DNA from: Metabacillus indicus LMG 22858
Lineage (GTDB): Bacteria; Bacillota; Bacilli; Bacillales; Bacillaceae
Length of the DNA stretch: 50,453 nucleotides
Assembly: GCF_000708755.2 (NCBI RefSeq)
Contig: NZ_JGVU02000004.1
Coordinates: 1-50,453, forward strand
Direction of reading: 5' to 3'
Shown here: positions 1-50,453 of the stretch, in pieces
How positions within the stretch are numbered: position 1 is the stretch's first letter
How the letters are laid out: every line of letters starts with the position of its first letter
Translations under genes and position numbers: made by a program
Notes under the pieces: generated by a model
What the model was told of the DNA's origin: nothing
The model's database searches: none
Seen by the model: the letters and a program-made list of their open reading frames with translations, nothing else

Positions 1-71
1 TCCGCTCGACTTGCATGTATTAGGCACGCCGCCAGCGTTCGTCCTGAGCCAGGATCAAACTCTCCGAAGAA
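1..71 (-). rRNA. rrs: 16S rRNA, 5' end only (partial)
   Basis: The reverse complement contains the universal 5' 16S segment GAGAGTTTGATCCTGGCTC and continues into the conserved GCGTGCCTAATACATGC stretch before running off the left edge. The mature 5' end is estimated from the Bacillus 16S start and is accurate to a few bases. This is the head of a complete rRNA operon lying mostly outside the window. Confidence 0.97.
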
Positions 72-74
72 AAT

Positions 75-181
75 TTGTGACTCATAAATGTTGCTGACTT
101 AAAAAATTTAAAACGTTTGGTACGCTTTTGGTTTTGTTTAGTTTTCAAAGATCATTTTTTTGCTTCAAGAGCAACTTTTAA
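75..181 (-). promoter_or_regulatory. rRNA leader with boxA-like antitermination sequence
   Basis: Between the last promoter and the 16S gene the minus strand carries GATCTTTGAAAACTAAAC, which resembles the boxA element conserved in Bacillus rRNA leaders. By analogy it would load the Nus antitermination complex. I see the sequence; the role is inferred from rRNA operons in general. Confidence 0.6.
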
Positions 182-374
182 ATCATACTATACTAGATTC
201 ATAAAGTCAACATCTTTTTTCAGAAGCTGTGTTGTCATTCGTTCGCGACAACAGATATTAATATACCACGATAACTTTGATGCGTCAACGTTTTTTTAAT
301 GGTATTTTTCAGCTCCGTGCGCTTCTCTTAAAAAGCACAAGAGTTAATATACCAACACCAGAAGGTAAAGTCAA
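182..374 (-). promoter_or_regulatory. Three tandem sigma-A promoters of the rRNA operon
   Basis: Three near-consensus promoters, each with a 17-bp spacer, face the 16S gene. They are TTGACT (369-374) with TATATT (346-351), TTGACG (283-288) with TATATT (260-265), and TTGACT (205-210) with TATGAT (182-187). Multiple strong promoters are normal for Bacillus rRNA operons. The outermost -35 box lies against the U-tract of the pbuG terminator, so the two transcription units are tightly packed. Confidence 0.85.
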
Positions 375-406
375 CAAAAAAAGAGATGCCGCAGCATCTC
401 TTTTTT
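375..406 (-). terminator. Rho-independent terminator of pbuG
   Basis: AAGAGATGC (381-389) pairs with GCATCTCTT (394-402) and the minus-strand transcript then runs into seven U. It lies 13 bases past the pbuG stop. There is also a T-run on the plus strand, so it could work in both directions. Confidence 0.9.
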
Positions 407-418
407 CCTTCTATTCTA

Positions 419-1744
419 TTATCCTGCCAAAAAGACAAAGTAGAGGATGAAGATGATGAACAATCCATACATGATCGGATGAATCTCTTTCGCCTTCCCT
501 TTCACAATCATTGTTACCGGATAAAAGATAAACCCAATAGCAATTCCTGTTGCGATGCTGTACGTGAGCGGCATGGCAATGATAGTCAGGAATGCCGGTA
601 CAGCAATCTCAAACTTGTTCCAGTCTATTTTTCCGAGAGATGAAACCATGAGTATTCCTACTATAATAAGTGCAGGCGCTGTTACCGGCGCTGTGATGAC
701 ACCGAGCAGCGGCGAGAAGAACAAGGCGAGAAGGAACAGCCCGGCTGTTACGACGGATGCAAATCCCGTTCTCGCACCTGCCGCAACTCCTGCAGATGAT
801 TCAATGTAGGAAGTCGTTGTTGATGTACCCAGAATCGAACCAATAACCGTTGCAGCAGAGTCTGCAAATAACGCTTTACTTGCTCTAGGAAGTTTATTTT
901 CTTTAATAAGCCCTGCCTGGTTAGCTACCGCTACAAGTGTTCCTGCAGTATCAAAGAAATCTGCAAAAAGGAAAGTCAGAATGACAACCAGCATTTGAAT
1001 GGTGAATAATTGATCAAGATTTGCAAAAGCAGCACCGAATGTAGGTTCAAGACTTGGAACAGCTCCAACCACTTGTGTCGGAACGTCAATTAATTGAAAG
1101 ATCATTCCCACAATTGCTGTAAGGATCATTCCGTAGAAAATTCCGCCGTTAATTCGCTTAACCATAAAGATAACAGTCACAAATACTCCGAAAATCGCAA
1201 GCAATGCGTTTCCGTCTTTCAAATTGCCGAGACCTACAAGCACAGCGTCGTTGTTTGTTATGATTCCCGCATTCTGAAAACCTACAAAAGTAATAAACAA
1301 TCCAATACCGGCTCCAACAGCGTACTTCAGTTCCTCCGGGATTGAGTTAATGATTTTTTCTCGGAGACCTGAAGTTGTCAAAACAATAAAGATCAGACCC
1401 GAAACAAGAACGCCTGATAATGCTGTCTGCCAAGGGATGCCCATTGTTAGAACAACTGTAAAGGCGAAGAATGCGTTCAGCCCCATTCCCGGAGCAAGCG
1501 CTATCGGATACCTGGCTATGAGCCCCATCAATAGAGATCCAATAGCTGCAGCAAGAGCAGTCGCCGTAAACACAGCTCCCTGATCCATTCTTAATTCGTT
1601 TGGAAAATCAGGAACTGACGCCAGAGAAAGTGTCAGCGGATTGACGAACAGGATGTAAGCCATTGATAAGAACGTTGTCAGTCCTCCGATAAACTCGCGG
1701 CGATAGTTCGTGCCAAGCTCTTCAAACTGAAAATACTTTTTCAT
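419..1744 (-). CDS. pbuG: Guanine/hypoxanthine permease (NCS2, AzgA/PbuG branch)
   Basis: A 441-residue polytopic membrane protein that takes up hypoxanthine and guanine by proton symport, feeding purine salvage. The sequence is almost entirely hydrophobic helices. It has the family signatures APGMGLN (residues 84-90) and FADFFDTAGT (260-269) and an N-terminal GGLTTFLSMAYI helix. Length is normal for the AzgA-like branch. ATG at 1744 follows a strong AGGAGG. It sits directly downstream of guaA on the same strand but has its own promoter and guanine-type riboswitch, so expression should fall when guanine is plentiful. Purine specificity is assigned from family, riboswitch and the synteny with B. 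subtilis guaA-pbuG. Confidence 0.93.
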   Translation of the reverse strand: MKKYFQFEELGTNYRREFIGGLTTFLSMAYILFVNPLTLSLASVPDFPNELRMDQGAVFTATALAAAIGSLLMGLIARYPIALAPGMGLNAFFAFTVVLTMGIPWQTALSGVLVSGLIFIVLTTSGLREKIINSIPEELKYAVGAGIGLFITFVGFQNAGIITNNDAVLVGLGNLKDGNALLAIFGVFVTVIFMVKRINGGIFYGMILTAIVGMIFQLIDVPTQVVGAVPSLEPTFGAAFANLDQLFTIQMLVVILTFLFADFFDTAGTLVAVANQAGLIKENKLPRASKALFADSAATVIGSILGTSTTTSYIESSAGVAAGARTGFASVVTAGLFLLALFFSPLLGVITAPVTAPALIIVGILMVSSLGKIDWNKFEIAVPAFLTIIAMPLTYSIATGIAIGFIFYPVTMIVKGKAKEIHPIMYGLFIIFILYFVFLAG

Positions 1745-1807
1745 GTTAAATCCTCCTGTATCTTAACGTCGTGCCGGGGGCCCGTGTATGAACAAACAGA
1801 TAAGTGC

Positions 1808-1840
1808 AAAAAAAGCGCTCCCTGCTGCAGAGGAGCGCTT
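1808..1840 (-). terminator. Leader terminator between the purine riboswitch and pbuG
   Basis: AAGCGCTCC (1813-1821) pairs with GGAGCGCTT (1832-1840), followed on the minus strand by a run of seven U. It lies between the aptamer and the pbuG start, as expected for a riboswitch expression platform that terminates when ligand is bound. Confidence 0.88.
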
Positions 1841-1905
1841 GACGACATGGATATTAGACAGATTGGCACACATTAGAGTTATCCAAATGCACCGAACTAT
1901 ATAAT

Positions 1906-1975
1906 ACCTCGTAGTCAAGCTCTTTACGGCAGCTTGGTAGAAACTTTTGGGCCATATCCCCAACTTTATACGACG
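1906..1975 (-). promoter_or_regulatory. Purine riboswitch (guanine type) of pbuG
   Basis: The minus strand shows the conserved aptamer core: GGATATGGC, GTTTCTACC, CCGTAAA and a closing GACTACG. P1 pairs CGTCGTA with TACGAGG with one mismatch. The base that decides specificity, just before the 3' side of P1, is C (GACTA), as in guanine/hypoxanthine aptamers; adenine aptamers have U there. Ligand binding should favour the downstream terminator and switch pbuG off. Confidence 0.93.
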
Positions 1976-2002
1976 TATTTAGACAATATTTTTGATAGGT
2001 CT

Positions 2003-2032
2003 ATCTTATCAGCATAGGCACAAAGTCGTCAA
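2003..2032 (-). promoter_or_regulatory. Sigma-A promoter of the pbuG leader
   Basis: TTGACG (2027-2032) and TAAGAT (2003-2008) are separated by 18 bp. They lie about 30 bp upstream of the riboswitch aptamer. Confidence 0.7.
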
Positions 2033-2070
2033 CAAAAAAAACGAACATTTTATATAAAATGTTCGTTTTT
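2033..2070 (-). terminator. Rho-independent terminator of guaA
   Basis: AACGAACATTTTA and its complement around 2053-2068 form a long A/T-rich stem followed by eight U on the minus strand, just past the guaA stop. It overlaps the -35 box of the pbuG promoter by position, so the two units are abutted. Confidence 0.88.
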
Positions 2071-2076
2071 GTTCGT

Positions 2077-3618
2077 TTATTCCCATTCAATTGTAGCCGG
2101 CGGCTTGCTCGTGATGTCATAAACTACGCGGTTTATGTGTTTTACTTCATTTACAATGCGAGTAGAGATGATCTCGAGAACTTCCCACGGAATACGTGCC
2201 CAGTCAGAGGTCATGCCGTCGATTGACGTTACGGCGCGTATGCCGATTGTGTAATCATATGTTCTTGCATCCCCCATAACACCTACACTGCGTATATCAG
2301 GGAGAACAGTGAAGTACTGCCATACATCCCGTTCAAGACCCGCTTTTGCGATTTCTTCACGAAGGATTGCATCTGATTCACGAACAATCTCAAGTTTTTC
2401 TTCTGAGATCTCACCCAATACGCGAATCCCAAGTCCAGGACCCGGGAAAGGCTGGCGCCAAACGATTGCATCAGGAATGCCAAGCTCAGAACCAAGCGCG
2501 CGCACTTCATCCTTGAAGAGAGTGTTCAGCGGCTCAATCAGTTTGAACTGCATATCCTCCGGAAGTCCGCCTACGTTATGATGCGATTTAATCGTTTGAG
2601 CTGTTGCCGTTCCGCTCTCGATAATATCTGTGTAAAGCGTACCCTGCGCAAGGAATTCAATTCCTTCTAGCTTCGTTGCCTCATCATCAAATACATAAAT
2701 GAACTCATTGCCGATGATTTTACGTTTTTGCTCAGGATCGGATACGCCGCGGAGCTTGTCCATGAAGCGGTCTTTTGCATCCACTTTAATGACGTTCATG
2801 TTAAAGCCTTCACTGAATGTCTTCATTACGCCTTCAGCTTCATCTTTGCGGAGAAGTCCGTGATCAACGAAGATACAAGTCAGCTGATCGCCGATCGCCT
2901 TATGAATAAGTACGGCCACAACGGAAGAATCTACGCCCCCGCTCAGTGCACAAAGCACTTTTTTGTCGCCGACTTCATCGCGGATTTTTTGAAGCTCAAG
3001 CTCGATAAAGCTTTCGATGGACCATTCACCGCTGCATCCGCACACTCCGAATACGAAATTGCGGAGCATATCGTTTCCGAATTCTGAATGGCGCACTTCC
3101 GGATGGAACTGAACGCCGTAAAGACGTCTTTCCTCATTGCTGATTGCAGCAAAAGGGCATGATGGGCTAGTTGCATCAACGATAAAGTCATTCGGGATAT
3201 CAGCTACAAGATCGCCGTGGCTCATCCACACAATCTGCTGTTTAGGAAGATCTGCGAAAAGAGCAGTTTCTGTTTGAACGTTCAATGTCGCTTTTCCATA
3301 CTCACGGTGATTGGCAGCTTCTACTTTCCCGCCAAGGTAGTGAGTCATCAGCTGCATACCGTAGCAAATCCCGAAAACCGGGATGCCCAGGTCAAAAATC
3401 CGCTCATCGCAGCGGAAGGCATTTTCGCCATAAACACTGTTTGGTCCGCCTGAAAGGATAATTCCTTTAGGGTTCATTTCCTTGATCTCTTCTGCTGTCA
3501 GCGTGTGAGGATGAAGCTCACTGTATACGCCAAGCTCACGGATTCTGCGGGTAATCAGCTGGTTGTACTGACTTCCGAAATCCAAAACGACTACCATTTC
3601 ATCATGCAAGTTGTTCAC
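2077..3618 (-). CDS. guaA: GMP synthase (glutamine-hydrolysing)
   Basis: Converts XMP, ATP and glutamine to GMP, the last step of guanine nucleotide synthesis. The 513 residues hold an N-terminal class I glutamine amidotransferase with nucleophile Cys85 (GICYGMQ) and the His172/Glu174 pair (FHPEV). The ATP pyrophosphatase domain has P-loop SGGVDSS (226-232), and the C-terminal dimerisation domain ends in KPPATIEWE. Length is standard. The start is GTG at 3618, placed seven bases after GAGGTGA; the reading [17 protein letters not shown] fits homologues. It is controlled by its own guanine-type riboswitch and precedes pbuG. Confidence 0.98.
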
Positions 3619-3673
3619 GGATGTTCACCTCATTTAAAAGATACCCTAAAAAATAGGATTCAGAAATTGAGCA

Positions 3674-3735
3674 TAAAAAAAGCTGGAACTACACCTTCCA
3701 ATTCAAAAAGAAAAGAAGGCAGAATTCCAGCTTTT
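3674..3735 (-). terminator. guaA leader terminator with explicit antiterminator partner
   Basis: On the minus strand AAAGCTGGAA (from 3735) pairs with TTCCAGCTTT (to 3679), followed by U residues. The 5' arm region also contains ATTCTGCCTTC (3725-3715), which is perfectly complementary over 11 bases to GAAGGCAGAAT (3756-3746) on the 3' side of the aptamer P1 helix. Forming that alternative helix breaks both P1 and the terminator, giving a simple ligand-off/read-through switch. Confidence 0.88.
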
Positions 3736-3751
3736 ACAGGTGTATATTCTG

Positions 3752-3822
3752 CCTTCATAGTCAGATTATTTGCGGCAATCCGGTAGAGACTCTCGAACCA
3801 TATTATCGAGGATATATGAAGG
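3752..3822 (-). promoter_or_regulatory. Purine riboswitch (guanine type) of guaA
   Basis: The minus strand contains AATATGGTTCGAGAG, GTCTCTACC, GCCGCAAA and TGACTATGAAG, matching the purine aptamer including the P2/P3 loop-loop sequences. P1 pairs CTTCATA with TATGAAG. The specificity base is C (TGACTA), so guanine or hypoxanthine is the expected ligand. Confidence 0.93.
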
Positions 3823-3869
3823 GTAAGTACTATTAATTTTCCCTATTCTAACAATCTCCCGCAATTCGG

Positions 3870-6053
3870 TCAAGATGCTATCTTTTTAATTAAATTTTCC
3901 CACAACTTTATCGATTTTATCCATTCTTCTTTCGAACTGTCTCCCCTGTACAGCGATTTCTCATAGCTGGCCGTCAGCTGAGTCATATCCCGCATATCGA
4001 AAAACGAGTCGATATAGCGGGCATAATCACGCAGGGTCTGTCCGTCCTGACGCTTCAGACCGTATCGTTCAAGCTGTTTAAGAAGGGCATTGTAGGCCTC
4101 GCCGTAGACCTTTTCGTCCTTCCGGTGCTTATACCTGAACAGGATCACGTACGGCATCCATCTTAATCTTGTTTTATATAGAACTAACGCAATGACCGCA
4201 GCAGCTGCCAGAATGAGATAAAAAGCAGTACTGCCGATCTGAATGTTAAACGGAAGTGGATTTTTTGATGTGCTGTCTGAGTTTGCCGTCTGGCTATCTT
4301 CAGGAACAGGCTCCCGCTCAGGTTCTCTTTGTTCAGGTGTTTCGGCTTCAGGCGTTTCGGAAGTATTGAGATTAAACGTAAAATCATAGGGGTTTGTAAA
4401 GCTTTTCGTCGGCTCAAACGGCACCCAGCCGATGCCGCTGAAATATACTTCAACCCAGGAGTGGGCATTATTGTTTGTCACTGTATACTCTTTTTTGCTG
4501 CCTCCAAGGCTCTGGACGAAAGAACCGTCTGAATAGCCCTTCACCCAGCGGGCAGGAATATCCGCAGCACGAAGCAGAACGATCATGGAAGTGGAGAAGT
4601 TATCACAGTAGCCTTTAAACGTCTCAAAAAGGAACTGGTCAACGTAATCCTCTTCCCCTCTTGGAACTGCTACGTCTGTTCTTTCATAGGAAAACTGTGA
4701 ACCGCCCAGGTACGTCTCGATTGATTTTGCCTTATCATAGTAATTGCCGTTGCTCTCCGTCAGATTAAGCGCAAGATCGCGGACACGCTGCGGAAGTTCT
4801 TCAGGCAGCTGTGTATACCGGGCAATCTCCTCTTCTGAGAGTCCTTCATTTGATGTGACTTTCCGCAGTTCGTCAATTTTAAAATTAGGAAAATTGTATG
4901 CTGTTTCGTAGGAGCCGGGCGGAAAGTAGCCTCTGTCTTCTGAAATGCGCGGTCTCATCTGTTCAGAAACCGGGTTCACATCGAGAATGGCATTCTCAGG
5001 GAGACTGACAGACTGCACGCCTGCAGGGTAAATGATGTGATCATATCTGTACCTTCGGTCAATTTCCACACTGGCTGTCATCGGAACGGTCTCTGTCCCT
5101 TCTTCTGTAGAAAGGACCGTGATTTCATCTGGATCCATCTGCACATTATCCGCTTCAGGATCTGACAGTTCCCATCCCTTTCCCGTATAAACATCTTTTG
5201 TCTCCACTTTCCAGTAGTGACGGTCTTCAGCAACTGCGGTGAAAACAGGGGTATTGTCAGCTACAAAAGAACCGCCGAGCTGTTCATCATTCGGGCCGTA
5301 TCCAATTTTATTGACACCGCCGTTCGGCCCTTCATCCTGACTGCCGTAAGCCGTCAGATAAGGAACCGGGTCCGGCCACTGCGGCTCCGCTTTCGGGGCA
5401 AGGATTCCGACAAAAACGGCAGAACCGATCAAGGCACTAAGCGGCAGAACCCACTTGACTGTCATATAGCGGTCCCTCTTAATCCGTTCATGAATACGCA
5501 GTCTTTCAAGATACAGAAGACCAATCAGCACAAAGCCAATCACGACAATTCTTACAATGGCGATGCTTGCATCATACTCTGTAAACGTATCAAGAACGGT
5601 GACATACACAAGAGTTATGATAAAAAAGAACATGATGCGCTTTTGGACAACGATCCAATAATTAATCAGGTACACAAGCAGCCAAAGCAGGACAAAGAAC
5701 AGCAGCGTCCTGAACGGTGAGGTTATGTCCATCCATGACGCATTCATCATAAGAGCAATGTTATCTCTAATGTCATTTATAAACGTCCCTATCCAGGAAG
5801 GATTCAAAAGAGATCCTTCAAAAAACAAAAGATGCTGCACAAACAGAATATAGACGATTTTTACAGCAGCAGCGGTGTACCATTTGGCTCCAATTGAAAT
5901 GAAAAAGAAGCTGATCCCGATAAAGAGGACAAACACAAGGGTGTTTCCTGTTTCGGTAAAGTCCTGAAGGGGTCTTAGCCACTCCCATAATAAAAGAAAG
6001 GCAAAGGCATAGTAGATGAAAATCGCTGTCTGTCTTTCAAATTGTTCACTCAC
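3870..6053 (-). CDS. yebA: Membrane-anchored transglutaminase-like protein (DUF3488/DUF4129 type)
   Basis: A 727-residue membrane protein of unknown substrate. Six or so hydrophobic helices span residues 11-220, an extracellular region runs to about 605, a final helix lies near 611-626, and a cytoplasmic tail follows. The transglutaminase core has Cys483 (GYCDNF) and His531 (NNAHSWVEVY). The third catalytic position is Glu547 (WVPFEPT), where many family members have Asp. The GTG start overlaps the stop of the DUF58 gene (GTGA) and follows AGGTGA. MoxR ATPase, DUF58 and transglutaminase are a widespread three-gene unit, often suggested to act as a chaperone-like or envelope complex; the role here is unknown. 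Confidence 0.88.
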   Translation of the reverse strand: MSEQFERQTAIFIYYAFAFLLLWEWLRPLQDFTETGNTLVFVLFIGISFFFISIGAKWYTAAAVKIVYILFVQHLLFFEGSLLNPSWIGTFINDIRDNIALMMNASWMDITSPFRTLLFFVLLWLLVYLINYWIVVQKRIMFFFIITLVYVTVLDTFTEYDASIAIVRIVVIGFVLIGLLYLERLRIHERIKRDRYMTVKWVLPLSALIGSAVFVGILAPKAEPQWPDPVPYLTAYGSQDEGPNGGVNKIGYGPNDEQLGGSFVADNTPVFTAVAEDRHYWKVETKDVYTGKGWELSDPEADNVQMDPDEITVLSTEEGTETVPMTASVEIDRRYRYDHIIYPAGVQSVSLPENAILDVNPVSEQMRPRISEDRGYFPPGSYETAYNFPNFKIDELRKVTSNEGLSEEEIARYTQLPEELPQRVRDLALNLTESNGNYYDKAKSIETYLGGSQFSYERTDVAVPRGEEDYVDQFLFETFKGYCDNFSTSMIVLLRAADIPARWVKGYSDGSFVQSLGGSKKEYTVTNNNAHSWVEVYFSGIGWVPFEPTKSFTNPYDFTFNLNTSETPEAETPEQREPEREPVPEDSQTANSDSTSKNPLPFNIQIGSTAFYLILAAAAVIALVLYKTRLRWMPYVILFRYKHRKDEKVYGEAYNALLKQLERYGLKRQDGQTLRDYARYIDSFFDMRDMTQLTASYEKSLYRGDSSKEEWIKSIKLWENLIKKIAS

Positions 6054-7270
6054 AGCATGCTCACCTCTTTAAAGGCTTCTTCAAACCGTCCCGCTCCGAC
6101 GGCTTTTGTTATGATTTTCCGTTTGATCAGCCGGTCCATCATCACTTTTTCTTCACTTGTTATCCGTTCACCCTCTTTTTTCACAAGAAAGACGAGCGTC
6201 GCATGGCTGCGCGATCCCAGGCGTTCAAGCTTTCTGACCAAATCAAGAGATAAGGCGGATGTAACAAGCAGAGGGGTCGCATTTTTAGATTGCCAGACAG
6301 GAAGCTCCGTTTCTGCAATTTCCGCAAACGATGTCCCGCTGTCGCAGTCCGTTTTTGCAAGGTGGTAGTAGATCTGCTGCAAATGCTGTTCCGTCTCCCC
6401 AATGGAAAAAATGGACTTTTCGCTGCCGATGGAAACAAATCCGAGTTTGGCACCGCTTTTGATGATTGATTTAGCAAGGGATGCCGAGAACGTGACGATT
6501 TCCTCAAATACATCTGATGGCGTGCGGTCCATCATCACTACAACATCGTGACTCTGCATCTGTTCAAATTCCTTTGTCATAATGCGGTCGCGTCTTGCAG
6601 TTGATTTCCAGTCAATCCAGGAGAACCTGTCTCCCGGCTGGTAATCCCTTATGCCGATAGCCATAGTCGTGTCCTGCCAGAACTTCGCTTTTGAGCTCGC
6701 TGCCCCCTGCTCAAACTGTTTTTCATTCTGTCTGTAGGATAAATCAACAGAATGCGGATAGACGAGAAAGTAGTTTTCGGCATCAAATGTCACTTCTTTA
6801 TCAATCAGTCCGAACAAGTCGCCGGTTCTTACCCGGACCTGTGTAAACCGGTGTTCTCCCCTTGGCATCCGGCTTAATTCGTAGCTCATGATGATTTTCT
6901 TTTTAAACCATGGATACAGCAGCTTTTTCGGCTCCTGCATCTCCATAAGTTTTGAGAGTTTTTCCGGCAGTACATCCTCCACCACCAAGTAAAACAAGGG
7001 AAACGGGAAGGCACGCTCAATTGTTATTGTCCCGATCAGCTTTTCCCCCACTGAAAACTGCTCCTGATTAATGGCCCTTGTGACTTCAAACGTCCGCAGC
7101 GGGCAGAGGGCAACGAGCAGGGAATACAGGGAAATGGGCATAAAGCTGTAAAAAAGAAACCAGCTGACAAATCCCCCCTGAAACATCGCATATGCAAAGG
7201 TAACCGCCGTGAAAAACAACAGACTGACAAGCTTCCAGACATACCGGATTTTCAGAAAAAAACTTTTCAT
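6050..7270 (-). CDS. yeaD: DUF58 domain protein (YeaD type)
   Basis: A 406-residue protein with two N-terminal membrane helices (about 12-30 and 36-56). The DUF58 signature spans residues 206-236, with key pieces DYQPGDRFSWIDWKSTARR and MTKEFE. It continues into a von Willebrand A-like fold (VVVMMDRTPSD). Its ATG overlaps the MoxR stop by one base (TAATG) and its own stop overlaps the next gene, so the three are translationally coupled. Such proteins are thought to be partners of MoxR ATPases; no substrate can be named. Confidence 0.9.
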   Translation of the reverse strand: MKSFFLKIRYVWKLVSLLFFTAVTFAYAMFQGGFVSWFLFYSFMPISLYSLLVALCPLRTFEVTRAINQEQFSVGEKLIGTITIERAFPFPLFYLVVEDVLPEKLSKLMEMQEPKKLLYPWFKKKIIMSYELSRMPRGEHRFTQVRVRTGDLFGLIDKEVTFDAENYFLVYPHSVDLSYRQNEKQFEQGAASSKAKFWQDTTMAIGIRDYQPGDRFSWIDWKSTARRDRIMTKEFEQMQSHDVVVMMDRTPSDVFEEIVTFSASLAKSIIKSGAKLGFVSIGSEKSIFSIGETEQHLQQIYYHLAKTDCDSGTSFAEIAETELPVWQSKNATPLLVTSALSLDLVRKLERLGSRSHATLVFLVKKEGERITSEEKVMMDRLIKRKIITKAVGAGRFEEAFKEVSML

Positions 7271-8232
7271 TAACGGCTCATCGACCTTTGCACAGGAACG
7301 GGCGTCCTGGAAATGATTTCAGTCAGCAGCTGTTCGGCAGACTTTCCTTCGTATTTCGCTTCGGACTTAAGGATCATCCGGTGAGGAAGGGTGTAAGGAG
7401 CAAGGAACTGGATATCATCCGGAATCACATAATCACGGCCGTATAAAAAGGCATATGCCTGCGCGGCTTTCATGAGGGCGATGGACCCGCGGGGACTTGC
7501 TCCTAAATAAACGGACGGATGTTTGCGTGTTTTTGTGACGAGGTCAATAATATACCGTTTAACCGTTTCGTCCACATACACGGTTTGAATTTCACCCTGC
7601 AACTTAACAAGTTCTTCTTTTGTGATGACAGGTTCAAGAGTGTGAATCGGACGTTCTTTCTCCGCAAGGTTCAGGATCTCAAGCTCTTCACCTGCAGATG
7701 GGTATCCCATCCTGATTTTGAAAAGGAACCGGTCCAGCTGTGCTTCAGGCAGAGGGTACGTGCCTTCATACTCAATAGGGTTCTGTGTAGCCATTACGAA
7801 AAACGGCTTGCCGAGTGATTTCGTCACCCCGTCAACCGTTACATTGGCCTCCTCCATTCCTTCAAGGAGAGCAGACTGCGTTTTAGGAGATGTCCGGTTG
7901 ATTTCATCCGCAAGGACAATGTTGCCCATGATCGGACCCGGACGGTATTCGAATTCCAGGGTTTTCGGGTTGTAAATGGAAACACCTGTGACATCAGAAG
8001 GAAGCAAGTCAGGCGTGAACTGGATTCTCTTAAAATCCGCTCCCACAGATCTTGCAAGGGATCTGACCATCATCGTTTTTCCGACTCCCGGCACATCTTC
8101 AAGCAGAACATGTCCTTCCGCAAGAATTGCCACAAGGCTGAGTACAGCGACATCGCGCTTCCCGACCATGACACGCTCTATATTTTCAATCACTTTGCTT
8201 AATTTCGGATGCATCATATCATTTTGAGCCAT
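7270..8232 (-). CDS. yeaC: MoxR-family AAA+ ATPase
   Basis: A 320-residue ATPase with Walker A (EDVPGVGKT, about residues 45-53), Walker B (IVLADE, ending at residue 110), sensor 1 (FVMATQNP) and a C-terminal lid. An in-frame ATG at 8238 touches the AGGAGG directly, whereas the ATG at 8232 has a six-base spacer, so I place the start at 8232. The family acts on partner proteins with von Willebrand A domains, here probably the DUF58 product. First gene of the yeaC-yeaD-yebA unit. Confidence 0.93.
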   Translation of the reverse strand: MAQNDMMHPKLSKVIENIERVMVGKRDVAVLSLVAILAEGHVLLEDVPGVGKTMMVRSLARSVGADFKRIQFTPDLLPSDVTGVSIYNPKTLEFEYRPGPIMGNIVLADEINRTSPKTQSALLEGMEEANVTVDGVTKSLGKPFFVMATQNPIEYEGTYPLPEAQLDRFLFKIRMGYPSAGEELEILNLAEKERPIHTLEPVITKEELVKLQGEIQTVYVDETVKRYIIDLVTKTRKHPSVYLGASPRGSIALMKAAQAYAFLYGRDYVIPDDIQFLAPYTLPHRMILKSEAKYEGKSAEQLLTEIISRTPVPVQRSMSR

Positions 8233-8273
8233 TCTCATCCTCCTAGGACCATTTATCGGGCATGCTGCTTAAC

Positions 8274-8301
8274 TCTATACACATTCGAAATAAAACGACA
8301 A
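8274..8301 (-). promoter_or_regulatory. Possible sigma-A promoter of the MoxR operon
   Basis: TTGTCG (8296-8301) and TATAGA (8274-8279) are 16 bp apart and point at the MoxR gene. It is the best match in this interval but not close to consensus. Confidence 0.5.
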
Positions 8302-8423
8302 ATTCCTGTTTCTTTTTACACATTTAATCTTTTCTTAACAATATCACGAAACCTTTTCCTCAAATCAAAAGTGAGCACATTCACAGCAGATTCATGTGAG
8401 CTATGATTTTATCCATAATTTAA

Positions 8424-8456
8424 AAAAGCCGCTTCACAGGATGGAGGCGACTTTCG
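8424..8456 (-). terminator. Terminator-like hairpin
   Basis: On the minus strand AAGTCGC pairs with GCGGCTT, with one G-U pair, followed by six U. It would end transcripts from the LysR gene and the small reading frame at 8467-8640. Confidence 0.7.
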
Positions 8457-8466
8457 TATTATGCTT

Positions 8467-8640
8467 TTAGTTTACAGTCCCGCGATCAACCTGCTCTCCC
8501 AGGATTCCCATATTAGACGTCACTTTCTGGGAAACGCCGCAAAGAGCCTCTATGGCATTTGCTTTGTTTTGTCCGAGTTGTGTGACCACGTCTGAGAATG
8601 TCATTTCCATTTCCAACTGATATCGCACTGTATTCAGCAC
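8467..8640 (-). CDS. Small uncharacterised ORF or gene remnant (about 57 residues)
   Basis: An open frame from GTG 8640 to a TAA at 8467, with inner ATG candidates at 8610 and 8604. The product would read ...TFSDVVTQLGQNKANAIEA... and end ...GEQVDRGTVN. I do not recognise it. No good ribosome site precedes any start. It lies between the LysR stop and a terminator hairpin and fills a stretch otherwise empty of genes, so it may be the tail of a decayed gene or a genuine small protein. Low confidence in either case. Confidence 0.3.
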   Translation of the reverse strand: MLNTVRYQLEMEMTFSDVVTQLGQNKANAIEALCGVSQKVTSNMGILGEQVDRGTVN

Positions 8641-8667
8641 TCTATTAATTATTTGTCAGTTCTATAA

Positions 8668-9588
8668 TCAATTGGTTAATTCCACGATTTTATTTTGAAC
8701 ACCTTTATCCGTTTCATTGGTTGAATTTAAAACAAGCTCAACAAATGCTTTTACTGCTGGAGACAGCCATTTTTTCCTTTTTATCAGCATATGAGAATAA
8801 ATTTGATCAAACTTTTCATTGTGATGAATGATTTTCAATTCTCCCCTTTCTATTTCTTCTTTAACAGTAATGTAAGGCAATACAGAAAAGCCAATCCCAC
8901 TCATAACAATCTTTTTAATAGCTTCTATACTCCATAATTCCATTATTTGAAAGTTGTATAGATCACGTTTCAAGAGATATTTTTCAAACATCGACCTGTA
9001 ACTGCAGCCTTCTTCATTTGTGATAAAAAAATGGTTGGTTTGGTTTCTTTTGTACTGGTCAAAATGGTACAGGCTATTATTGCTGCCCACAAGGACAATT
9101 TTCTCCTCAAGCAATGGATAATGATAGCATTTCTCCGGTTTGAATTCCGGATAGACCATAAAGGCGACATCTGCCCGTCCTGTCATCAAGTCAATTTGGT
9201 TTTGCCCGCATGTACCGTTGCTAAGTATAAGTCTGACATGAGGATATTTTAAAGTGAACTCTCTAATAATTGGGGACAGCCTTGAAATAGTCAGTGATTC
9301 CGGAGCAGCCACTTTTAAAACTCCCCCAAATTCATTGGCACCCCGCATATTTTTTATTTGTTCATGAGTAGCCAGTAGATCTTCGGCTAGGGGGATCAGT
9401 TCCCTGCCTGTATGAGTAAGCTGCAGTTTCCTTTTTACATAAGTAAATAACTCTCCTCCAATTTCTTGTTCAAGCGATTGTATATGTGCAGTAATTGTGG
9501 ATTGCGTATAGCCTAGCTTAGAAGCAGCGGCTGTATAACTTCCTATTTCCACAATCGTCATAAATGTTACTAGGTGTCTGATTTCCAT
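8668..9588 (-). CDS. LysR-family transcriptional regulator
   Basis: A 306-residue LysR regulator. The N-terminal winged helix-turn-helix is at residues 1-60 (GSYTAAASKLGYTQSTITAHI); the C-terminal two-lobe effector-binding domain occupies residues 90-295. ATG 9588 follows AAGGAG. It is divergent from a LysE-type exporter across 132 bp containing a 14-bp inverted repeat, the usual arrangement when a LysR protein controls the neighbouring exporter in response to the exported metabolite. The effector is not predictable. Confidence 0.92.
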   Translation of the reverse strand: MEIRHLVTFMTIVEIGSYTAAASKLGYTQSTITAHIQSLEQEIGGELFTYVKRKLQLTHTGRELIPLAEDLLATHEQIKNMRGANEFGGVLKVAAPESLTISRLSPIIREFTLKYPHVRLILSNGTCGQNQIDLMTGRADVAFMVYPEFKPEKCYHYPLLEEKIVLVGSNNSLYHFDQYKRNQTNHFFITNEEGCSYRSMFEKYLLKRDLYNFQIMELWSIEAIKKIVMSGIGFSVLPYITVKEEIERGELKIIHHNEKFDQIYSHMLIKRKKWLSPAVKAFVELVLNSTNETDKGVQNKIVELTN

Positions 9589-9611
9589 AACGTTTCTCCT
9601 TACCTGAAAAT

Positions 9612-9662
9612 ATTATCGAAAAAAATGATAATGAAAATAACAATTTCGATTTTATTTATCAT
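9612..9662. promoter_or_regulatory. LysR/LysE intergenic operator candidate
   Basis: ATGATAATGAAAAT (9625-9638) is repeated in inverted form as ATTTTATTTATCAT (9649-9662), matching at 12 of 14 positions around a 10-bp centre. A second, smaller dyad ATTATC...GATAAT (9612-9632) overlaps it. The size and position fit a LysR-type recognition site plus activation site. Confidence 0.55.
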
Positions 9663-9720
9663 CAATGTCATCTTACAATAAAGACTGTTCAATAGTAAAT
9701 TAGAAAACGAGGGTGGATTT

Positions 9721-10299
9721 ATGAATATAGCAGCGTTTCTTTCCTATGTAATTATTACTTCAGTTACACCAGGTCCAAGCAATATTTTAATGATGAATGA
9801 AGGACGGAAATTCGGTTTTATAAAATCATGGAAATTCAACAGCGGAATATTGGCAGGATTTGCATTATTAGGTCTTTTAAGCGGAGTATTTACTACAAGC
9901 TTATACGATTCGATACCTTTAGTAGAGCCGTATTTTAAAGCAGCTGGTGCGGCATATTTACTCTACTTGGCATGGAGGGTGGGCTTCCGAAAAGGCTCGG
10001 GGGAAGATTCCAGCATCGAGAGATCTTCTTTTTTATCAGGGTTTATCTTCCAGCTAATAAATATCAAAAGCATTTTGTTCTTTTTAACCGTTATGAGTAT
10101 TTTTGTATTACCGTACTATTCATCATATGAAGCAATAGGTTTTTACTTATCTCTGTCTATTCTTCTAGGGTGGACAGCACTTTTATTGTGGTCTGGGTTC
10201 GGTTCAATGTTCAAAAAATTCTTTTCTGAATATGACAAGTTCTTTCGAGTGATCATGAGTTTATTGTTGGTATATTCGGCGGCAAGTATTTTTACTTGA
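9721..10299 (+). CDS. LysE/RhtB-family amino-acid exporter
   Basis: A 192-residue membrane protein with about six helices. The N-terminal family signature is TPGPSNILMM (about residues 17-26), and the C-terminal helices end in a typical LLLVYSAASIF. The family exports amino acids and related metabolites by proton antiport. ATG 9721 follows GAGGGTGG. It is divergent from the LysR gene, probably its regulator. Substrate unknown. Confidence 0.9.
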   Translation: MNIAAFLSYVIITSVTPGPSNILMMNEGRKFGFIKSWKFNSGILAGFALLGLLSGVFTTSLYDSIPLVEPYFKAAGAAYLLYLAWRVGFRKGSGEDSSIERSSFLSGFIFQLINIKSILFFLTVMSIFVLPYYSSYEAIGFYLSLSILLGWTALLLWSGFGSMFKKFFSEYDKFFRVIMSLLLVYSAASIFT

Positions 10300-10344
10300 T
10301 ACGTTCCATATTCAAAAAAAATATACAATCGTTCTTGAAAATAC

Positions 10345-10390
10345 ATAAAGCAATGCAATCCCCCCCCCATAAAACGCATTGCTTTATATA
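10345..10390 (+). terminator. Terminator of the LysE gene with a poly-C loop
   Basis: A perfect 12-bp stem joins ATAAAGCAATGC (10345-10356) to GCATTGCTTTAT (10376-10387). The loop contains nine consecutive C (10360-10368). The T-run after the stem is interrupted (TTTATATATAT), so it may be a weak or two-way terminator. Confidence 0.65.
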
Positions 10391-10438
10391 TATTACTGTT
10401 TCATAAATCAAGAGAGATGAGCCCTCTCTATTATTCAG

Positions 10439-11497
10439 CTATCTCATCATCTCTTTAACTAATTCTCTGTTCCGCTCTTTAAACACCTCATTATGAGAAG
10501 AAACCATTGCTGCTTTATGCGCTCCCGGCTGTATGTACTGCTTTGCCTTGTTCACGGCGTTTGCTGCATCCTGAAAAGCTCCCGCAATCAGATGCAGTTT
10601 GCCTTCATGCATGAGAATATCTCCCGCTGCATAAAGACCTTCTACAGATGATTCGCTTGATTGGTTCCCGGCAATATAAAATTCCTCAGCAAGGGCTATG
10701 TTCAGGCTGCTGTTTTGCAACAGGGCCGCATCCCTTTCGTATCCATGGTTAATGACAACTTCATCTACTTCGAGGAAGAAGGTATCTCCTGTTTGATGAT
10801 TCGTCAGTTCTACCTTCTCGATTCGTTCGTGATCATCAGAAGCGAGGAGTTTTGTAATCGATGTATGGAAAAGGCACTCCGCTCTGCTGTTCATCAGCTG
10901 GGATACTTGTGCTTCATGGCCTTTTAGCGCATCCTTTCGGTACACAACATAGACGCTCTTTGCTACCGGCTCCAGTTCAAGCGCCCAGTCTATCGCTGAA
11001 TTCCCGCCCCCTGAAATAATGACCGTCTTGTCTTTAAAGCGCTTTAACGATTTAATCGTGTAATTCAAGTTTGATACTTCAAATCTCTCTGCCCCTTCAA
11101 TTTCGAGTTTCTGAGGATTCAGTATGCCGCCTCCAACTGCCGCGATAATCGTCTTGGAGAAATGTGTGCGGCCTGATGCTGCTTCTAGTTCGAAGATTCC
11201 CTCTTCAGTTTTTGAAATGGACACGATTTTCTCATTCAGCACGACCTCCGGCTGAAACGTCAGCCCCTGCTTAACAAGCTGTTCAATTAATTTTGCACCT
11301 GTAATGGGAGTCATTCCTCCAATATCCCAAATCATCTTCTCTGGATATACATGAACCTTTCCGCCAAGCATCGGCTGAAATTCAATAATTTTCGTTTTCA
11401 TTTCTCTAAGCCCGCTGTAAAAAGCAGAATACAGCCCCGCCGGACCTCCTCCTATGACTGTTACATCAAACAATTCGTGTTTCTTCACACCCTTCAT
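10439..11497 (-). CDS. ycgT: Ferredoxin/flavodoxin-NADP(+) reductase, YcgT type
   Basis: A thioredoxin-reductase-fold flavoprotein that moves electrons from NADPH to ferredoxin or flavodoxin. The FAD-binding GGGPAGLYSAF is at residues 16-26, the NADPH-binding GGGNSAIDWALEL at 163-175, and the C-terminal FAD motif is GLYAAGDILMHEGK. There is no CxxC redox pair, which separates it from true thioredoxin reductase. The ATG at 11497 touches AAGGGG; a GTG three codons downstream (11488) has better spacing and may be the true start. A sigma-A promoter overlapped by a Fur-box-like sequence lies upstream, matching the iron regulation I recall for B. subtilis ycgT. Confidence 0.9.
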   Translation of the reverse strand: MKGVKKHELFDVTVIGGGPAGLYSAFYSGLREMKTKIIEFQPMLGGKVHVYPEKMIWDIGGMTPITGAKLIEQLVKQGLTFQPEVVLNEKIVSISKTEEGIFELEAASGRTHFSKTIIAAVGGGILNPQKLEIEGAERFEVSNLNYTIKSLKRFKDKTVIISGGGNSAIDWALELEPVAKSVYVVYRKDALKGHEAQVSQLMNSRAECLFHTSITKLLASDDHERIEKVELTNHQTGDTFFLEVDEVVINHGYERDAALLQNSSLNIALAEEFYIAGNQSSESSVEGLYAAGDILMHEGKLHLIAGAFQDAANAVNKAKQYIQPGAHKAAMVSSHNEVFKERNRELVKEMMR

Positions 11498-11537
11498 CCC
11501 CTTAATGAATCATCTATTTTGATTGTGCAATTACGAT

Positions 11538-11585
11538 TGATTATCATTCTCAATTAAATATACTTTGTATTCTCTCTTTTGACAA
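11538..11585 (-). promoter_or_regulatory. Fur-box-controlled promoter of the ferredoxin reductase
   Basis: TTGTCA (11580-11585) and TATATT (11557-11562) are 17 bp apart. Directly downstream, at 11538-11552, is TGAGAATGATAATCA, which differs from the 7-1-7 Fur box TGATAATNATTATCA at only two positions. A repressor there would cover the transcription start, so the gene should be induced by iron shortage. Confidence 0.8.
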
Positions 11586-11653
11586 GCTTGTGTTTTAGTA
11601 AATTACTCAGGTCACCCTCTAAAAAAACATTATCCGCTCTTTCATAAACCCGT

Positions 11654-11684
11654 AAATTGCTGTGATAAATAACAGCAATTTTTT
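11654..11684 (+). terminator. Isolated hairpin with T-run upstream of the PhyH gene
   Basis: AAATTGCTGT (11654-11663) pairs perfectly with ACAGCAATTT (11672-11681) around an 8-base loop and is followed by TTTTTT on the plus strand. No plus-strand gene ends nearby. It may be an insulating terminator, or the dyad may be an operator for the AraC protein encoded in the operon. It precedes the -10 candidate TATAAT at 11732-11737. Confidence 0.5.
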
Positions 11685-11731
11685 GTGTATATTGAGCATA
11701 AATCAATATAGCCTATCAATAAACTTTCTTC

Positions 11732-11737
11732 TATAAT
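11732..11737 (+). promoter_or_regulatory. -10 box candidate of the PhyH-AraC-enolase operon
   Basis: A perfect TATAAT lies 32 bp before the PhyH start. I see no -35 box at 16-18 bp upstream, which would fit dependence on an activator such as the AraC protein in the same operon. Confidence 0.5.
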
Positions 11738-11769
11738 GAGGTTATTCAAGGGATTAAGGGGGAGACGGA

Positions 11770-12558
11770 ATGAATTTACACGGTTTAACTATTGAACAAA
11801 AAATGATGTGGGAACGAGACGGATACTTGGTTTTTGAGGATTTTCTGCCGCAAAAAGAAACCGCTTACTATAATGAGAAGCTGGATCAGGCGATGACAGT
11901 GTTTCGCGAGGAAAACCGTAAAAATCCTGAAACCGGAGTCCTTGATCATGTCGATCAGATCTGCGGAATCATTGAGCATGAAGAGGCCTTTCTTGAGCTG
12001 ATGGAAAATCCAAAAATGATGAATGTGATGCGGGACCTCCTTGGAGACCAGTTCGTGATGATCGATAACGACGGCTTAATCAAGCCTCCGAAAAAAGCAG
12101 CTCATACAAACTGGCACCGTGACACGGGCACAATGCTGTTTGTCGATGAAAAACCGGTTCCCTTCATGATTAAAGTGTTCTACTTCCTGTCTGACGTAAG
12201 CTATGACGGGGGATGTCTTGCTTTCCTTCCGGGAAGTGTTCACATGAGCAACGATGAGCTGCCAAAGGTTGAGAATCAGGAAGATATGCCTGGGCATGTC
12301 CGAATGAACGTGAAAAAGGGAACAGCCGTTGTTTTTCACGGCTCTGCCTATCACTCAGCTTTAAACAATTTATCTGAGGAAACAAGACGCTCCCTCATTT
12401 TTAATTACGCACCTTCCTTCGTCCGCACCTGGCCGGGATATGAGCCTTCAGAGGCTTTAAAAGCAAAAGCGGATACAAACCTGCGAAAAATGCTTCTCGG
12501 CATGACGCCGTGGTGTTCAGATGCAAAGGCGTTTGAAGAAGAAGCTGTGAGTCGATGA
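11770..12558 (+). CDS. Phytanoyl-CoA dioxygenase (PhyH) family Fe(II)/2-oxoglutarate oxygenase
   Basis: A 262-residue non-haem iron oxygenase. The metal site is His116-x-Asp118 (NWHRDTG) with His195 (AYHSALNN); Arg206 or Arg207 (EETRRSL) is the likely 2-oxoglutarate ligand. The double-stranded beta-helix fold runs from about residue 90 to 215. ATG 11770 follows GGGGGAGA. The stop overlaps the next gene (ATGA), coupling it to an AraC regulator, and an enolase-superfamily enzyme follows. Bacterial relatives hydroxylate small molecules such as amino acids or quaternary amines; the substrate here is unknown. Confidence 0.9.
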   Translation: MNLHGLTIEQKMMWERDGYLVFEDFLPQKETAYYNEKLDQAMTVFREENRKNPETGVLDHVDQICGIIEHEEAFLELMENPKMMNVMRDLLGDQFVMIDNDGLIKPPKKAAHTNWHRDTGTMLFVDEKPVPFMIKVFYFLSDVSYDGGCLAFLPGSVHMSNDELPKVENQEDMPGHVRMNVKKGTAVVFHGSAYHSALNNLSEETRRSLIFNYAPSFVRTWPGYEPSEALKAKADTNLRKMLLGMTPWCSDAKAFEEEAVSR

Positions 12559-13415
12559 GCGAAAAAAAATACTTTGAACATGTTTATTCGCCGAGCGGGT
12601 TTGCCCGCTCGCATTTGTTTTTTCCTTTAATCGGCGGATTCAACAAGATGTCGCCCGAGTTTTATTTCGAACGTGACTATTACCCTGCATGGGAATTTCT
12701 ATATGTTACCTCCGGCAAAGGCTGGTTTGCTATAAATGATCAATGGATGAAACTCGAACCTGGTGATGGGCTCCTGTACGACATGAGACTCCCACACAAA
12801 TATAAAGCAGACCCTGAAGATCCGTACGAAATGATGTACCTCGTCTTTAATGGCGATGAAATGAAGCATCTCATGGAAAAATGGTTTCCATCCCCCTCCA
12901 CTTTAATCAGAGGCACGGCAGGAAAAGAGGAGTATGAGACAACGCTGATCCGGATTTTAAAAACGGGCGAATCGGCTGATGACAAAGCAGAAACCGAAAC
13001 CAACATTCTCATCTATCAAATGCTGACACAGCTGCTGAAGTACAGCCGAACCGAACCTAAAGACCTGAACAGAGCAAAGCCTGAGTCGCTTGAACATGGC
13101 AGAATGTACATGGAAGAGCATTTCTCTCAAGCAGCAGACATCCAGGATGCTGCCAAAGCGGCAGGCTTAAGCTATTATCACTTCATCCGCCAGTTCAAGC
13201 GCTATTATGGCATTTCTCCTAAAGAATACTTAACCAAGCTGAAGATTGGCCATGCGAAAAAGATCCTGATCTATTCCGACAATCAAGTGAGCGAAGTTGC
13301 AGAGGCATCAGGCTTCAGCAGCTACAATGCTTTTTTGACAACATTTCTTCAGCATGAAGGTGTCTCTCCTACTCATTTCAGGAAGACATGGCGTTTGTCC
13401 AGGTATCATTCATAA
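12555..13415 (+). CDS. AraC-family transcriptional regulator with cupin sensor domain
   Basis: A 286-residue regulator. An N-terminal cupin-like domain (about residues 20-110, with a YDMRLPHKYKADPEDPY segment) probably binds the inducer. Two helix-turn-helix motifs fill the C-terminal 100 residues (AAKAAGLSYYHFIRQFKR and VAEASGFSSYNAFLTTF). Its start overlaps the PhyH stop by four bases. Lying inside the operon, it probably regulates it in response to the operon's substrate. Confidence 0.92.
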   Translation: MSEKKYFEHVYSPSGFARSHLFFPLIGGFNKMSPEFYFERDYYPAWEFLYVTSGKGWFAINDQWMKLEPGDGLLYDMRLPHKYKADPEDPYEMMYLVFNGDEMKHLMEKWFPSPSTLIRGTAGKEEYETTLIRILKTGESADDKAETETNILIYQMLTQLLKYSRTEPKDLNRAKPESLEHGRMYMEEHFSQAADIQDAAKAAGLSYYHFIRQFKRYYGISPKEYLTKLKIGHAKKILIYSDNQVSEVAEASGFSSYNAFLTTFLQHEGVSPTHFRKTWRLSRYHS

Positions 13416-13447
13416 CTCATATTCCATACGAAATAGGTGAAAGACTC

Positions 13448-14563
13448 GTGAAAATTACTGACGTAGAAGCCATATACTTGCGACTGCCGGAAATCGATGC
13501 CCTCCGCTGTGACGGGACACAGGATACACTGCTGGTCCGGATTCATACTGATGAAGGTATAACTGGAATAGGAGAGGTTGATTCTTCACCGCAAGTGGCT
13601 AAAGCTATTATTGAAGCGTCGGCCTCTCATTTAATAAGCAATGGGTTAAAGGATATCATTATTGGAGAAGATCCTTTTGACCGTGAGAAGCTTTGGAACG
13701 ATATGTTTCATGGCTCCTCCTACTATGGAAGACAGGGGGCAGCCATCCACGCCATCAGCGGAATTGATATGGCTTTATGGGATATTGTCGGCAAAACCGC
13801 AGAACGGACAACCGCTCAAATGCTGGGCGGCGTATACAGAAACCGCGTAAAAGCTTACGCAAGCCTCGTTATGCCTGAAACGATTAAAGACGCCTGCCTG
13901 CTGGCAGAAAAGTTTATGGACATGGGGTATAAAGCCATTAAATTTGGCTGGGGTCCATTTGGCGCAGACGACTATTTTGATGTTGAGGCTGTGAAGGCCA
14001 TTCGGTCTGTTATCGGAGAACGGACAGAGCTTATGATCGATATCGGACAGCGATGGGATGCCAAGCATGCCATTAAAATGGCCAGGCGGTTTGAAGAGTA
14101 TGGTGTGCACTGGATAGAAGAACCGCTTGCTCCGGATGATCTGGAGGGCTATGCCATGCTTTCGGCAGCAACCGACATTCATATCGCGGCAGGGGAAAAT
14201 GAGAGCGGAAGAAAAGCGTTTGAAAGACTTATTAAAGAAGGCCGGGTGGATATTATCCAGCCTGATTTGGGCAGGTGCGGAGGATTGACGGAAGGAAAGA
14301 AAATCGCTGATCTTGCTTATGCCGAGCAAAAAATGATCGTCCCCCACGCATTTAAAACAGGCATATTGGTCGCTGCAAGCACTCATTTTGCCGCCAGTAT
14401 TTCTAATGGTTTTCTAATGGAATATACAGTTTCCGATTCGCCTCTTGCCAGGACACTTGTCCAAAACCCGGTGCTTTTTAAAGATGGATACGTACATCTT
14501 CCTGACAGGCCCGGACTCGGCATAGAGATTGATCCTGATGCGGAAGCGAGATTTAGAGTGTGA
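13448..14563 (+). CDS. Enolase-superfamily (mandelate racemase/muconate lactonising) enzyme
   Basis: Abstracts a proton next to a carboxylate; relatives are sugar-acid dehydratases or racemases. Numbering from the GTG at 13448 (371 residues), the metal ligands are Asp198, Glu224 and Glu250. The first catalytic face has Lys162 and Lys165 (YKAIKFGWG), and the opposite face has the Asp273/His300 dyad (QPDLGRCGG, VPHAFKTG) of the mandelate racemase subgroup. A longer reading from ATG 13388 would overlap the AraC gene by 28 bp, but AGGTGA is correctly spaced only for the GTG. Third gene of the PhyH-AraC operon. An acid-sugar or hydroxy-acid substrate is an inference. Confidence 0.88.
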   Translation: MKITDVEAIYLRLPEIDALRCDGTQDTLLVRIHTDEGITGIGEVDSSPQVAKAIIEASASHLISNGLKDIIIGEDPFDREKLWNDMFHGSSYYGRQGAAIHAISGIDMALWDIVGKTAERTTAQMLGGVYRNRVKAYASLVMPETIKDACLLAEKFMDMGYKAIKFGWGPFGADDYFDVEAVKAIRSVIGERTELMIDIGQRWDAKHAIKMARRFEEYGVHWIEEPLAPDDLEGYAMLSAATDIHIAAGENESGRKAFERLIKEGRVDIIQPDLGRCGGLTEGKKIADLAYAEQKMIVPHAFKTGILVAASTHFAASISNGFLMEYTVSDSPLARTLVQNPVLFKDGYVHLPDRPGLGIEIDPDAEARFRV

Positions 14564-14671
14564 GAGAATAATTGATTGAATAACGTTGAAACATGCAGAT
14601 ATTTCCCCGGGAATGAGATCACCTTTTGCCGATACAGACAGATTTCTATCATATCGTGTCTATTTTGGACA

Positions 14672-14686
14672 TATCGCCGGGCGATA
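14672..14686. repeat. GC-rich palindrome, copy 1 (downstream of the DUF3967 gene)
   Basis: TATCGCC-G-GGCGATA, a perfect 7-1-7 palindrome immediately beyond the terminator of the DUF3967 gene. The same sequence plus the following C recurs at 15497-15512 just upstream of that gene. Confidence 0.9.
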
Positions 14687-14690
14687 CAAT

Positions 14691-14728
14691 AAAAAAAGAG
14701 TCAATCCGCTTATGATGGGGTTGACTCC
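14691..14728 (-). terminator. Terminator of the MerR/DUF3967 gene
   Basis: On the minus strand GAGTCAA pairs with TTGACTC, with C/G-rich inner pairs, followed by seven U. Confidence 0.85.
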
Positions 14729-14735
14729 TGCTTTG

Positions 14736-15443
14736 TTATTTTTTGAATAAAGAAAACAGCCAGTTCCAGCTCTCTTTAGGCCCCTGCATTCTTTCTTCAA
14801 GGCGTCTGTTAAAGTCATTCTGCGAATTCCATTCCTGCTTCTGCTCATCACGCATGGCCTGAATTTGCTTTTGAAGCAGCTCGCTCTTTTCTTTTTCCTC
14901 TTCAAGAAGCGCTTCATAGTGGGCACTCTGCTGCTGAATCAGCTTTTCCATTTTCACGTTCGTCTTGTGAGCTGAATTTCCGATTGTGGAGCTGATGACG
15001 TGGTGGTCCTGCTGAAGTCTGGAGACAGCTGTTTTCAGGTGAGACATATCGTTTTTCAGCTCCAGATTCATCTCCCGCGCGGCTGCAAGCTCATTTACCA
15101 CATACATCAGAGCTTCTTTCAGCTGAGCCGGGTCATTCGGCAGCTGATTGTATGTACCTGATACAGCAATCTCTGACGTATCGGATTCTGTTAAACGCTC
15201 CTTTTGCCGTTCCACTAGATCCTTTGCCGTTTCGTCCAGCGGCTTGTCCGTATCGCGGAGCGCTATAAGCGCATTCAGATCAGTCTGAACGAAAATTCGC
15301 CTGTCTCCATCTTTTAAGAATTCATATCCGTTCCGTTCTAAGATCTGGCCATATTTACGGACGGTGGGCGTTGCAATCCCCACTTCTTCCGCGGCTTCCT
15401 TTGAAGAAAATGCCCGTTCATTCGGTTGTATATCGCGTCTCAT
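14736..15443 (-). CDS. MerR-like DNA-binding protein with DUF3967-type coiled coil
   Basis: A 235-residue protein with an N-terminal MerR-like winged helix (residues 10-60: FSSKEAAEEVGIATPTVRKY and a wing around GDRRIF). A long charged, glutamine-rich coiled coil runs from about 100 to 215, and a C-terminal RMQGPKESWNWLFSLFKK ends in a short aromatic/basic tail. This layout resembles RacA-like chromosome-anchoring and plasmid-associated DUF3967 proteins. ATG 15443 follows AAGGGGGG. Two identical GC-rich palindromes bracket the gene. Function is not established: it could be an autoregulator or a DNA-organising protein. Confidence 0.75.
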   Translation of the reverse strand: MRRDIQPNERAFSSKEAAEEVGIATPTVRKYGQILERNGYEFLKDGDRRIFVQTDLNALIALRDTDKPLDETAKDLVERQKERLTESDTSEIAVSGTYNQLPNDPAQLKEALMYVVNELAAAREMNLELKNDMSHLKTAVSRLQQDHHVISSTIGNSAHKTNVKMEKLIQQQSAHYEALLEEEKEKSELLQKQIQAMRDEQKQEWNSQNDFNRRLEERMQGPKESWNWLFSLFKK

Positions 15444-15496
15444 ATCGGCCCCCCTTTCCTTTAACTATGAAGGCTTTCCTTCCTTTTTGCAAGCTG

Positions 15497-15511
15497 TATC
15501 GCCGGGCGATA
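15497..15511. repeat. GC-rich palindrome, copy 2 (upstream of the DUF3967 gene)
   Basis: TATCGCC-G-GGCGATA again, extended here to a perfect 17-bp palindrome by flanking G and C. It lies just upstream of a weak minus-strand promoter candidate (TTGCAA with CATAGT, 17 bp apart), so binding could regulate the gene. Confidence 0.9.
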
Positions 15512-15556
15512 CGAGGATGAATCAGATAAAGTCAGCATGAAGGTGAAAAGCTGAAG

Positions 15557-15587
15557 AAAAAGCCTCATTCATACTTGAATCAGGCTT
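15557..15587 (-). terminator. Terminator of the ROK kinase gene
   Basis: On the minus strand AGCCTGATTC pairs with GAATGAGGCT, one mismatch, followed by five U. It lies about 75 bases past the ROK stop. Confidence 0.75.
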
Positions 15588-15661
15588 CATTTACTGGTAT
15601 TCACTTATAGTATTCGAACCTGTGCACCCCAATTTAGTCTGTGGTTCTTATTTTTTCTGCG

Positions 15662-16546
15662 TTACTCCATGTTTTTTGAAGCGATATGATGATAGACTGC
15701 ACCGATTATGCCTGATTGGTTTCCGAAACTTGCCGGCTTCATTGCAGCCGAGAATGCCGGTTCAATTTCCAGGATCCGCTGCTCTAATTCATGCATGAAT
15801 GTTTTTCTTGAAATAATGCCGCCACCGATATAAAAAACAGGAGGTGCAAATACATAATATAAATTCAATATGTTCATTGCGAGTCCGGTGTATAAGTCAC
15901 CGACAAGACGCGAGGCTGCTTCTTCCCCATTGTCATAGGCTTCAAAGATTTGCTCGCCGGATATATCTTGAAAAGGGATGTTCTTGCACTCTGCGTATTT
16001 CTGACGGAGGATTGCAAGCGTCGCTGATTTGTTAAACTTATGACTTTCTGCAACGTCACTTGTAACGTGTTCGCTGAACATGTGACCAAACTCACCCGAA
16101 CGGTTGCGCACACCGCGGTAAAGAGCGTCGTTCAGGTAAATGGCACCGCCAATACCCGTTCCAATCGTAAGGAAAAGAAAGTCCCGCTCTTCCTTTGCAC
16201 TTCCTTTCCATTTTTCCGCAAGCGCTGCACAATTCGCATCATTTTCTGCACTAATAGTCAGGCCGGGATATCTCTCTTTAAAGTAGTCAAAAATGTTAAA
16301 GCCATTAAAATCGACAATCGCACCGCCCATTTCAATGAAACCCGTGGCCGGATCAATATATCCTGGAATGCTGAGAGCTAAACCTGCTGTATCCGAATCA
16401 ATCTGCCTTTCAATTTGAGATAGAATCGTCTCGCCTTTTCTGTTCTCCAAAGACAGTTTCCCGGACTCTATAAGCTCACCTGCAAGAGAAAATTTCCCGA
16501 TTTTCAAATCGGTTCCGCCAATATCAAAAGCTAATAGATGCTTCAT
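15662..16546 (-). CDS. ROK-family sugar kinase, beta-glucoside kinase-like
   Basis: A 294-residue sugar kinase. The N-terminal phosphate loop is FDIGGTDLKIG (residues 5-15), followed by the catalytic region ENDANCAALAE and the glycine-rich GTGIGGAIYL. After GEFGHM, where many ROK proteins have a CxCGxxGC zinc motif, this one reads FSEHVTSDVAES with no cysteines, as in BglK-type kinases. It is the last gene of the PTS operon, separated from EIIC by a long hairpin. It may phosphorylate the free glucose released by the phospho-beta-glucosidase or a non-PTS disaccharide. Confidence 0.85.
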   Translation of the reverse strand: MKHLLAFDIGGTDLKIGKFSLAGELIESGKLSLENRKGETILSQIERQIDSDTAGLALSIPGYIDPATGFIEMGGAIVDFNGFNIFDYFKERYPGLTISAENDANCAALAEKWKGSAKEERDFLFLTIGTGIGGAIYLNDALYRGVRNRSGEFGHMFSEHVTSDVAESHKFNKSATLAILRQKYAECKNIPFQDISGEQIFEAYDNGEEAASRLVGDLYTGLAMNILNLYYVFAPPVFYIGGGIISRKTFMHELEQRILEIEPAFSAAMKPASFGNQSGIIGAVYHHIASKNME

Positions 16547-16596
16547 CTGTATCTCCTTCTTTCCTATTTAATATGGCCGCTCTCATGAAAATAAAG

Positions 16597-16630
16597 AATT
16601 ACCCCCTGCATCTGTGTGCGGGGGGTAATT
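16597..16630 (-). terminator. Intercistronic hairpin between EIIC and the ROK kinase
   Basis: AATTACCCCC (16597-16606) pairs perfectly with GGGGGTAATT (16621-16630). On the minus strand it is followed only by TCTTTATTTT, an imperfect U-tract, so it may be a partial terminator that lowers kinase expression or an mRNA 3' stabiliser. Confidence 0.65.
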
Positions 16631-16645
16631 TTATATTCAGTTCTT

Positions 16646-17974
16646 TCAAGCAATCGCACTTTCTGACTGTTCTTTTGCTTTAAGCTCTTCGCTGTAAGAT
16701 AAGCGGTCCTGCATTCTGACGAATGGCAGATAGATTGCCACAGACATCGCAATCGTTGCAAGCTGCAGCAGGGCAGCTCTCCAGCCGCCAATCAAAAAGC
16801 CTGAAACAATCGGCGGTGTCGTCCAAGGAACCTGAAGGGCGTTGAACGGTTCTACCCATCCCCAAATGATGGAGAAGTAGACCATGAACGATGCAAGTGC
16901 AGGAACCACGATAAATGGAACAAACATGATTGGGTTGAACACAATCGGCATACCGAAAATGATTGGTTCGTTGATGTTAAATAGTCCTGGGCCAAGAGAT
17001 AATCGGCCGAGCTGCTTTAAGTGTGACGACCTTGCCACCATAAGTGCCGCGATAATGAAACCGATCGTAATCCCTGATCCCCCGAGTTTTGTAAATACAT
17101 CCAGGAATTGAATGGTTACAACTTTGGCATTTTCTCCGACAACCAGTGCTTCACCAGAATCAATAATTGCCTGGTTTTGCAGGGCATTGGCTGTAAGAAG
17201 CGGTCCCATAACCCCCATGATGATGGCAGCACCATGAATTCCGCACCACCATAAAAGGGACATCAAGACCATGATCAGGACTGCTCCAGTAAGCGTGTCC
17301 GTCAAGTTTTGCACAGGTACCTGAAGCAGTGTATAAACAACTTCAGTAAATGTCTTATCAGCAAAAGCCTGACAAAGTGCAAATACAATGACTGCAGCTG
17401 TGATAACCGCAAATCCCGGAATTAAGGCAGAGAACGAGTTCGCTACACCAGGAGGAACACCATCCGGCATCTTAATGCGAATGTCGCGTTTAATAAATTG
17501 AGCATAAACGAATCCAACAAATAGTCCGACTACAATGGCTGCAAGTACACCTTGTCCGCCAGTCCAGACTTTTGGAATAACGCCTGTGACCGTTTCGCCG
17601 TCTTTTGTCAGGACAGAAGCCTGGGTAATAATCAGGAAGGCAATGATTCCTAAAATACCGGCCGGCGTACCTTCTATTTTTTCATTCTTAACGTATGAGT
17701 ATGCAATTCCAAAGACGCCGATCAGCGCCAGAATATCAAATGTAGAACCGACAACCTGAGTAAGCGGCAGGCTCCACTGTTCACCGAACAATTTTACCAT
17801 AGTTTCTGCCCAGCCAGGAATCGGAGCAGCAAGAATGAGCAGGAAAAGGGAGCCGATGATCGTCATCGGCATTGTTAAAATAAATCCATCCTTAATTGCA
17901 AGTGTCGGTTTCGCATTTGCAAATCGAAGGAAGAAAGGCATGAACTTTTCAAATATACTTTCTAAGCGGCCCAT
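16646..17974 (-). CDS. PTS EIIC permease, lactose/cellobiose family
   Basis: A 442-residue membrane component that carries a beta-glucoside or oligosaccharide across the membrane while EIIB phosphorylates it. About ten hydrophobic segments are visible, with the family signatures NINEPIIFGMPIVFNP and WWCGIHGAAIIMGVMGP. Length is typical. It starts 12 bases after the GH1 gene, and EIIA and EIIB are encoded upstream in the same operon. Cellobiose or another beta-glucoside is the likely substrate given the phospho-beta-glucosidase. Confidence 0.95.
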   Translation of the reverse strand: MGRLESIFEKFMPFFLRFANAKPTLAIKDGFILTMPMTIIGSLFLLILAAPIPGWAETMVKLFGEQWSLPLTQVVGSTFDILALIGVFGIAYSYVKNEKIEGTPAGILGIIAFLIITQASVLTKDGETVTGVIPKVWTGGQGVLAAIVVGLFVGFVYAQFIKRDIRIKMPDGVPPGVANSFSALIPGFAVITAAVIVFALCQAFADKTFTEVVYTLLQVPVQNLTDTLTGAVLIMVLMSLLWWCGIHGAAIIMGVMGPLLTANALQNQAIIDSGEALVVGENAKVVTIQFLDVFTKLGGSGITIGFIIAALMVARSSHLKQLGRLSLGPGLFNINEPIIFGMPIVFNPIMFVPFIVVPALASFMVYFSIIWGWVEPFNALQVPWTTPPIVSGFLIGGWRAALLQLATIAMSVAIYLPFVRMQDRLSYSEELKAKEQSESAIA

Positions 17975-17986
17975 CAGATTGCCTCC

Positions 17987-19399
<1,413 letters not shown>

Positions 19400-19408
19400 T
19401 CACCCCGT

Positions 19409-19717
19409 TTATTTATTTGCTAGTTTCAATGCTTGATCAAATACTTTTGCGCCGTTCATCATGCCGTAGTCAACCGTGTTGACAACATCAATCGCAACAC
19501 CTTTTGGTTCACAGATTGATTTTCCTTTGTTCAGTAAGTATTTCACTTGAGGACCAAGCAAAGCGACATCGATTTCATCCGCATACTTCTCCATCTCTGA
19601 CTCAGGGTATGCTGCAATTTGAGCCTCTACACCGCGCTCAGAGGCAACCGCTTTCATTTTCTCCACTAACATACTAGTTGACATGCCTGCTGCACAAAAT
19701 AGTCCGATCTTTACCAT
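19409..19717 (-). CDS. PTS EIIB component, lactose/cellobiose family
   Basis: A 102-residue cytosolic phosphocarrier. Cys8 (IGLFCAAGMSTSML) is the phosphorylated residue, in the CxxGxST loop of the family. It starts one base after the EIIA stop and passes phosphate from EIIA to the incoming sugar. Confidence 0.95.
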   Translation of the reverse strand: MVKIGLFCAAGMSTSMLVEKMKAVASERGVEAQIAAYPESEMEKYADEIDVALLGPQVKYLLNKGKSICEPKGVAIDVVNTVDYGMMNGAKVFDQALKLANK

Positions 19718-19718
19718 A

Positions 19719-20060
19719 TCAATTCATCCCTTTCAAATTGTTAATTTCTTTTTGCATAGCCATCATATGATCCAATAATTCTTTTACTAGAATAGTATTC
19801 ATCAAGTGATCCTGGGCATGAACCATCAGGACGCCGACTTTTGCTGATTTTCCTTGAGCCTCAAGTGTGACAAACTTTGTCTGAATCGCGTGTGCTTCCT
19901 TTAATACGGAATCACCTTTCGCTACTTCAGCTTCTGCCTCTTCGATTTTGTTTTCTCTGAGCAGATGCAGGGCTGCATGATAACTTGCTTTCGCATCTCC
20001 TGAAAACGCGATCAATCCAAAAATATCTTCAGGGCTTATTTCAATTGCTTGTTCAACCAT
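19719..20060 (-). CDS. PTS EIIA component, lactose/cellobiose family
   Basis: A 113-residue all-helical phosphocarrier that receives phosphate from HPr. The active-site motif VHAQDHLM gives His81 as phospho-acceptor and Asp84 as the metal-binding residue of the trimer. First gene of the PTS operon, directly behind a good sigma-A promoter and next to the GntR gene. Confidence 0.95.
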   Translation of the reverse strand: MVEQAIEISPEDIFGLIAFSGDAKASYHAALHLLRENKIEEAEAEVAKGDSVLKEAHAIQTKFVTLEAQGKSAKVGVLMVHAQDHLMNTILVKELLDHMMAMQKEINNLKGMN

Positions 20061-20118
20061 CTATGTACACCCTTTCATAAGTATGATTTAAATTCATAGG
20101 TACAAATTTTATAAACTT

Positions 20119-20147
20119 ATAATAACTTACTAGATTTCAAATGTAAA
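20119..20147 (-). promoter_or_regulatory. Promoter and possible GntR operator of the PTS operon
   Basis: TTTACA (20142-20147) and TATTAT (20119-20124) are 17 bp apart. Overlapping and just downstream of the -10 box is an A/T-rich repeat TTATAAGTTTATAA, a plausible site for the adjacent GntR protein. Confidence 0.7.
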
Positions 20148-20162
20148 CCCTTTTTTAGCTCA

Positions 20163-20188
20163 CAAAAAAAAGAGAGCTCTCAGCCCTC
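20163..20188 (-). terminator. Terminator of the GntR gene
   Basis: On the minus strand GAGGGCT pairs with AGCTCTC (one G-U pair), followed by eight U. It separates gntR from the PTS operon promoter. Confidence 0.85.
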
Positions 20189-20195
20189 TTCACAC

Positions 20196-20909
20196 TTAAC
20201 TCCCTTTCATATTCGATACTTTCAGCAATTTCACATGTTTGAAATGATGCACGGACTGTGAATAATCAAAGATTGCGCCGTTTGTTAAACAAACCGTATT
20301 ATCCACAACCAGTGCCGGATCATTGGCTTTTAACCCGAGTAAATCAGCCTGCTCAGACGTGAGATAGTCCGCACCGATAATTCTGTCTGCAAAGCCAATC
20401 GCAAGCTTCTGGTCATTTCTCAAGTAATTATAAATGGATTTCTTCACGATATTTTCATCAAGATATTTCACAAGATCTTTGTTGAAGTAAGAGGTTTCAA
20501 TCGAAAAAGGGTCTCCATCAACATATCGCAGCCTTTTCACATAATAAATAGAGGTTCCGGCTTTGCAGCCCATATTGACTGCAAGGTCCTCACCTGCTTC
20601 TATCAGCTTAAAATCAAGAAGTTTGTTCTCTACAAGGCGGTCACTGAAATCGTTCGTTACCCCCTGCAGTCTTTCAAGATTAACGTGCCCTCTGTTGTGA
20701 TGGTTGCGGATAAACACACCGCTGCCCTGAACTTGATACACATATCCTTTATTAACAAGAATATCGATTGCTTTACGGACAGTGTTGCGGCTGACCTGAT
20801 ATTTTACGGCATATTCATCTTCCGTCAGCAATTTATTTGTTTTCTGATAAACATGATGGATAATATCTGACTCTATCTGGCCGGCCACTTGAAGATACTT
20901 TGGAGCCAT
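20196..20909 (-). CDS. GntR-family (HutC/TreR-type) regulator of the PTS operon
   Basis: A 237-residue repressor with an N-terminal winged helix (KLLTEDEYAVKYQVSRNTVRKAI) and a C-terminal UTRA effector domain (ETSYFNKDLVKYL..., DYSQSVHHF near the end). An upstream GTG at 20921 lies inside the ribosome site; the ATG at 20909 has GAGAGGTG nine bases ahead and is the better start. It probably represses the PTS operon and is relieved by a phosphorylated sugar. Confidence 0.92.
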   Translation of the reverse strand: MAPKYLQVAGQIESDIIHHVYQKTNKLLTEDEYAVKYQVSRNTVRKAIDILVNKGYVYQVQGSGVFIRNHHNRGHVNLERLQGVTNDFSDRLVENKLLDFKLIEAGEDLAVNMGCKAGTSIYYVKRLRYVDGDPFSIETSYFNKDLVKYLDENIVKKSIYNYLRNDQKLAIGFADRIIGADYLTSEQADLLGLKANDPALVVDNTVCLTNGAIFDYSQSVHHFKHVKLLKVSNMKGS

Positions 20910-20968
20910 TCTGTTCGACACCTCTCTATATATACTAAAAACTAGAAATGATTATAGCTGAAAATATT

Positions 20969-20982
20969 GTAAACGAATTCAT
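20969..20982. promoter_or_regulatory. Possible cre site (CcpA) upstream of gntR
   Basis: TGTAAACGAATTCA matches the cre consensus TGWNANCGNTNWCA at all but one defined position. It would bring the regulator gene under carbon catabolite control. Confidence 0.5.
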
Positions 20983-21110
20983 AAAAATATCATACATAAA
21001 TTTTTAAGAGAATCAATCCTGATGTTTTGCCTCAGGGTAGGCATCCGCCCACTCATTTAGGTGTCTGCCCGCATAACGTACATAAGCGTACGAAGGATGG
21101 AGGCTTATCC

Positions 21111-21596
21111 ATGAAAAACTTTTATGCGTTTCAGGGACTCGTCACAGCTATCAGTGATTTTAACACAGGACAAAGCGGCGAAGGCTGCTTCAAAGTATTC
21201 ACTGTAGAAAATCAATCGGGCTCGACTGTAAACTTCATTGTGTCACCTGCCACTTATTTTGTCGACCATGCCATGGTATCAACAGGAGATTTTGTGACGG
21301 GATATTATGACGGAAATGCACCGGTCCCCCTCATCTATCCGCCCCAATATCAGGCGCTGGTGATGGTAAAAGAAAGCCAGAATCAAAATGTGAAAGTATC
21401 GTATTTCAATAATCAGCTTGTGAGCAGCGACGGACAGCTCAAACTGAATCTGTCACCTTTTACACAAGTTTTACTGACAAACGGCCAGGCTTTTACGAGC
21501 AATCCGGCTAACCGTGATCTTGCTGTGATTTACGGGGCCGCAACGAAAAGCATTCCTGCTCAGACTGTGCCTTACAGGGTGATTGTGCTTTGCTGA
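21111..21596 (+). CDS. Uncharacterised conserved-looking protein (161 residues)
   Basis: ATG 21111 follows GATGGAGG at a good distance; a longer open frame from 21027 has no ribosome site. The product begins MKNFYAFQGLVTAISDFN, has no signal peptide or membrane segment, and looks rich in beta strand (repeated hydrophobic/polar alternation, VPLIYPPQYQALVMV, ending PYRVIVLC). I do not recognise the family. Upstream lies CATAACGTA, which fits the sigma-K -10 pattern CATANNNTA, so sporulation expression is possible but the -35 spacing is poor. A terminator follows. Confidence 0.7.
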   Translation: MKNFYAFQGLVTAISDFNTGQSGEGCFKVFTVENQSGSTVNFIVSPATYFVDHAMVSTGDFVTGYYDGNAPVPLIYPPQYQALVMVKESQNQNVKVSYFNNQLVSSDGQLKLNLSPFTQVLLTNGQAFTSNPANRDLAVIYGAATKSIPAQTVPYRVIVLC

Positions 21597-21605
21597 TTTT
21601 AATGG

Positions 21606-21647
21606 AAAAAGGCCCATTCTTTGCTTCAGCAGAGAATGAGCTTTTTT
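21606..21647 (+). terminator. Terminator of the 161-residue protein gene
   Basis: A long hairpin with arms around CCATTCTTTGC and GCAGAGAATG, closed by AAAGG/GCTTT, is followed by six T. Confidence 0.85.
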
Positions 21648-21720
21648 AATTCAGGGATATATAAGGCAGAATTTCATGCAGGGGTGCTAAGAGGATTTCT
21701 GAGTGAGGATATCATGAGGC

Positions 21721-22047
21721 CTAACTAAAACAAACCCTTACATTTCCTTCTTTTTCTGCCGCTGACATACATATAGATAAAAAGTCCTGTATTTGTTTGA
21801 TTTCCCACTTAACGAATTCACTTTCCGGTATTTTATTGATTTTCCAGAACTTCTGATATTCGTTCAACGCTTTCTCCATCTGCTGCATGGAAAACGACGA
21901 GCTGCTGCCTGTTCCGCTTACTCCTCCGTTATATTCGTCAGCATCCAGCACACCATAAACGATGGACGCGTGTCCATTGCCCATGCTGAAGCGAAGGTAG
22001 GCGATCTCTTCTCCTGCCTGATTGTAACCGCAAATATCGTGACCCAT
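21721..22047 (-). CDS. Uncharacterised protein (108 residues)
   Basis: Starts MGHDICGYNQAGEEIAYLRF behind a consensus AAGGAGG, so translation is likely. A glycine/serine-rich linker (residues about 41-52) separates an N-terminal beta-like part from a helical C-terminal half (MQQMEKALNEYQKFW...). I cannot assign a function. No operon partners; it is a lone gene between the 161-residue protein and the PadR module. Confidence 0.75.
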   Translation of the reverse strand: MGHDICGYNQAGEEIAYLRFSMGNGHASIVYGVLDADEYNGGVSGTGSSSSFSMQQMEKALNEYQKFWKINKIPESEFVKWEIKQIQDFLSICMSAAEKEGNVRVCFS

Positions 22048-22395
22048 AAATTGTCCTCCTTTAAGATTAAATGGTGATAAGAATACAATTCCTGAGAAAA
22101 TTTAAACATTCGTTTACAAATAGATTCACCTCCTTTTTTAAAGGGAATTTCAACATAAATCAATCATTAGAAAAGTTCACACTGAGAGGATTTTCTGAAG
22201 AATGACAGGGGTATTTGAATAGGATAAAAGACTCATTCCTTTCTTTTCAATCATTACATTTCCTCCAGGTTCAGTCAATATACAACAAGGAAATTTACCT
22301 TAATTTTACAAAGCTGCAGCTTTTTCTGATTAAAAGGCTGCCCATCCAAATGAACAGCCAAGCCTAAGATACGCAGCCTCTATTTAGTCAGATCT

Positions 22396-22411
22396 AGTAT
22401 TAAGTAATACT
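22396..22411. promoter_or_regulatory. PadR operator-like dyad, downstream copy
   Basis: AGTAT-N6-ATACT, a 16-bp dyad (arms of seven bases with a two-base centre if extended inward). It has the same form as the dyad near the padR promoter at 23225-23240. Confidence 0.5.
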
Positions 22412-22424
22412 TACTACTCTAGCA

Positions 22425-22468
22425 AAAAATAGTTGAACAGCATAAACGTCCATGAAACCAGCTGTTCT
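22425..22468 (-). terminator. Terminator of the PadR-DUF1048 operon
   Basis: On the minus strand GAACAGC pairs with GCTGTTC, with outer ATAG/CTAT pairs, followed by TTTTTT after the stop of the DUF1048 gene. Confidence 0.75.
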
Positions 22469-22469
22469 A

Positions 22470-22823
22470 TTATTTATTGAATTTCTCTTTTCCCAATCGC
22501 TTCATGATGCTCTGATTCAAGTTTTCGCGGTGTTGAGCCGTGTACGTTCTGGCGGTTGCCACCAGGTCATCCGCAAATGCTGCCACGTCTTCCCCTGTGA
22601 TTTCAAGCACTTGTCTGCCTTCTGCTGCTCCGCTTTCGAACAGTTCGATCAGCTCATACTGGATATGCAGCATATCCATGCCGCTCCCTGAAGAAAAACT
22701 CCACATGTACCCTTGAATTTTCTTAAAAACAAACTGATAATCCTCCGGAAGAGCCTCAACCCGTGCCATCATCGTTCTGTATTCTTTCTTATCGCCAATT
22801 ACTTTTCTAACCCATTCCATCAT
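22470..22823 (-). CDS. DUF1048 family protein
   Basis: A 117-residue helical protein (MMEWVRKVIGDKKEYRTMMA...). DUF1048 proteins are usually encoded next to PadR repressors, as here, and have no established function. The start at 22823 follows AAGGAGG with a nine-base spacer; the frame stays open upstream but without a ribosome site. It lies 35 bases after padR and probably shares its transcript. Confidence 0.85.
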   Translation of the reverse strand: MMEWVRKVIGDKKEYRTMMARVEALPEDYQFVFKKIQGYMWSFSSGSGMDMLHIQYELIELFESGAAEGRQVLEITGEDVAAFADDLVATARTYTAQHRENLNQSIMKRLGKEKFNK

Positions 22824-22858
22824 GGTGTTTTTCCTCCTTTTTATTGATAGACAACCTG

Positions 22859-23179
22859 CTAATTGGACTTTAAACTGTTGATTTTTGCGGATACAAAATC
22901 CCATTTTTTCCAGAACAGGCCAAGTTCCTCCCGGCCAGCCTCATTAAGTGTGTAAAATTTCCTGGGAGGGCCCATATCCGACGGCTTTTTCTCAATGTTT
23001 ACCAAGTTCTTCTTTTCCAGTCTCACAAGGATCGTGTAGACTGTCCCTTCCACCACTTCCGTAAAACCAAGTTCATTCAGACGGCGGGTAATCTCATAGC
23101 CATACGTTTCATGCCGGCTGATGATTTCCAGCACGCAGCCCTCAAGGGAACCCTTGAGCATTTCTGTTAAGTTTTCTAT
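22859..23179 (-). CDS. PadR-family repressor, probable ATA start codon
   Basis: A 106-residue winged-helix repressor: ENLTEMLKGSLEGCVLEI, YGYEITRRL recognition region, the VVEGTVYTILVRLEKK wing and GPPRKFYTLNEAGREEL. The perfect ribosome site AAAGGAGG lies eight bases before an ATA codon at 23179, exactly where homologues begin MENLTEML. The only upstream in-frame ATGs (23212 and 23200) precede that site and lack one of their own. Either ATA is used, or a G-to-A change (or sequencing error) has hit the start codon. Confidence 0.85.
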   Translation of the reverse strand: MENLTEMLKGSLEGCVLEIISRHETYGYEITRRLNELGFTEVVEGTVYTILVRLEKKNLVNIEKKPSDMGPPRKFYTLNEAGREELGLFWKKWDFVSAKINSLKSN

Positions 23180-23224
23180 GGTGAGAACCTCCTTTATCAT
23201 GTATGACTTCATTCGATTCTATTC

Positions 23225-23240
23225 AGTAACACTTATTACT
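23225..23240. promoter_or_regulatory. PadR operator-like dyad at the padR promoter
   Basis: AGTAA-N6-TTACT, a 16-bp dyad, with AGTATTACT close by at 23248-23256 near an A/T-rich -10 region (TACTATATATAAG on the minus strand). The position suits autorepression. Confidence 0.55.
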
Positions 23241-23313
23241 TATATATAGTATTACTAAGTAGTGGAGGTTTCAACTTTTTTAAAAAAATTTCGCCTGTAT
23301 ATATATTCATTCT

Positions 23314-23363
23314 AAAAAGAAGCTCCCCGCAAGTTTTAGCAACTTACTGGAAGCCTTCTTTTT
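23314..23363 (-). terminator. Terminator of the phoD-tatA-tatC operon
   Basis: A long imperfect hairpin with outer arms AAGAAG/CTTCTT and an inner AAGTT...AACTT stem lies just beyond the tatC stop, with T-runs on both strands. Confidence 0.75.
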
Positions 23364-23378
23364 TGTACCTTTATTCAG

Positions 23379-24104
23379 TCAAACACTCTCAGATACTAGT
23401 TTTACAGCTTTCTTCTGCGCACGCCACGCACAGAGCCAGATACTGATTTCGTACAGCAGGAACATCGGAATGAGCACGAACAGCTGGGATACGAAATCTG
23501 GCGGCGTAATGAGAGCCGACAGGACAACCAGTCCAAAGTAGACGTATTTACGGTATTTTCTCATAAAAACAGGAGTTAACAGCCCAAGCTCCGTCAGGAA
23601 TAAAACGACAGCCGGCAATTCAAAGAGCAGCCCCAGCGGCAGGATGATCTGGAATAAAAACCGGAAGTATTTCTCAGCCGTGAACATCGTTTCAAACATC
23701 CCGTCCGATAGGGACACAATAAACTCAAACACCATCGGAAAAACTAAAAAGTAGCCAAACGCAACCCCGCTCACAAATAAAAGGAATAACAGTGGAATGA
23801 ACATCAAAGCTGCCGTCCGTTCCACCGGCTTCAATGCTGGTTTTATGAATGCCCACACCTGATAGGTGATCAGCGGAATACAGCACGCAAACGCACAAAT
23901 ACTTGCGAGCGTAAAATAAATCCAAAGAATATCAGAAGGTCCAAGCACCGTCAACTCAAGTTCTGCGTCATTAAGAATCCAGCGGTAAATGTGCTCTACA
24001 CTTAAAAAACCGGCTATTAATAAAACCGCATAGGCCACAGCCACGGTGATAATCCGCTTCCGCAATTCCATCAAATGATTCTGGATAAACTCCTGTTGTG
24101 TCAT
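23379..24104 (-). CDS. tatC: Sec-independent protein translocase TatC (phoD-linked)
   Basis: About 241 residues with six membrane helices; the receptor subunit that recognises twin-arginine signals. Visible hallmarks are the N-terminal HLMELRKRI, the periplasmic-side FIKPALKPVERT region, and YRKYVYFGLVVLSALITPPDFVSQ. GTG 24110 is also open, but ATG 24104 has GGAGGGG five bases ahead. It is third in the phoD-tatA-tatC unit, matching B. subtilis tatCd, and should work with the adjacent TatA to export PhoD. A second TatC is encoded at 42148-42909. Confidence 0.95.
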   Translation of the reverse strand: MTQQEFIQNHLMELRKRIITVAVAYAVLLIAGFLSVEHIYRWILNDAELELTVLGPSDILWIYFTLASICAFACCIPLITYQVWAFIKPALKPVERTAALMFIPLLFLLFVSGVAFGYFLVFPMVFEFIVSLSDGMFETMFTAEKYFRFLFQIILPLGLLFELPAVVLFLTELGLLTPVFMRKYRKYVYFGLVVLSALITPPDFVSQLFVLIPMFLLYEISIWLCAWRAQKKAVKLVSESV

Positions 24105-24123
24105 CTTCACCCCTCCATCTTAG

Positions 24124-24160
24124 AAAAAAGGGACCTGCCGTTCGACCAGCCAAGTCCCTT
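24124..24160 (-). terminator. Internal terminator between tatA and tatC
   Basis: On the minus strand AAGGGAC pairs with GTCCCTT, closing a loop with further G/C pairing, followed by six U. It sits after the tatA stop and before the tatC start, so only part of the transcripts should reach tatC. Confidence 0.8.
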
Positions 24161-24172
24161 CCTTTTCTGCTC

Positions 24173-24379
24173 TTAAGATTCCCGTTGTACAGCAGCCGTT
24201 TCTTCTGTCTTCGCTTTCTTCGGCTCTTCATCTGACATCAGGTCTTTCGTGCCTTTCTTGAACTCTCGCAGAGTTACCCCGAAAGAACGTCCGATTTCAG
24301 GCAGTTTTGAAGGCCCGAATACAATCAATGCAATGATCACAATTAAAATCAGTCCTGGAATTCCGATATTTTGCAGCAT
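24173..24379 (-). CDS. tatA: Twin-arginine translocase subunit TatA (phoD-linked)
   Basis: A 68-residue pore-forming subunit: one N-terminal helix ([17 protein letters not shown]), the [12 protein letters not shown] hinge, an amphipathic helix and an acidic/lysine tail. ATG follows AGGAGGG. It follows phoD by 19 bases. The B. subtilis counterpart is tatAd. Confidence 0.96.
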
Positions 24380-24398
24380 GGTTACGCCCTCCTGTTTT

Positions 24399-26285
24399 TT
24401 AAAGTATACTTCCTTCTAAAACGTTTATTTTCACTTCGCCGTTTGGAACTTCACATTGCCACAGCAGCTTTTTAGTCGCTTCCGGCTTTTCAATATTATC
24501 GACCGAGTAAGCAGTCCAAGTTGCTTTTGTCTTGCTGAGCTGCAGCACGGCATATCCGTGAGTTGTGCTGTCAAATAAATCGATCCATGGATTTTCGATT
24601 TTCACGATATTCTGAAGCTCTTTAAAAAGCAGCTCTGCCGTAAAAGTGGTAACGCTGCTGAATTTCCCTTTTAACAGTTTCACCAGCTCATCAGCTGCGT
24701 CCATCGGTATTGGACTCGAAACATCAGGTATTGAGTTCATGGAGTTGCGAAGGGATTCTCGTAAGTTACTTGATGTGACGGAACCAACCATCAGCTCCAC
24801 CCCGTACTTTTCACCGCCGCGCTTATACTCATTTTGCATGTAAGATGCTTCAAACGTGTGGAAATCACCTGTCAGCGCAAGGAAGTTTTTGATTCCATTG
24901 TCTAAAACCGTTTGGGCAATCTGCTGTCTTTCATAAGCGTAGCCATCCCAAGCATCGAGGTTCAGATATCTCCCCAGCGCTTTCAATTGTGTCACTTGCA
25001 CTTCATTGCCCCAGATCTTCCACGTTCCTTTGGCATTTTTCAGCTCATTTAAGAACCACTCTTTCTGGGTTTTCCCAAGCATCGTACGGCTGGAAAGGTT
25101 AATATCCTCGCACCCGCCTGCCAGGTAACGGTCCAGCGTGCCTTGTCCGCAAGGGTGTGCACTTCTGTATAGCCGCTCATCCGTCATGATAATCGATGCA
25201 AGATTTCCGAACGTAATGGTGCGGTAGATTTTAACGGAATCCTCAAACGTTCCATTTGGATTGTAAGGGACACGGGCCGGAATGTATTCAAACCAGACCT
25301 GATTCGCAACGAGGCGGCGGGCCGGGTCGGAGTCCGGATTATCATCAGGTGCGACTGCAGGATAGTGCGTGTCGTTGGCAAACTCATGGTCATCCCAGAT
25401 TCCAATCATGGCATGCTTTTCATGAAGCTTTTGCAGGTCCTTGTCCGAACGGTACGTCTGGTACAGCTTGCGGTAGTCCCCAATCGTGAACGCCTTGCTC
25501 TGACCGCTCGGCAGTTTAATTTGGCGACCGTCAATATTCCCCTGGTAGGCAGCGTCGCCGACCGACTCATAAATGTAGTCTCCGAGATGCAGGAAAAAGT
25601 CCATTTCCTCATCCGCCATGTAGCCTAGCGCATTAAAGTAGCCATTAGTGTAATCCTGGCACGACACATACCCGATGGATGCTGACTGAACATCCGCTCC
25701 TTCTGCCGGCAGTGTCTTGAAACGGGCCGTCTTACTGACAAGTCCGCTTTTCGTAATGAACCGGTAATAATACGTCTGACTGGAAGCAAGCTCACCATCC
25801 AAGTCGACACGCACAACATGGTCATGGTCCTTCCAGATCGGAGAGAAGCCTCTCATTTCCACTTCAGAAAAATCTTCTTTTTTACTTATCTCAAACATAA
25901 TGAATTTACCTTGATTAATGCCATCTTCTAAAGAAACATCGTTTGCAGCTTCATTTTCAAGCCAGTAAATGACTTCACTGGAGAATTCCTTATTCGTTAA
26001 ACCAGTCTCCAAAGAAGGATCAACCCTTGTCCAAAGCATCGCACCGGTCGGCGTCGGATCACCTGACGCAACAGACTGCGGGAATCCTTTCCCAATTGCT
26101 TGTGATGCTGCATAAGGCTGAACCGCCGTTGCCGCTTCCGCACGGGAAACCATCGACGTCAAGCGGGAAATTCCCGACGTCTCGAGTGCCATAACCGCAG
26201 ATCCTGCCAGAAAATACTTCAGGAACGTCCTGCGTGATTTATCGTAATTACTGCCTGATTGATGCTGATCATGATTCTTGTCCAA
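24399..26285 (-). CDS. phoD: Secreted phosphodiesterase/alkaline phosphatase D
   Basis: A 628-residue exported PhoD-family enzyme that releases phosphate from phosphodiesters such as teichoic acids. The Tat signal SRRTFLK is at residues 17-23, with a likely cleavage after AEA near residue 51. The catalytic metallophosphoesterase region shows [18 protein letters not shown] and ALTGDFHTF. The start is TTG at 26285 behind AAGGAGG. Linked to its own tatA and tatC. A promoter with Pho-box-like repeats lies upstream, so phosphate starvation control by PhoP is likely. Confidence 0.96.
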
Positions 26286-26689
26286 GGTAATTCCTCCTTC
26301 AAGATGTCTTCACCCATGATTCTACCGGCTCAATTTAAAGGCAGTAATAAGGACTTATTACAAGGCGTTTATAAGAATGTAAAGGGGAGGTAAAAAGCGT
26401 TGAAGGATTTGGGCGGGATGGAAAATAGAGGTTTTTTAAGGGTATTAATAGAAATAAATGGCTCTAGAACTAAAAATAGTTCAATAGAAAAAGAACGCCT
26501 CTTTTAAACGAGCCCTTCTTTCTCTAATAAATGTATTCATATTGTTTCTTTAAAATCTCATGAATCTATACGTATAAATGATGCCAATATGTTCAGTGGA
26601 ACGTAAGGTATTTCTCGTAACTATGTAATGACACTTAGTTTTATTTGCTGTAGTCATTTCGGCACCCACAGTGTGCAAGTGAACAACAA
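26286..26689. other. Intergenic stretch with the phoD promoter
   Basis: The left 110 bases hold the phoD promoter and ribosome site. The rest (26410-26689) has short hairpins such as GAACTAAAAATAGTTC and no convincing gene on either strand. Confidence 0.7.
26319..26384 (-). promoter_or_regulatory. phoD promoter with possible Pho box
   Basis: TTACTG (26342-26347) and TAGAAT (26319-26324) are 17 bp apart. Upstream on the same strand TTTACA, ATAAAC, GTAATA and TTATTA recur every 11 bp. The spacing fits PhoP-binding direct repeats, though only the first hexamer matches TTHACA well. Confidence 0.5.
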
Positions 26690-27325
26690 TTAAGATGAAG
26701 TCCCCTGACAAAAAGTTTCACTTTTTAAATTTAAAACATCATATAATACTAAATTAAGCAGCGCCAGCAAACTCCCACCGAACAAAACAACTAGTCCAGG
26801 ATGTATAAGAAACAGCAGCAGGATCGACAGAATGGACGTCATGATAACCAGTAACGTTTTAAATGGTGATGTTGCACCTCTTATCAATCCGTCCTTCAAC
26901 TTCTGGAGAAGACTCCACTCATCAGGATAGGAAGAGGACACATAATTCATTCCCAAAACGATAGCCACTGTAATCAATTGAATGGTGAAAAGTTTACCAA
27001 GGGTGTGCATAGCCGAATAGCCGGCTAAGAAGAATTTTAAATCAATCACTAACAGCATTCCAAGTATCAAAAAAAGGAATGATGCGAGAATATCGCTACT
27101 CCACTCTTTTTTGTATTCCTTCCAGAAACTTGCCGCGACGTTGAACGTCTCCTGTTTGCGGGTCCATCTTCTCAGAATGCTGTACATGGCTTTGGTCGCT
27201 GGAACCCAGCCTAAAAATACGGCTCCCAAACAGGTGAAGAATATCCATAACAGATTTAGATAAGCAAGCTTTACCATCCAATCCATCAACCTGTACAGTG
27301 CATTGTCTGTGGGCATTTGCATCAT
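26690..27325 (-). CDS. YesL-like membrane protein (DUF624)
   Basis: A 211-residue protein with about five membrane helices, opening LYRLMDWMVKLAYLNLLWIF and containing GAVFLGWVPATKAMYSILRRW, typical of DUF624/YesL. Such genes accompany YesM/YesN-regulated sugar ABC operons; their function is unknown. The start overlaps the upstream lipoprotein stop (ATGA) and follows AGGAGG. Last gene of the sugar operon. Confidence 0.88.
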   Translation of the reverse strand: MMQMPTDNALYRLMDWMVKLAYLNLLWIFFTCLGAVFLGWVPATKAMYSILRRWTRKQETFNVAASFWKEYKKEWSSDILASFLFLILGMLLVIDLKFFLAGYSAMHTLGKLFTIQLITVAIVLGMNYVSSSYPDEWSLLQKLKDGLIRGATSPFKTLLVIMTSILSILLLFLIHPGLVVLFGGSLLALLNLVLYDVLNLKSETFCQGTSS

Positions 27326-27819
27326 CTATTCCTCCTGTTCAGAAGTTTTCCCAATACTTCCATGCTGTTTTCTTTTTGGTCGCTAAAACTTGGTACAAAG
27401 GCAGCTAAGGTCTGCTGATTCTGGTTATAGGGGATAAGTCCCGACGGAAGGGAGGCACCGAAATGCTCCTGTCCATTCCTATACTCCTCCACATCAGAGG
27501 CCCCGGCAAGCTTCCCCAAGGACTCAAGACCGCTTTTCCCTGCCAGACTCTTTACGTATTCTGTGTCTGCCATATACAGGTCACCGTCCTGTTGAGCTAG
27601 AAGAACGGCAAATTTTTCTTTGGAGAGCGGGTGTAGCTCTACATTTAAGGGAGAATCTGCGGCCCTTTGCTGCAGCTCTTTTTCCACTTCTTCTTGATAG
27701 GCAGGATGGATGTCAGAGAAAATAAGAATTCTCACTGCATCTTCTTTGCTTTCCTGTTGACATCCCGCCAGTAAAAGAATGAACACCATTACCAGTAAAA
27801 TAAGTCCGCAGCGTGCCAT
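27322..27819 (-). CDS. Small lipoprotein (165 residues), function unknown
   Basis: A signal peptide with lipobox LLAGC (cleavage before Cys19) is followed by a soluble domain opening DAVRILIFSDIHPAYQEEVEKEL. The strand-then-helix start and the DLYMADTEYV segment resemble lobe I of a solute-binding protein, but the length is less than half of one. It lies between the solute-binding gene and the YesL-like gene and is coupled to the latter. It may be an accessory binding or sensor lipoprotein of the transporter; that is inference. Confidence 0.75.
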   Translation of the reverse strand: MARCGLILLVMVFILLLAGCQQESKEDAVRILIFSDIHPAYQEEVEKELQQRAADSPLNVELHPLSKEKFAVLLAQQDGDLYMADTEYVKSLAGKSGLESLGKLAGASDVEEYRNGQEHFGASLPSGLIPYNQNQQTLAAFVPSFSDQKENSMEVLGKLLNRRNR

Positions 27820-27863
27820 GACAACCTCCCTCTGATATCATCCTTTTTCGAAGATTTAGCCTT

Positions 27864-27891
27864 ATAAAAAGAGAGGTGATTACCCTCTCTT
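27864..27891 (-). terminator. Internal terminator after the solute-binding protein gene
   Basis: On the minus strand AGAGAGG pairs with CCTCTCT, followed by five U. It lies between the binding-protein gene and the small lipoprotein gene, a common way to make the binding protein in excess. Confidence 0.85.
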
Positions 27892-27895
27892 CACA

Positions 27896-29185
27896 TTAAT
27901 TAATCATATCCTCAAAAACTTGTTTTAGTTGCTCGTATGCCGCTTCAGGCTCTATTTGACCAAAGGACAGCTCTTCCCCAACTTGTCTGTACCCGTTGTT
28001 CTGGAAGTCTCCCCATCCTTTTGGACCGCCATTGAATGTCTGGGCATCCGGTGCTGTTTCTTCAATTAAAGTTAACTGAGACAGCTGAGATTGTTCGAAG
28101 CTTTCTTTCATGGTATCCAAGATGGTTTTGGAAACAGGTATTCCACGAGAAACGCCAAGAATTTCCGCTGCTTCTGGATCATTGATGAAGAAGTCTATGA
28201 ACTTTTGCGCTTCTTCTTTGTTCTTGGAATGTTCACTTACCGACCAGAACATCGAAGGCTTCAGATAGCCTCCAGCGTCCTTGCTCATAGGGGCTTTTAC
28301 AAGTGCAAACGTATTCGGCTGCACACTGTCATAGCTTGGAAATTGAGCAGCAAAAGATTGTTTGATCAGGACCGTATTGTTTAAAAGCAAATCCTGTTTT
28401 GGATCATATTCCTGTTCTGATACTGTTACGTCCGGTGGTGTCACCACTCCAAGCTCACGAAGCTCCTTGAACGTGTTGACCCATTCCAGCCATGTTTGTT
28501 TATCAATATTGAAGGAACCGTCCTCTTTGGAAAGATGACCTTTTCCTTTACTTAACTGATACATTTCGTAGATAGAGGCATCAAATGTGAAATCTCTAAG
28601 CACATATTTTCCTTCCTCGAGCTTTGGCTGTATTTCTTTTGCCATATTGAAAAGGTCATCCCATGTCCATCCGGATTCAGGAAGTGAAACGCCTAGTTTC
28701 TCGAAAGCGGATTTATTGTATACCATTCCATATGCATTGTTCCCCAGTGCAACCGCATATAGCTTGTCATTGTATTTCCCGGAATCCACCAGTGACTCAT
28801 CCACATCTCCGGTATTCACTTTATCCAGCTCTGCAAGCTGGTTTCGGGTCGCATATTCCTGTAAATATTGGGCATCCATCTGGATGATATCCGGTGCATT
28901 TTTGGCAGCAGATTGCGTAGCCAGCTTATCCCAGTATCCATCCCAGCCGGAATATTCCATTTCAAACGTAATATCTGGATTCTTTTTTTTATAGAGTTCC
29001 AGTACTTTAATGGTGGCATCATGTCTTTCCTGAGATCCCCACCAAACAATGCGGAGCTTGCTGCTGGAGCCCTTTTCATCACTTGAGCTAGCACTATTGC
29101 TGCTTGCACTGCACGCTGCCAGACTTACCAATAATAAAGAAGCCATCAACAATACTAGCCATTTCTTGACTTTATTTTTCCTCAA
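27896..29185 (-). CDS. Sugar ABC transporter solute-binding lipoprotein
   Basis: A family 1 solute-binding protein of about 429 residues. It has a lipoprotein signal (KNKVKKWLVLLMASLLLVS, lipobox LAAC), then SKLRIVWWGSQERHD and a two-lobe body ending in EPEAAYEQLKQVFEDM. The long open frame from 29227 includes the ribosome site AAGGGGG within it, so I place the start at the TTG 29185. It delivers a sugar or oligosaccharide to the permeases encoded at 32712-34507. It has its own promoter, with a CcpA site and the operator octamer shared with the upstream operon promoter. Confidence 0.92.
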   Translation of the reverse strand: MRKNKVKKWLVLLMASLLLVSLAACSASSNSASSSDEKGSSSKLRIVWWGSQERHDATIKVLELYKKKNPDITFEMEYSGWDGYWDKLATQSAAKNAPDIIQMDAQYLQEYATRNQLAELDKVNTGDVDESLVDSGKYNDKLYAVALGNNAYGMVYNKSAFEKLGVSLPESGWTWDDLFNMAKEIQPKLEEGKYVLRDFTFDASIYEMYQLSKGKGHLSKEDGSFNIDKQTWLEWVNTFKELRELGVVTPPDVTVSEQEYDPKQDLLLNNTVLIKQSFAAQFPSYDSVQPNTFALVKAPMSKDAGGYLKPSMFWSVSEHSKNKEEAQKFIDFFINDPEAAEILGVSRGIPVSKTILDTMKESFEQSQLSQLTLIEETAPDAQTFNGGPKGWGDFQNNGYRQVGEELSFGQIEPEAAYEQLKQVFEDMIN

Positions 29186-29226
29186 AGTCCATCCATCCCC
29201 CTTAATGAAATGTTTTGCTTGAACCA

Positions 29227-29271
29227 ATTATAAAGCGCTTTCAATCGTGTTTATATAAGAGGAATGCACAA
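29227..29271 (-). promoter_or_regulatory. Promoter of the solute-binding gene with shared operator and cre site
   Basis: The -10 box TATAAT is at 29227-29232 with no -35 box. The octamer TTGTGCAT (29264-29271) lies exactly 31 bp upstream of the -10, as it does in the promoter at 36841-36885. A near-perfect cre site, TGAAAGCGCTTTAT (29230-29243), overlaps the -10 region, so glucose should repress through CcpA. Confidence 0.75.
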
Positions 29272-29288
29272 TTCATTTTAAAAATGAA
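29272..29288. repeat. Perfect palindrome next to the operator octamer
   Basis: TTCATTTT-A-AAAATGAA, an 8-1-8 inverted repeat that abuts the octamer at 29264-29271 and lies just beyond the stop of the response-regulator gene. It lacks a U-tract, so it may be a regulator site rather than a terminator. Confidence 0.6.
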
Positions 29289-29295
29289 CAATTAT

Positions 29296-30879
29296 CTATT
29301 TCTTTAGCAGATCTGTCGGATTGACTCCCATGTATTTTTTAAAGAGGGAACTGAAATATGGCGTATTTTTGAAACCCACCTTTTCTGCAATCTCATAGAT
29401 CAGCAGATTCCCTTCCAGAATCATCTGCTTCGCCTTTTCCATTCTCACCTTGGTCAAATAATAATTAAAGGAATGCCCTGTCGCTTTCTTAAAGATTTGG
29501 CTCAAATAATTTCTGGAGATGAATACCTGCTCGCTAAGTTCATTCAGCGTGATATTCTGTTCATAATTTTCATAGATATATTGAATCATGTAATCCACGG
29601 CTTGTTTATGCCTTCTATTTTCCTTGTCATTCAGCTCCTGATATTCCTGTACATTCAAGATGATCCGGCTCAGCCATTCTTGAAACTGCTCTTCGTTCTC
29701 AAGATTCTCTATCTGTCTTTCAATCTGTTTTTCCTCAAATATCTCCGTATACTTGATTCCATTATCGTGGAGACTGAATGTCGTGATGATCCAGGCTTCT
29801 TTCCCTATCCTCTTCCAATGATAGAATAAGTACCGTTTCTCCTCTTTGCATTCTTCAACAAATTTTTTCAATACGCTGAGCGTGGATTCAAATTGGTTAT
29901 GTTTTATCGTTTCCGAAATCTCCTGGTAGAAGGAAACAGGTCTGGTAAATTCCATAGCATTCACCAGGTTCTCCATGTCTTCTGCCAATTCACTGTAACT
30001 CCTGATTCTGCGAGGATTCGCCTCTTCTTCTGCAGCCCTTAATGCTTCCTCTGTGGAAAGACTGATTTCCCGCCAATCATCCACCACTTTGCCAATGCCG
30101 ATAACGGCGGCATCAGGCAGCTCACCCAGCAGGCACTCGGCGAAACTACGTGCTTCTCCCATACAGGCTTCTGCAGCTGCTGCATGATCAAACTTTAATA
30201 ATACTGCCGTGTAGCGGATGCTTAATTCCACGAGGTCCATTCTTACAATGGACGAATCATGATTGTTCTTGAACTTTTCCACCAGGTGCTCTATATCACG
30301 ATTATCTGAATCATTTACATCAAAGGACAATACAACCACCTGATGCTTATAGTTCTCAAGCTGCAGGCTTTCTTTTTGTTCCTCTATAAACATAGGGTCT
30401 TCCATTCCCACCACGATAGATTTCATCCAAACGGATTCATATAGAGCTTGGTAATACTCCAGCTGCCTGGTGAGATTCTGGTGCAGCGTCTGGCTGCTCT
30501 GCTCCTCTTCTAATTCTTTTATGACGCCATTTAAGACGGTTTCGATGGTGTCTATACTCACCGGCTTTGATAAATAATCATGAACGTTCAGCCTCAGGGC
30601 TGTTCGTGCATATTCGAAATCGGAATACCCGCTGAGAATGATCACTTTACCTTCAAAGCCCATGTCCCGGCACTCTTGCAGCATCTCCATGCCATTCATG
30701 ATGGGCATATAGATATCGGTGATGACGATGTCTGGCTCGTGCTCCTTAATCAGCTTTAACCCTTCTTCCCCGTCCGCCCCTTCACCTGCACAGGAAACGG
30801 AGAGCCGTTCCCATGGAATCGCTTTTTTCATGATGCGCAGAATTTGCCTGTCATCATCGATTATCACTGCTTTCCACAT
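29296..30879 (-). CDS. Response regulator with AraC-type DNA-binding domain (YesN type)
   Basis: A 527-residue transcription activator. The receiver domain has phospho-acceptor Asp55 (IVITDIYMP) with acidic DDD at 8-10 and Lys in LSKPVS near 105. A long middle region follows. The AraC double helix-turn-helix fills the last 100 residues (LNELSEQVFISRNYLSQIFKK and IAEKVGFKNTPYFSSLFKKY). A TTG at 30894 is open, but ATG 30879 follows GGAGGG correctly, giving a 26-bp overlap with the kinase gene. Partner of the adjacent kinase; probably activates both promoters of this sugar operon. Confidence 0.93.
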   Translation of the reverse strand: MWKAVIIDDDRQILRIMKKAIPWERLSVSCAGEGADGEEGLKLIKEHEPDIVITDIYMPIMNGMEMLQECRDMGFEGKVIILSGYSDFEYARTALRLNVHDYLSKPVSIDTIETVLNGVIKELEEEQSSQTLHQNLTRQLEYYQALYESVWMKSIVVGMEDPMFIEEQKESLQLENYKHQVVVLSFDVNDSDNRDIEHLVEKFKNNHDSSIVRMDLVELSIRYTAVLLKFDHAAAAEACMGEARSFAECLLGELPDAAVIGIGKVVDDWREISLSTEEALRAAEEEANPRRIRSYSELAEDMENLVNAMEFTRPVSFYQEISETIKHNQFESTLSVLKKFVEECKEEKRYLFYHWKRIGKEAWIITTFSLHDNGIKYTEIFEEKQIERQIENLENEEQFQEWLSRIILNVQEYQELNDKENRRHKQAVDYMIQYIYENYEQNITLNELSEQVFISRNYLSQIFKKATGHSFNYYLTKVRMEKAKQMILEGNLLIYEIAEKVGFKNTPYFSSLFKKYMGVNPTDLLKK

Positions 30880-32623
30880 CTTCAAGCCCTCCAATCATTT
30901 CAGGAATACGTATTTTAGGTATTTTGATTACGGCAATCGTCCCTTTATCCGGTTCACTTTTTATATCAAGCGAATAATTGTTTCCAAAATAGACTTCCAA
31001 TCTCTCTTTTACATTCTTGATTCCATAGCCGCCGCTTGTTTTCTTCATCTGCTGGTTTTCTTCCTGGTTAAACCCTTTTCCATTATCCTTGATGAAAATA
31101 TATAAATGGTTATGAAGGTCACACAGCCTGATTTCGATGCGTCCATGGTCCCGGTTGTGAAAGCCATGAATGATGCTGTTCTCCACAAATGGCTGAAGCG
31201 TCAGTTTCGGTATATAGCTGCTAAGGTAAGCTTCTTCCACATGGATCGAATATTGCAGGCTTTTTCCTAATCGTATCTGCTGAATTTGAAGATAGGATTT
31301 TATATGGTGGATTTCATCATGGATTGGAATAAAGCTTTCCCCTTTGGATAAGCCGATGCGCAGCATTCTGCCGGTCAATTCCAGCACTTTGCTGATTTTT
31401 GGCTGGTCCGCCTCAATTGCCATCCAGTTCAGCTGATCGAGTGTGTTATATAAAAAGTGCGGATTAATGTTAGCCTGTAAGGTTTCGACCTCTGCCTTGC
31501 GCTTTTTCTTATATTCCGTTTCCAGGTCTCCATAAAGTTTATAGATTCTATGTATTAAACTCTTATATCGCATGAATAGGGAACCAAATTCATTATGATA
31601 ATCCTCCGGCAGGTTTGCATCTTTGTCATCAAGGGAGAAATTCTCCATCCGGTTCAATAGGATGTGAAGCGGTTTTGTGAACTGCCTGGAAATGTGATAG
31701 TTGATGAGAATCGCGATTCCGAGGGCAGCTAAACCGATGCTGATCAGGATGCCGGACAGCTGGATACTGCCCATTGCCACATCCTCCCACGGTGTGACCT
31801 CAATTAAAATCCATTCCGATCCGAAAAGCCTCGACCAGACGACAAAATGATCCTCATATTTAACGGAGCCTTCTTTATTCAAATTCACGGCGGCATTCCC
31901 TTTAAGTTCATCGAGAATGGCCAGATGGCTTCCTCCATCAAGATTCCCCACAAAGGTGATGGGTGTATCGGATGAGTCAATCAAAAGCCGGTTAACATGA
32001 GTCTGTTCATCAATCATCATGTTCTGGAATTTATCAGCTTTGATGTTAACGACGATGACGGCCCGTGCTTTCTGGTTTCCGTCATACACCTTTCTTGCAT
32101 AGCTGACAACATCAATCTTCCCCTGAAGGGAATCAATCCTGTGCTTCATCAGCCAGGAAGCATCCGCGTCCTTCAAAGGGGCAAGCGAGTTTTCGGCTGT
32201 ATACTCCTCCATTGTAAAATAATGAATCGGACCGGTCCTATCCTTCAGGGGCTGCTGCTCAAGAAAGACGTGAATCGAATCAATCAGAGGCACACTGAAA
32301 GCGATATTGAAAAAGGATTTATTGATTTGGAGAATGTCACGATAGGCCTCATATTCGTTTTGATCCCCGCGGATATATGCCTGAAGGTCACTGTTCCTTG
32401 ACATTGCCAGTGTAACCTCTTCAATGGCTTTCTTTTGCAATGCGATCTTTTCATTCTTTTCTCTTAACAGCTTCTGCTGATAATAGGTTGTATTCTCTTT
32501 CATTTGATTCAGAGAAACCGTATAGCTGACAAAGGCAATAATAAAGAGAAGAAGTGCGATAAATAGAGAAAAAGTGATAAAAAAAGCTTTGTGGATGGGA
32601 TATTGCTTGAATGGATTTTTCAT
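30854..32623 (-). CDS. Sensor histidine kinase (YesM type)
   Basis: A 589-residue membrane kinase: helix at about 13-35, an extracellular sensing domain at about 40-285, a second helix near 288-308, HAMP, then the His_kinase domain with phospho-His389 (NINPHFLYNTLDQL). The ATPase domain has VENSIIHGF and the DNGKGF box and ends with GGYGIKNVKERLEVYFG. It faces the response regulator in the same transcript. It probably senses an extracellular sugar, directly or with the binding protein. Confidence 0.93.
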   Translation of the reverse strand: MKNPFKQYPIHKAFFITFSLFIALLLFIIAFVSYTVSLNQMKENTTYYQQKLLREKNEKIALQKKAIEEVTLAMSRNSDLQAYIRGDQNEYEAYRDILQINKSFFNIAFSVPLIDSIHVFLEQQPLKDRTGPIHYFTMEEYTAENSLAPLKDADASWLMKHRIDSLQGKIDVVSYARKVYDGNQKARAVIVVNIKADKFQNMMIDEQTHVNRLLIDSSDTPITFVGNLDGGSHLAILDELKGNAAVNLNKEGSVKYEDHFVVWSRLFGSEWILIEVTPWEDVAMGSIQLSGILISIGLAALGIAILINYHISRQFTKPLHILLNRMENFSLDDKDANLPEDYHNEFGSLFMRYKSLIHRIYKLYGDLETEYKKKRKAEVETLQANINPHFLYNTLDQLNWMAIEADQPKISKVLELTGRMLRIGLSKGESFIPIHDEIHHIKSYLQIQQIRLGKSLQYSIHVEEAYLSSYIPKLTLQPFVENSIIHGFHNRDHGRIEIRLCDLHNHLYIFIKDNGKGFNQEENQQMKKTSGGYGIKNVKERLEVYFGNNYSLDIKSEPDKGTIAVIKIPKIRIPEMIGGLEDVESSDNR

Positions 32624-32669
32624 AGTTCTCCCTACTTTCTATCTCTAGTAAAGATTACCATAATAAGAA

Positions 32670-32702
32670 AGAGAAAAGGCCGCCATATCGCCTTTTCTCT
32701 CT
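32670..32702 (-). terminator. Hairpin between permease and kinase genes
   Basis: AGAGAAAAGGC (32670-32680) pairs perfectly with GCCTTTTCTCT (32690-32700). On the minus strand TTTCTTATT follows, an imperfect U-tract, suggesting partial termination that keeps regulator levels below transporter levels. Confidence 0.7.
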
Positions 32703-32711
32703 ATAAATCCC

Positions 32712-33548
32712 TTATCCTTTCAGACCTGTTGTCGCAACACCTTCCACGATATGACGCTGCGCGAAGAAGAAAATGAGTATGGCCGGAAGGATGGAGACAA
32801 GGGACATCGCAAACAGCTGTCCCCAAGGCACCGCTGAATTGGAATCGACAAACATCTTCAGTGCCAGCCCGACCGTGTATTTATCGACAGAATTGATATA
32901 AATCAAGTGGCCAAGGAAGTCATCCCAATTCCATAGAAAACAATAGATTCCTACAGTGACCAGAGGCGGCTTCATCAGAGGAAGGATGATTCTGCAATAG
33001 ATCCCAAACCACGAACATCCATCCATCTTCGCAGCTTCATCCAGCTCTTTTGGAATGCCGCGTATAAACTGAACAAGCAGGAAGATGAAAAACGACCCGC
33101 CGATTCCGCCAGCCAATAGATGCGGAACAATGAACGGCAAATACGTATTAACCCAGCCAAATGCATTGAATAGATCATACTGCGGTACAAGCGTAATCTG
33201 ACTTGGCAGCATCAGGGTAATTAATACGATGGCAAACCAGAAATTACGCAGAGGAAAATCCAATCTCGCAAAAGCGAACGCCACCAGGCTGCAGGAGATC
33301 AGTGTTGTAAACAATACAGCCAGAATAAGTACAAACGTATTCACATAGAAATGGGTGAACGTAAAGCCAGGTATCGCCGTCCATCCTTCCGTGAAATTGG
33401 AAAAAATGAGTGTGTCCGGGAAAATGCTGATGGAGTTCATCTCTTCATTGGATTTGAATGCCGCTCCCACCCACCAGATGATTGGATATACCATGAATAC
33501 ACTTATACTGATTAATACAAGATGACTGATCCAGCTCTTCTTTTTCAT
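32712..33548 (-). CDS. Sugar ABC transporter permease (YesQ/LplC type)
   Basis: A 278-residue inner-membrane permease with six helices. The EAA loop reads KELDEAAKMDGCSWFGIYCRIILPLMKP, in pieces EAAKMDG and IILPLMKP, which docks the ATPase. It ends in the usual QRHIVEGVATTGLKG. ATG overlaps the upstream permease stop (TGATG). No ATPase is encoded in this operon. Confidence 0.95.
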   Translation of the reverse strand: MKKKSWISHLVLISISVFMVYPIIWWVGAAFKSNEEMNSISIFPDTLIFSNFTEGWTAIPGFTFTHFYVNTFVLILAVLFTTLISCSLVAFAFARLDFPLRNFWFAIVLITLMLPSQITLVPQYDLFNAFGWVNTYLPFIVPHLLAGGIGGSFFIFLLVQFIRGIPKELDEAAKMDGCSWFGIYCRIILPLMKPPLVTVGIYCFLWNWDDFLGHLIYINSVDKYTVGLALKMFVDSNSAVPWGQLFAMSLVSILPAILIFFFAQRHIVEGVATTGLKG

Positions 33549-34507
33549 CAGCCTTTACCTCCTTCTGTCTGATAAAACACCCAGAACCTGGAAGTTAAAA
33601 AGATGACTGCGGTGAAAATGGCGATGATAATCAAGAGAATCCATGCCAGTGCGGACGCATAGCCCATCTCGAAACCGGCAAAAGCCTTCTGATAAAGGTA
33701 AAGGGCAAACATAAATGTAGACTCGACCGGTCCCCCTTTTGTAATAACAAATGCCTGCGTGAACATCTGGAATGATCCAATCGTTTGCAGCACCAGGTTG
33801 AAAAGGATGACCGGCGACAGCATTGGCAGAGTAATCTTGAAGAACTGTTTCACCTTGGACGCTCCGTCAATTGCAGATGCCTCATACAGCTCCGGAGAAA
33901 TCTGCTTTAAGCCTGCAAGAAAAATCACCATGGAGGAACCGAACTGCCAAACCACCAGAAGAATCAGCGTACTTAAAGCTGTATCAGGATTGCCAATCCA
34001 GTTCTCACCCTTTATGCCGAATAGTGCAAGAAATCCGTTCACCATACCTTCCCTTCCAAAGATGTTTCTCCAAAGGATTGCCACTGCAACACTCGTTCCG
34101 ATCAATGAAGGCAAATAGATCATCGTCCGGTAGATCGACATTCCTCTCATCTTTTGATTGAGGAACATCGCCATCAGCAAGGCGGAGATTAATTTAAGCG
34201 GCACGGAAATGATCACAAACAGAACGGTAATGGTCAAGGATTTATAAAAAAGCCTGTCTTCTGTAAAGATTTTTGTATAGTTCTCCACCCCGACCCAGTT
34301 CGGGGCTTCCAATAACGAATAGTCTGTAAAAGAAAAATAGAGTGATTGAACCATAGGGTAGAGCGTTAATAGAAAGAACCCAATCAGCCATGGAGAAAGA
34401 AACGCATAGCCTGCAAAAGGAGTCTCCCATCTCCTGCTTTTTTTCGACTTCAACACGATTGGCTGATGCCGGCTGGTAGTGATGACGCTTTCATTTATAG
34501 GTTTCAT
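33548..34507 (-). CDS. Sugar ABC transporter permease (YesP/LplB type)
   Basis: A 319-residue permease with about six helices. The opening helix reads FLSPWLIGFFLLTLYPMVQS and the EAA loop has EASAIDGASKVKQFFKITLP. ATG follows AGGAGG. It forms a heterodimer with the next permease. Its neighbours suggest uptake of an oligosaccharide or sugar derivative. Confidence 0.95.
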   Translation of the reverse strand: MKPINESVITTSRHQPIVLKSKKSRRWETPFAGYAFLSPWLIGFFLLTLYPMVQSLYFSFTDYSLLEAPNWVGVENYTKIFTEDRLFYKSLTITVLFVIISVPLKLISALLMAMFLNQKMRGMSIYRTMIYLPSLIGTSVAVAILWRNIFGREGMVNGFLALFGIKGENWIGNPDTALSTLILLVVWQFGSSMVIFLAGLKQISPELYEASAIDGASKVKQFFKITLPMLSPVILFNLVLQTIGSFQMFTQAFVITKGGPVESTFMFALYLYQKAFAGFEMGYASALAWILLIIIAIFTAVIFLTSRFWVFYQTEGGKG

Positions 34508-34542
34508 AAATCCTCCTTCTGTTTGACAGCGGGCAGCCGTTT

Positions 34543-35631
34543 TCAGATTTTACTTGCTTCAGGTGTCAGGAACATGGCCTGCTCTTGTGCTTTTAAACAA
34601 AGTTCCGATGCTTTGAATACATGCTCCTGCGTCATGGCCGTTTCTGTCCTGTTGATGCAGTCGAGAATCAGCTGACCAAAAAACGGGAAGCCAATTTTTC
34701 CTGCGACATCGAAATACTGCTCGCCTTGCTTATTCACTAAATACACATGGTCGGTCGTACTGGATCTTGCGACATCGACATACTTTCTGATTTCGATCGT
34801 CCCTTCCGTTCCGGTGATGAACGTTCTTCCATCCCCCCATGTGCTCAGGCCGTCGGGTGTCAGCCAGTCGACCCGGAAGTATTGAGTTGCGCCATTATCT
34901 CCTACCAGAGTGGCATCTCCATAATCTTCAAGCTCCGGGTATTCGGGGTTATTATAGTTTCCTGCTTTGCTATGCAGCACCTTGGCATCCTTACAGCCTG
35001 CATAAAATAGAAACTGTTCAATTTGATGGCTGCCGATATCACACAAAATGCCGCCATATTGCTCCTTATTGAAAAACCATGCCGGCCTGCTTGCTGCGTT
35101 CAATCGGTGCGGACCAAATCCCGTCACCTGAACGACTTTCCCAATGGCCTGCTGTTGTATCAGCTCTCCAGCGAAAACGGCCCCTTCCACGTGCAGACGC
35201 TCACTGAAATAAACCATATATTTCTGCTTCGTTTTGGCAGCCACCCTCTTTGTCTCCTCTAGTTGAGACAGGGCAGTAAACGGAGTTTTATCAGTAAAAT
35301 AATCCTTTCCGGCTTCCATCACCTTATTTCCTAATGAACTTCTCTCTGATGGGATTGCCGCAGCAGCTATCAAAGCAACCGATTCATCCTCCAGAACCTG
35401 CTCGAGCGATTGTGCCGCTTGTACGGTCGGAAAAGCCTTTATAAATGCTTCCACTTTTTCAGGATCCGGGTCATACACCCATTTCAAGGTGGCTCCCGCT
35501 TCCACCAGGCCGTTGCACATGCCATAGATATGCCCGTGATCGAGCGCTACCGCCGAGATAAAGAACTCATTCTCCCCTACAACCGGATTCGGCTTTCCTT
35601 TTGGGGCATATGTCATTCCATCCTTCACCAT
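34543..35631 (-). CDS. Gfo/Idh/MocA-family oxidoreductase, divergent
   Basis: A 362-residue NAD(P)-dependent oxidoreductase. The Rossmann region opens FFISAVALDHGHIYGMCNGL rather than the usual GxGxxG, and where the family has EKP this protein has TDKTPFT. The C-terminal alpha/beta domain shows GGILCDIGSHQIEQFLFYAG. An ATG at 35631 with AAGGGG nine bases ahead is preferred to the upstream ATG at 35664. Probably interconverts a hydroxyl and keto group on the imported sugar. Substrate unknown. Confidence 0.88.
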   Translation of the reverse strand: MVKDGMTYAPKGKPNPVVGENEFFISAVALDHGHIYGMCNGLVEAGATLKWVYDPDPEKVEAFIKAFPTVQAAQSLEQVLEDESVALIAAAAIPSERSSLGNKVMEAGKDYFTDKTPFTALSQLEETKRVAAKTKQKYMVYFSERLHVEGAVFAGELIQQQAIGKVVQVTGFGPHRLNAASRPAWFFNKEQYGGILCDIGSHQIEQFLFYAGCKDAKVLHSKAGNYNNPEYPELEDYGDATLVGDNGATQYFRVDWLTPDGLSTWGDGRTFITGTEGTIEIRKYVDVARSSTTDHVYLVNKQGEQYFDVAGKIGFPFFGQLILDCINRTETAMTQEHVFKASELCLKAQEQAMFLTPEASKI

Positions 35632-35644
35632 TTTCCCACTCCCC

Positions 35645-36802
35645 TTAATGTGTTCCTTGAACATCCAGTATCACGTTCTTCACAGTCTTTTTTGTAAAAG
35701 TGGAACCTTGTATCTTTTCCTGCAGCTTCTCATAATACAAATCCGCGTCCAACGGCAGTGTCACTGCTTCTTTCATCCAGGAGGAGAGATAAATGGCATT
35801 GCTGATTTCAAGGCCCTTCACCCCTTCTTCCCCTGGTGAGAGCAAGGGAGCGCCATTCAGGACCGCATCCGTCCAGTTCTGGATGATGCCCTTATGCTCT
35901 GTACTCTCCCCATAAACCGGCACCTCTATCTTCCAGCATTCCGGCTCCCCAAAGCCCCCCGTAAAGGTGGCATTGAACTCCCTTTCCGATTGGGTCAACC
36001 TATAAAAAAGCAGCTGATCGTTTTCGACCACGAGCTTGCCCCTGTCCCCTGCAATTTCAAAGCGATTCGTTCCAGGCGCCTCACCGGTCGAAGTAATGAA
36101 CACACCCGTCGCACCGTTCTCATACTCCACAAAAGCGGTCACTTCATCCTCCACTTCAATATCATGGTTCTTTCCTTCCTTACAGAACGCCTGAACCTTC
36201 ACCGGCATCAGTCCGGTCGTCCACTGCCACAGGTCGATCTGATGCGGGGCCTGATTCAGTAGCACACCGCCGCCTTCTCCAGACCAGGTAGCCCGCCAGT
36301 CACTAGAATCATAATAGCTTTGAGAGCGGTACCAATTTGTCACAATCCAATTGGTGCGCTTAATTTCACCAATTTCCCCAGCCTGAATCAGAGCTCTCAG
36401 CTTCTGATAAAGAGGGCTCGTCCGCTGATTGTACATCAGGCTGAACACCTTCCCGCTTTCTTTGGCAGCCTCGTTCATTTCAAGAACATTCCTTGTATAA
36501 ACTCCTGCCGGTTTTTCAAGAAGGACATGGAGACCTTTTGAAAAAGCCTTTAGTGCGAGCTCAGGATGACTGTAGTGAGGTGTTGCGATAATGACACCAT
36601 CCATGTCAGCCTCATTGAAGAATTTATCTACATCAGTGAAGCAATCGATCTCAGCTGAGCCTCTGTACAAGCTCAGCCGTTCCTCCCTGCCATCACACAC
36701 CGCAGTTACGGCAGCACCGGCAATTTCCTTATTGAGTAACCTTTGAATATGGGATGTTCCCATGTTTCCGATTCCGATGACGCCTATTTTAAATAGGTTC
36801 AT
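35645..36802 (-). CDS. Gfo/Idh/MocA-family oxidoreductase
   Basis: A 385-residue dehydrogenase: Rossmann motif IGVIGIGNMGTSHIQRLL at residues 6-23, catalytic EKPAGVYTRN, and a C-terminal domain with GGGVLLNQAPHQIDLWQW. ATG 36802 follows AGAGGTGA. First gene of the sugar operon, 13 bases before the second oxidoreductase. Pairs of these enzymes elsewhere carry out oxidation and re-reduction steps on inositols or keto-sugars; here this is an inference. Confidence 0.92.
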   Translation of the reverse strand: MNLFKIGVIGIGNMGTSHIQRLLNKEIAGAAVTAVCDGREERLSLYRGSAEIDCFTDVDKFFNEADMDGVIIATPHYSHPELALKAFSKGLHVLLEKPAGVYTRNVLEMNEAAKESGKVFSLMYNQRTSPLYQKLRALIQAGEIGEIKRTNWIVTNWYRSQSYYDSSDWRATWSGEGGGVLLNQAPHQIDLWQWTTGLMPVKVQAFCKEGKNHDIEVEDEVTAFVEYENGATGVFITSTGEAPGTNRFEIAGDRGKLVVENDQLLFYRLTQSEREFNATFTGGFGEPECWKIEVPVYGESTEHKGIIQNWTDAVLNGAPLLSPGEEGVKGLEISNAIYLSSWMKEAVTLPLDADLYYEKLQEKIQGSTFTKKTVKNVILDVQGTH

Positions 36803-36840
36803 TTCTGTTCACCTCTGTCTAGGAATTTGATCTTTTCCTA

Positions 36841-36885
36841 ATTATAGAAAGTTTTATTTTTTATGGATATGGGGGAGATGCACAA
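36841..36885 (-). promoter_or_regulatory. Promoter of the sugar operon with shared operator octamer
   Basis: TATAAT (36841-36846) has no -35 box at 16-18 bp. The octamer TTGTGCAT (36878-36885) lies exactly 31 bp upstream, as in the solute-binding gene promoter at 29227-29271. Both octamers are followed within eight bases by ATAT. Confidence 0.75.
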
Positions 36886-36971
36886 ATCGTTTTAATATTC
36901 ATCTAAGTTAAAGCAGAATGAGGACATCCCATCTTTTGCAATAGGGAAATATAACGAAAGATCTTTAATAA

Positions 36972-37007
36972 CAAAAAAGCCACTTTCCCATGTACAGGAA
37001 GTGGCTT
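36972..37007 (-). terminator. Terminator of the 98-residue orphan gene
   Basis: On the minus strand AAGCCACTTCC pairs with GGAAAGTGGCTT (one bulge), followed by six U. Confidence 0.9.
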
Positions 37008-37008
37008 A

Positions 37009-37305
37009 TCATTTGTAAAATAAATGCCTTTTGGCAGTTCTAATAAATTCTTCTCCAAAATCATACGGAAGATATCTTAAACTGTTTTCGTGGACTAAAG
37101 CTTCAATTTCATTCCATTTTTCACTATCTATTTTGGTATAAACCTTTTCCAATTCCAAAATTTCATGTCTTAATTTCTCTATTACCCACTCTTTCTCAGA
37201 ATCCAAGATATCAATAAATCTCTCATCTAAGTTACCTTCAAAAGATTGATTATAGTAACAATCGAAAAAAAATTTTAACCATTCATACTCTTCATTGATA
37301 TTCAT
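37009..37305 (-). CDS. Uncharacterised acidic protein (98 residues)
   Basis: MNINEEYEWLKFFFDCYYNQ..., an acidic, aromatic-rich, largely helical small protein behind AAGGAGCATG. I do not recognise it. Its DNA is clearly more A/T-rich than the neighbouring operons and it stands alone with its own terminator, which suggests horizontal acquisition. The size and acidity resemble toxin-immunity or antitoxin-like proteins, but no toxin gene is adjacent. Confidence 0.7.
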   Translation of the reverse strand: MNINEEYEWLKFFFDCYYNQSFEGNLDERFIDILDSEKEWVIEKLRHEILELEKVYTKIDSEKWNEIEALVHENSLRYLPYDFGEEFIRTAKRHLFYK

Positions 37306-37520
37306 AATTCATGCTCCTTTTTATTATTTTCTTGAATATGCCATGACAGAATAAATTCAGTTTCTGAATTACTGTCTTTTAAACCTGCACAAAAAACTAT
37401 GAAAATCTTTGGCTAGATTAGATCCACCTATGTATATCCCTTACCTATTTAATAAAACATTTTATGCGTGAAGTTTAACGCAGGAATCTAAAGCTATAGG
37501 TTAAAGCATTTGGAGAAAAA

Positions 37521-37559
37521 TAAAAAGGGTTTCCCAAAATTGAATTTTTGGAAACCCTG
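37521..37559 (-). terminator. Terminator of the alcohol dehydrogenase gene
   Basis: On the minus strand AGGGTTTCC pairs with GGGAAACCCT, with further A/T pairs toward the loop, followed by five U. Confidence 0.88.
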
Positions 37560-37592
37560 AATATAACCTTTATTGCTTTCCTTTTTGGCACT

Positions 37593-38633
37593 TCACATTG
37601 TGCTGATATCAATGACAAAACGATACTTCACATCTGAATTCAATACACGGTCGTATGCTTCGTTAATTTGATCGGCTGAAATCACTTCAATTTCAGGGCC
37701 AATCTTATGTTCTGCACAGAAGTTCAGCATCTCCTGTGTTTCACGGATCCCTCCAATTAATGATCCCGCAAACGAACGGCGATGACCAATCAGAGAGAAT
37801 ACGTTTAGTGACAGCGGCTCTGCAGGTGCACCGACGTTTACCAGGCTGCCGTCAAGTGCAAGAAGGGAAAGATAATCATCCAGCTTCAATTTGGCACTCA
37901 CCGTGTTAATAATCAGGTCAAACGTACCGGCAAGCTTTTCAAACGTCTCCGGATCACTTGTGGCATAGTAATCAGCGGCTCCAAACCGCATGCCGTCTTC
38001 TTTTTTCTTAAGGGATTGGGAAAGCACCGTCACTTCCGCTCCCATAGCGTGTGCAATCTTAACAGCCATATGGCCAAGACCACCGAGACCGACAACCGCT
38101 ACCTTTTTGCCCGGACCTGCCTTCCAGTGATGCAGCGGAGAAAAGGTCGTAATGCCCGCACAAAGAAGCGGCGCAGCCTGATCAAGCTCAATCTCATCCG
38201 GAATGCTCAGCACAAAGTCCTCAACCACAACAATATGAGTAGAATAACCGCCCTGCGTCGGCTCACCGTATTTGTCGACACCGGCATAGGTAGGAACATT
38301 TCCTCTCAGACAGTATTGTTCCTCCCCTTGGTGGCAGTTCTCACAATCTCCGCATGAGTCTACCATACATCCGACTCCTACGCGGTCACCGACCTTGTAT
38401 TTCGTAACCTCGGGCCCTACATCCGTGACAATCCCCGCAATCTCATGGCCCGGGACTAGCGGATAGTTCACCTCTCCCCATTCCCCGTGCGCTGTATGAA
38501 TGTCAGAATGGCAAATCCCCGCAAATTTAATTTCAATTAATACATCTTTAGTGTCCAGATCGCGACGTTTAATTTCGGCTTCCTTAAATGGCTTGTCCGG
38601 CCCGTCAACAGCTCTTGCTTTAGCAGTAATCAT
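37593..38633 (-). CDS. Zinc-dependent alcohol dehydrogenase (AdhA/CAD type)
   Basis: A 346-residue medium-chain dehydrogenase that reduces aldehydes with NADPH or oxidises alcohols. Catalytic zinc ligands are Cys41 (CHSDIHT), His63/Glu64 (PGHEIAG) and a later Cys in LLCAGIT. The structural zinc is bound by Cys94, 97, 100 and 108. The Rossmann motif [12 protein letters not shown] follows. ATG 38633 follows GGAGG. The promoter has a MerR-type 19-bp spacer, so aldehyde-responsive control by an AdhR-like regulator is likely, although no such gene is in the window. Confidence 0.93.
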
Positions 38634-38732
38634 TTAAAAACCTCCAGAATGATAGTTTCAGATTAAGAGAAAGCAAAGTATAGAGCACAATACTCTCTAT
38701 GTTTCTATACCTCTTTTTGCTCTTGTGAAACC

Positions 38733-38763
38733 ATGGTAACTGTTAGAGGTGGCTCTAGGTCAA
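38733..38763 (-). promoter_or_regulatory. MerR-type promoter of the alcohol dehydrogenase
   Basis: TTGACC (38758-38763) and TACCAT (38733-38738) are separated by 19 bp, too long for ordinary sigma-A use. The spacer contains the dyad TAGAG-N4-CTCTA (38744-38757). This is the signature of promoters twisted into shape by MerR-family activators. Confidence 0.75.
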
Positions 38764-38874
38764 GTGATGGGGGGTATTTAGTTTTTTAGTTTTTATATGT
38801 ATACATGCTGTGTTTACCGAGACCTGTAAGTATATTAAATATCAAATTTCATTTAGATCCATAACGACGAAAAA

Positions 38875-38915
38875 TAAAAAAGAGGCTTCCCAAATCCTAT
38901 TGGGAAACCTCTCAT
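38875..38915 (-). terminator. Terminator of groESL
   Basis: On the minus strand GAGAGGTTTCCCA pairs with TGGGAAGCCTC, one mismatch, followed by six U. Confidence 0.9.
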
Positions 38916-38962
38916 TCTTCTGAAGATAGCAAATTATGCTATCTCAGGTTTTTGGGCAATGA

Positions 38963-40597
<1,635 letters not shown>

Positions 40598-40633
40598 TTA
40601 CCTCCTGAAAAGTTTTTTATGATATTTATAAAA

Positions 40634-40918
40634 TTAGCCGATAACTGCTAAAATGTCGCTTTCGCGTAAGATTAAGTATTCAGCACCCTCATACTTCACT
40701 TCAGTACCAGAGTATTTTGAGAAGATAATACGATCGCCTTCTGCAACTTCAAGAGCAACACGCTCACCGTTGTCAAGCACACGACCAGTACCTACTGCTA
40801 CAACTTTGCCCTCTTGCGGCTTTTCTTTCGCGCTGTCCGGCAATACGATTCCGCTGGCAGTCTTTTCTTCAGATTGTACAAGCTCAATTACGACACGATC
40901 ACCTAATGGCTTTAACAA
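40634..40918 (-). CDS. groS: Co-chaperonin GroES
   Basis: A 94-residue heptameric lid of Gro[14 protein letters not shown]..., with the mobile loop [14 protein letters not shown] and the end [14 protein letters not shown]. The start is TTG at 40918 behind GAGGAGG; a TTG at 40936 that overlaps that site would add six residues absent from the family. Confidence 0.98.
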
Positions 40919-40964
40919 GTGAAACAACCTCCTCAAATTTCATTGATTTAAATTTTCTTATTTA

Positions 40965-40991
40965 TTAGCACTCAGATGTCTTGAGTGCTAA
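40965..40991. promoter_or_regulatory. CIRCE operator (HrcA) of groESL
   Basis: TTAGCACTC-N9-GAGTGCTAA, a perfect match to the CIRCE consensus. HrcA binding here represses the operon until heat or misfolded protein occupies GroEL. Confidence 0.98.
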
Positions 40992-41001
40992 CACAAGTAT
41001 T

Positions 41002-41030
41002 ATATTATAGAATCTCTCACTCAAATTCAA
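41002..41030 (-). promoter_or_regulatory. Sigma-A promoter of groESL
   Basis: TTGAAT (41025-41030) and TAATAT (41002-41007) are 17 bp apart, immediately upstream of CIRCE. Confidence 0.75.
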
Positions 41031-41197
41031 GTGATAAGTCAAAAAAAATTGAAATCGTCATCAATTACATGTTTCACCGCTCTGAGGCATACCATAAAGG
41101 CGTTATCCTCCTACATGCTGCCCTGTTTATGGTACAATAATGCCTAGTTGACACATAAACATATGACCGATAATCGGCGAAAAAAGGAGTCATTCGA

Positions 41198-41932
41198 TTG
41201 AAGAAAGAATACTGGCTAATCATTTTGACATACATCGTCATGCAGTTTTCAGGCATTCTTGGCATCCCGCTGCTCCTTAAGCTTGGTGTAGGCGAAGGCG
41301 AATCCATGAGAATGGCTCAGATTATGGCATCCGGATACTGGACCGTTTTCAGCTTTGCGGCTGCATTTGTCCTCGTCCTGTTTTTCATGCGCACCCACTT
41401 CAGAGACAACAAGGAATTAAGAGGTGACGCGGCTCCGGTAAGTGTGTCCATCCTCTGGGCAGTGGCCGGGGTATTCTTGGCGCTGACTGTGCAGGTTCTC
41501 GCAGCGAGCATTGAAACAAGAGTGCTCGGAATTCAGGGAGAATCAGAAAATACACAGATTATCATGGAAGTATTAAAGGTTACGCCTCTTCTAATACTAG
41601 TGACATCCATTATTGGACCGATCCTTGAGGAAATCATTTTCAGAAAGATTCTGTTTGGCGCTCTCTATCAGCGCATGAATTTCTTTCTGTCGGCTTTGAT
41701 CAGTTCAATCGTTTTTGCGCTTGTGCACGGTGAGCCGCAGCATTTGCTGCTGTACGGATCGATGGGTTTTGTGTTTGCCTTCCTGTATATCCGGACAAAG
41801 CGCCTGCTCGTTCCGATTTTTGCGCACGTCGCCATGAATACACTGGTCGTGCTGCTGCAGTCAAACCGCGAACAGCTTGAAGAAATGATGAAAAAGGCGG
41901 AACAAATGCAATTTATTTTTGGAGGCATGTAA
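41198..41932 (+). CDS. ydiL: CPBP-family intramembrane metalloprotease (YdiL)
   Basis: A 244-residue membrane protein with about seven helices. The CPBP/Abi catalytic motifs are Glu144-Glu145 (LEEIIFRK), His177 (FALVHGEPQH) and His210/Asn214 (FAHVAMNT). The family cleaves or modifies proteins within the membrane; no substrate is known here. The start is TTG at 41198 behind AAAGGAG. Promoter candidate: an extended -10 TGGTACAAT with TACAAT at 41133-41138. Divergent from groESL, as in B. subtilis. Confidence 0.92.
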   Translation: MKKEYWLIILTYIVMQFSGILGIPLLLKLGVGEGESMRMAQIMASGYWTVFSFAAAFVLVLFFMRTHFRDNKELRGDAAPVSVSILWAVAGVFLALTVQVLAASIETRVLGIQGESENTQIIMEVLKVTPLLILVTSIIGPILEEIIFRKILFGALYQRMNFFLSALISSIVFALVHGEPQHLLLYGSMGFVFAFLYIRTKRLLVPIFAHVAMNTLVVLLQSNREQLEEMMKKAEQMQFIFGGM

Positions 41933-41934
41933 GA

Positions 41935-42135
41935 ATGAGAACAAGCCCGGTATCGATGGGAATTTTCTACTTGGCAATGGGTATCCTGTTCACCTATCTT
42001 GCGGTGAACAGCTCGGAAAACGGGCTCTGGTCTTTTCCGACCATCCTGCTGATGCTGATTGCAACGTTTGACCTTGGAGTGGCATTCCGAATGTTCACTC
42101 TTTCGTATAAAGTGAAAACGAAGAAAAAAGGGTAA
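41935..42135 (+). CDS. ydiK: Small membrane protein YdiK
   Basis: A 66-residue protein with two membrane helices (SMGIFYLAMGILFTYLAV and FPTILLMLIATFDLGVAF) and a lysine-rich tail. It starts two bases after ydiL. Function unknown. Its stop codon lies inside the shared terminator stem. Confidence 0.85.
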   Translation: MRTSPVSMGIFYLAMGILFTYLAVNSSENGLWSFPTILLMLIATFDLGVAFRMFTLSYKVKTKKKG

Positions 42136-42153
42136 TCCGGCAGCGGATTACCC
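42130..42153. terminator. Bidirectional terminator between ydiK and tatC
   Basis: GGGTAATCC (42130-42138) pairs with GGATTACCC (42145-42153), with A-rich and T-rich flanks on both sides. The left arm contains the TAA of ydiK (42133-42135); the right arm contains the TAA of the minus-strand tatC (42148-42150). Confidence 0.88.
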
Positions 42154-42909
42154 TTCTTTATTTTCTTCCTCAAACTGTGTTTTCTGAGCTTTCCGGTAGG
42201 CAAACCTTGAGACGAAAATACTGACTTCATACAAAATGAAAAGCGGCACAGACACCATGAGATGCGAGACAATCTCCGGAGGTGTGATAAGCGCTGCGAT
42301 CACAAGCAGAACAAAGTATGCGTATTTCCTCACCTTTGACAGGAACATCGGCGTGACAATCCCGAGCCTTGTCAAAAACATGATGACAACCGGCAGCTGA
42401 AACAGCAGCCCAAACGGAATGGTCAGCTGAATGAGAAACTGAAAATACTCATTGATCCCGATGACCTGGTTAATATCAAGGTCATTTGAGAGCCGCTCCA
42501 TAAAATCCACTACGAACGGAAACAGCAGGAAATACGAGAAGCTCAGACCGGCCAAAAACAGTCCGATGCTGATCGGGATATAGCTCAGCGTGACGCGGCG
42601 TTCTTTTTCATAGAGCCCCGGGCTGACAAAGGCCCAAAGCTGATAGAGAATGACCGGCGACGTCAGGATAAAGGCGATGATAAAGGTAAACTGCATATAG
42701 ACCATGATCGGGTCTGTCATGCGGAATGAATTCAGCGTCAAGTTCTCTGCTTCTGTCGTATGCTGCAGATAAATGATGATTGGCTTTGCGAGTAAGAAGC
42801 CGGCAATCACAGCGAGAAACAGGAAAAAGACGGTGATGATGATCCTTTTTCTGAGCTCAGCAATGTGATCGACGACCGACATGTCGTTTTGTTTCATAAC
42901 TGCTTTCAT
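42148..42909 (-). CDS. tatC: Sec-independent protein translocase TatC (second copy)
   Basis: A 253-residue, six-helix Tat receptor: HIAELRKRIIITVFF, LWAFVSPGLYEKER, and VRKYAYFVLLVIAALITPPEIVSH. ATG 42909 has only a weak ribosome site; ATG 42897 is a possible alternative. By position between rex and groES it corresponds to B. subtilis tatCy, the general Tat system, distinct from the phoD-linked pair at 23379-24379. Confidence 0.96.
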   Translation of the reverse strand: MKAVMKQNDMSVVDHIAELRKRIIITVFFLFLAVIAGFLLAKPIIIYLQHTTEAENLTLNSFRMTDPIMVYMQFTFIIAFILTSPVILYQLWAFVSPGLYEKERRVTLSYIPISIGLFLAGLSFSYFLLFPFVVDFMERLSNDLDINQVIGINEYFQFLIQLTIPFGLLFQLPVVIMFLTRLGIVTPMFLSKVRKYAYFVLLVIAALITPPEIVSHLMVSVPLFILYEVSIFVSRFAYRKAQKTQFEEENKEG

Positions 42910-42915
42910 CCTATC

Positions 42916-43104
42916 TTACTTCTCTTCCTTCTTTTTGTCTTCATCGTCGTCATCAGCTAGGCCTTTTGTGGCTGACTTGAACTCGCGCAGAGAATTCCCT
43001 ACCGCTTTTCCGAGTTCCGGGAGCTTTTTGGGACCGAAGATTAATAAAGCAGCAAAAACAATCAGCAGCAGACTTCCAAATCCAAGGTTTGGCATAGTTT
43101 TCAC
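42916..43104 (-). CDS. tatA: Twin-arginine translocase subunit TatA (second copy)
   Basis: A 62-residue subunit: [24 protein letters not shown], in pieces [20 protein letters not shown], then an amphipathic helix and an acidic/lysine tail [12 protein letters not shown]. It precedes its TatC by six bases. Counterpart of B. subtilis tatAy. Confidence 0.96.
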
Positions 43105-43112
43105 CTCTTTCT

Positions 43113-43754
43113 TTATGCGTTCGGATAATGTTTTAAAAAGTAGACGAGCGACTGCAGCTCGACGGCGAGATCGATATGGTGAATTCTGATTTCCTCGGGC
43201 ACATTCAGCCTTGCCGGCGTGAAGTTCAAAATGCCTTTAATGCCCTTTGCAATCAGTCTGTCTGTAATCGCCTGGGCGGCCTGGGCAGGGACGGTCAAAA
43301 TCGCGACTGTCACATCCTCAGGCAGGTGCTCTTCCATGTGATCAAGGTGATAGATCGGCACATCGCCGATTTCGGTGCCGATTTTGTTCTCATCCACATC
43401 AAATGCAAGTGAGATCAGCGTATTGTTGTTTTTCGTAAAGTTATAATGAAGGAAAGCTGTCCCGAGGTTTCCCACTCCAATCAGCGTAACCTTTGTGACC
43501 TCGTCCTGGTCAAGCGTCTTTCTGAAAAAAGACAGCAGGTAATTGACGTTATAGCCGTATCCTTTTTTTCCGAGAGCCCCAAAGTAGGAGAAGTCTCTGC
43601 GGATTGTCGCGGAATCGACCTTCACGGCATCGCTCAGTTCAGCCGATGACACCCGCTGCTTCCCTGAAGCATGCAGGTTTTTTAAAAAACGGTAGTATAG
43701 AGGCAGGCGTTTTGCAGTCGCCTGCGGAATTTTTGATTGCTCGATGTTGTTCAC
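43113..43754 (-). CDS. rex: Redox-sensing transcriptional repressor Rex
   Basis: A 213-residue repressor that senses the NADH/NAD+ ratio and controls fermentation and respiration genes. An N-terminal winged helix ([20 protein letters not shown]) is followed by a Rossmann domain with [12 protein letters not shown]. The GTG start overlaps the moaC stop (GTGA). I found no complete Rex operator upstream of this operon. Confidence 0.97.
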
Positions 43755-44266
43755 GTTCTAACCCCCACATTCAAAGATGCAGATTTATCTCTCTTGTAAT
43801 CCCCATTTTTCCCGCCGGTCTTTTGAGATAAGTACGTTGGACCAATAACAAGGCCCTTGTCTAAAGCCTTGCACATATCATAAACCGTCAGTGCACAGAC
43901 GGAAGCGGAAGTTAGCGCTTCCATTTCAACACCTGTACTTCCTTTTGTTTTGACTGCAGCGTGTATGACCAGGCGGACTTGTCCATCGTCTTTTTCCCAG
44001 TCAAATGAGATATCAATCCCTTTAAGCGGAATCGGGTGGCACATCGGAATGATGTTCCATGTGTTTTTGGCAGCCATGATGCCTGCTACCTGCGCAACAG
44101 CAAGAACGTCGCCTTTTTCAAGCTGCTGATGCACGATTTTATCATGCACGTCCGGGCTCATGATGACGCTTGAAATGGCTTCGGCTGTGCGGACTGAATC
44201 ATTTTTTTCTGATATATCAACCATCCTGGCTCTGCCCTGCTGGTTAAAATGAGTAAAATTTGACAT
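43751..44266 (-). CDS. moaC: Cyclic pyranopterin monophosphate synthase MoaC
   Basis: Acts in the first steps of molybdenum cofactor synthesis, with MoaA. The 171 residues include MCHPIPLKG and [22 protein letters not shown] (quoted in part: [11 protein letters not shown]), with active-site Lys and His in these segments. Other cofactor genes are not in the window. First gene of the moaC-rex-tat cluster. Confidence 0.97.
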
Positions 44267-44419
44267 CTTTTTACGCCCCTCATACCTAGACTATACACTA
44301 TTTTTATAAATCTGTCTTTTTACTTATTGTGACAAATACACGCTTCCAGAAGTCCCAATCATTGCGGGTGCCCCTCGGATAAGCTACACTTAAACTATCA
44401 TAGCCTGAGGTGAAAAGAC

Positions 44420-46336
44420 ATGATTTTGCTGCAAATTAACCAGCTGACAAAATATTTTGCTGCTGATCTTATATTATCGAACATTAAACTTGAAGTACAA
44501 ACGCGGGACAAGATTGCACTCGTGGGCCGAAACGGTGCCGGAAAATCAACGCTCCTGAAGATTATCGCAGGACAGCTTTCCTATGAATCAGGAGAGATCA
44601 TCAAGCCGAAAGATATGAGGATCGGCTACCTTGCACAGGACACCGGCCTCGAATCCGAGCTTTCCATCTGGGATGAAATGAACTCCGTTTTCCAGTCGCT
44701 GAAGGACATGGAAAAAACGATGCGCAGCCTGGAGATGAAAATGGCCGAAACAGACCCTTCAGAACGGGAATTTCAGCAGCTGCTGAATGAATACGACCGT
44801 CTGCAGGTTGAATTTAAAGTAAAAGGCGGCTATCAGTATGAAGCAGACATCCGTTCTGTTCTTCACGGACTCGGGTTCGCTGACTTTGACATCTCAACAC
44901 CGATCCAGCGTTTGAGCGGAGGCCAGAAAACACGGCTTGCCCTCGGTAAGCTTCTTTTGACAAGTCCTGATCTGCTCGTGCTGGATGAACCGACAAACCA
45001 CCTGGATATCGCTACACTTTCCTGGCTTGAGCAATACCTGCAGGGATACAGCGGTGCTCTTTTGATCGTCTCCCATGACCGGTATTTCCTTGATAAGGTA
45101 GTTAACCAGGTGTACGAGATTTCAAGACACGCAAGCAGAAAGTACATCGGCAACTACAGCCGCTACCTCGAGCAGGCCGCTGAAAACTATGAACGCGAGC
45201 TGAAATTATTTGAAAAACAGCAGGATGAAGTGGCGAAGCTGAAGGATTTTATCCAGCGGAACATGGCTAGAGCGTCAACCACCAAGCGCGCGCAAAGCCG
45301 TCAGAAAAAACTGCAGCGCATGGATCTGATGGACAGGCCCCTTGGGGATGAGAAGTCTGCCCACTTTAAATTTGATATCGAGCGTCAGAGCGGAAATGAT
45401 GTTTTAAAAGCGAATGATATCGCCGTTTCCTATGATGGAACGAATCCGATTATTTCAAATGTCTCTTTTTCCGTTTCACGAGGTGACAGCATCGCGCTCG
45501 TCGGACCGAACGGAGTCGGGAAGTCGACACTTTTGAAAACGATCATTGAAAGACTCTCTCCACTAAAGGGTTCATTTCAGCTTGGGTCCGGCGTCAAGAT
45601 TGGCTATTACGATCAGGAGCAGGCGAATTTGACGTCCAATAAACGGGTGCTTGATGAATTATGGGATGACTACCCGATGCTTACCGAAAAGGAAATCCGC
45701 ACTGTACTCGGAAACTTCCTTTTTTCCGGTGACGATGTCCTGAAAAATGTATCAACCTTAAGCGGCGGACAAAAGGCACGGCTTGCCCTTGCAAAGCTGA
45801 TGCTGCAAAAAGCCAATCTGCTCATTCTGGATGAGCCGACAAACCATCTTGATCTGGACAGCAAGGAAGTGCTTGAAAATGCACTGATTGATTACCCGGG
45901 GACGATTCTGTTTGTTTCCCATGACCGGTATTTCATCAACAGAATCGCGACAAAGGTATACGAGCTTTCGCCGGGCGGTGTAACTGAATACCTCGGAGAT
46001 TACGATTACTATCAACATAAAAAAGCAGAGCAGCTCGAGCTTGCTGCTTTGGATGCTGCCCCTGAAGTGAAAGAGAAAGAAAACGGAAATAAGCTCTCCT
46101 ATGAACAGGAAAAAGAACTGAAAAAACAAGTGCGGCAAAAGCAGCGCAAGCTTCAGGAAGTGGAAGAGCGCATTTCAGCTATTGAGGAAAAAGTAGAAGA
46201 AAATGAACAGCTCCTCTGCGATCCTGAGATTTATCAGGACCACACAAGGGTTCAGGAGATTAATCAGGAAAACGAAGTCCTGCAGGAAGAGCTTGAACAG
46301 CTGATGAATGACTGGGAGCAGCTGCAGGAAGATTAA
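44420..46336 (+). CDS. ydiF: ABC-F family ATPase YdiF
   Basis: A 638-residue soluble protein with two ABC domains and no membrane segment. Walker A motifs are GRNGAGKST and GPNGVGKST; signatures are LSGGQKTR and LSGGQKAR; both Walker B motifs read LLVLDEPTNHL/LLILDEPTNHL. The linker between the domains is long and charged. A C-terminal coiled coil (residues about 550-635) follows. ABC-F proteins act on ribosomes as translation factors or antibiotic-resistance proteins; this one is the housekeeping YdiF type by synteny. ATG follows GAGGTGAAAA. Confidence 0.95.
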   Translation: MILLQINQLTKYFAADLILSNIKLEVQTRDKIALVGRNGAGKSTLLKIIAGQLSYESGEIIKPKDMRIGYLAQDTGLESELSIWDEMNSVFQSLKDMEKTMRSLEMKMAETDPSEREFQQLLNEYDRLQVEFKVKGGYQYEADIRSVLHGLGFADFDISTPIQRLSGGQKTRLALGKLLLTSPDLLVLDEPTNHLDIATLSWLEQYLQGYSGALLIVSHDRYFLDKVVNQVYEISRHASRKYIGNYSRYLEQAAENYERELKLFEKQQDEVAKLKDFIQRNMARASTTKRAQSRQKKLQRMDLMDRPLGDEKSAHFKFDIERQSGNDVLKANDIAVSYDGTNPIISNVSFSVSRGDSIALVGPNGVGKSTLLKTIIERLSPLKGSFQLGSGVKIGYYDQEQANLTSNKRVLDELWDDYPMLTEKEIRTVLGNFLFSGDDVLKNVSTLSGGQKARLALAKLMLQKANLLILDEPTNHLDLDSKEVLENALIDYPGTILFVSHDRYFINRIATKVYELSPGGVTEYLGDYDYYQHKKAEQLELAALDAAPEVKEKENGNKLSYEQEKELKKQVRQKQRKLQEVEERISAIEEKVEENEQLLCDPEIYQDHTRVQEINQENEVLQEELEQLMNDWEQLQED

Positions 46337-46343
46337 AAAAAAT

Positions 46344-46562
46344 TGTGGATAAAAAAACTCAGCGCCATAACCGGTGCTGAGTTTTTTGTTATCCACAATC
46401 TAAAGTTCAAGTTTTACAAGGTTTCATGTGAATTATACACATTATCCACATTTTAACCGTTTTTTATCCACATTACCCACAGGTTATCCCCGTCCATATT
46501 CCACAAGCTTTCATAAATTCTTGCAGGAGTTATTGGACGGAGTGTGAATAACTTGTTGATAA
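46344..46562. promoter_or_regulatory. DnaA-box cluster between ydiF and tsaD
   Basis: Four perfect DnaA boxes: TGTGGATAA at 46344-46352 and TTATCCACA at 46389-46397, 46442-46450 and 46464-46472. Four one-mismatch boxes: TTATACACA (46433-46441), TTACCCACA (46473-46481), TGTGAATAA (46543-46551) and TGTTGATAA (46554-46562). I recall a DnaA-binding cluster at the corresponding gcp-ydiF interval in B. subtilis. Such clusters titrate DnaA and restrain initiation. No A/T-rich unwinding region or dnaA/dnaN is here, so it is not an origin. Confidence 0.88.
46350..46388. terminator. Bidirectional terminator between ydiF and tsaD
   Basis: ACTCAGCGCC pairs with GGTGCTGAGT (one G-U pair), with AAAAAAA before and TTTTTT after, ending both convergent units. 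Confidence 0.9.
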
Positions 46563-46565
46563 CCA

Positions 46566-47585
46566 TTAATTCGGAAGCTCAAGACCTGGATTTGCGTTCA
46601 TTCTCATCGACCCTCTGTATCCTTTTTCATAAAAGACGGTTCCTGCTGCTGCAATCATTGCTGCGTTGTCTGTGCAGAGAGACAGCGGCGGTATGATAAG
46701 CTCAAGATCCTGAAGCCCGCTGAACTTCTCCGTAAGGGCTGCACGTAATCCCCTGTTTGCAGCAACACCGCCGGCAAGAAGAACTTGATTCACTCCATAT
46801 TTCTCCGCAGCTGCAGCTGTCTTTGTAACAAGGACTTCAATGACGCTTGCCTGGAAGCTTGCAGCAAGGTCTTTGGGCTCAATCACTTCTCCGCGCTGTT
46901 CAGCATTGTGGAGAGTGTTAATAACCGCTGATTTCAGACCGCTGAAGCTGAAGTTAAAGGAATCCGGCTCAAGCCATGCCCGCGGCAGATCAATGGATGG
47001 CGTTCCTTCTGCAGCCAAACGGTCGATGTGAGGGCCTCCCGGATAAGGGAGCTTCAGCGTTCTTGCTACTTTGTCATATGCTTCTCCGGCAGCATCATCC
47101 AGCGTCTCTCCAATGACCTCAAAAGATGCGTGTTCCTTCATATAGACAAGTTCCGTATGTCCGCCTGAAACGACAAGCGACAGCAGCGGAAATTTCAGCT
47201 CAGAAATAAGCTGGTTGGCATATATATGCCCCGCAATATGGTGAACGCCAACAAGCGGCAGCTGATGGGCAAATGCAAGAGCCTTTGCCGCATTGACACC
47301 AATCAAAAGGGCTCCGACCAGTCCCGGCCCCTCTGTTACAGCAATTGCATCGAGATCTTTAAAGCCCATGTCAGCCTGCTTCAGCGCTTCTTCCAGAACA
47401 ATCGTCAGCTGCTCCACATGATGCCTTGAAGCTATTTCGGGAACAACTCCGCCGAAACGTTTATGGCTTTCAATTTGAGAAGCCACTACATTTGAGATGA
47501 TTTCCCGTCCATTTTTTACGATTGATACAGCTGTCTCATCACAGCTTGTCTCAATACCAAGTACGTACAGATCTTTTTTCGTCAT
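46566..47585 (-). CDS. tsaD: tRNA t6A37 threonylcarbamoyltransferase TsaD
   Basis: Transfers threonylcarbamoyl to A37 of ANN-decoding tRNAs, with TsaB and TsaE. About 339 residues: [12 protein letters not shown] at the N-terminus, iron ligands His116 and His120 ([10 protein letters not shown]), GGHTELV, and [12 protein letters not shown]. The GTG at 47600 lies ahead of the ribosome site GGGTGGG; ATG 47585 is correctly spaced and overlaps the rimI stop (ATGA). Confidence 0.98.
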
Positions 47586-48037
47586 TTTAAACCCACCCAC
47601 ATTACTAAAGCATCTTCTCCGTTATCGGTATAATACCGCTTTCTGATTCCGCCCGGCTGAAACCCGAGTTTTTTGTACAGGGACTGTGCCACATGGTTTG
47701 ACACCCTGACCTCAAGCGAGATTTTCCCTGCCCCATACTCCTTTGCAACGCCAATCGCCTGCCGAAGTAGTGTTTCGCCGATTTTATTGCCTCTGAAAGC
47801 AGGAAGAACAGCAATATTCGTTACCTGCGCCTCATCCATAATAATCCAAAGTCCGCAATAGCCGATAATCTGCCGGTCGAATTCCACAACCAGGTATTTA
47901 GCAAAATGGTTCTGCGTCAGTTCATTATGAAAAGACTCCTTCAGCCAAGGAGTGGCAAAGGACTGAGTTTCAATTTCATAGACAGCATCTATATCCGTTA
48001 CATTCATTGGCCGGATGACCATTGTATCCTGCTTCAT
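47582..48037 (-). CDS. rimI: Ribosomal protein S18-alanine N-acetyltransferase RimI
   Basis: A GNAT acetyltransferase of about 151 residues: acetyl-CoA loop [29 protein letters not shown] near the C-terminus. GTG 48046 is open but ATG 48037 has AGGTGA five bases ahead. Encoded within the t6A gene cluster, as in B. subtilis. Confidence 0.95.
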
Positions 48038-48050
48038 CTCTTTCACCTGC

Positions 48051-48740
48051 TTATTTCTGTTGTTCCAGCCACTTTACTTCTGCTTCAGCCATGCGAATAT
48101 AGTTCGGGACAAATGTATGGAGATCAACAGGATCTTTTTTTAGCCCGATTTTCCCAAGCATGGATGGTCTGGGATTGTTCTCTGTCATCGCTGCAAATAT
48201 GGCCTGTTCGCCAAGAATCTGTTCGATAAGTTCCCTGTGAAGGCTGACGTCATTGCCAATAAACAAAACCTGCTTATCTTCTTTCTTCAGCTCTTCAAGC
48301 CAGTCTGCAAGAAGAAGATTACAATCTTTTCTTCTATTTAAAAGAACGCCGTCTTCATATTCATAAAGTCCTGTATACACTTGTCCCCTGCGAGCATCAA
48401 ACAGCGGGCAGATCATTCCGTAAAAGTAAGTGCCTCCTGCTGCAAGCACTTCAAGACTTGAAACACTGACAAGCGGAATGTTCAGAGTCCAGGCAAGTGT
48501 CTTTGCAATGCTGACGCCGATTCTAAGCCCGGTGTAGGAACCCGGGCCCTCTGCTACGATTACTCGGTCAAGCTCCGCAGGCTTCACGCCGCACTCATTC
48601 AGCACCCACTCAACAGCAGGCATCGCACGGACCGAATGATTCTGTTTGACGTGCGAGACATACTCACCCATCACCGTTTCTTCCCCCACAAGGGCCACCC
48701 CAAGTGTCAGGTTTGACGTATCAATTGCTAATGCTTTCAT
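48051..48740 (-). CDS. tsaB: tRNA t6A biosynthesis protein TsaB
   Basis: A 229-residue ASKHA-fold scaffold that pairs with TsaD: LAIDTSNLTLGVALV at the start, GPGSYTGLRIGVSIAKTLAW in the middle. It lacks the iron-binding histidines of TsaD, as the family does. It overlaps the tsaE stop by four bases. Confidence 0.97.
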   Translation of the reverse strand: MKALAIDTSNLTLGVALVGEETVMGEYVSHVKQNHSVRAMPAVEWVLNECGVKPAELDRVIVAEGPGSYTGLRIGVSIAKTLAWTLNIPLVSVSSLEVLAAGGTYFYGMICPLFDARRGQVYTGLYEYEDGVLLNRRKDCNLLLADWLEELKKEDKQVLFIGNDVSLHRELIEQILGEQAIFAAMTENNPRPSMLGKIGLKKDPVDLHTFVPNYIRMAEAEVKWLEQQK

Positions 48741-49198
48741 CCGGTTACAAGCTCCTCACATAAACCAATATAGTCCTCACCGAGAGGAATGAGAATGATT
48801 TCACGCTCATCGTCTCCTGAGCGGTGAATTCTGATGTCAAGCCGCTCCTTTGGAAGCTGTTCTTCGATCATGCTTGCCCATTCCACAACAGTCACGCCGT
48901 CACCCTCAAAATATTCATCAAATCCGAGATCCTCTCCGCTGTCTTCCATGCGGTACACATCCATATGATACAAAGGAATCCGGCCATCCCGGTATTCTTT
49001 CATAATCGTAAACGTAGGACTGTTGACATTTTTGCGAATGCCAAGACCTTTTGCCAGTCCCTTAGTAAATGTCGTCTTTCCGGCCCCAAGATCACCTTCA
49101 AGTGTAATGACAGCCCCCGGCTTCAAAAGCTCTCCGAGTCTTATGGCAAGACGCGTCGTTTCGTCTGTATGAGTTGATTTCACTACATGCTTTATCAT
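48737..49198 (-). CDS. tsaE: tRNA t6A biosynthesis ATPase TsaE
   Basis: A 153-residue P-loop protein: Walker A GDLGAGKTTFTKGLA near residues 35-49, NSPTFTIMKEYRDGR, and a Walker B-like VVEWASMIEE. It activates the TsaB-TsaD complex. It lies between thiL and tsaB with tight spacing. Confidence 0.97.
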   Translation of the reverse strand: MIKHVVKSTHTDETTRLAIRLGELLKPGAVITLEGDLGAGKTTFTKGLAKGLGIRKNVNSPTFTIMKEYRDGRIPLYHMDVYRMEDSGEDLGFDEYFEGDGVTVVEWASMIEEQLPKERLDIRIHRSGDDEREIILIPLGEDYIGLCEELVTG

Positions 49199-49207
49199 AA
49201 CTTCACC

Positions 49208-50188
49208 TTACTTAAAATGATTATATCCGGACTTCTCAAGCTTCGTCTGCTTTCCGTCCTCAGTAAAAAATACACCTGCCGGCCCTTCTTCAACACGTCC
49301 AATTTCCGTAAGAAGGATTCCTTCTGCCAGGCATCTCTTTTGCAGATCAGTGAATACAGCCCGTGAAACAGTGCCCGTTAATTCAAAGTCTTCTCCACCA
49401 AACAGCATCCATTTTTCTGCATCCTCGTGGTTCAGTGACTTCATTGAGTCACTCATTGGAAGTCTTGTTTTATCTATCACTATTTTAACACAGCTGGACT
49501 CGCTTATTTCATTTAGTTCACTCGCCAGTCCGTCACTGATGTCATTCAGCGATACGCGGTCGGCAGAGCTCATAATCTGCCCTGCTTTCACCTGAGGGAC
49601 AGGGCGCTTATGCCTGTTGATTAGAAAAGACGCTGCATCCCGGTCTGGGTGAAGATTTCCAAGCAAAGCTTGTAGCCCTGCAGCCGAATCGCCGATTGTA
49701 CCTGTTACAAATACAGCATCTCCCGGACGTGCATCCTTCCGCAGCCTTTGCTTGCCCTTTTTCACCTCACCAACCACCGTCACGGTAAGAACGAGCTTAT
49801 CCGAGGTCGAGACCGTGTCTCCCCCAATCAAATCGATGCGGAGCGGTTCAGCCAGCTCGTCCATTCCTGCATATAATTCGGCAAGCTCCTGTTCTGACCA
49901 TGTTTTGGGTACCGCAATGGCCACAAGATAATACTTTGGCACGCCGCCCATAGCAGCCACATCGCTCACATTTACGGCAAGCCCCTTATAGCCTATTTCC
50001 TTCGGAGAAGATAATTCTTTTAAAAAATGAACCCCTTCAACCATCGTATCCGTACAGACAACTTCAAGGTAATCTGATTTCGTTCCATACAGGGCAGCAT
50101 CATCGCCAATCCCTTCGACTAAACCGGACTGGCGGACCTCATCTTGACGGATCCGGCTGATAAACTGAAATTCGTCCTTTATCGTCAT
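49208..50188 (-). CDS. thiL: Thiamine-monophosphate kinase ThiL
   Basis: Phosphorylates thiamine monophosphate to the active cofactor. The 326 residues show the N-terminal IGDDAAL metal-binding segment, VNVSDVAAMGG, LIGGDTVSTSD and the C-terminal FGGEDFELTGTV. First gene of the thiL-tsaE-tsaB-rimI-tsaD operon. Its ribosome site (GAGAGG) is weak and rather far. Confidence 0.97.
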   Translation of the reverse strand: MTIKDEFQFISRIRQDEVRQSGLVEGIGDDAALYGTKSDYLEVVCTDTMVEGVHFLKELSSPKEIGYKGLAVNVSDVAAMGGVPKYYLVAIAVPKTWSEQELAELYAGMDELAEPLRIDLIGGDTVSTSDKLVLTVTVVGEVKKGKQRLRKDARPGDAVFVTGTIGDSAAGLQALLGNLHPDRDAASFLINRHKRPVPQVKAGQIMSSADRVSLNDISDGLASELNEISESSCVKIVIDKTRLPMSDSMKSLNHEDAEKWMLFGGEDFELTGTVSRAVFTDLQKRCLAEGILLTEIGRVEEGPAGVFFTEDGKQTKLEKSGYNHFK

Positions 50189-50222
50189 GGCAAAGCCCAG
50201 CCTCTCATATTCGAGTCTATCC

Positions 50223-50253
50223 TAAAAAACCTTAGAACTCCGCAGTTCTAAGG
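50223..50253 (-). terminator. Perfect terminator just upstream of thiL
   Basis: On the minus strand CCTTAGAACT pairs perfectly with AGTTCTAAGG around GCGG, followed by six U. It is the second terminator after the tRNA, and it lies only 35 bases before the thiL start with no promoter visible in between, so it may act as an attenuator for the thiL operon. Confidence 0.88.
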
Positions 50254-50270
50254 AAAGTTCCCTGATATTC

Positions 50271-50299
50271 AGTGTATCTTATCTATCTAGTTTGTCCAA
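50271..50299 (-). promoter_or_regulatory. Possible promoter of the thiL operon
   Basis: TTGGAC (50294-50299) and TACACT (50271-50276) are 17 bp apart. A transcript from here would meet the terminator at 50223-50253 within about 15-20 bases. Confidence 0.45.
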
Positions 50300-50330
50300 G
50301 TTTCGTCCAGTGTCTACCTCAAAAAGAGCA

Positions 50331-50358
50331 TAAAAAAAACGAAACCTAATCGTTTCGT
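50331..50358 (-). terminator. Terminator of the rRNA-tRNA operon
   Basis: On the minus strand ACGAAAC pairs with GTTTCGT, followed by eight U, 16 bases beyond the tRNA CCA end. Confidence 0.88.
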
Positions 50359-50373
50359 TGTTGTTTACATAAA

Positions 50374-50449
50374 TGGCGGTCCCGACCGGGATCGAACCGG
50401 CGATCTCCTGCGTGACAGGCAGGCATGTTAACCGCTACACCACGGGACC
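50374..50449 (-). tRNA. tRNA-Asp (anticodon GTC), CCA encoded
   Basis: A complete 76-base cloverleaf: acceptor GGTCCCG/CGGGACC, anticodon arm CCTGC-CTGTCAC-GCAGG, T-loop GGTTCGATCCC and an encoded CCA. In B. subtilis the matching position (before thiL) holds trnE-Asp at the end of an rRNA operon, and the terminator order here is the same. Confidence 0.98.
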
Positions 50450-50453
50450 ATTT

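Follow-up and report, generated by a model that had tools for sequence, protein, structure and literature searches.

The window, i.e. the whole 50,453-nucleotide stretch of Metabacillus indicus LMG 22858 DNA analysed here (contig NZ_JGVU02000004.1), carries on its minus strand a sugar operon with an oxidoreductase-transporter-kinase-regulator gene order, followed by the gene for an extracellular solute-binding protein (SBP). The features of this locus are:

36867..36905, minus strand: predicted operator A (39 bp), preceding the first oxidoreductase gene; S. horikoshii and genome G102 have orthologous sites
36886-36905, minus strand: distal half of operator A
36867-36885, minus strand: proximal half of operator A, containing the octamer (36878-36885)
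36841..36846, minus strand: -10 hexamer TATAAT of promoter A, octamer 31 bp away
35645..36802, minus strand: Gfo/Idh/MocA-type oxidoreductase, first gene of the operon
34543..35664, minus strand: second Gfo/Idh/MocA-type oxidoreductase
33548..34507, minus strand: ABC transporter permease A, sugar-type
32712..33548, minus strand: ABC transporter permease B, sugar-type
30854..32623, minus strand: YesM-type sensor histidine kinase (His_kinase, HATPase_c)
29296..30894, minus strand: YesN-type response regulator (receiver, GGDEF-like, AraC-type HTH), predicted to bind A and C
29253..29291, minus strand: predicted operator C (39 bp), between the regulator and SBP genes; orthologous sites in five further genomes
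29272-29291, minus strand: distal half of operator C
29253-29271, minus strand: proximal half of operator C, containing the octamer (29264-29271)
29230..29243, minus strand: cre-like box TGAAAGCGCTTTAT, which overlaps the promoter C -10; 12/14 positions of the cre consensus
29227..29232, minus strand: -10 hexamer TATAAT of promoter C, octamer 31 bp away
27896..29185, minus strand: SBP
27322..27819, minus strand: small protein with a lipoprotein-like start
26690..27325, minus strand: DUF624 (YesL-type) membrane protein, from domain search

The SBP gene probably starts with the TTG at 29183-29185, which follows AAGGGGG; the ORF as listed begins at 29227, in overlap with the -10 hexamer. The small protein encoded after the SBP gene matched no Pfam family, and is kept in this position in four of the five other genomes with a regulator orthologue.

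The domain content bears out a YesM/YesN-type two-component system with an AraC output domain. The regulator comprises a receiver (Response_reg, residues 10-121), a GGDEF-like part (183-289) and an AraC-type HTH domain (442-531), with Response_reg, HTH_18 (453-531) and HTH_AraC all above the Pfam cut-offs. Its HTH domain aligns with a solved YesN domain and with MarA, a PDB chain named YesN being among the best matches. The kinase, specified by the adjacent gene, possesses PF06580 (His_kinase) and HATPase_c domains above cut-off; dCache_1 (30.9 bits, cut-off 45) and HAMP (20.3, cut-off 25) fell below it.

Octamer, -10 and cre-like box at the two promoters

The octamer TTGTGCAT occurs on the minus strand at 29264-29271 and 36878-36885, in both cases exactly 31 bp from a TATAAT and with a pyrimidine-rich stretch, then ATAT, after it. 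In these respects the original prediction was exact, as it was in reporting no -35 box: when TTGACA was sought at spacings of 15-19 bp, the best matches were 3/6 at the upstream promoter and 4/6 at the SBP promoter, none of them good. Of the two promoters that it named, the second drives the SBP gene, the next after the regulator gene.

The cre-like box was scored against the cre consensus TGWAANCGNTNWCA. Across the first five genomes, the SBP promoters (5/5) all have it in the same place, with 12/14 positions matching. By itself the score carries little weight, since one promoter B also reaches 12/14, at another place; promoter A scores 10/14. Repression of promoter C by CcpA is probable.

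Searched for in the 4.13-Mb genome of M. indicus, TTGTGCAT-N29..33-TATAAT gave two matches, which are the two promoters (reversed-pattern control, 0). Two copies of the octamer in the window compare with 2.87 expected from shuffling, and TTGTGCAT-N30..32-TATAMT is present in 88/397 genomes of the order. Since the octamer and a -10-like hexamer are so commonly found together by chance, their pairing by itself proves little; neither octamer frequency nor octamer plus -10 was retained as evidence. Both counts would suit an explanation by coincidence, or by shared ancestry without function.

The 39-bp element in genomes with a close regulator orthologue

In 6/6 genomes that gave a regulator match at E <= 1e-110 in the searches, the same operon contains a 39-bp element, TWGTTNAATWTTAAAANNAATTGTGCATYTSTCYYATAT, with the octamer at its core. 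The original proposal had named absence of the octamer upstream of orthologous operons as its refutation, and it withstood that test. The six genomes contribute 13 sites, the spacer to the -10 being 31 in 12 and 32 in one. One genome, G849, which accounts for two of the 13, was selected solely on its regulator protein once the motif had been settled. The element consists of four conserved blocks at intervals of about 10 bp: TWGTT, TWTTAAAA, TTGTGCAT and TCYYATAT. The sites were aligned on the octamer, so that its perfection, unlike that of the flanking blocks, is partly by construction. Conservation drops sharply at both edges. The octamer, put forward as the operator, is the best-conserved part of the predicted 39-bp operator, but only about a quarter of it. 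Between the two halves a direct repeat shows weakly, period 20 scoring best with r 0.247.

Among the 11 upstream regions of the first five genomes, in two of which an over-extended ORF start was moved by hand, TTGTGCAT is the only 8-mer common to all. In 300 shuffled sets, a procedure that ignores common descent, the best-shared 8-mer reached 7/11 once and most often 4. Between promoters of one genome the element is identical at 22-31 of 39 positions, as against 3-10/25 immediately upstream, 1-7/18 in the spacer and 8-17/30 downstream of the -10. The element is therefore not the product of a recent promoter duplication. Coincidence or functionless ancestry is difficult to reconcile with an element conserved among promoters A, B and C, whose flanks differ, and kept across regulators that are 46-61% identical (the own/S. 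horikoshii pair excepted). We regard that explanation as extremely improbable and, on conservation, close to refuted.

Further sites were sought in the five genomes other than G849, and all sites with <=1 mismatch fall inside the operon. With the distal half included and <=3 mismatches permitted, the M. indicus genome contains two sites at 0 and 10 at 3 mismatches, with none between (reversed control, 3 in total). The proximal half plus a -10 at N31 gave 32 matches with <=3 mismatches in the five genomes versus 18 in the control; 10 of these are operon sites (0-1 mismatch) and 22 are others (2-3 mismatches). A wider regulon was rejected, the matches outside the operon appearing only at 2-3 mismatches and in numbers near those of the control (22 vs 18). 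Thus the motif, which had been offered as a lead to missing pathway enzymes, leads back to its own operon in these genomes. The probable regulon in M. indicus is two promoters of one operon, and the sugar must consequently be found by other means.

Without the -10, the proximal half exceeds the reversed control in every genome tried (137 vs 40 in M. indicus at <=2 mismatches), an excess that was put down to composition. An exact proximal-half match at C1:612312 of the M. indicus genome was set aside, having neither a -10 nor a distal half; it lies in a divergent intergenic region and is also found in G002. Octamer-plus-ATAT matches picked by eye in G046 and G039 were rejected, as their 12-kb surroundings contain no homologue of the operon proteins.

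The sister regulator group

A sister group of regulators, from 'yes'-type operons, was compared with the window family (13 and five regulators, respectively; L020 is shown alongside and counted in neither). Its loci contain DUF624, histidine kinase, response regulator, SBP and permease genes, to which L033 adds GH88/105 and GH42 genes. The two groups of regulators are 35-39% identical, and in the sister group a different core, TTTAACATTT, begins at the same 39 bp from TATAAT.

This sister operator was first spotted by eye and then tested with -10 anchoring; Gibbs sampling of the sister upstream regions recovered coding and cre sequence and not the operator. When TTTAACWTTTNTTANCTA was searched for in 394 genomes with its gap free between 16 and 26, all five matches had a gap of 21, which is the same geometry (reversed control, 0); two of the five, both from the same genus, do not differ in sequence. 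In sister promoters picked by TATAAT and cre, with the operator disregarded, TTAAC stood at the expected place in 15/15. Fourteen sister loci entered this test, of which two yielded nothing under its filter: L032, whose -10 hexamers are TACAAT and TAAAAT, and L086, which lacks an SBP or permease homologue. The SBP promoters of L033 and L036, missed there through over-extended ORF starts, were recovered by the TTTAACWTTTNTTANCTA gap search. Sister loci fetched later showed the same operator-promoter distance at 9/9 sites, one of which was already known from the gap search. At L131, which has a sister-type regulator (42% to the query) and different transporters, no such promoter was found. The window and sister motifs agree most closely when compared without any shift (r 0.476, versus <=0.245 at 16 other offsets), and the direct-repeat signal of the sister group is best at period 18 (r 0.348). 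Geometry kept while the sequence diverged is what would be expected of an AraC-type activator touching RNA polymerase.

These data also bear on whether the element could be the operator of another regulator, for instance a global factor or an AraC-type protein of the one-component kind with its gene elsewhere, linked to the YesN-type regulator through the operon only. The identification of the YesN-type regulator does rest on co-occurrence and neighbourhood. However, the confinement of <=1-mismatch sites to the operon in five genomes is unlike a global factor, and a diverged sister regulator goes with a diverged element at the same position; we consider another regulator improbable.

Predicted mode of action and known systems

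Conservation, together with the sister-group geometry, supports the original proposal that the element is the operator of the operon's own regulator, placed to touch RNA polymerase. The 39-bp sites are probably docking sites of the cluster's own two-component regulator, and very likely operators through which the YesN-type protein encoded between them mediates kinase-driven activation of both promoters. An extracellular sugar signal would activate the YesM-type kinase, and hence lead to phosphorylation of the regulator. A regulator dimer would then bind across about 39 bp; the two halves of the site would lie head-to-tail, and a single AraC-type domain would read each of them through its pair of helix-turn-helix units. 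With the -10 hexamer taken at -12 to -7, the operator would extend from about -71 to -33, so that its downstream end could replace the missing -35 box and contact RNA polymerase. This class II-like placement, in which an AraC-type activator would cover the -35 region, keeps the same distance from the -10 at 12/13 sites, and the 11 promoters scored have best -35 matches of 2-4/6. Activation of promoter A would switch on the whole oxidoreductase-transporter-kinase-regulator operon and so constitute positive autoregulation, while that of promoter C would express the SBP gene, which is probably also held down by CcpA via the cre-like box.

The regulator might instead bind and repress, or chiefly autoregulate, and S. 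horikoshii does retain the sites despite a regulator lacking the GGDEF-like part. Yet the element lies upstream of the -10, in the place of a -35 whose best match over the 11 promoters of the first five genomes is 2-4/6, and AraC-type two-component regulators of Caldicellulosiruptor bescii with tandem sites upstream are read as activators (PMC8579813). Either alternative is judged quite improbable.

More tentatively, and with the balance of likelihood against it, the whole YesN clade may share one rigid layout. Its operator, made up of four blocks in 39 bp, would be held 39 bp upstream of the -10, with a cre box at the start; the distal half (TTGTT...TTTTnAAAA) would be constant and the promoter-proximal half would confer specificity. 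If so, very few residues would account for the change from TTGTGCAT to TTTAACAT: Gly in place of Ser465 in the first recognition helix, and Pro-Ala in place of Thr511-Pro512 in the second. In the alignment these positions line up with residues of MarA that contact DNA. Such a layout would provide a readable specificity code for a large, mostly unmapped family of sugar sensors. Sugar loci of Gram-positive bacteria often contain YesM/YesN-type systems, and little is known of the DNA sites of these systems. Having two related groups that differ in core but not in position allows recognition residues to be linked to operator bases, and operators to be predicted from promoter position alone.

At araBAD of E. 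coli, AraC occupies two head-to-tail half-sites, the proximal one reaching the -35 region, and each is read by two HTH units. The predicted half-sites here would have the same layout, and an AraC half-site with GCAT and then CATA resembles GCATNNNNNYATA within the element; the difference is that the HTH is fused to a receiver and would be kinase-driven, whereas AraC is driven by protein-bound sugar. The YesM/YesN systems of the rhamnogalacturonan 'yes' clusters of Bacillus, represented here by the sister group, share the domain make-up and the operator position relative to the -10. They differ in their core (TTTAACATTT, not TTGTGCAT), in their other operon enzymes, and in having the cre box immediately past the -10 rather than across it.

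AraPST is an SBP-assisted 'three-component' sugar-sensing system. CuaDSR is likewise described as 'three-component', its SBP feeding the kinase (PMC10384115). In the window, the SBP gene adjoins the regulator gene and has its own predicted operator, but no other SBP gene was seen alongside the permeases of the operon. For two YesN-type regulators of pneumococci, candidate motifs have been predicted, a conserved AATTC with no clear repeat for YesN and CTWWWWWWAG, 39-60 nt from the start site, for RR07; neither resembles the element described here (PMC11034029). For XydR, a consensus DNA site was reportedly not found (PMC3572039). A literature search gave no earlier description of the motif among the matches listed, with subscription journals thinly covered. 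A close parallel is found in C. bescii: out of five AraC-type two-component regulators, three have tandem operators, which were likewise predicted by comparison of related genomes, lie upstream of mapped promoters and are read as serving activators of sugar genes (PMC8579813). The organisms and motifs are different, and the parts consulted give no fixed -10 distance. AraC-type two-component regulators with tandem upstream sites have thus already been described, and the predicted M. indicus system is a further example.

An octamer and a -10 hexamer in the window

The operon lies on the minus strand, and its features are, in order of transcription:

36878-36885, minus strand: octamer TTGTGCAT (promoter A)
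36841-36846, minus strand: TATAAT hexamer (promoter A)
minus strand: two Gfo/Idh/MocA-type oxidoreductases
minus strand: two sugar-type ABC permeases
minus strand: YesM-type kinase
minus strand: YesN-type response regulator (receiver, GGDEF-like middle and AraC-type HTH)
29264-29271, minus strand: octamer TTGTGCAT (promoter C)
29227-29232, minus strand: TATAAT hexamer (promoter C)
minus strand: solute-binding protein (SBP)
27322-27819, minus strand: small protein without a Pfam family
minus strand: DUF624 protein

The original prediction of a shared octamer 31 bp from TATAAT was confirmed in the window sequence at both coordinates and both spacings. The octamer alone is about as frequent in the window as expected by chance (2 found, 2.87 expected). 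Octamer and TATAAT spaced 29 to 33 bp apart gave two matches in the 4.13-Mb M. indicus genome, both at the window promoters, and the reversed-pattern control gave none. Of the 397 genomes searched in the order, 88 contain at least one TTGTGCAT-N30..32-TATAMT, chance pairing being frequent; the pairing is thus real but chance-prone elsewhere, and its functional meaning can be demonstrated by conservation only. No sugar-naming NCBIfam model was matched above its cut-off by the operon proteins.

Conservation in orthologous operons

The regulator protein was searched against overlapping sets of 60, 80, 397, 398 and 24 genomes and in one scan of named genomes, with E <= 1e-110 defining a close orthologue. 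Such matches were found in six genomes: M. indicus, compared genomes G002 (49% identity to the window protein), G102 (55%), G331 (48%) and G849 (48%), and G223, Sutcliffiella horikoshii KcN35-3 (locus L022; 80% over the matched part). Permease, kinase, regulator and SBP genes occur together in all six, and in some the oxidoreductase genes are relocated or absent near the operon. Downstream of DUF624 there is an oxidoreductase gene in G849 (L137, 73%) and in G002 (L029, 31%; here after a xylose-isomerase-like TIM-barrel gene), so the operon's catabolic portion is mobile; these genes hint at a keto-sugar or inositol-like pathway. The small protein has a lipoprotein-like start and directly follows the SBP gene also in S. 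horikoshii (64%), G002 (30%), G331 (35%) and G849 (33%); no homologue was found in G102. The S. horikoshii regulator (L022:10016-11227; 403 amino acids) lacks window residues 156-274 in frame, most of the GGDEF-like middle, which may reflect either a genuine loss of the domain or a fault of assembly; the receiver, the HTH and both predicted operators are retained.

The first five genomes (all except G849) hold 11 octamer sites, with a spacer of 31 bp in ten and 32 bp in one (promoter C of G002). The octamer precedes the first oxidoreductase gene (A) in M. indicus, S. horikoshii and G102, the first permease gene (B) in G102, G002 and G331, and the SBP gene (C) in all five; the G102 operon (L028:3712-13256) thereby carries three copies. 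Aligned on the octamer itself, the 11 sites are conserved from -20 to +18 around it, TWGTTNAATWTTAAAANNAATTGTGCATYTSTCYYATAT, and beyond either end conservation declines. No 8-mer other than TTGTGCAT is common to all 11 upstream regions, the best of 300 shuffled sets reaching 7, a comparison which takes no account of common descent. Promoters of one genome agree at 22-31 of the 39 element positions; outside the element they agree at 3-10 of 25 positions upstream of it, at 1-7 of 18 spacer positions and at 8-17 of 30 positions downstream of the -10. The element, alike between unlike flanks, is therefore under constraint and no trace of a copied promoter. In G849, chosen afterwards from the regulator protein alone, the element precedes the permease and SBP genes, both with a spacer of 31. 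The total of 13 sites in six genomes (spacer 31 in 12 of 13) shows the octamer conserved upstream of orthologous operons; a lack of such conservation had been set as a refuting result.

A sister group and the promoter architecture

Sister regulators, 35-39% identical to the window regulator, are encoded with SBP, both permease, DUF624 and kinase genes; the operon at L033 additionally carries GH88/105-type and GH42 genes, which is the gene content of rhamnogalacturonan 'yes' clusters. When sister promoters were chosen solely by a TATAAT with a cre box (CcpA operator) after it, 12 of 14 loci yielded 15 promoters; TTAAC stood at the equivalent place in all 15, and 13 of them read TTTAAC. This core begins 39 bp upstream of TATAAT, as does TTGTGCAT in the window family. 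A free-spacing search (16 to 26) of 394 genomes returned five matches (those in G040 and G194 being sequence-identical), all with a gap of 21, equivalent to the window-family geometry, and the control none. Among six sister loci fetched later, five had the promoter, with the distance of 39 at 9 of 9 sites, one already known from the free-spacing search; no sister-type promoter was found at L131, where the regulator is more distant and the transporters differ. The correlation of the two motifs peaks at zero shift (r 0.476, next best 0.245); TTGTT at -20 and a T-run then AAAA at -12 to -5 are common to both, and the core and last block diverge. Sister operons, as at L034, L084, L128, L129, L132 and L133, often have two or more TTTAAC elements, one in front of the SBP gene and a further one in front of DUF624 or the permease gene, each followed by a cre box.

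If TATAAT is placed at -12 to -7, the predicted operator would span -71 to -33, with the octamer at -51 to -44. The claimed absence of a -35 box held, the best match across 11 promoters being 2 to 4 of 6 and none good. The four blocks, spaced by roughly a helical turn, would accommodate two AraC-type domains of two HTH units each, head to tail and extending to the -35 region. A direct-repeat test gave best periods of 20 in the window family and 18 in the sister group; as this signal is weak, the dimer arrangement is one that we infer. At the thresholds set, HTH positions 456, 465, 472, 477, 493, 511, 512, 525 and 530 are fixed within yet differ between the groups; 465, 511 and 512 align with DNA-contacting residues of MarA. 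A cre-like box (12 of 14 positions) covers the -10 of promoter C in all five first genomes, making CcpA control likely; since one B promoter also scores 12, at another place, this likelihood rests on position, not score.

Regulon size and known systems

The proximal half of the element with the -10 attached at spacer 31, a pattern that does not cover the spacer-32 site of G002, was searched in five genomes. Matches with at most one mismatch were exactly the operon sites (M. indicus 2, G002 1, G102 3, S. horikoshii 2, G331 2); a further 22 had two or three mismatches, versus 18 for the reversed pattern. The operator including its distal half, without the -10, gave two perfect sites in M. indicus, the next matches having three mismatches, and the proximal half alone was commoner than its control in every genome searched. 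The proposed use of the motif to find missing pathway enzymes therefore failed: in the five genomes, near-exact sites with the -10 are confined to the operon and give no such lead. An exact proximal-half match at G000:C1:612312-612330 (L089), identical in G002:C1:1922643 (L098), lies in a conserved divergent intergenic region with neither the distal half nor a -10 at the element's distance; a TATAAT is nearby on the opposite strand, and no link between this site and the operon was seen.

In the portions of the literature available, AraC-type two-component regulators of Caldicellulosiruptor bescii have predicted tandem sites upstream of mapped promoters (PMC8579813), XydR binds upstream of its targets, a consensus not being found (PMC3572039), and CuaDSR exemplifies SBP-assisted sensing (PMC10384115). 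YesM and YesN are not named in the available text on YesO (PMC7596534), and the candidate motifs of pneumococcal YesN and RR07 (PMC11034029) differ from the window element. The predicted operator is a new example within the already known AraC-type two-component operators, and its specialist interest lies in a fixed geometry kept across two diverged regulator groups.
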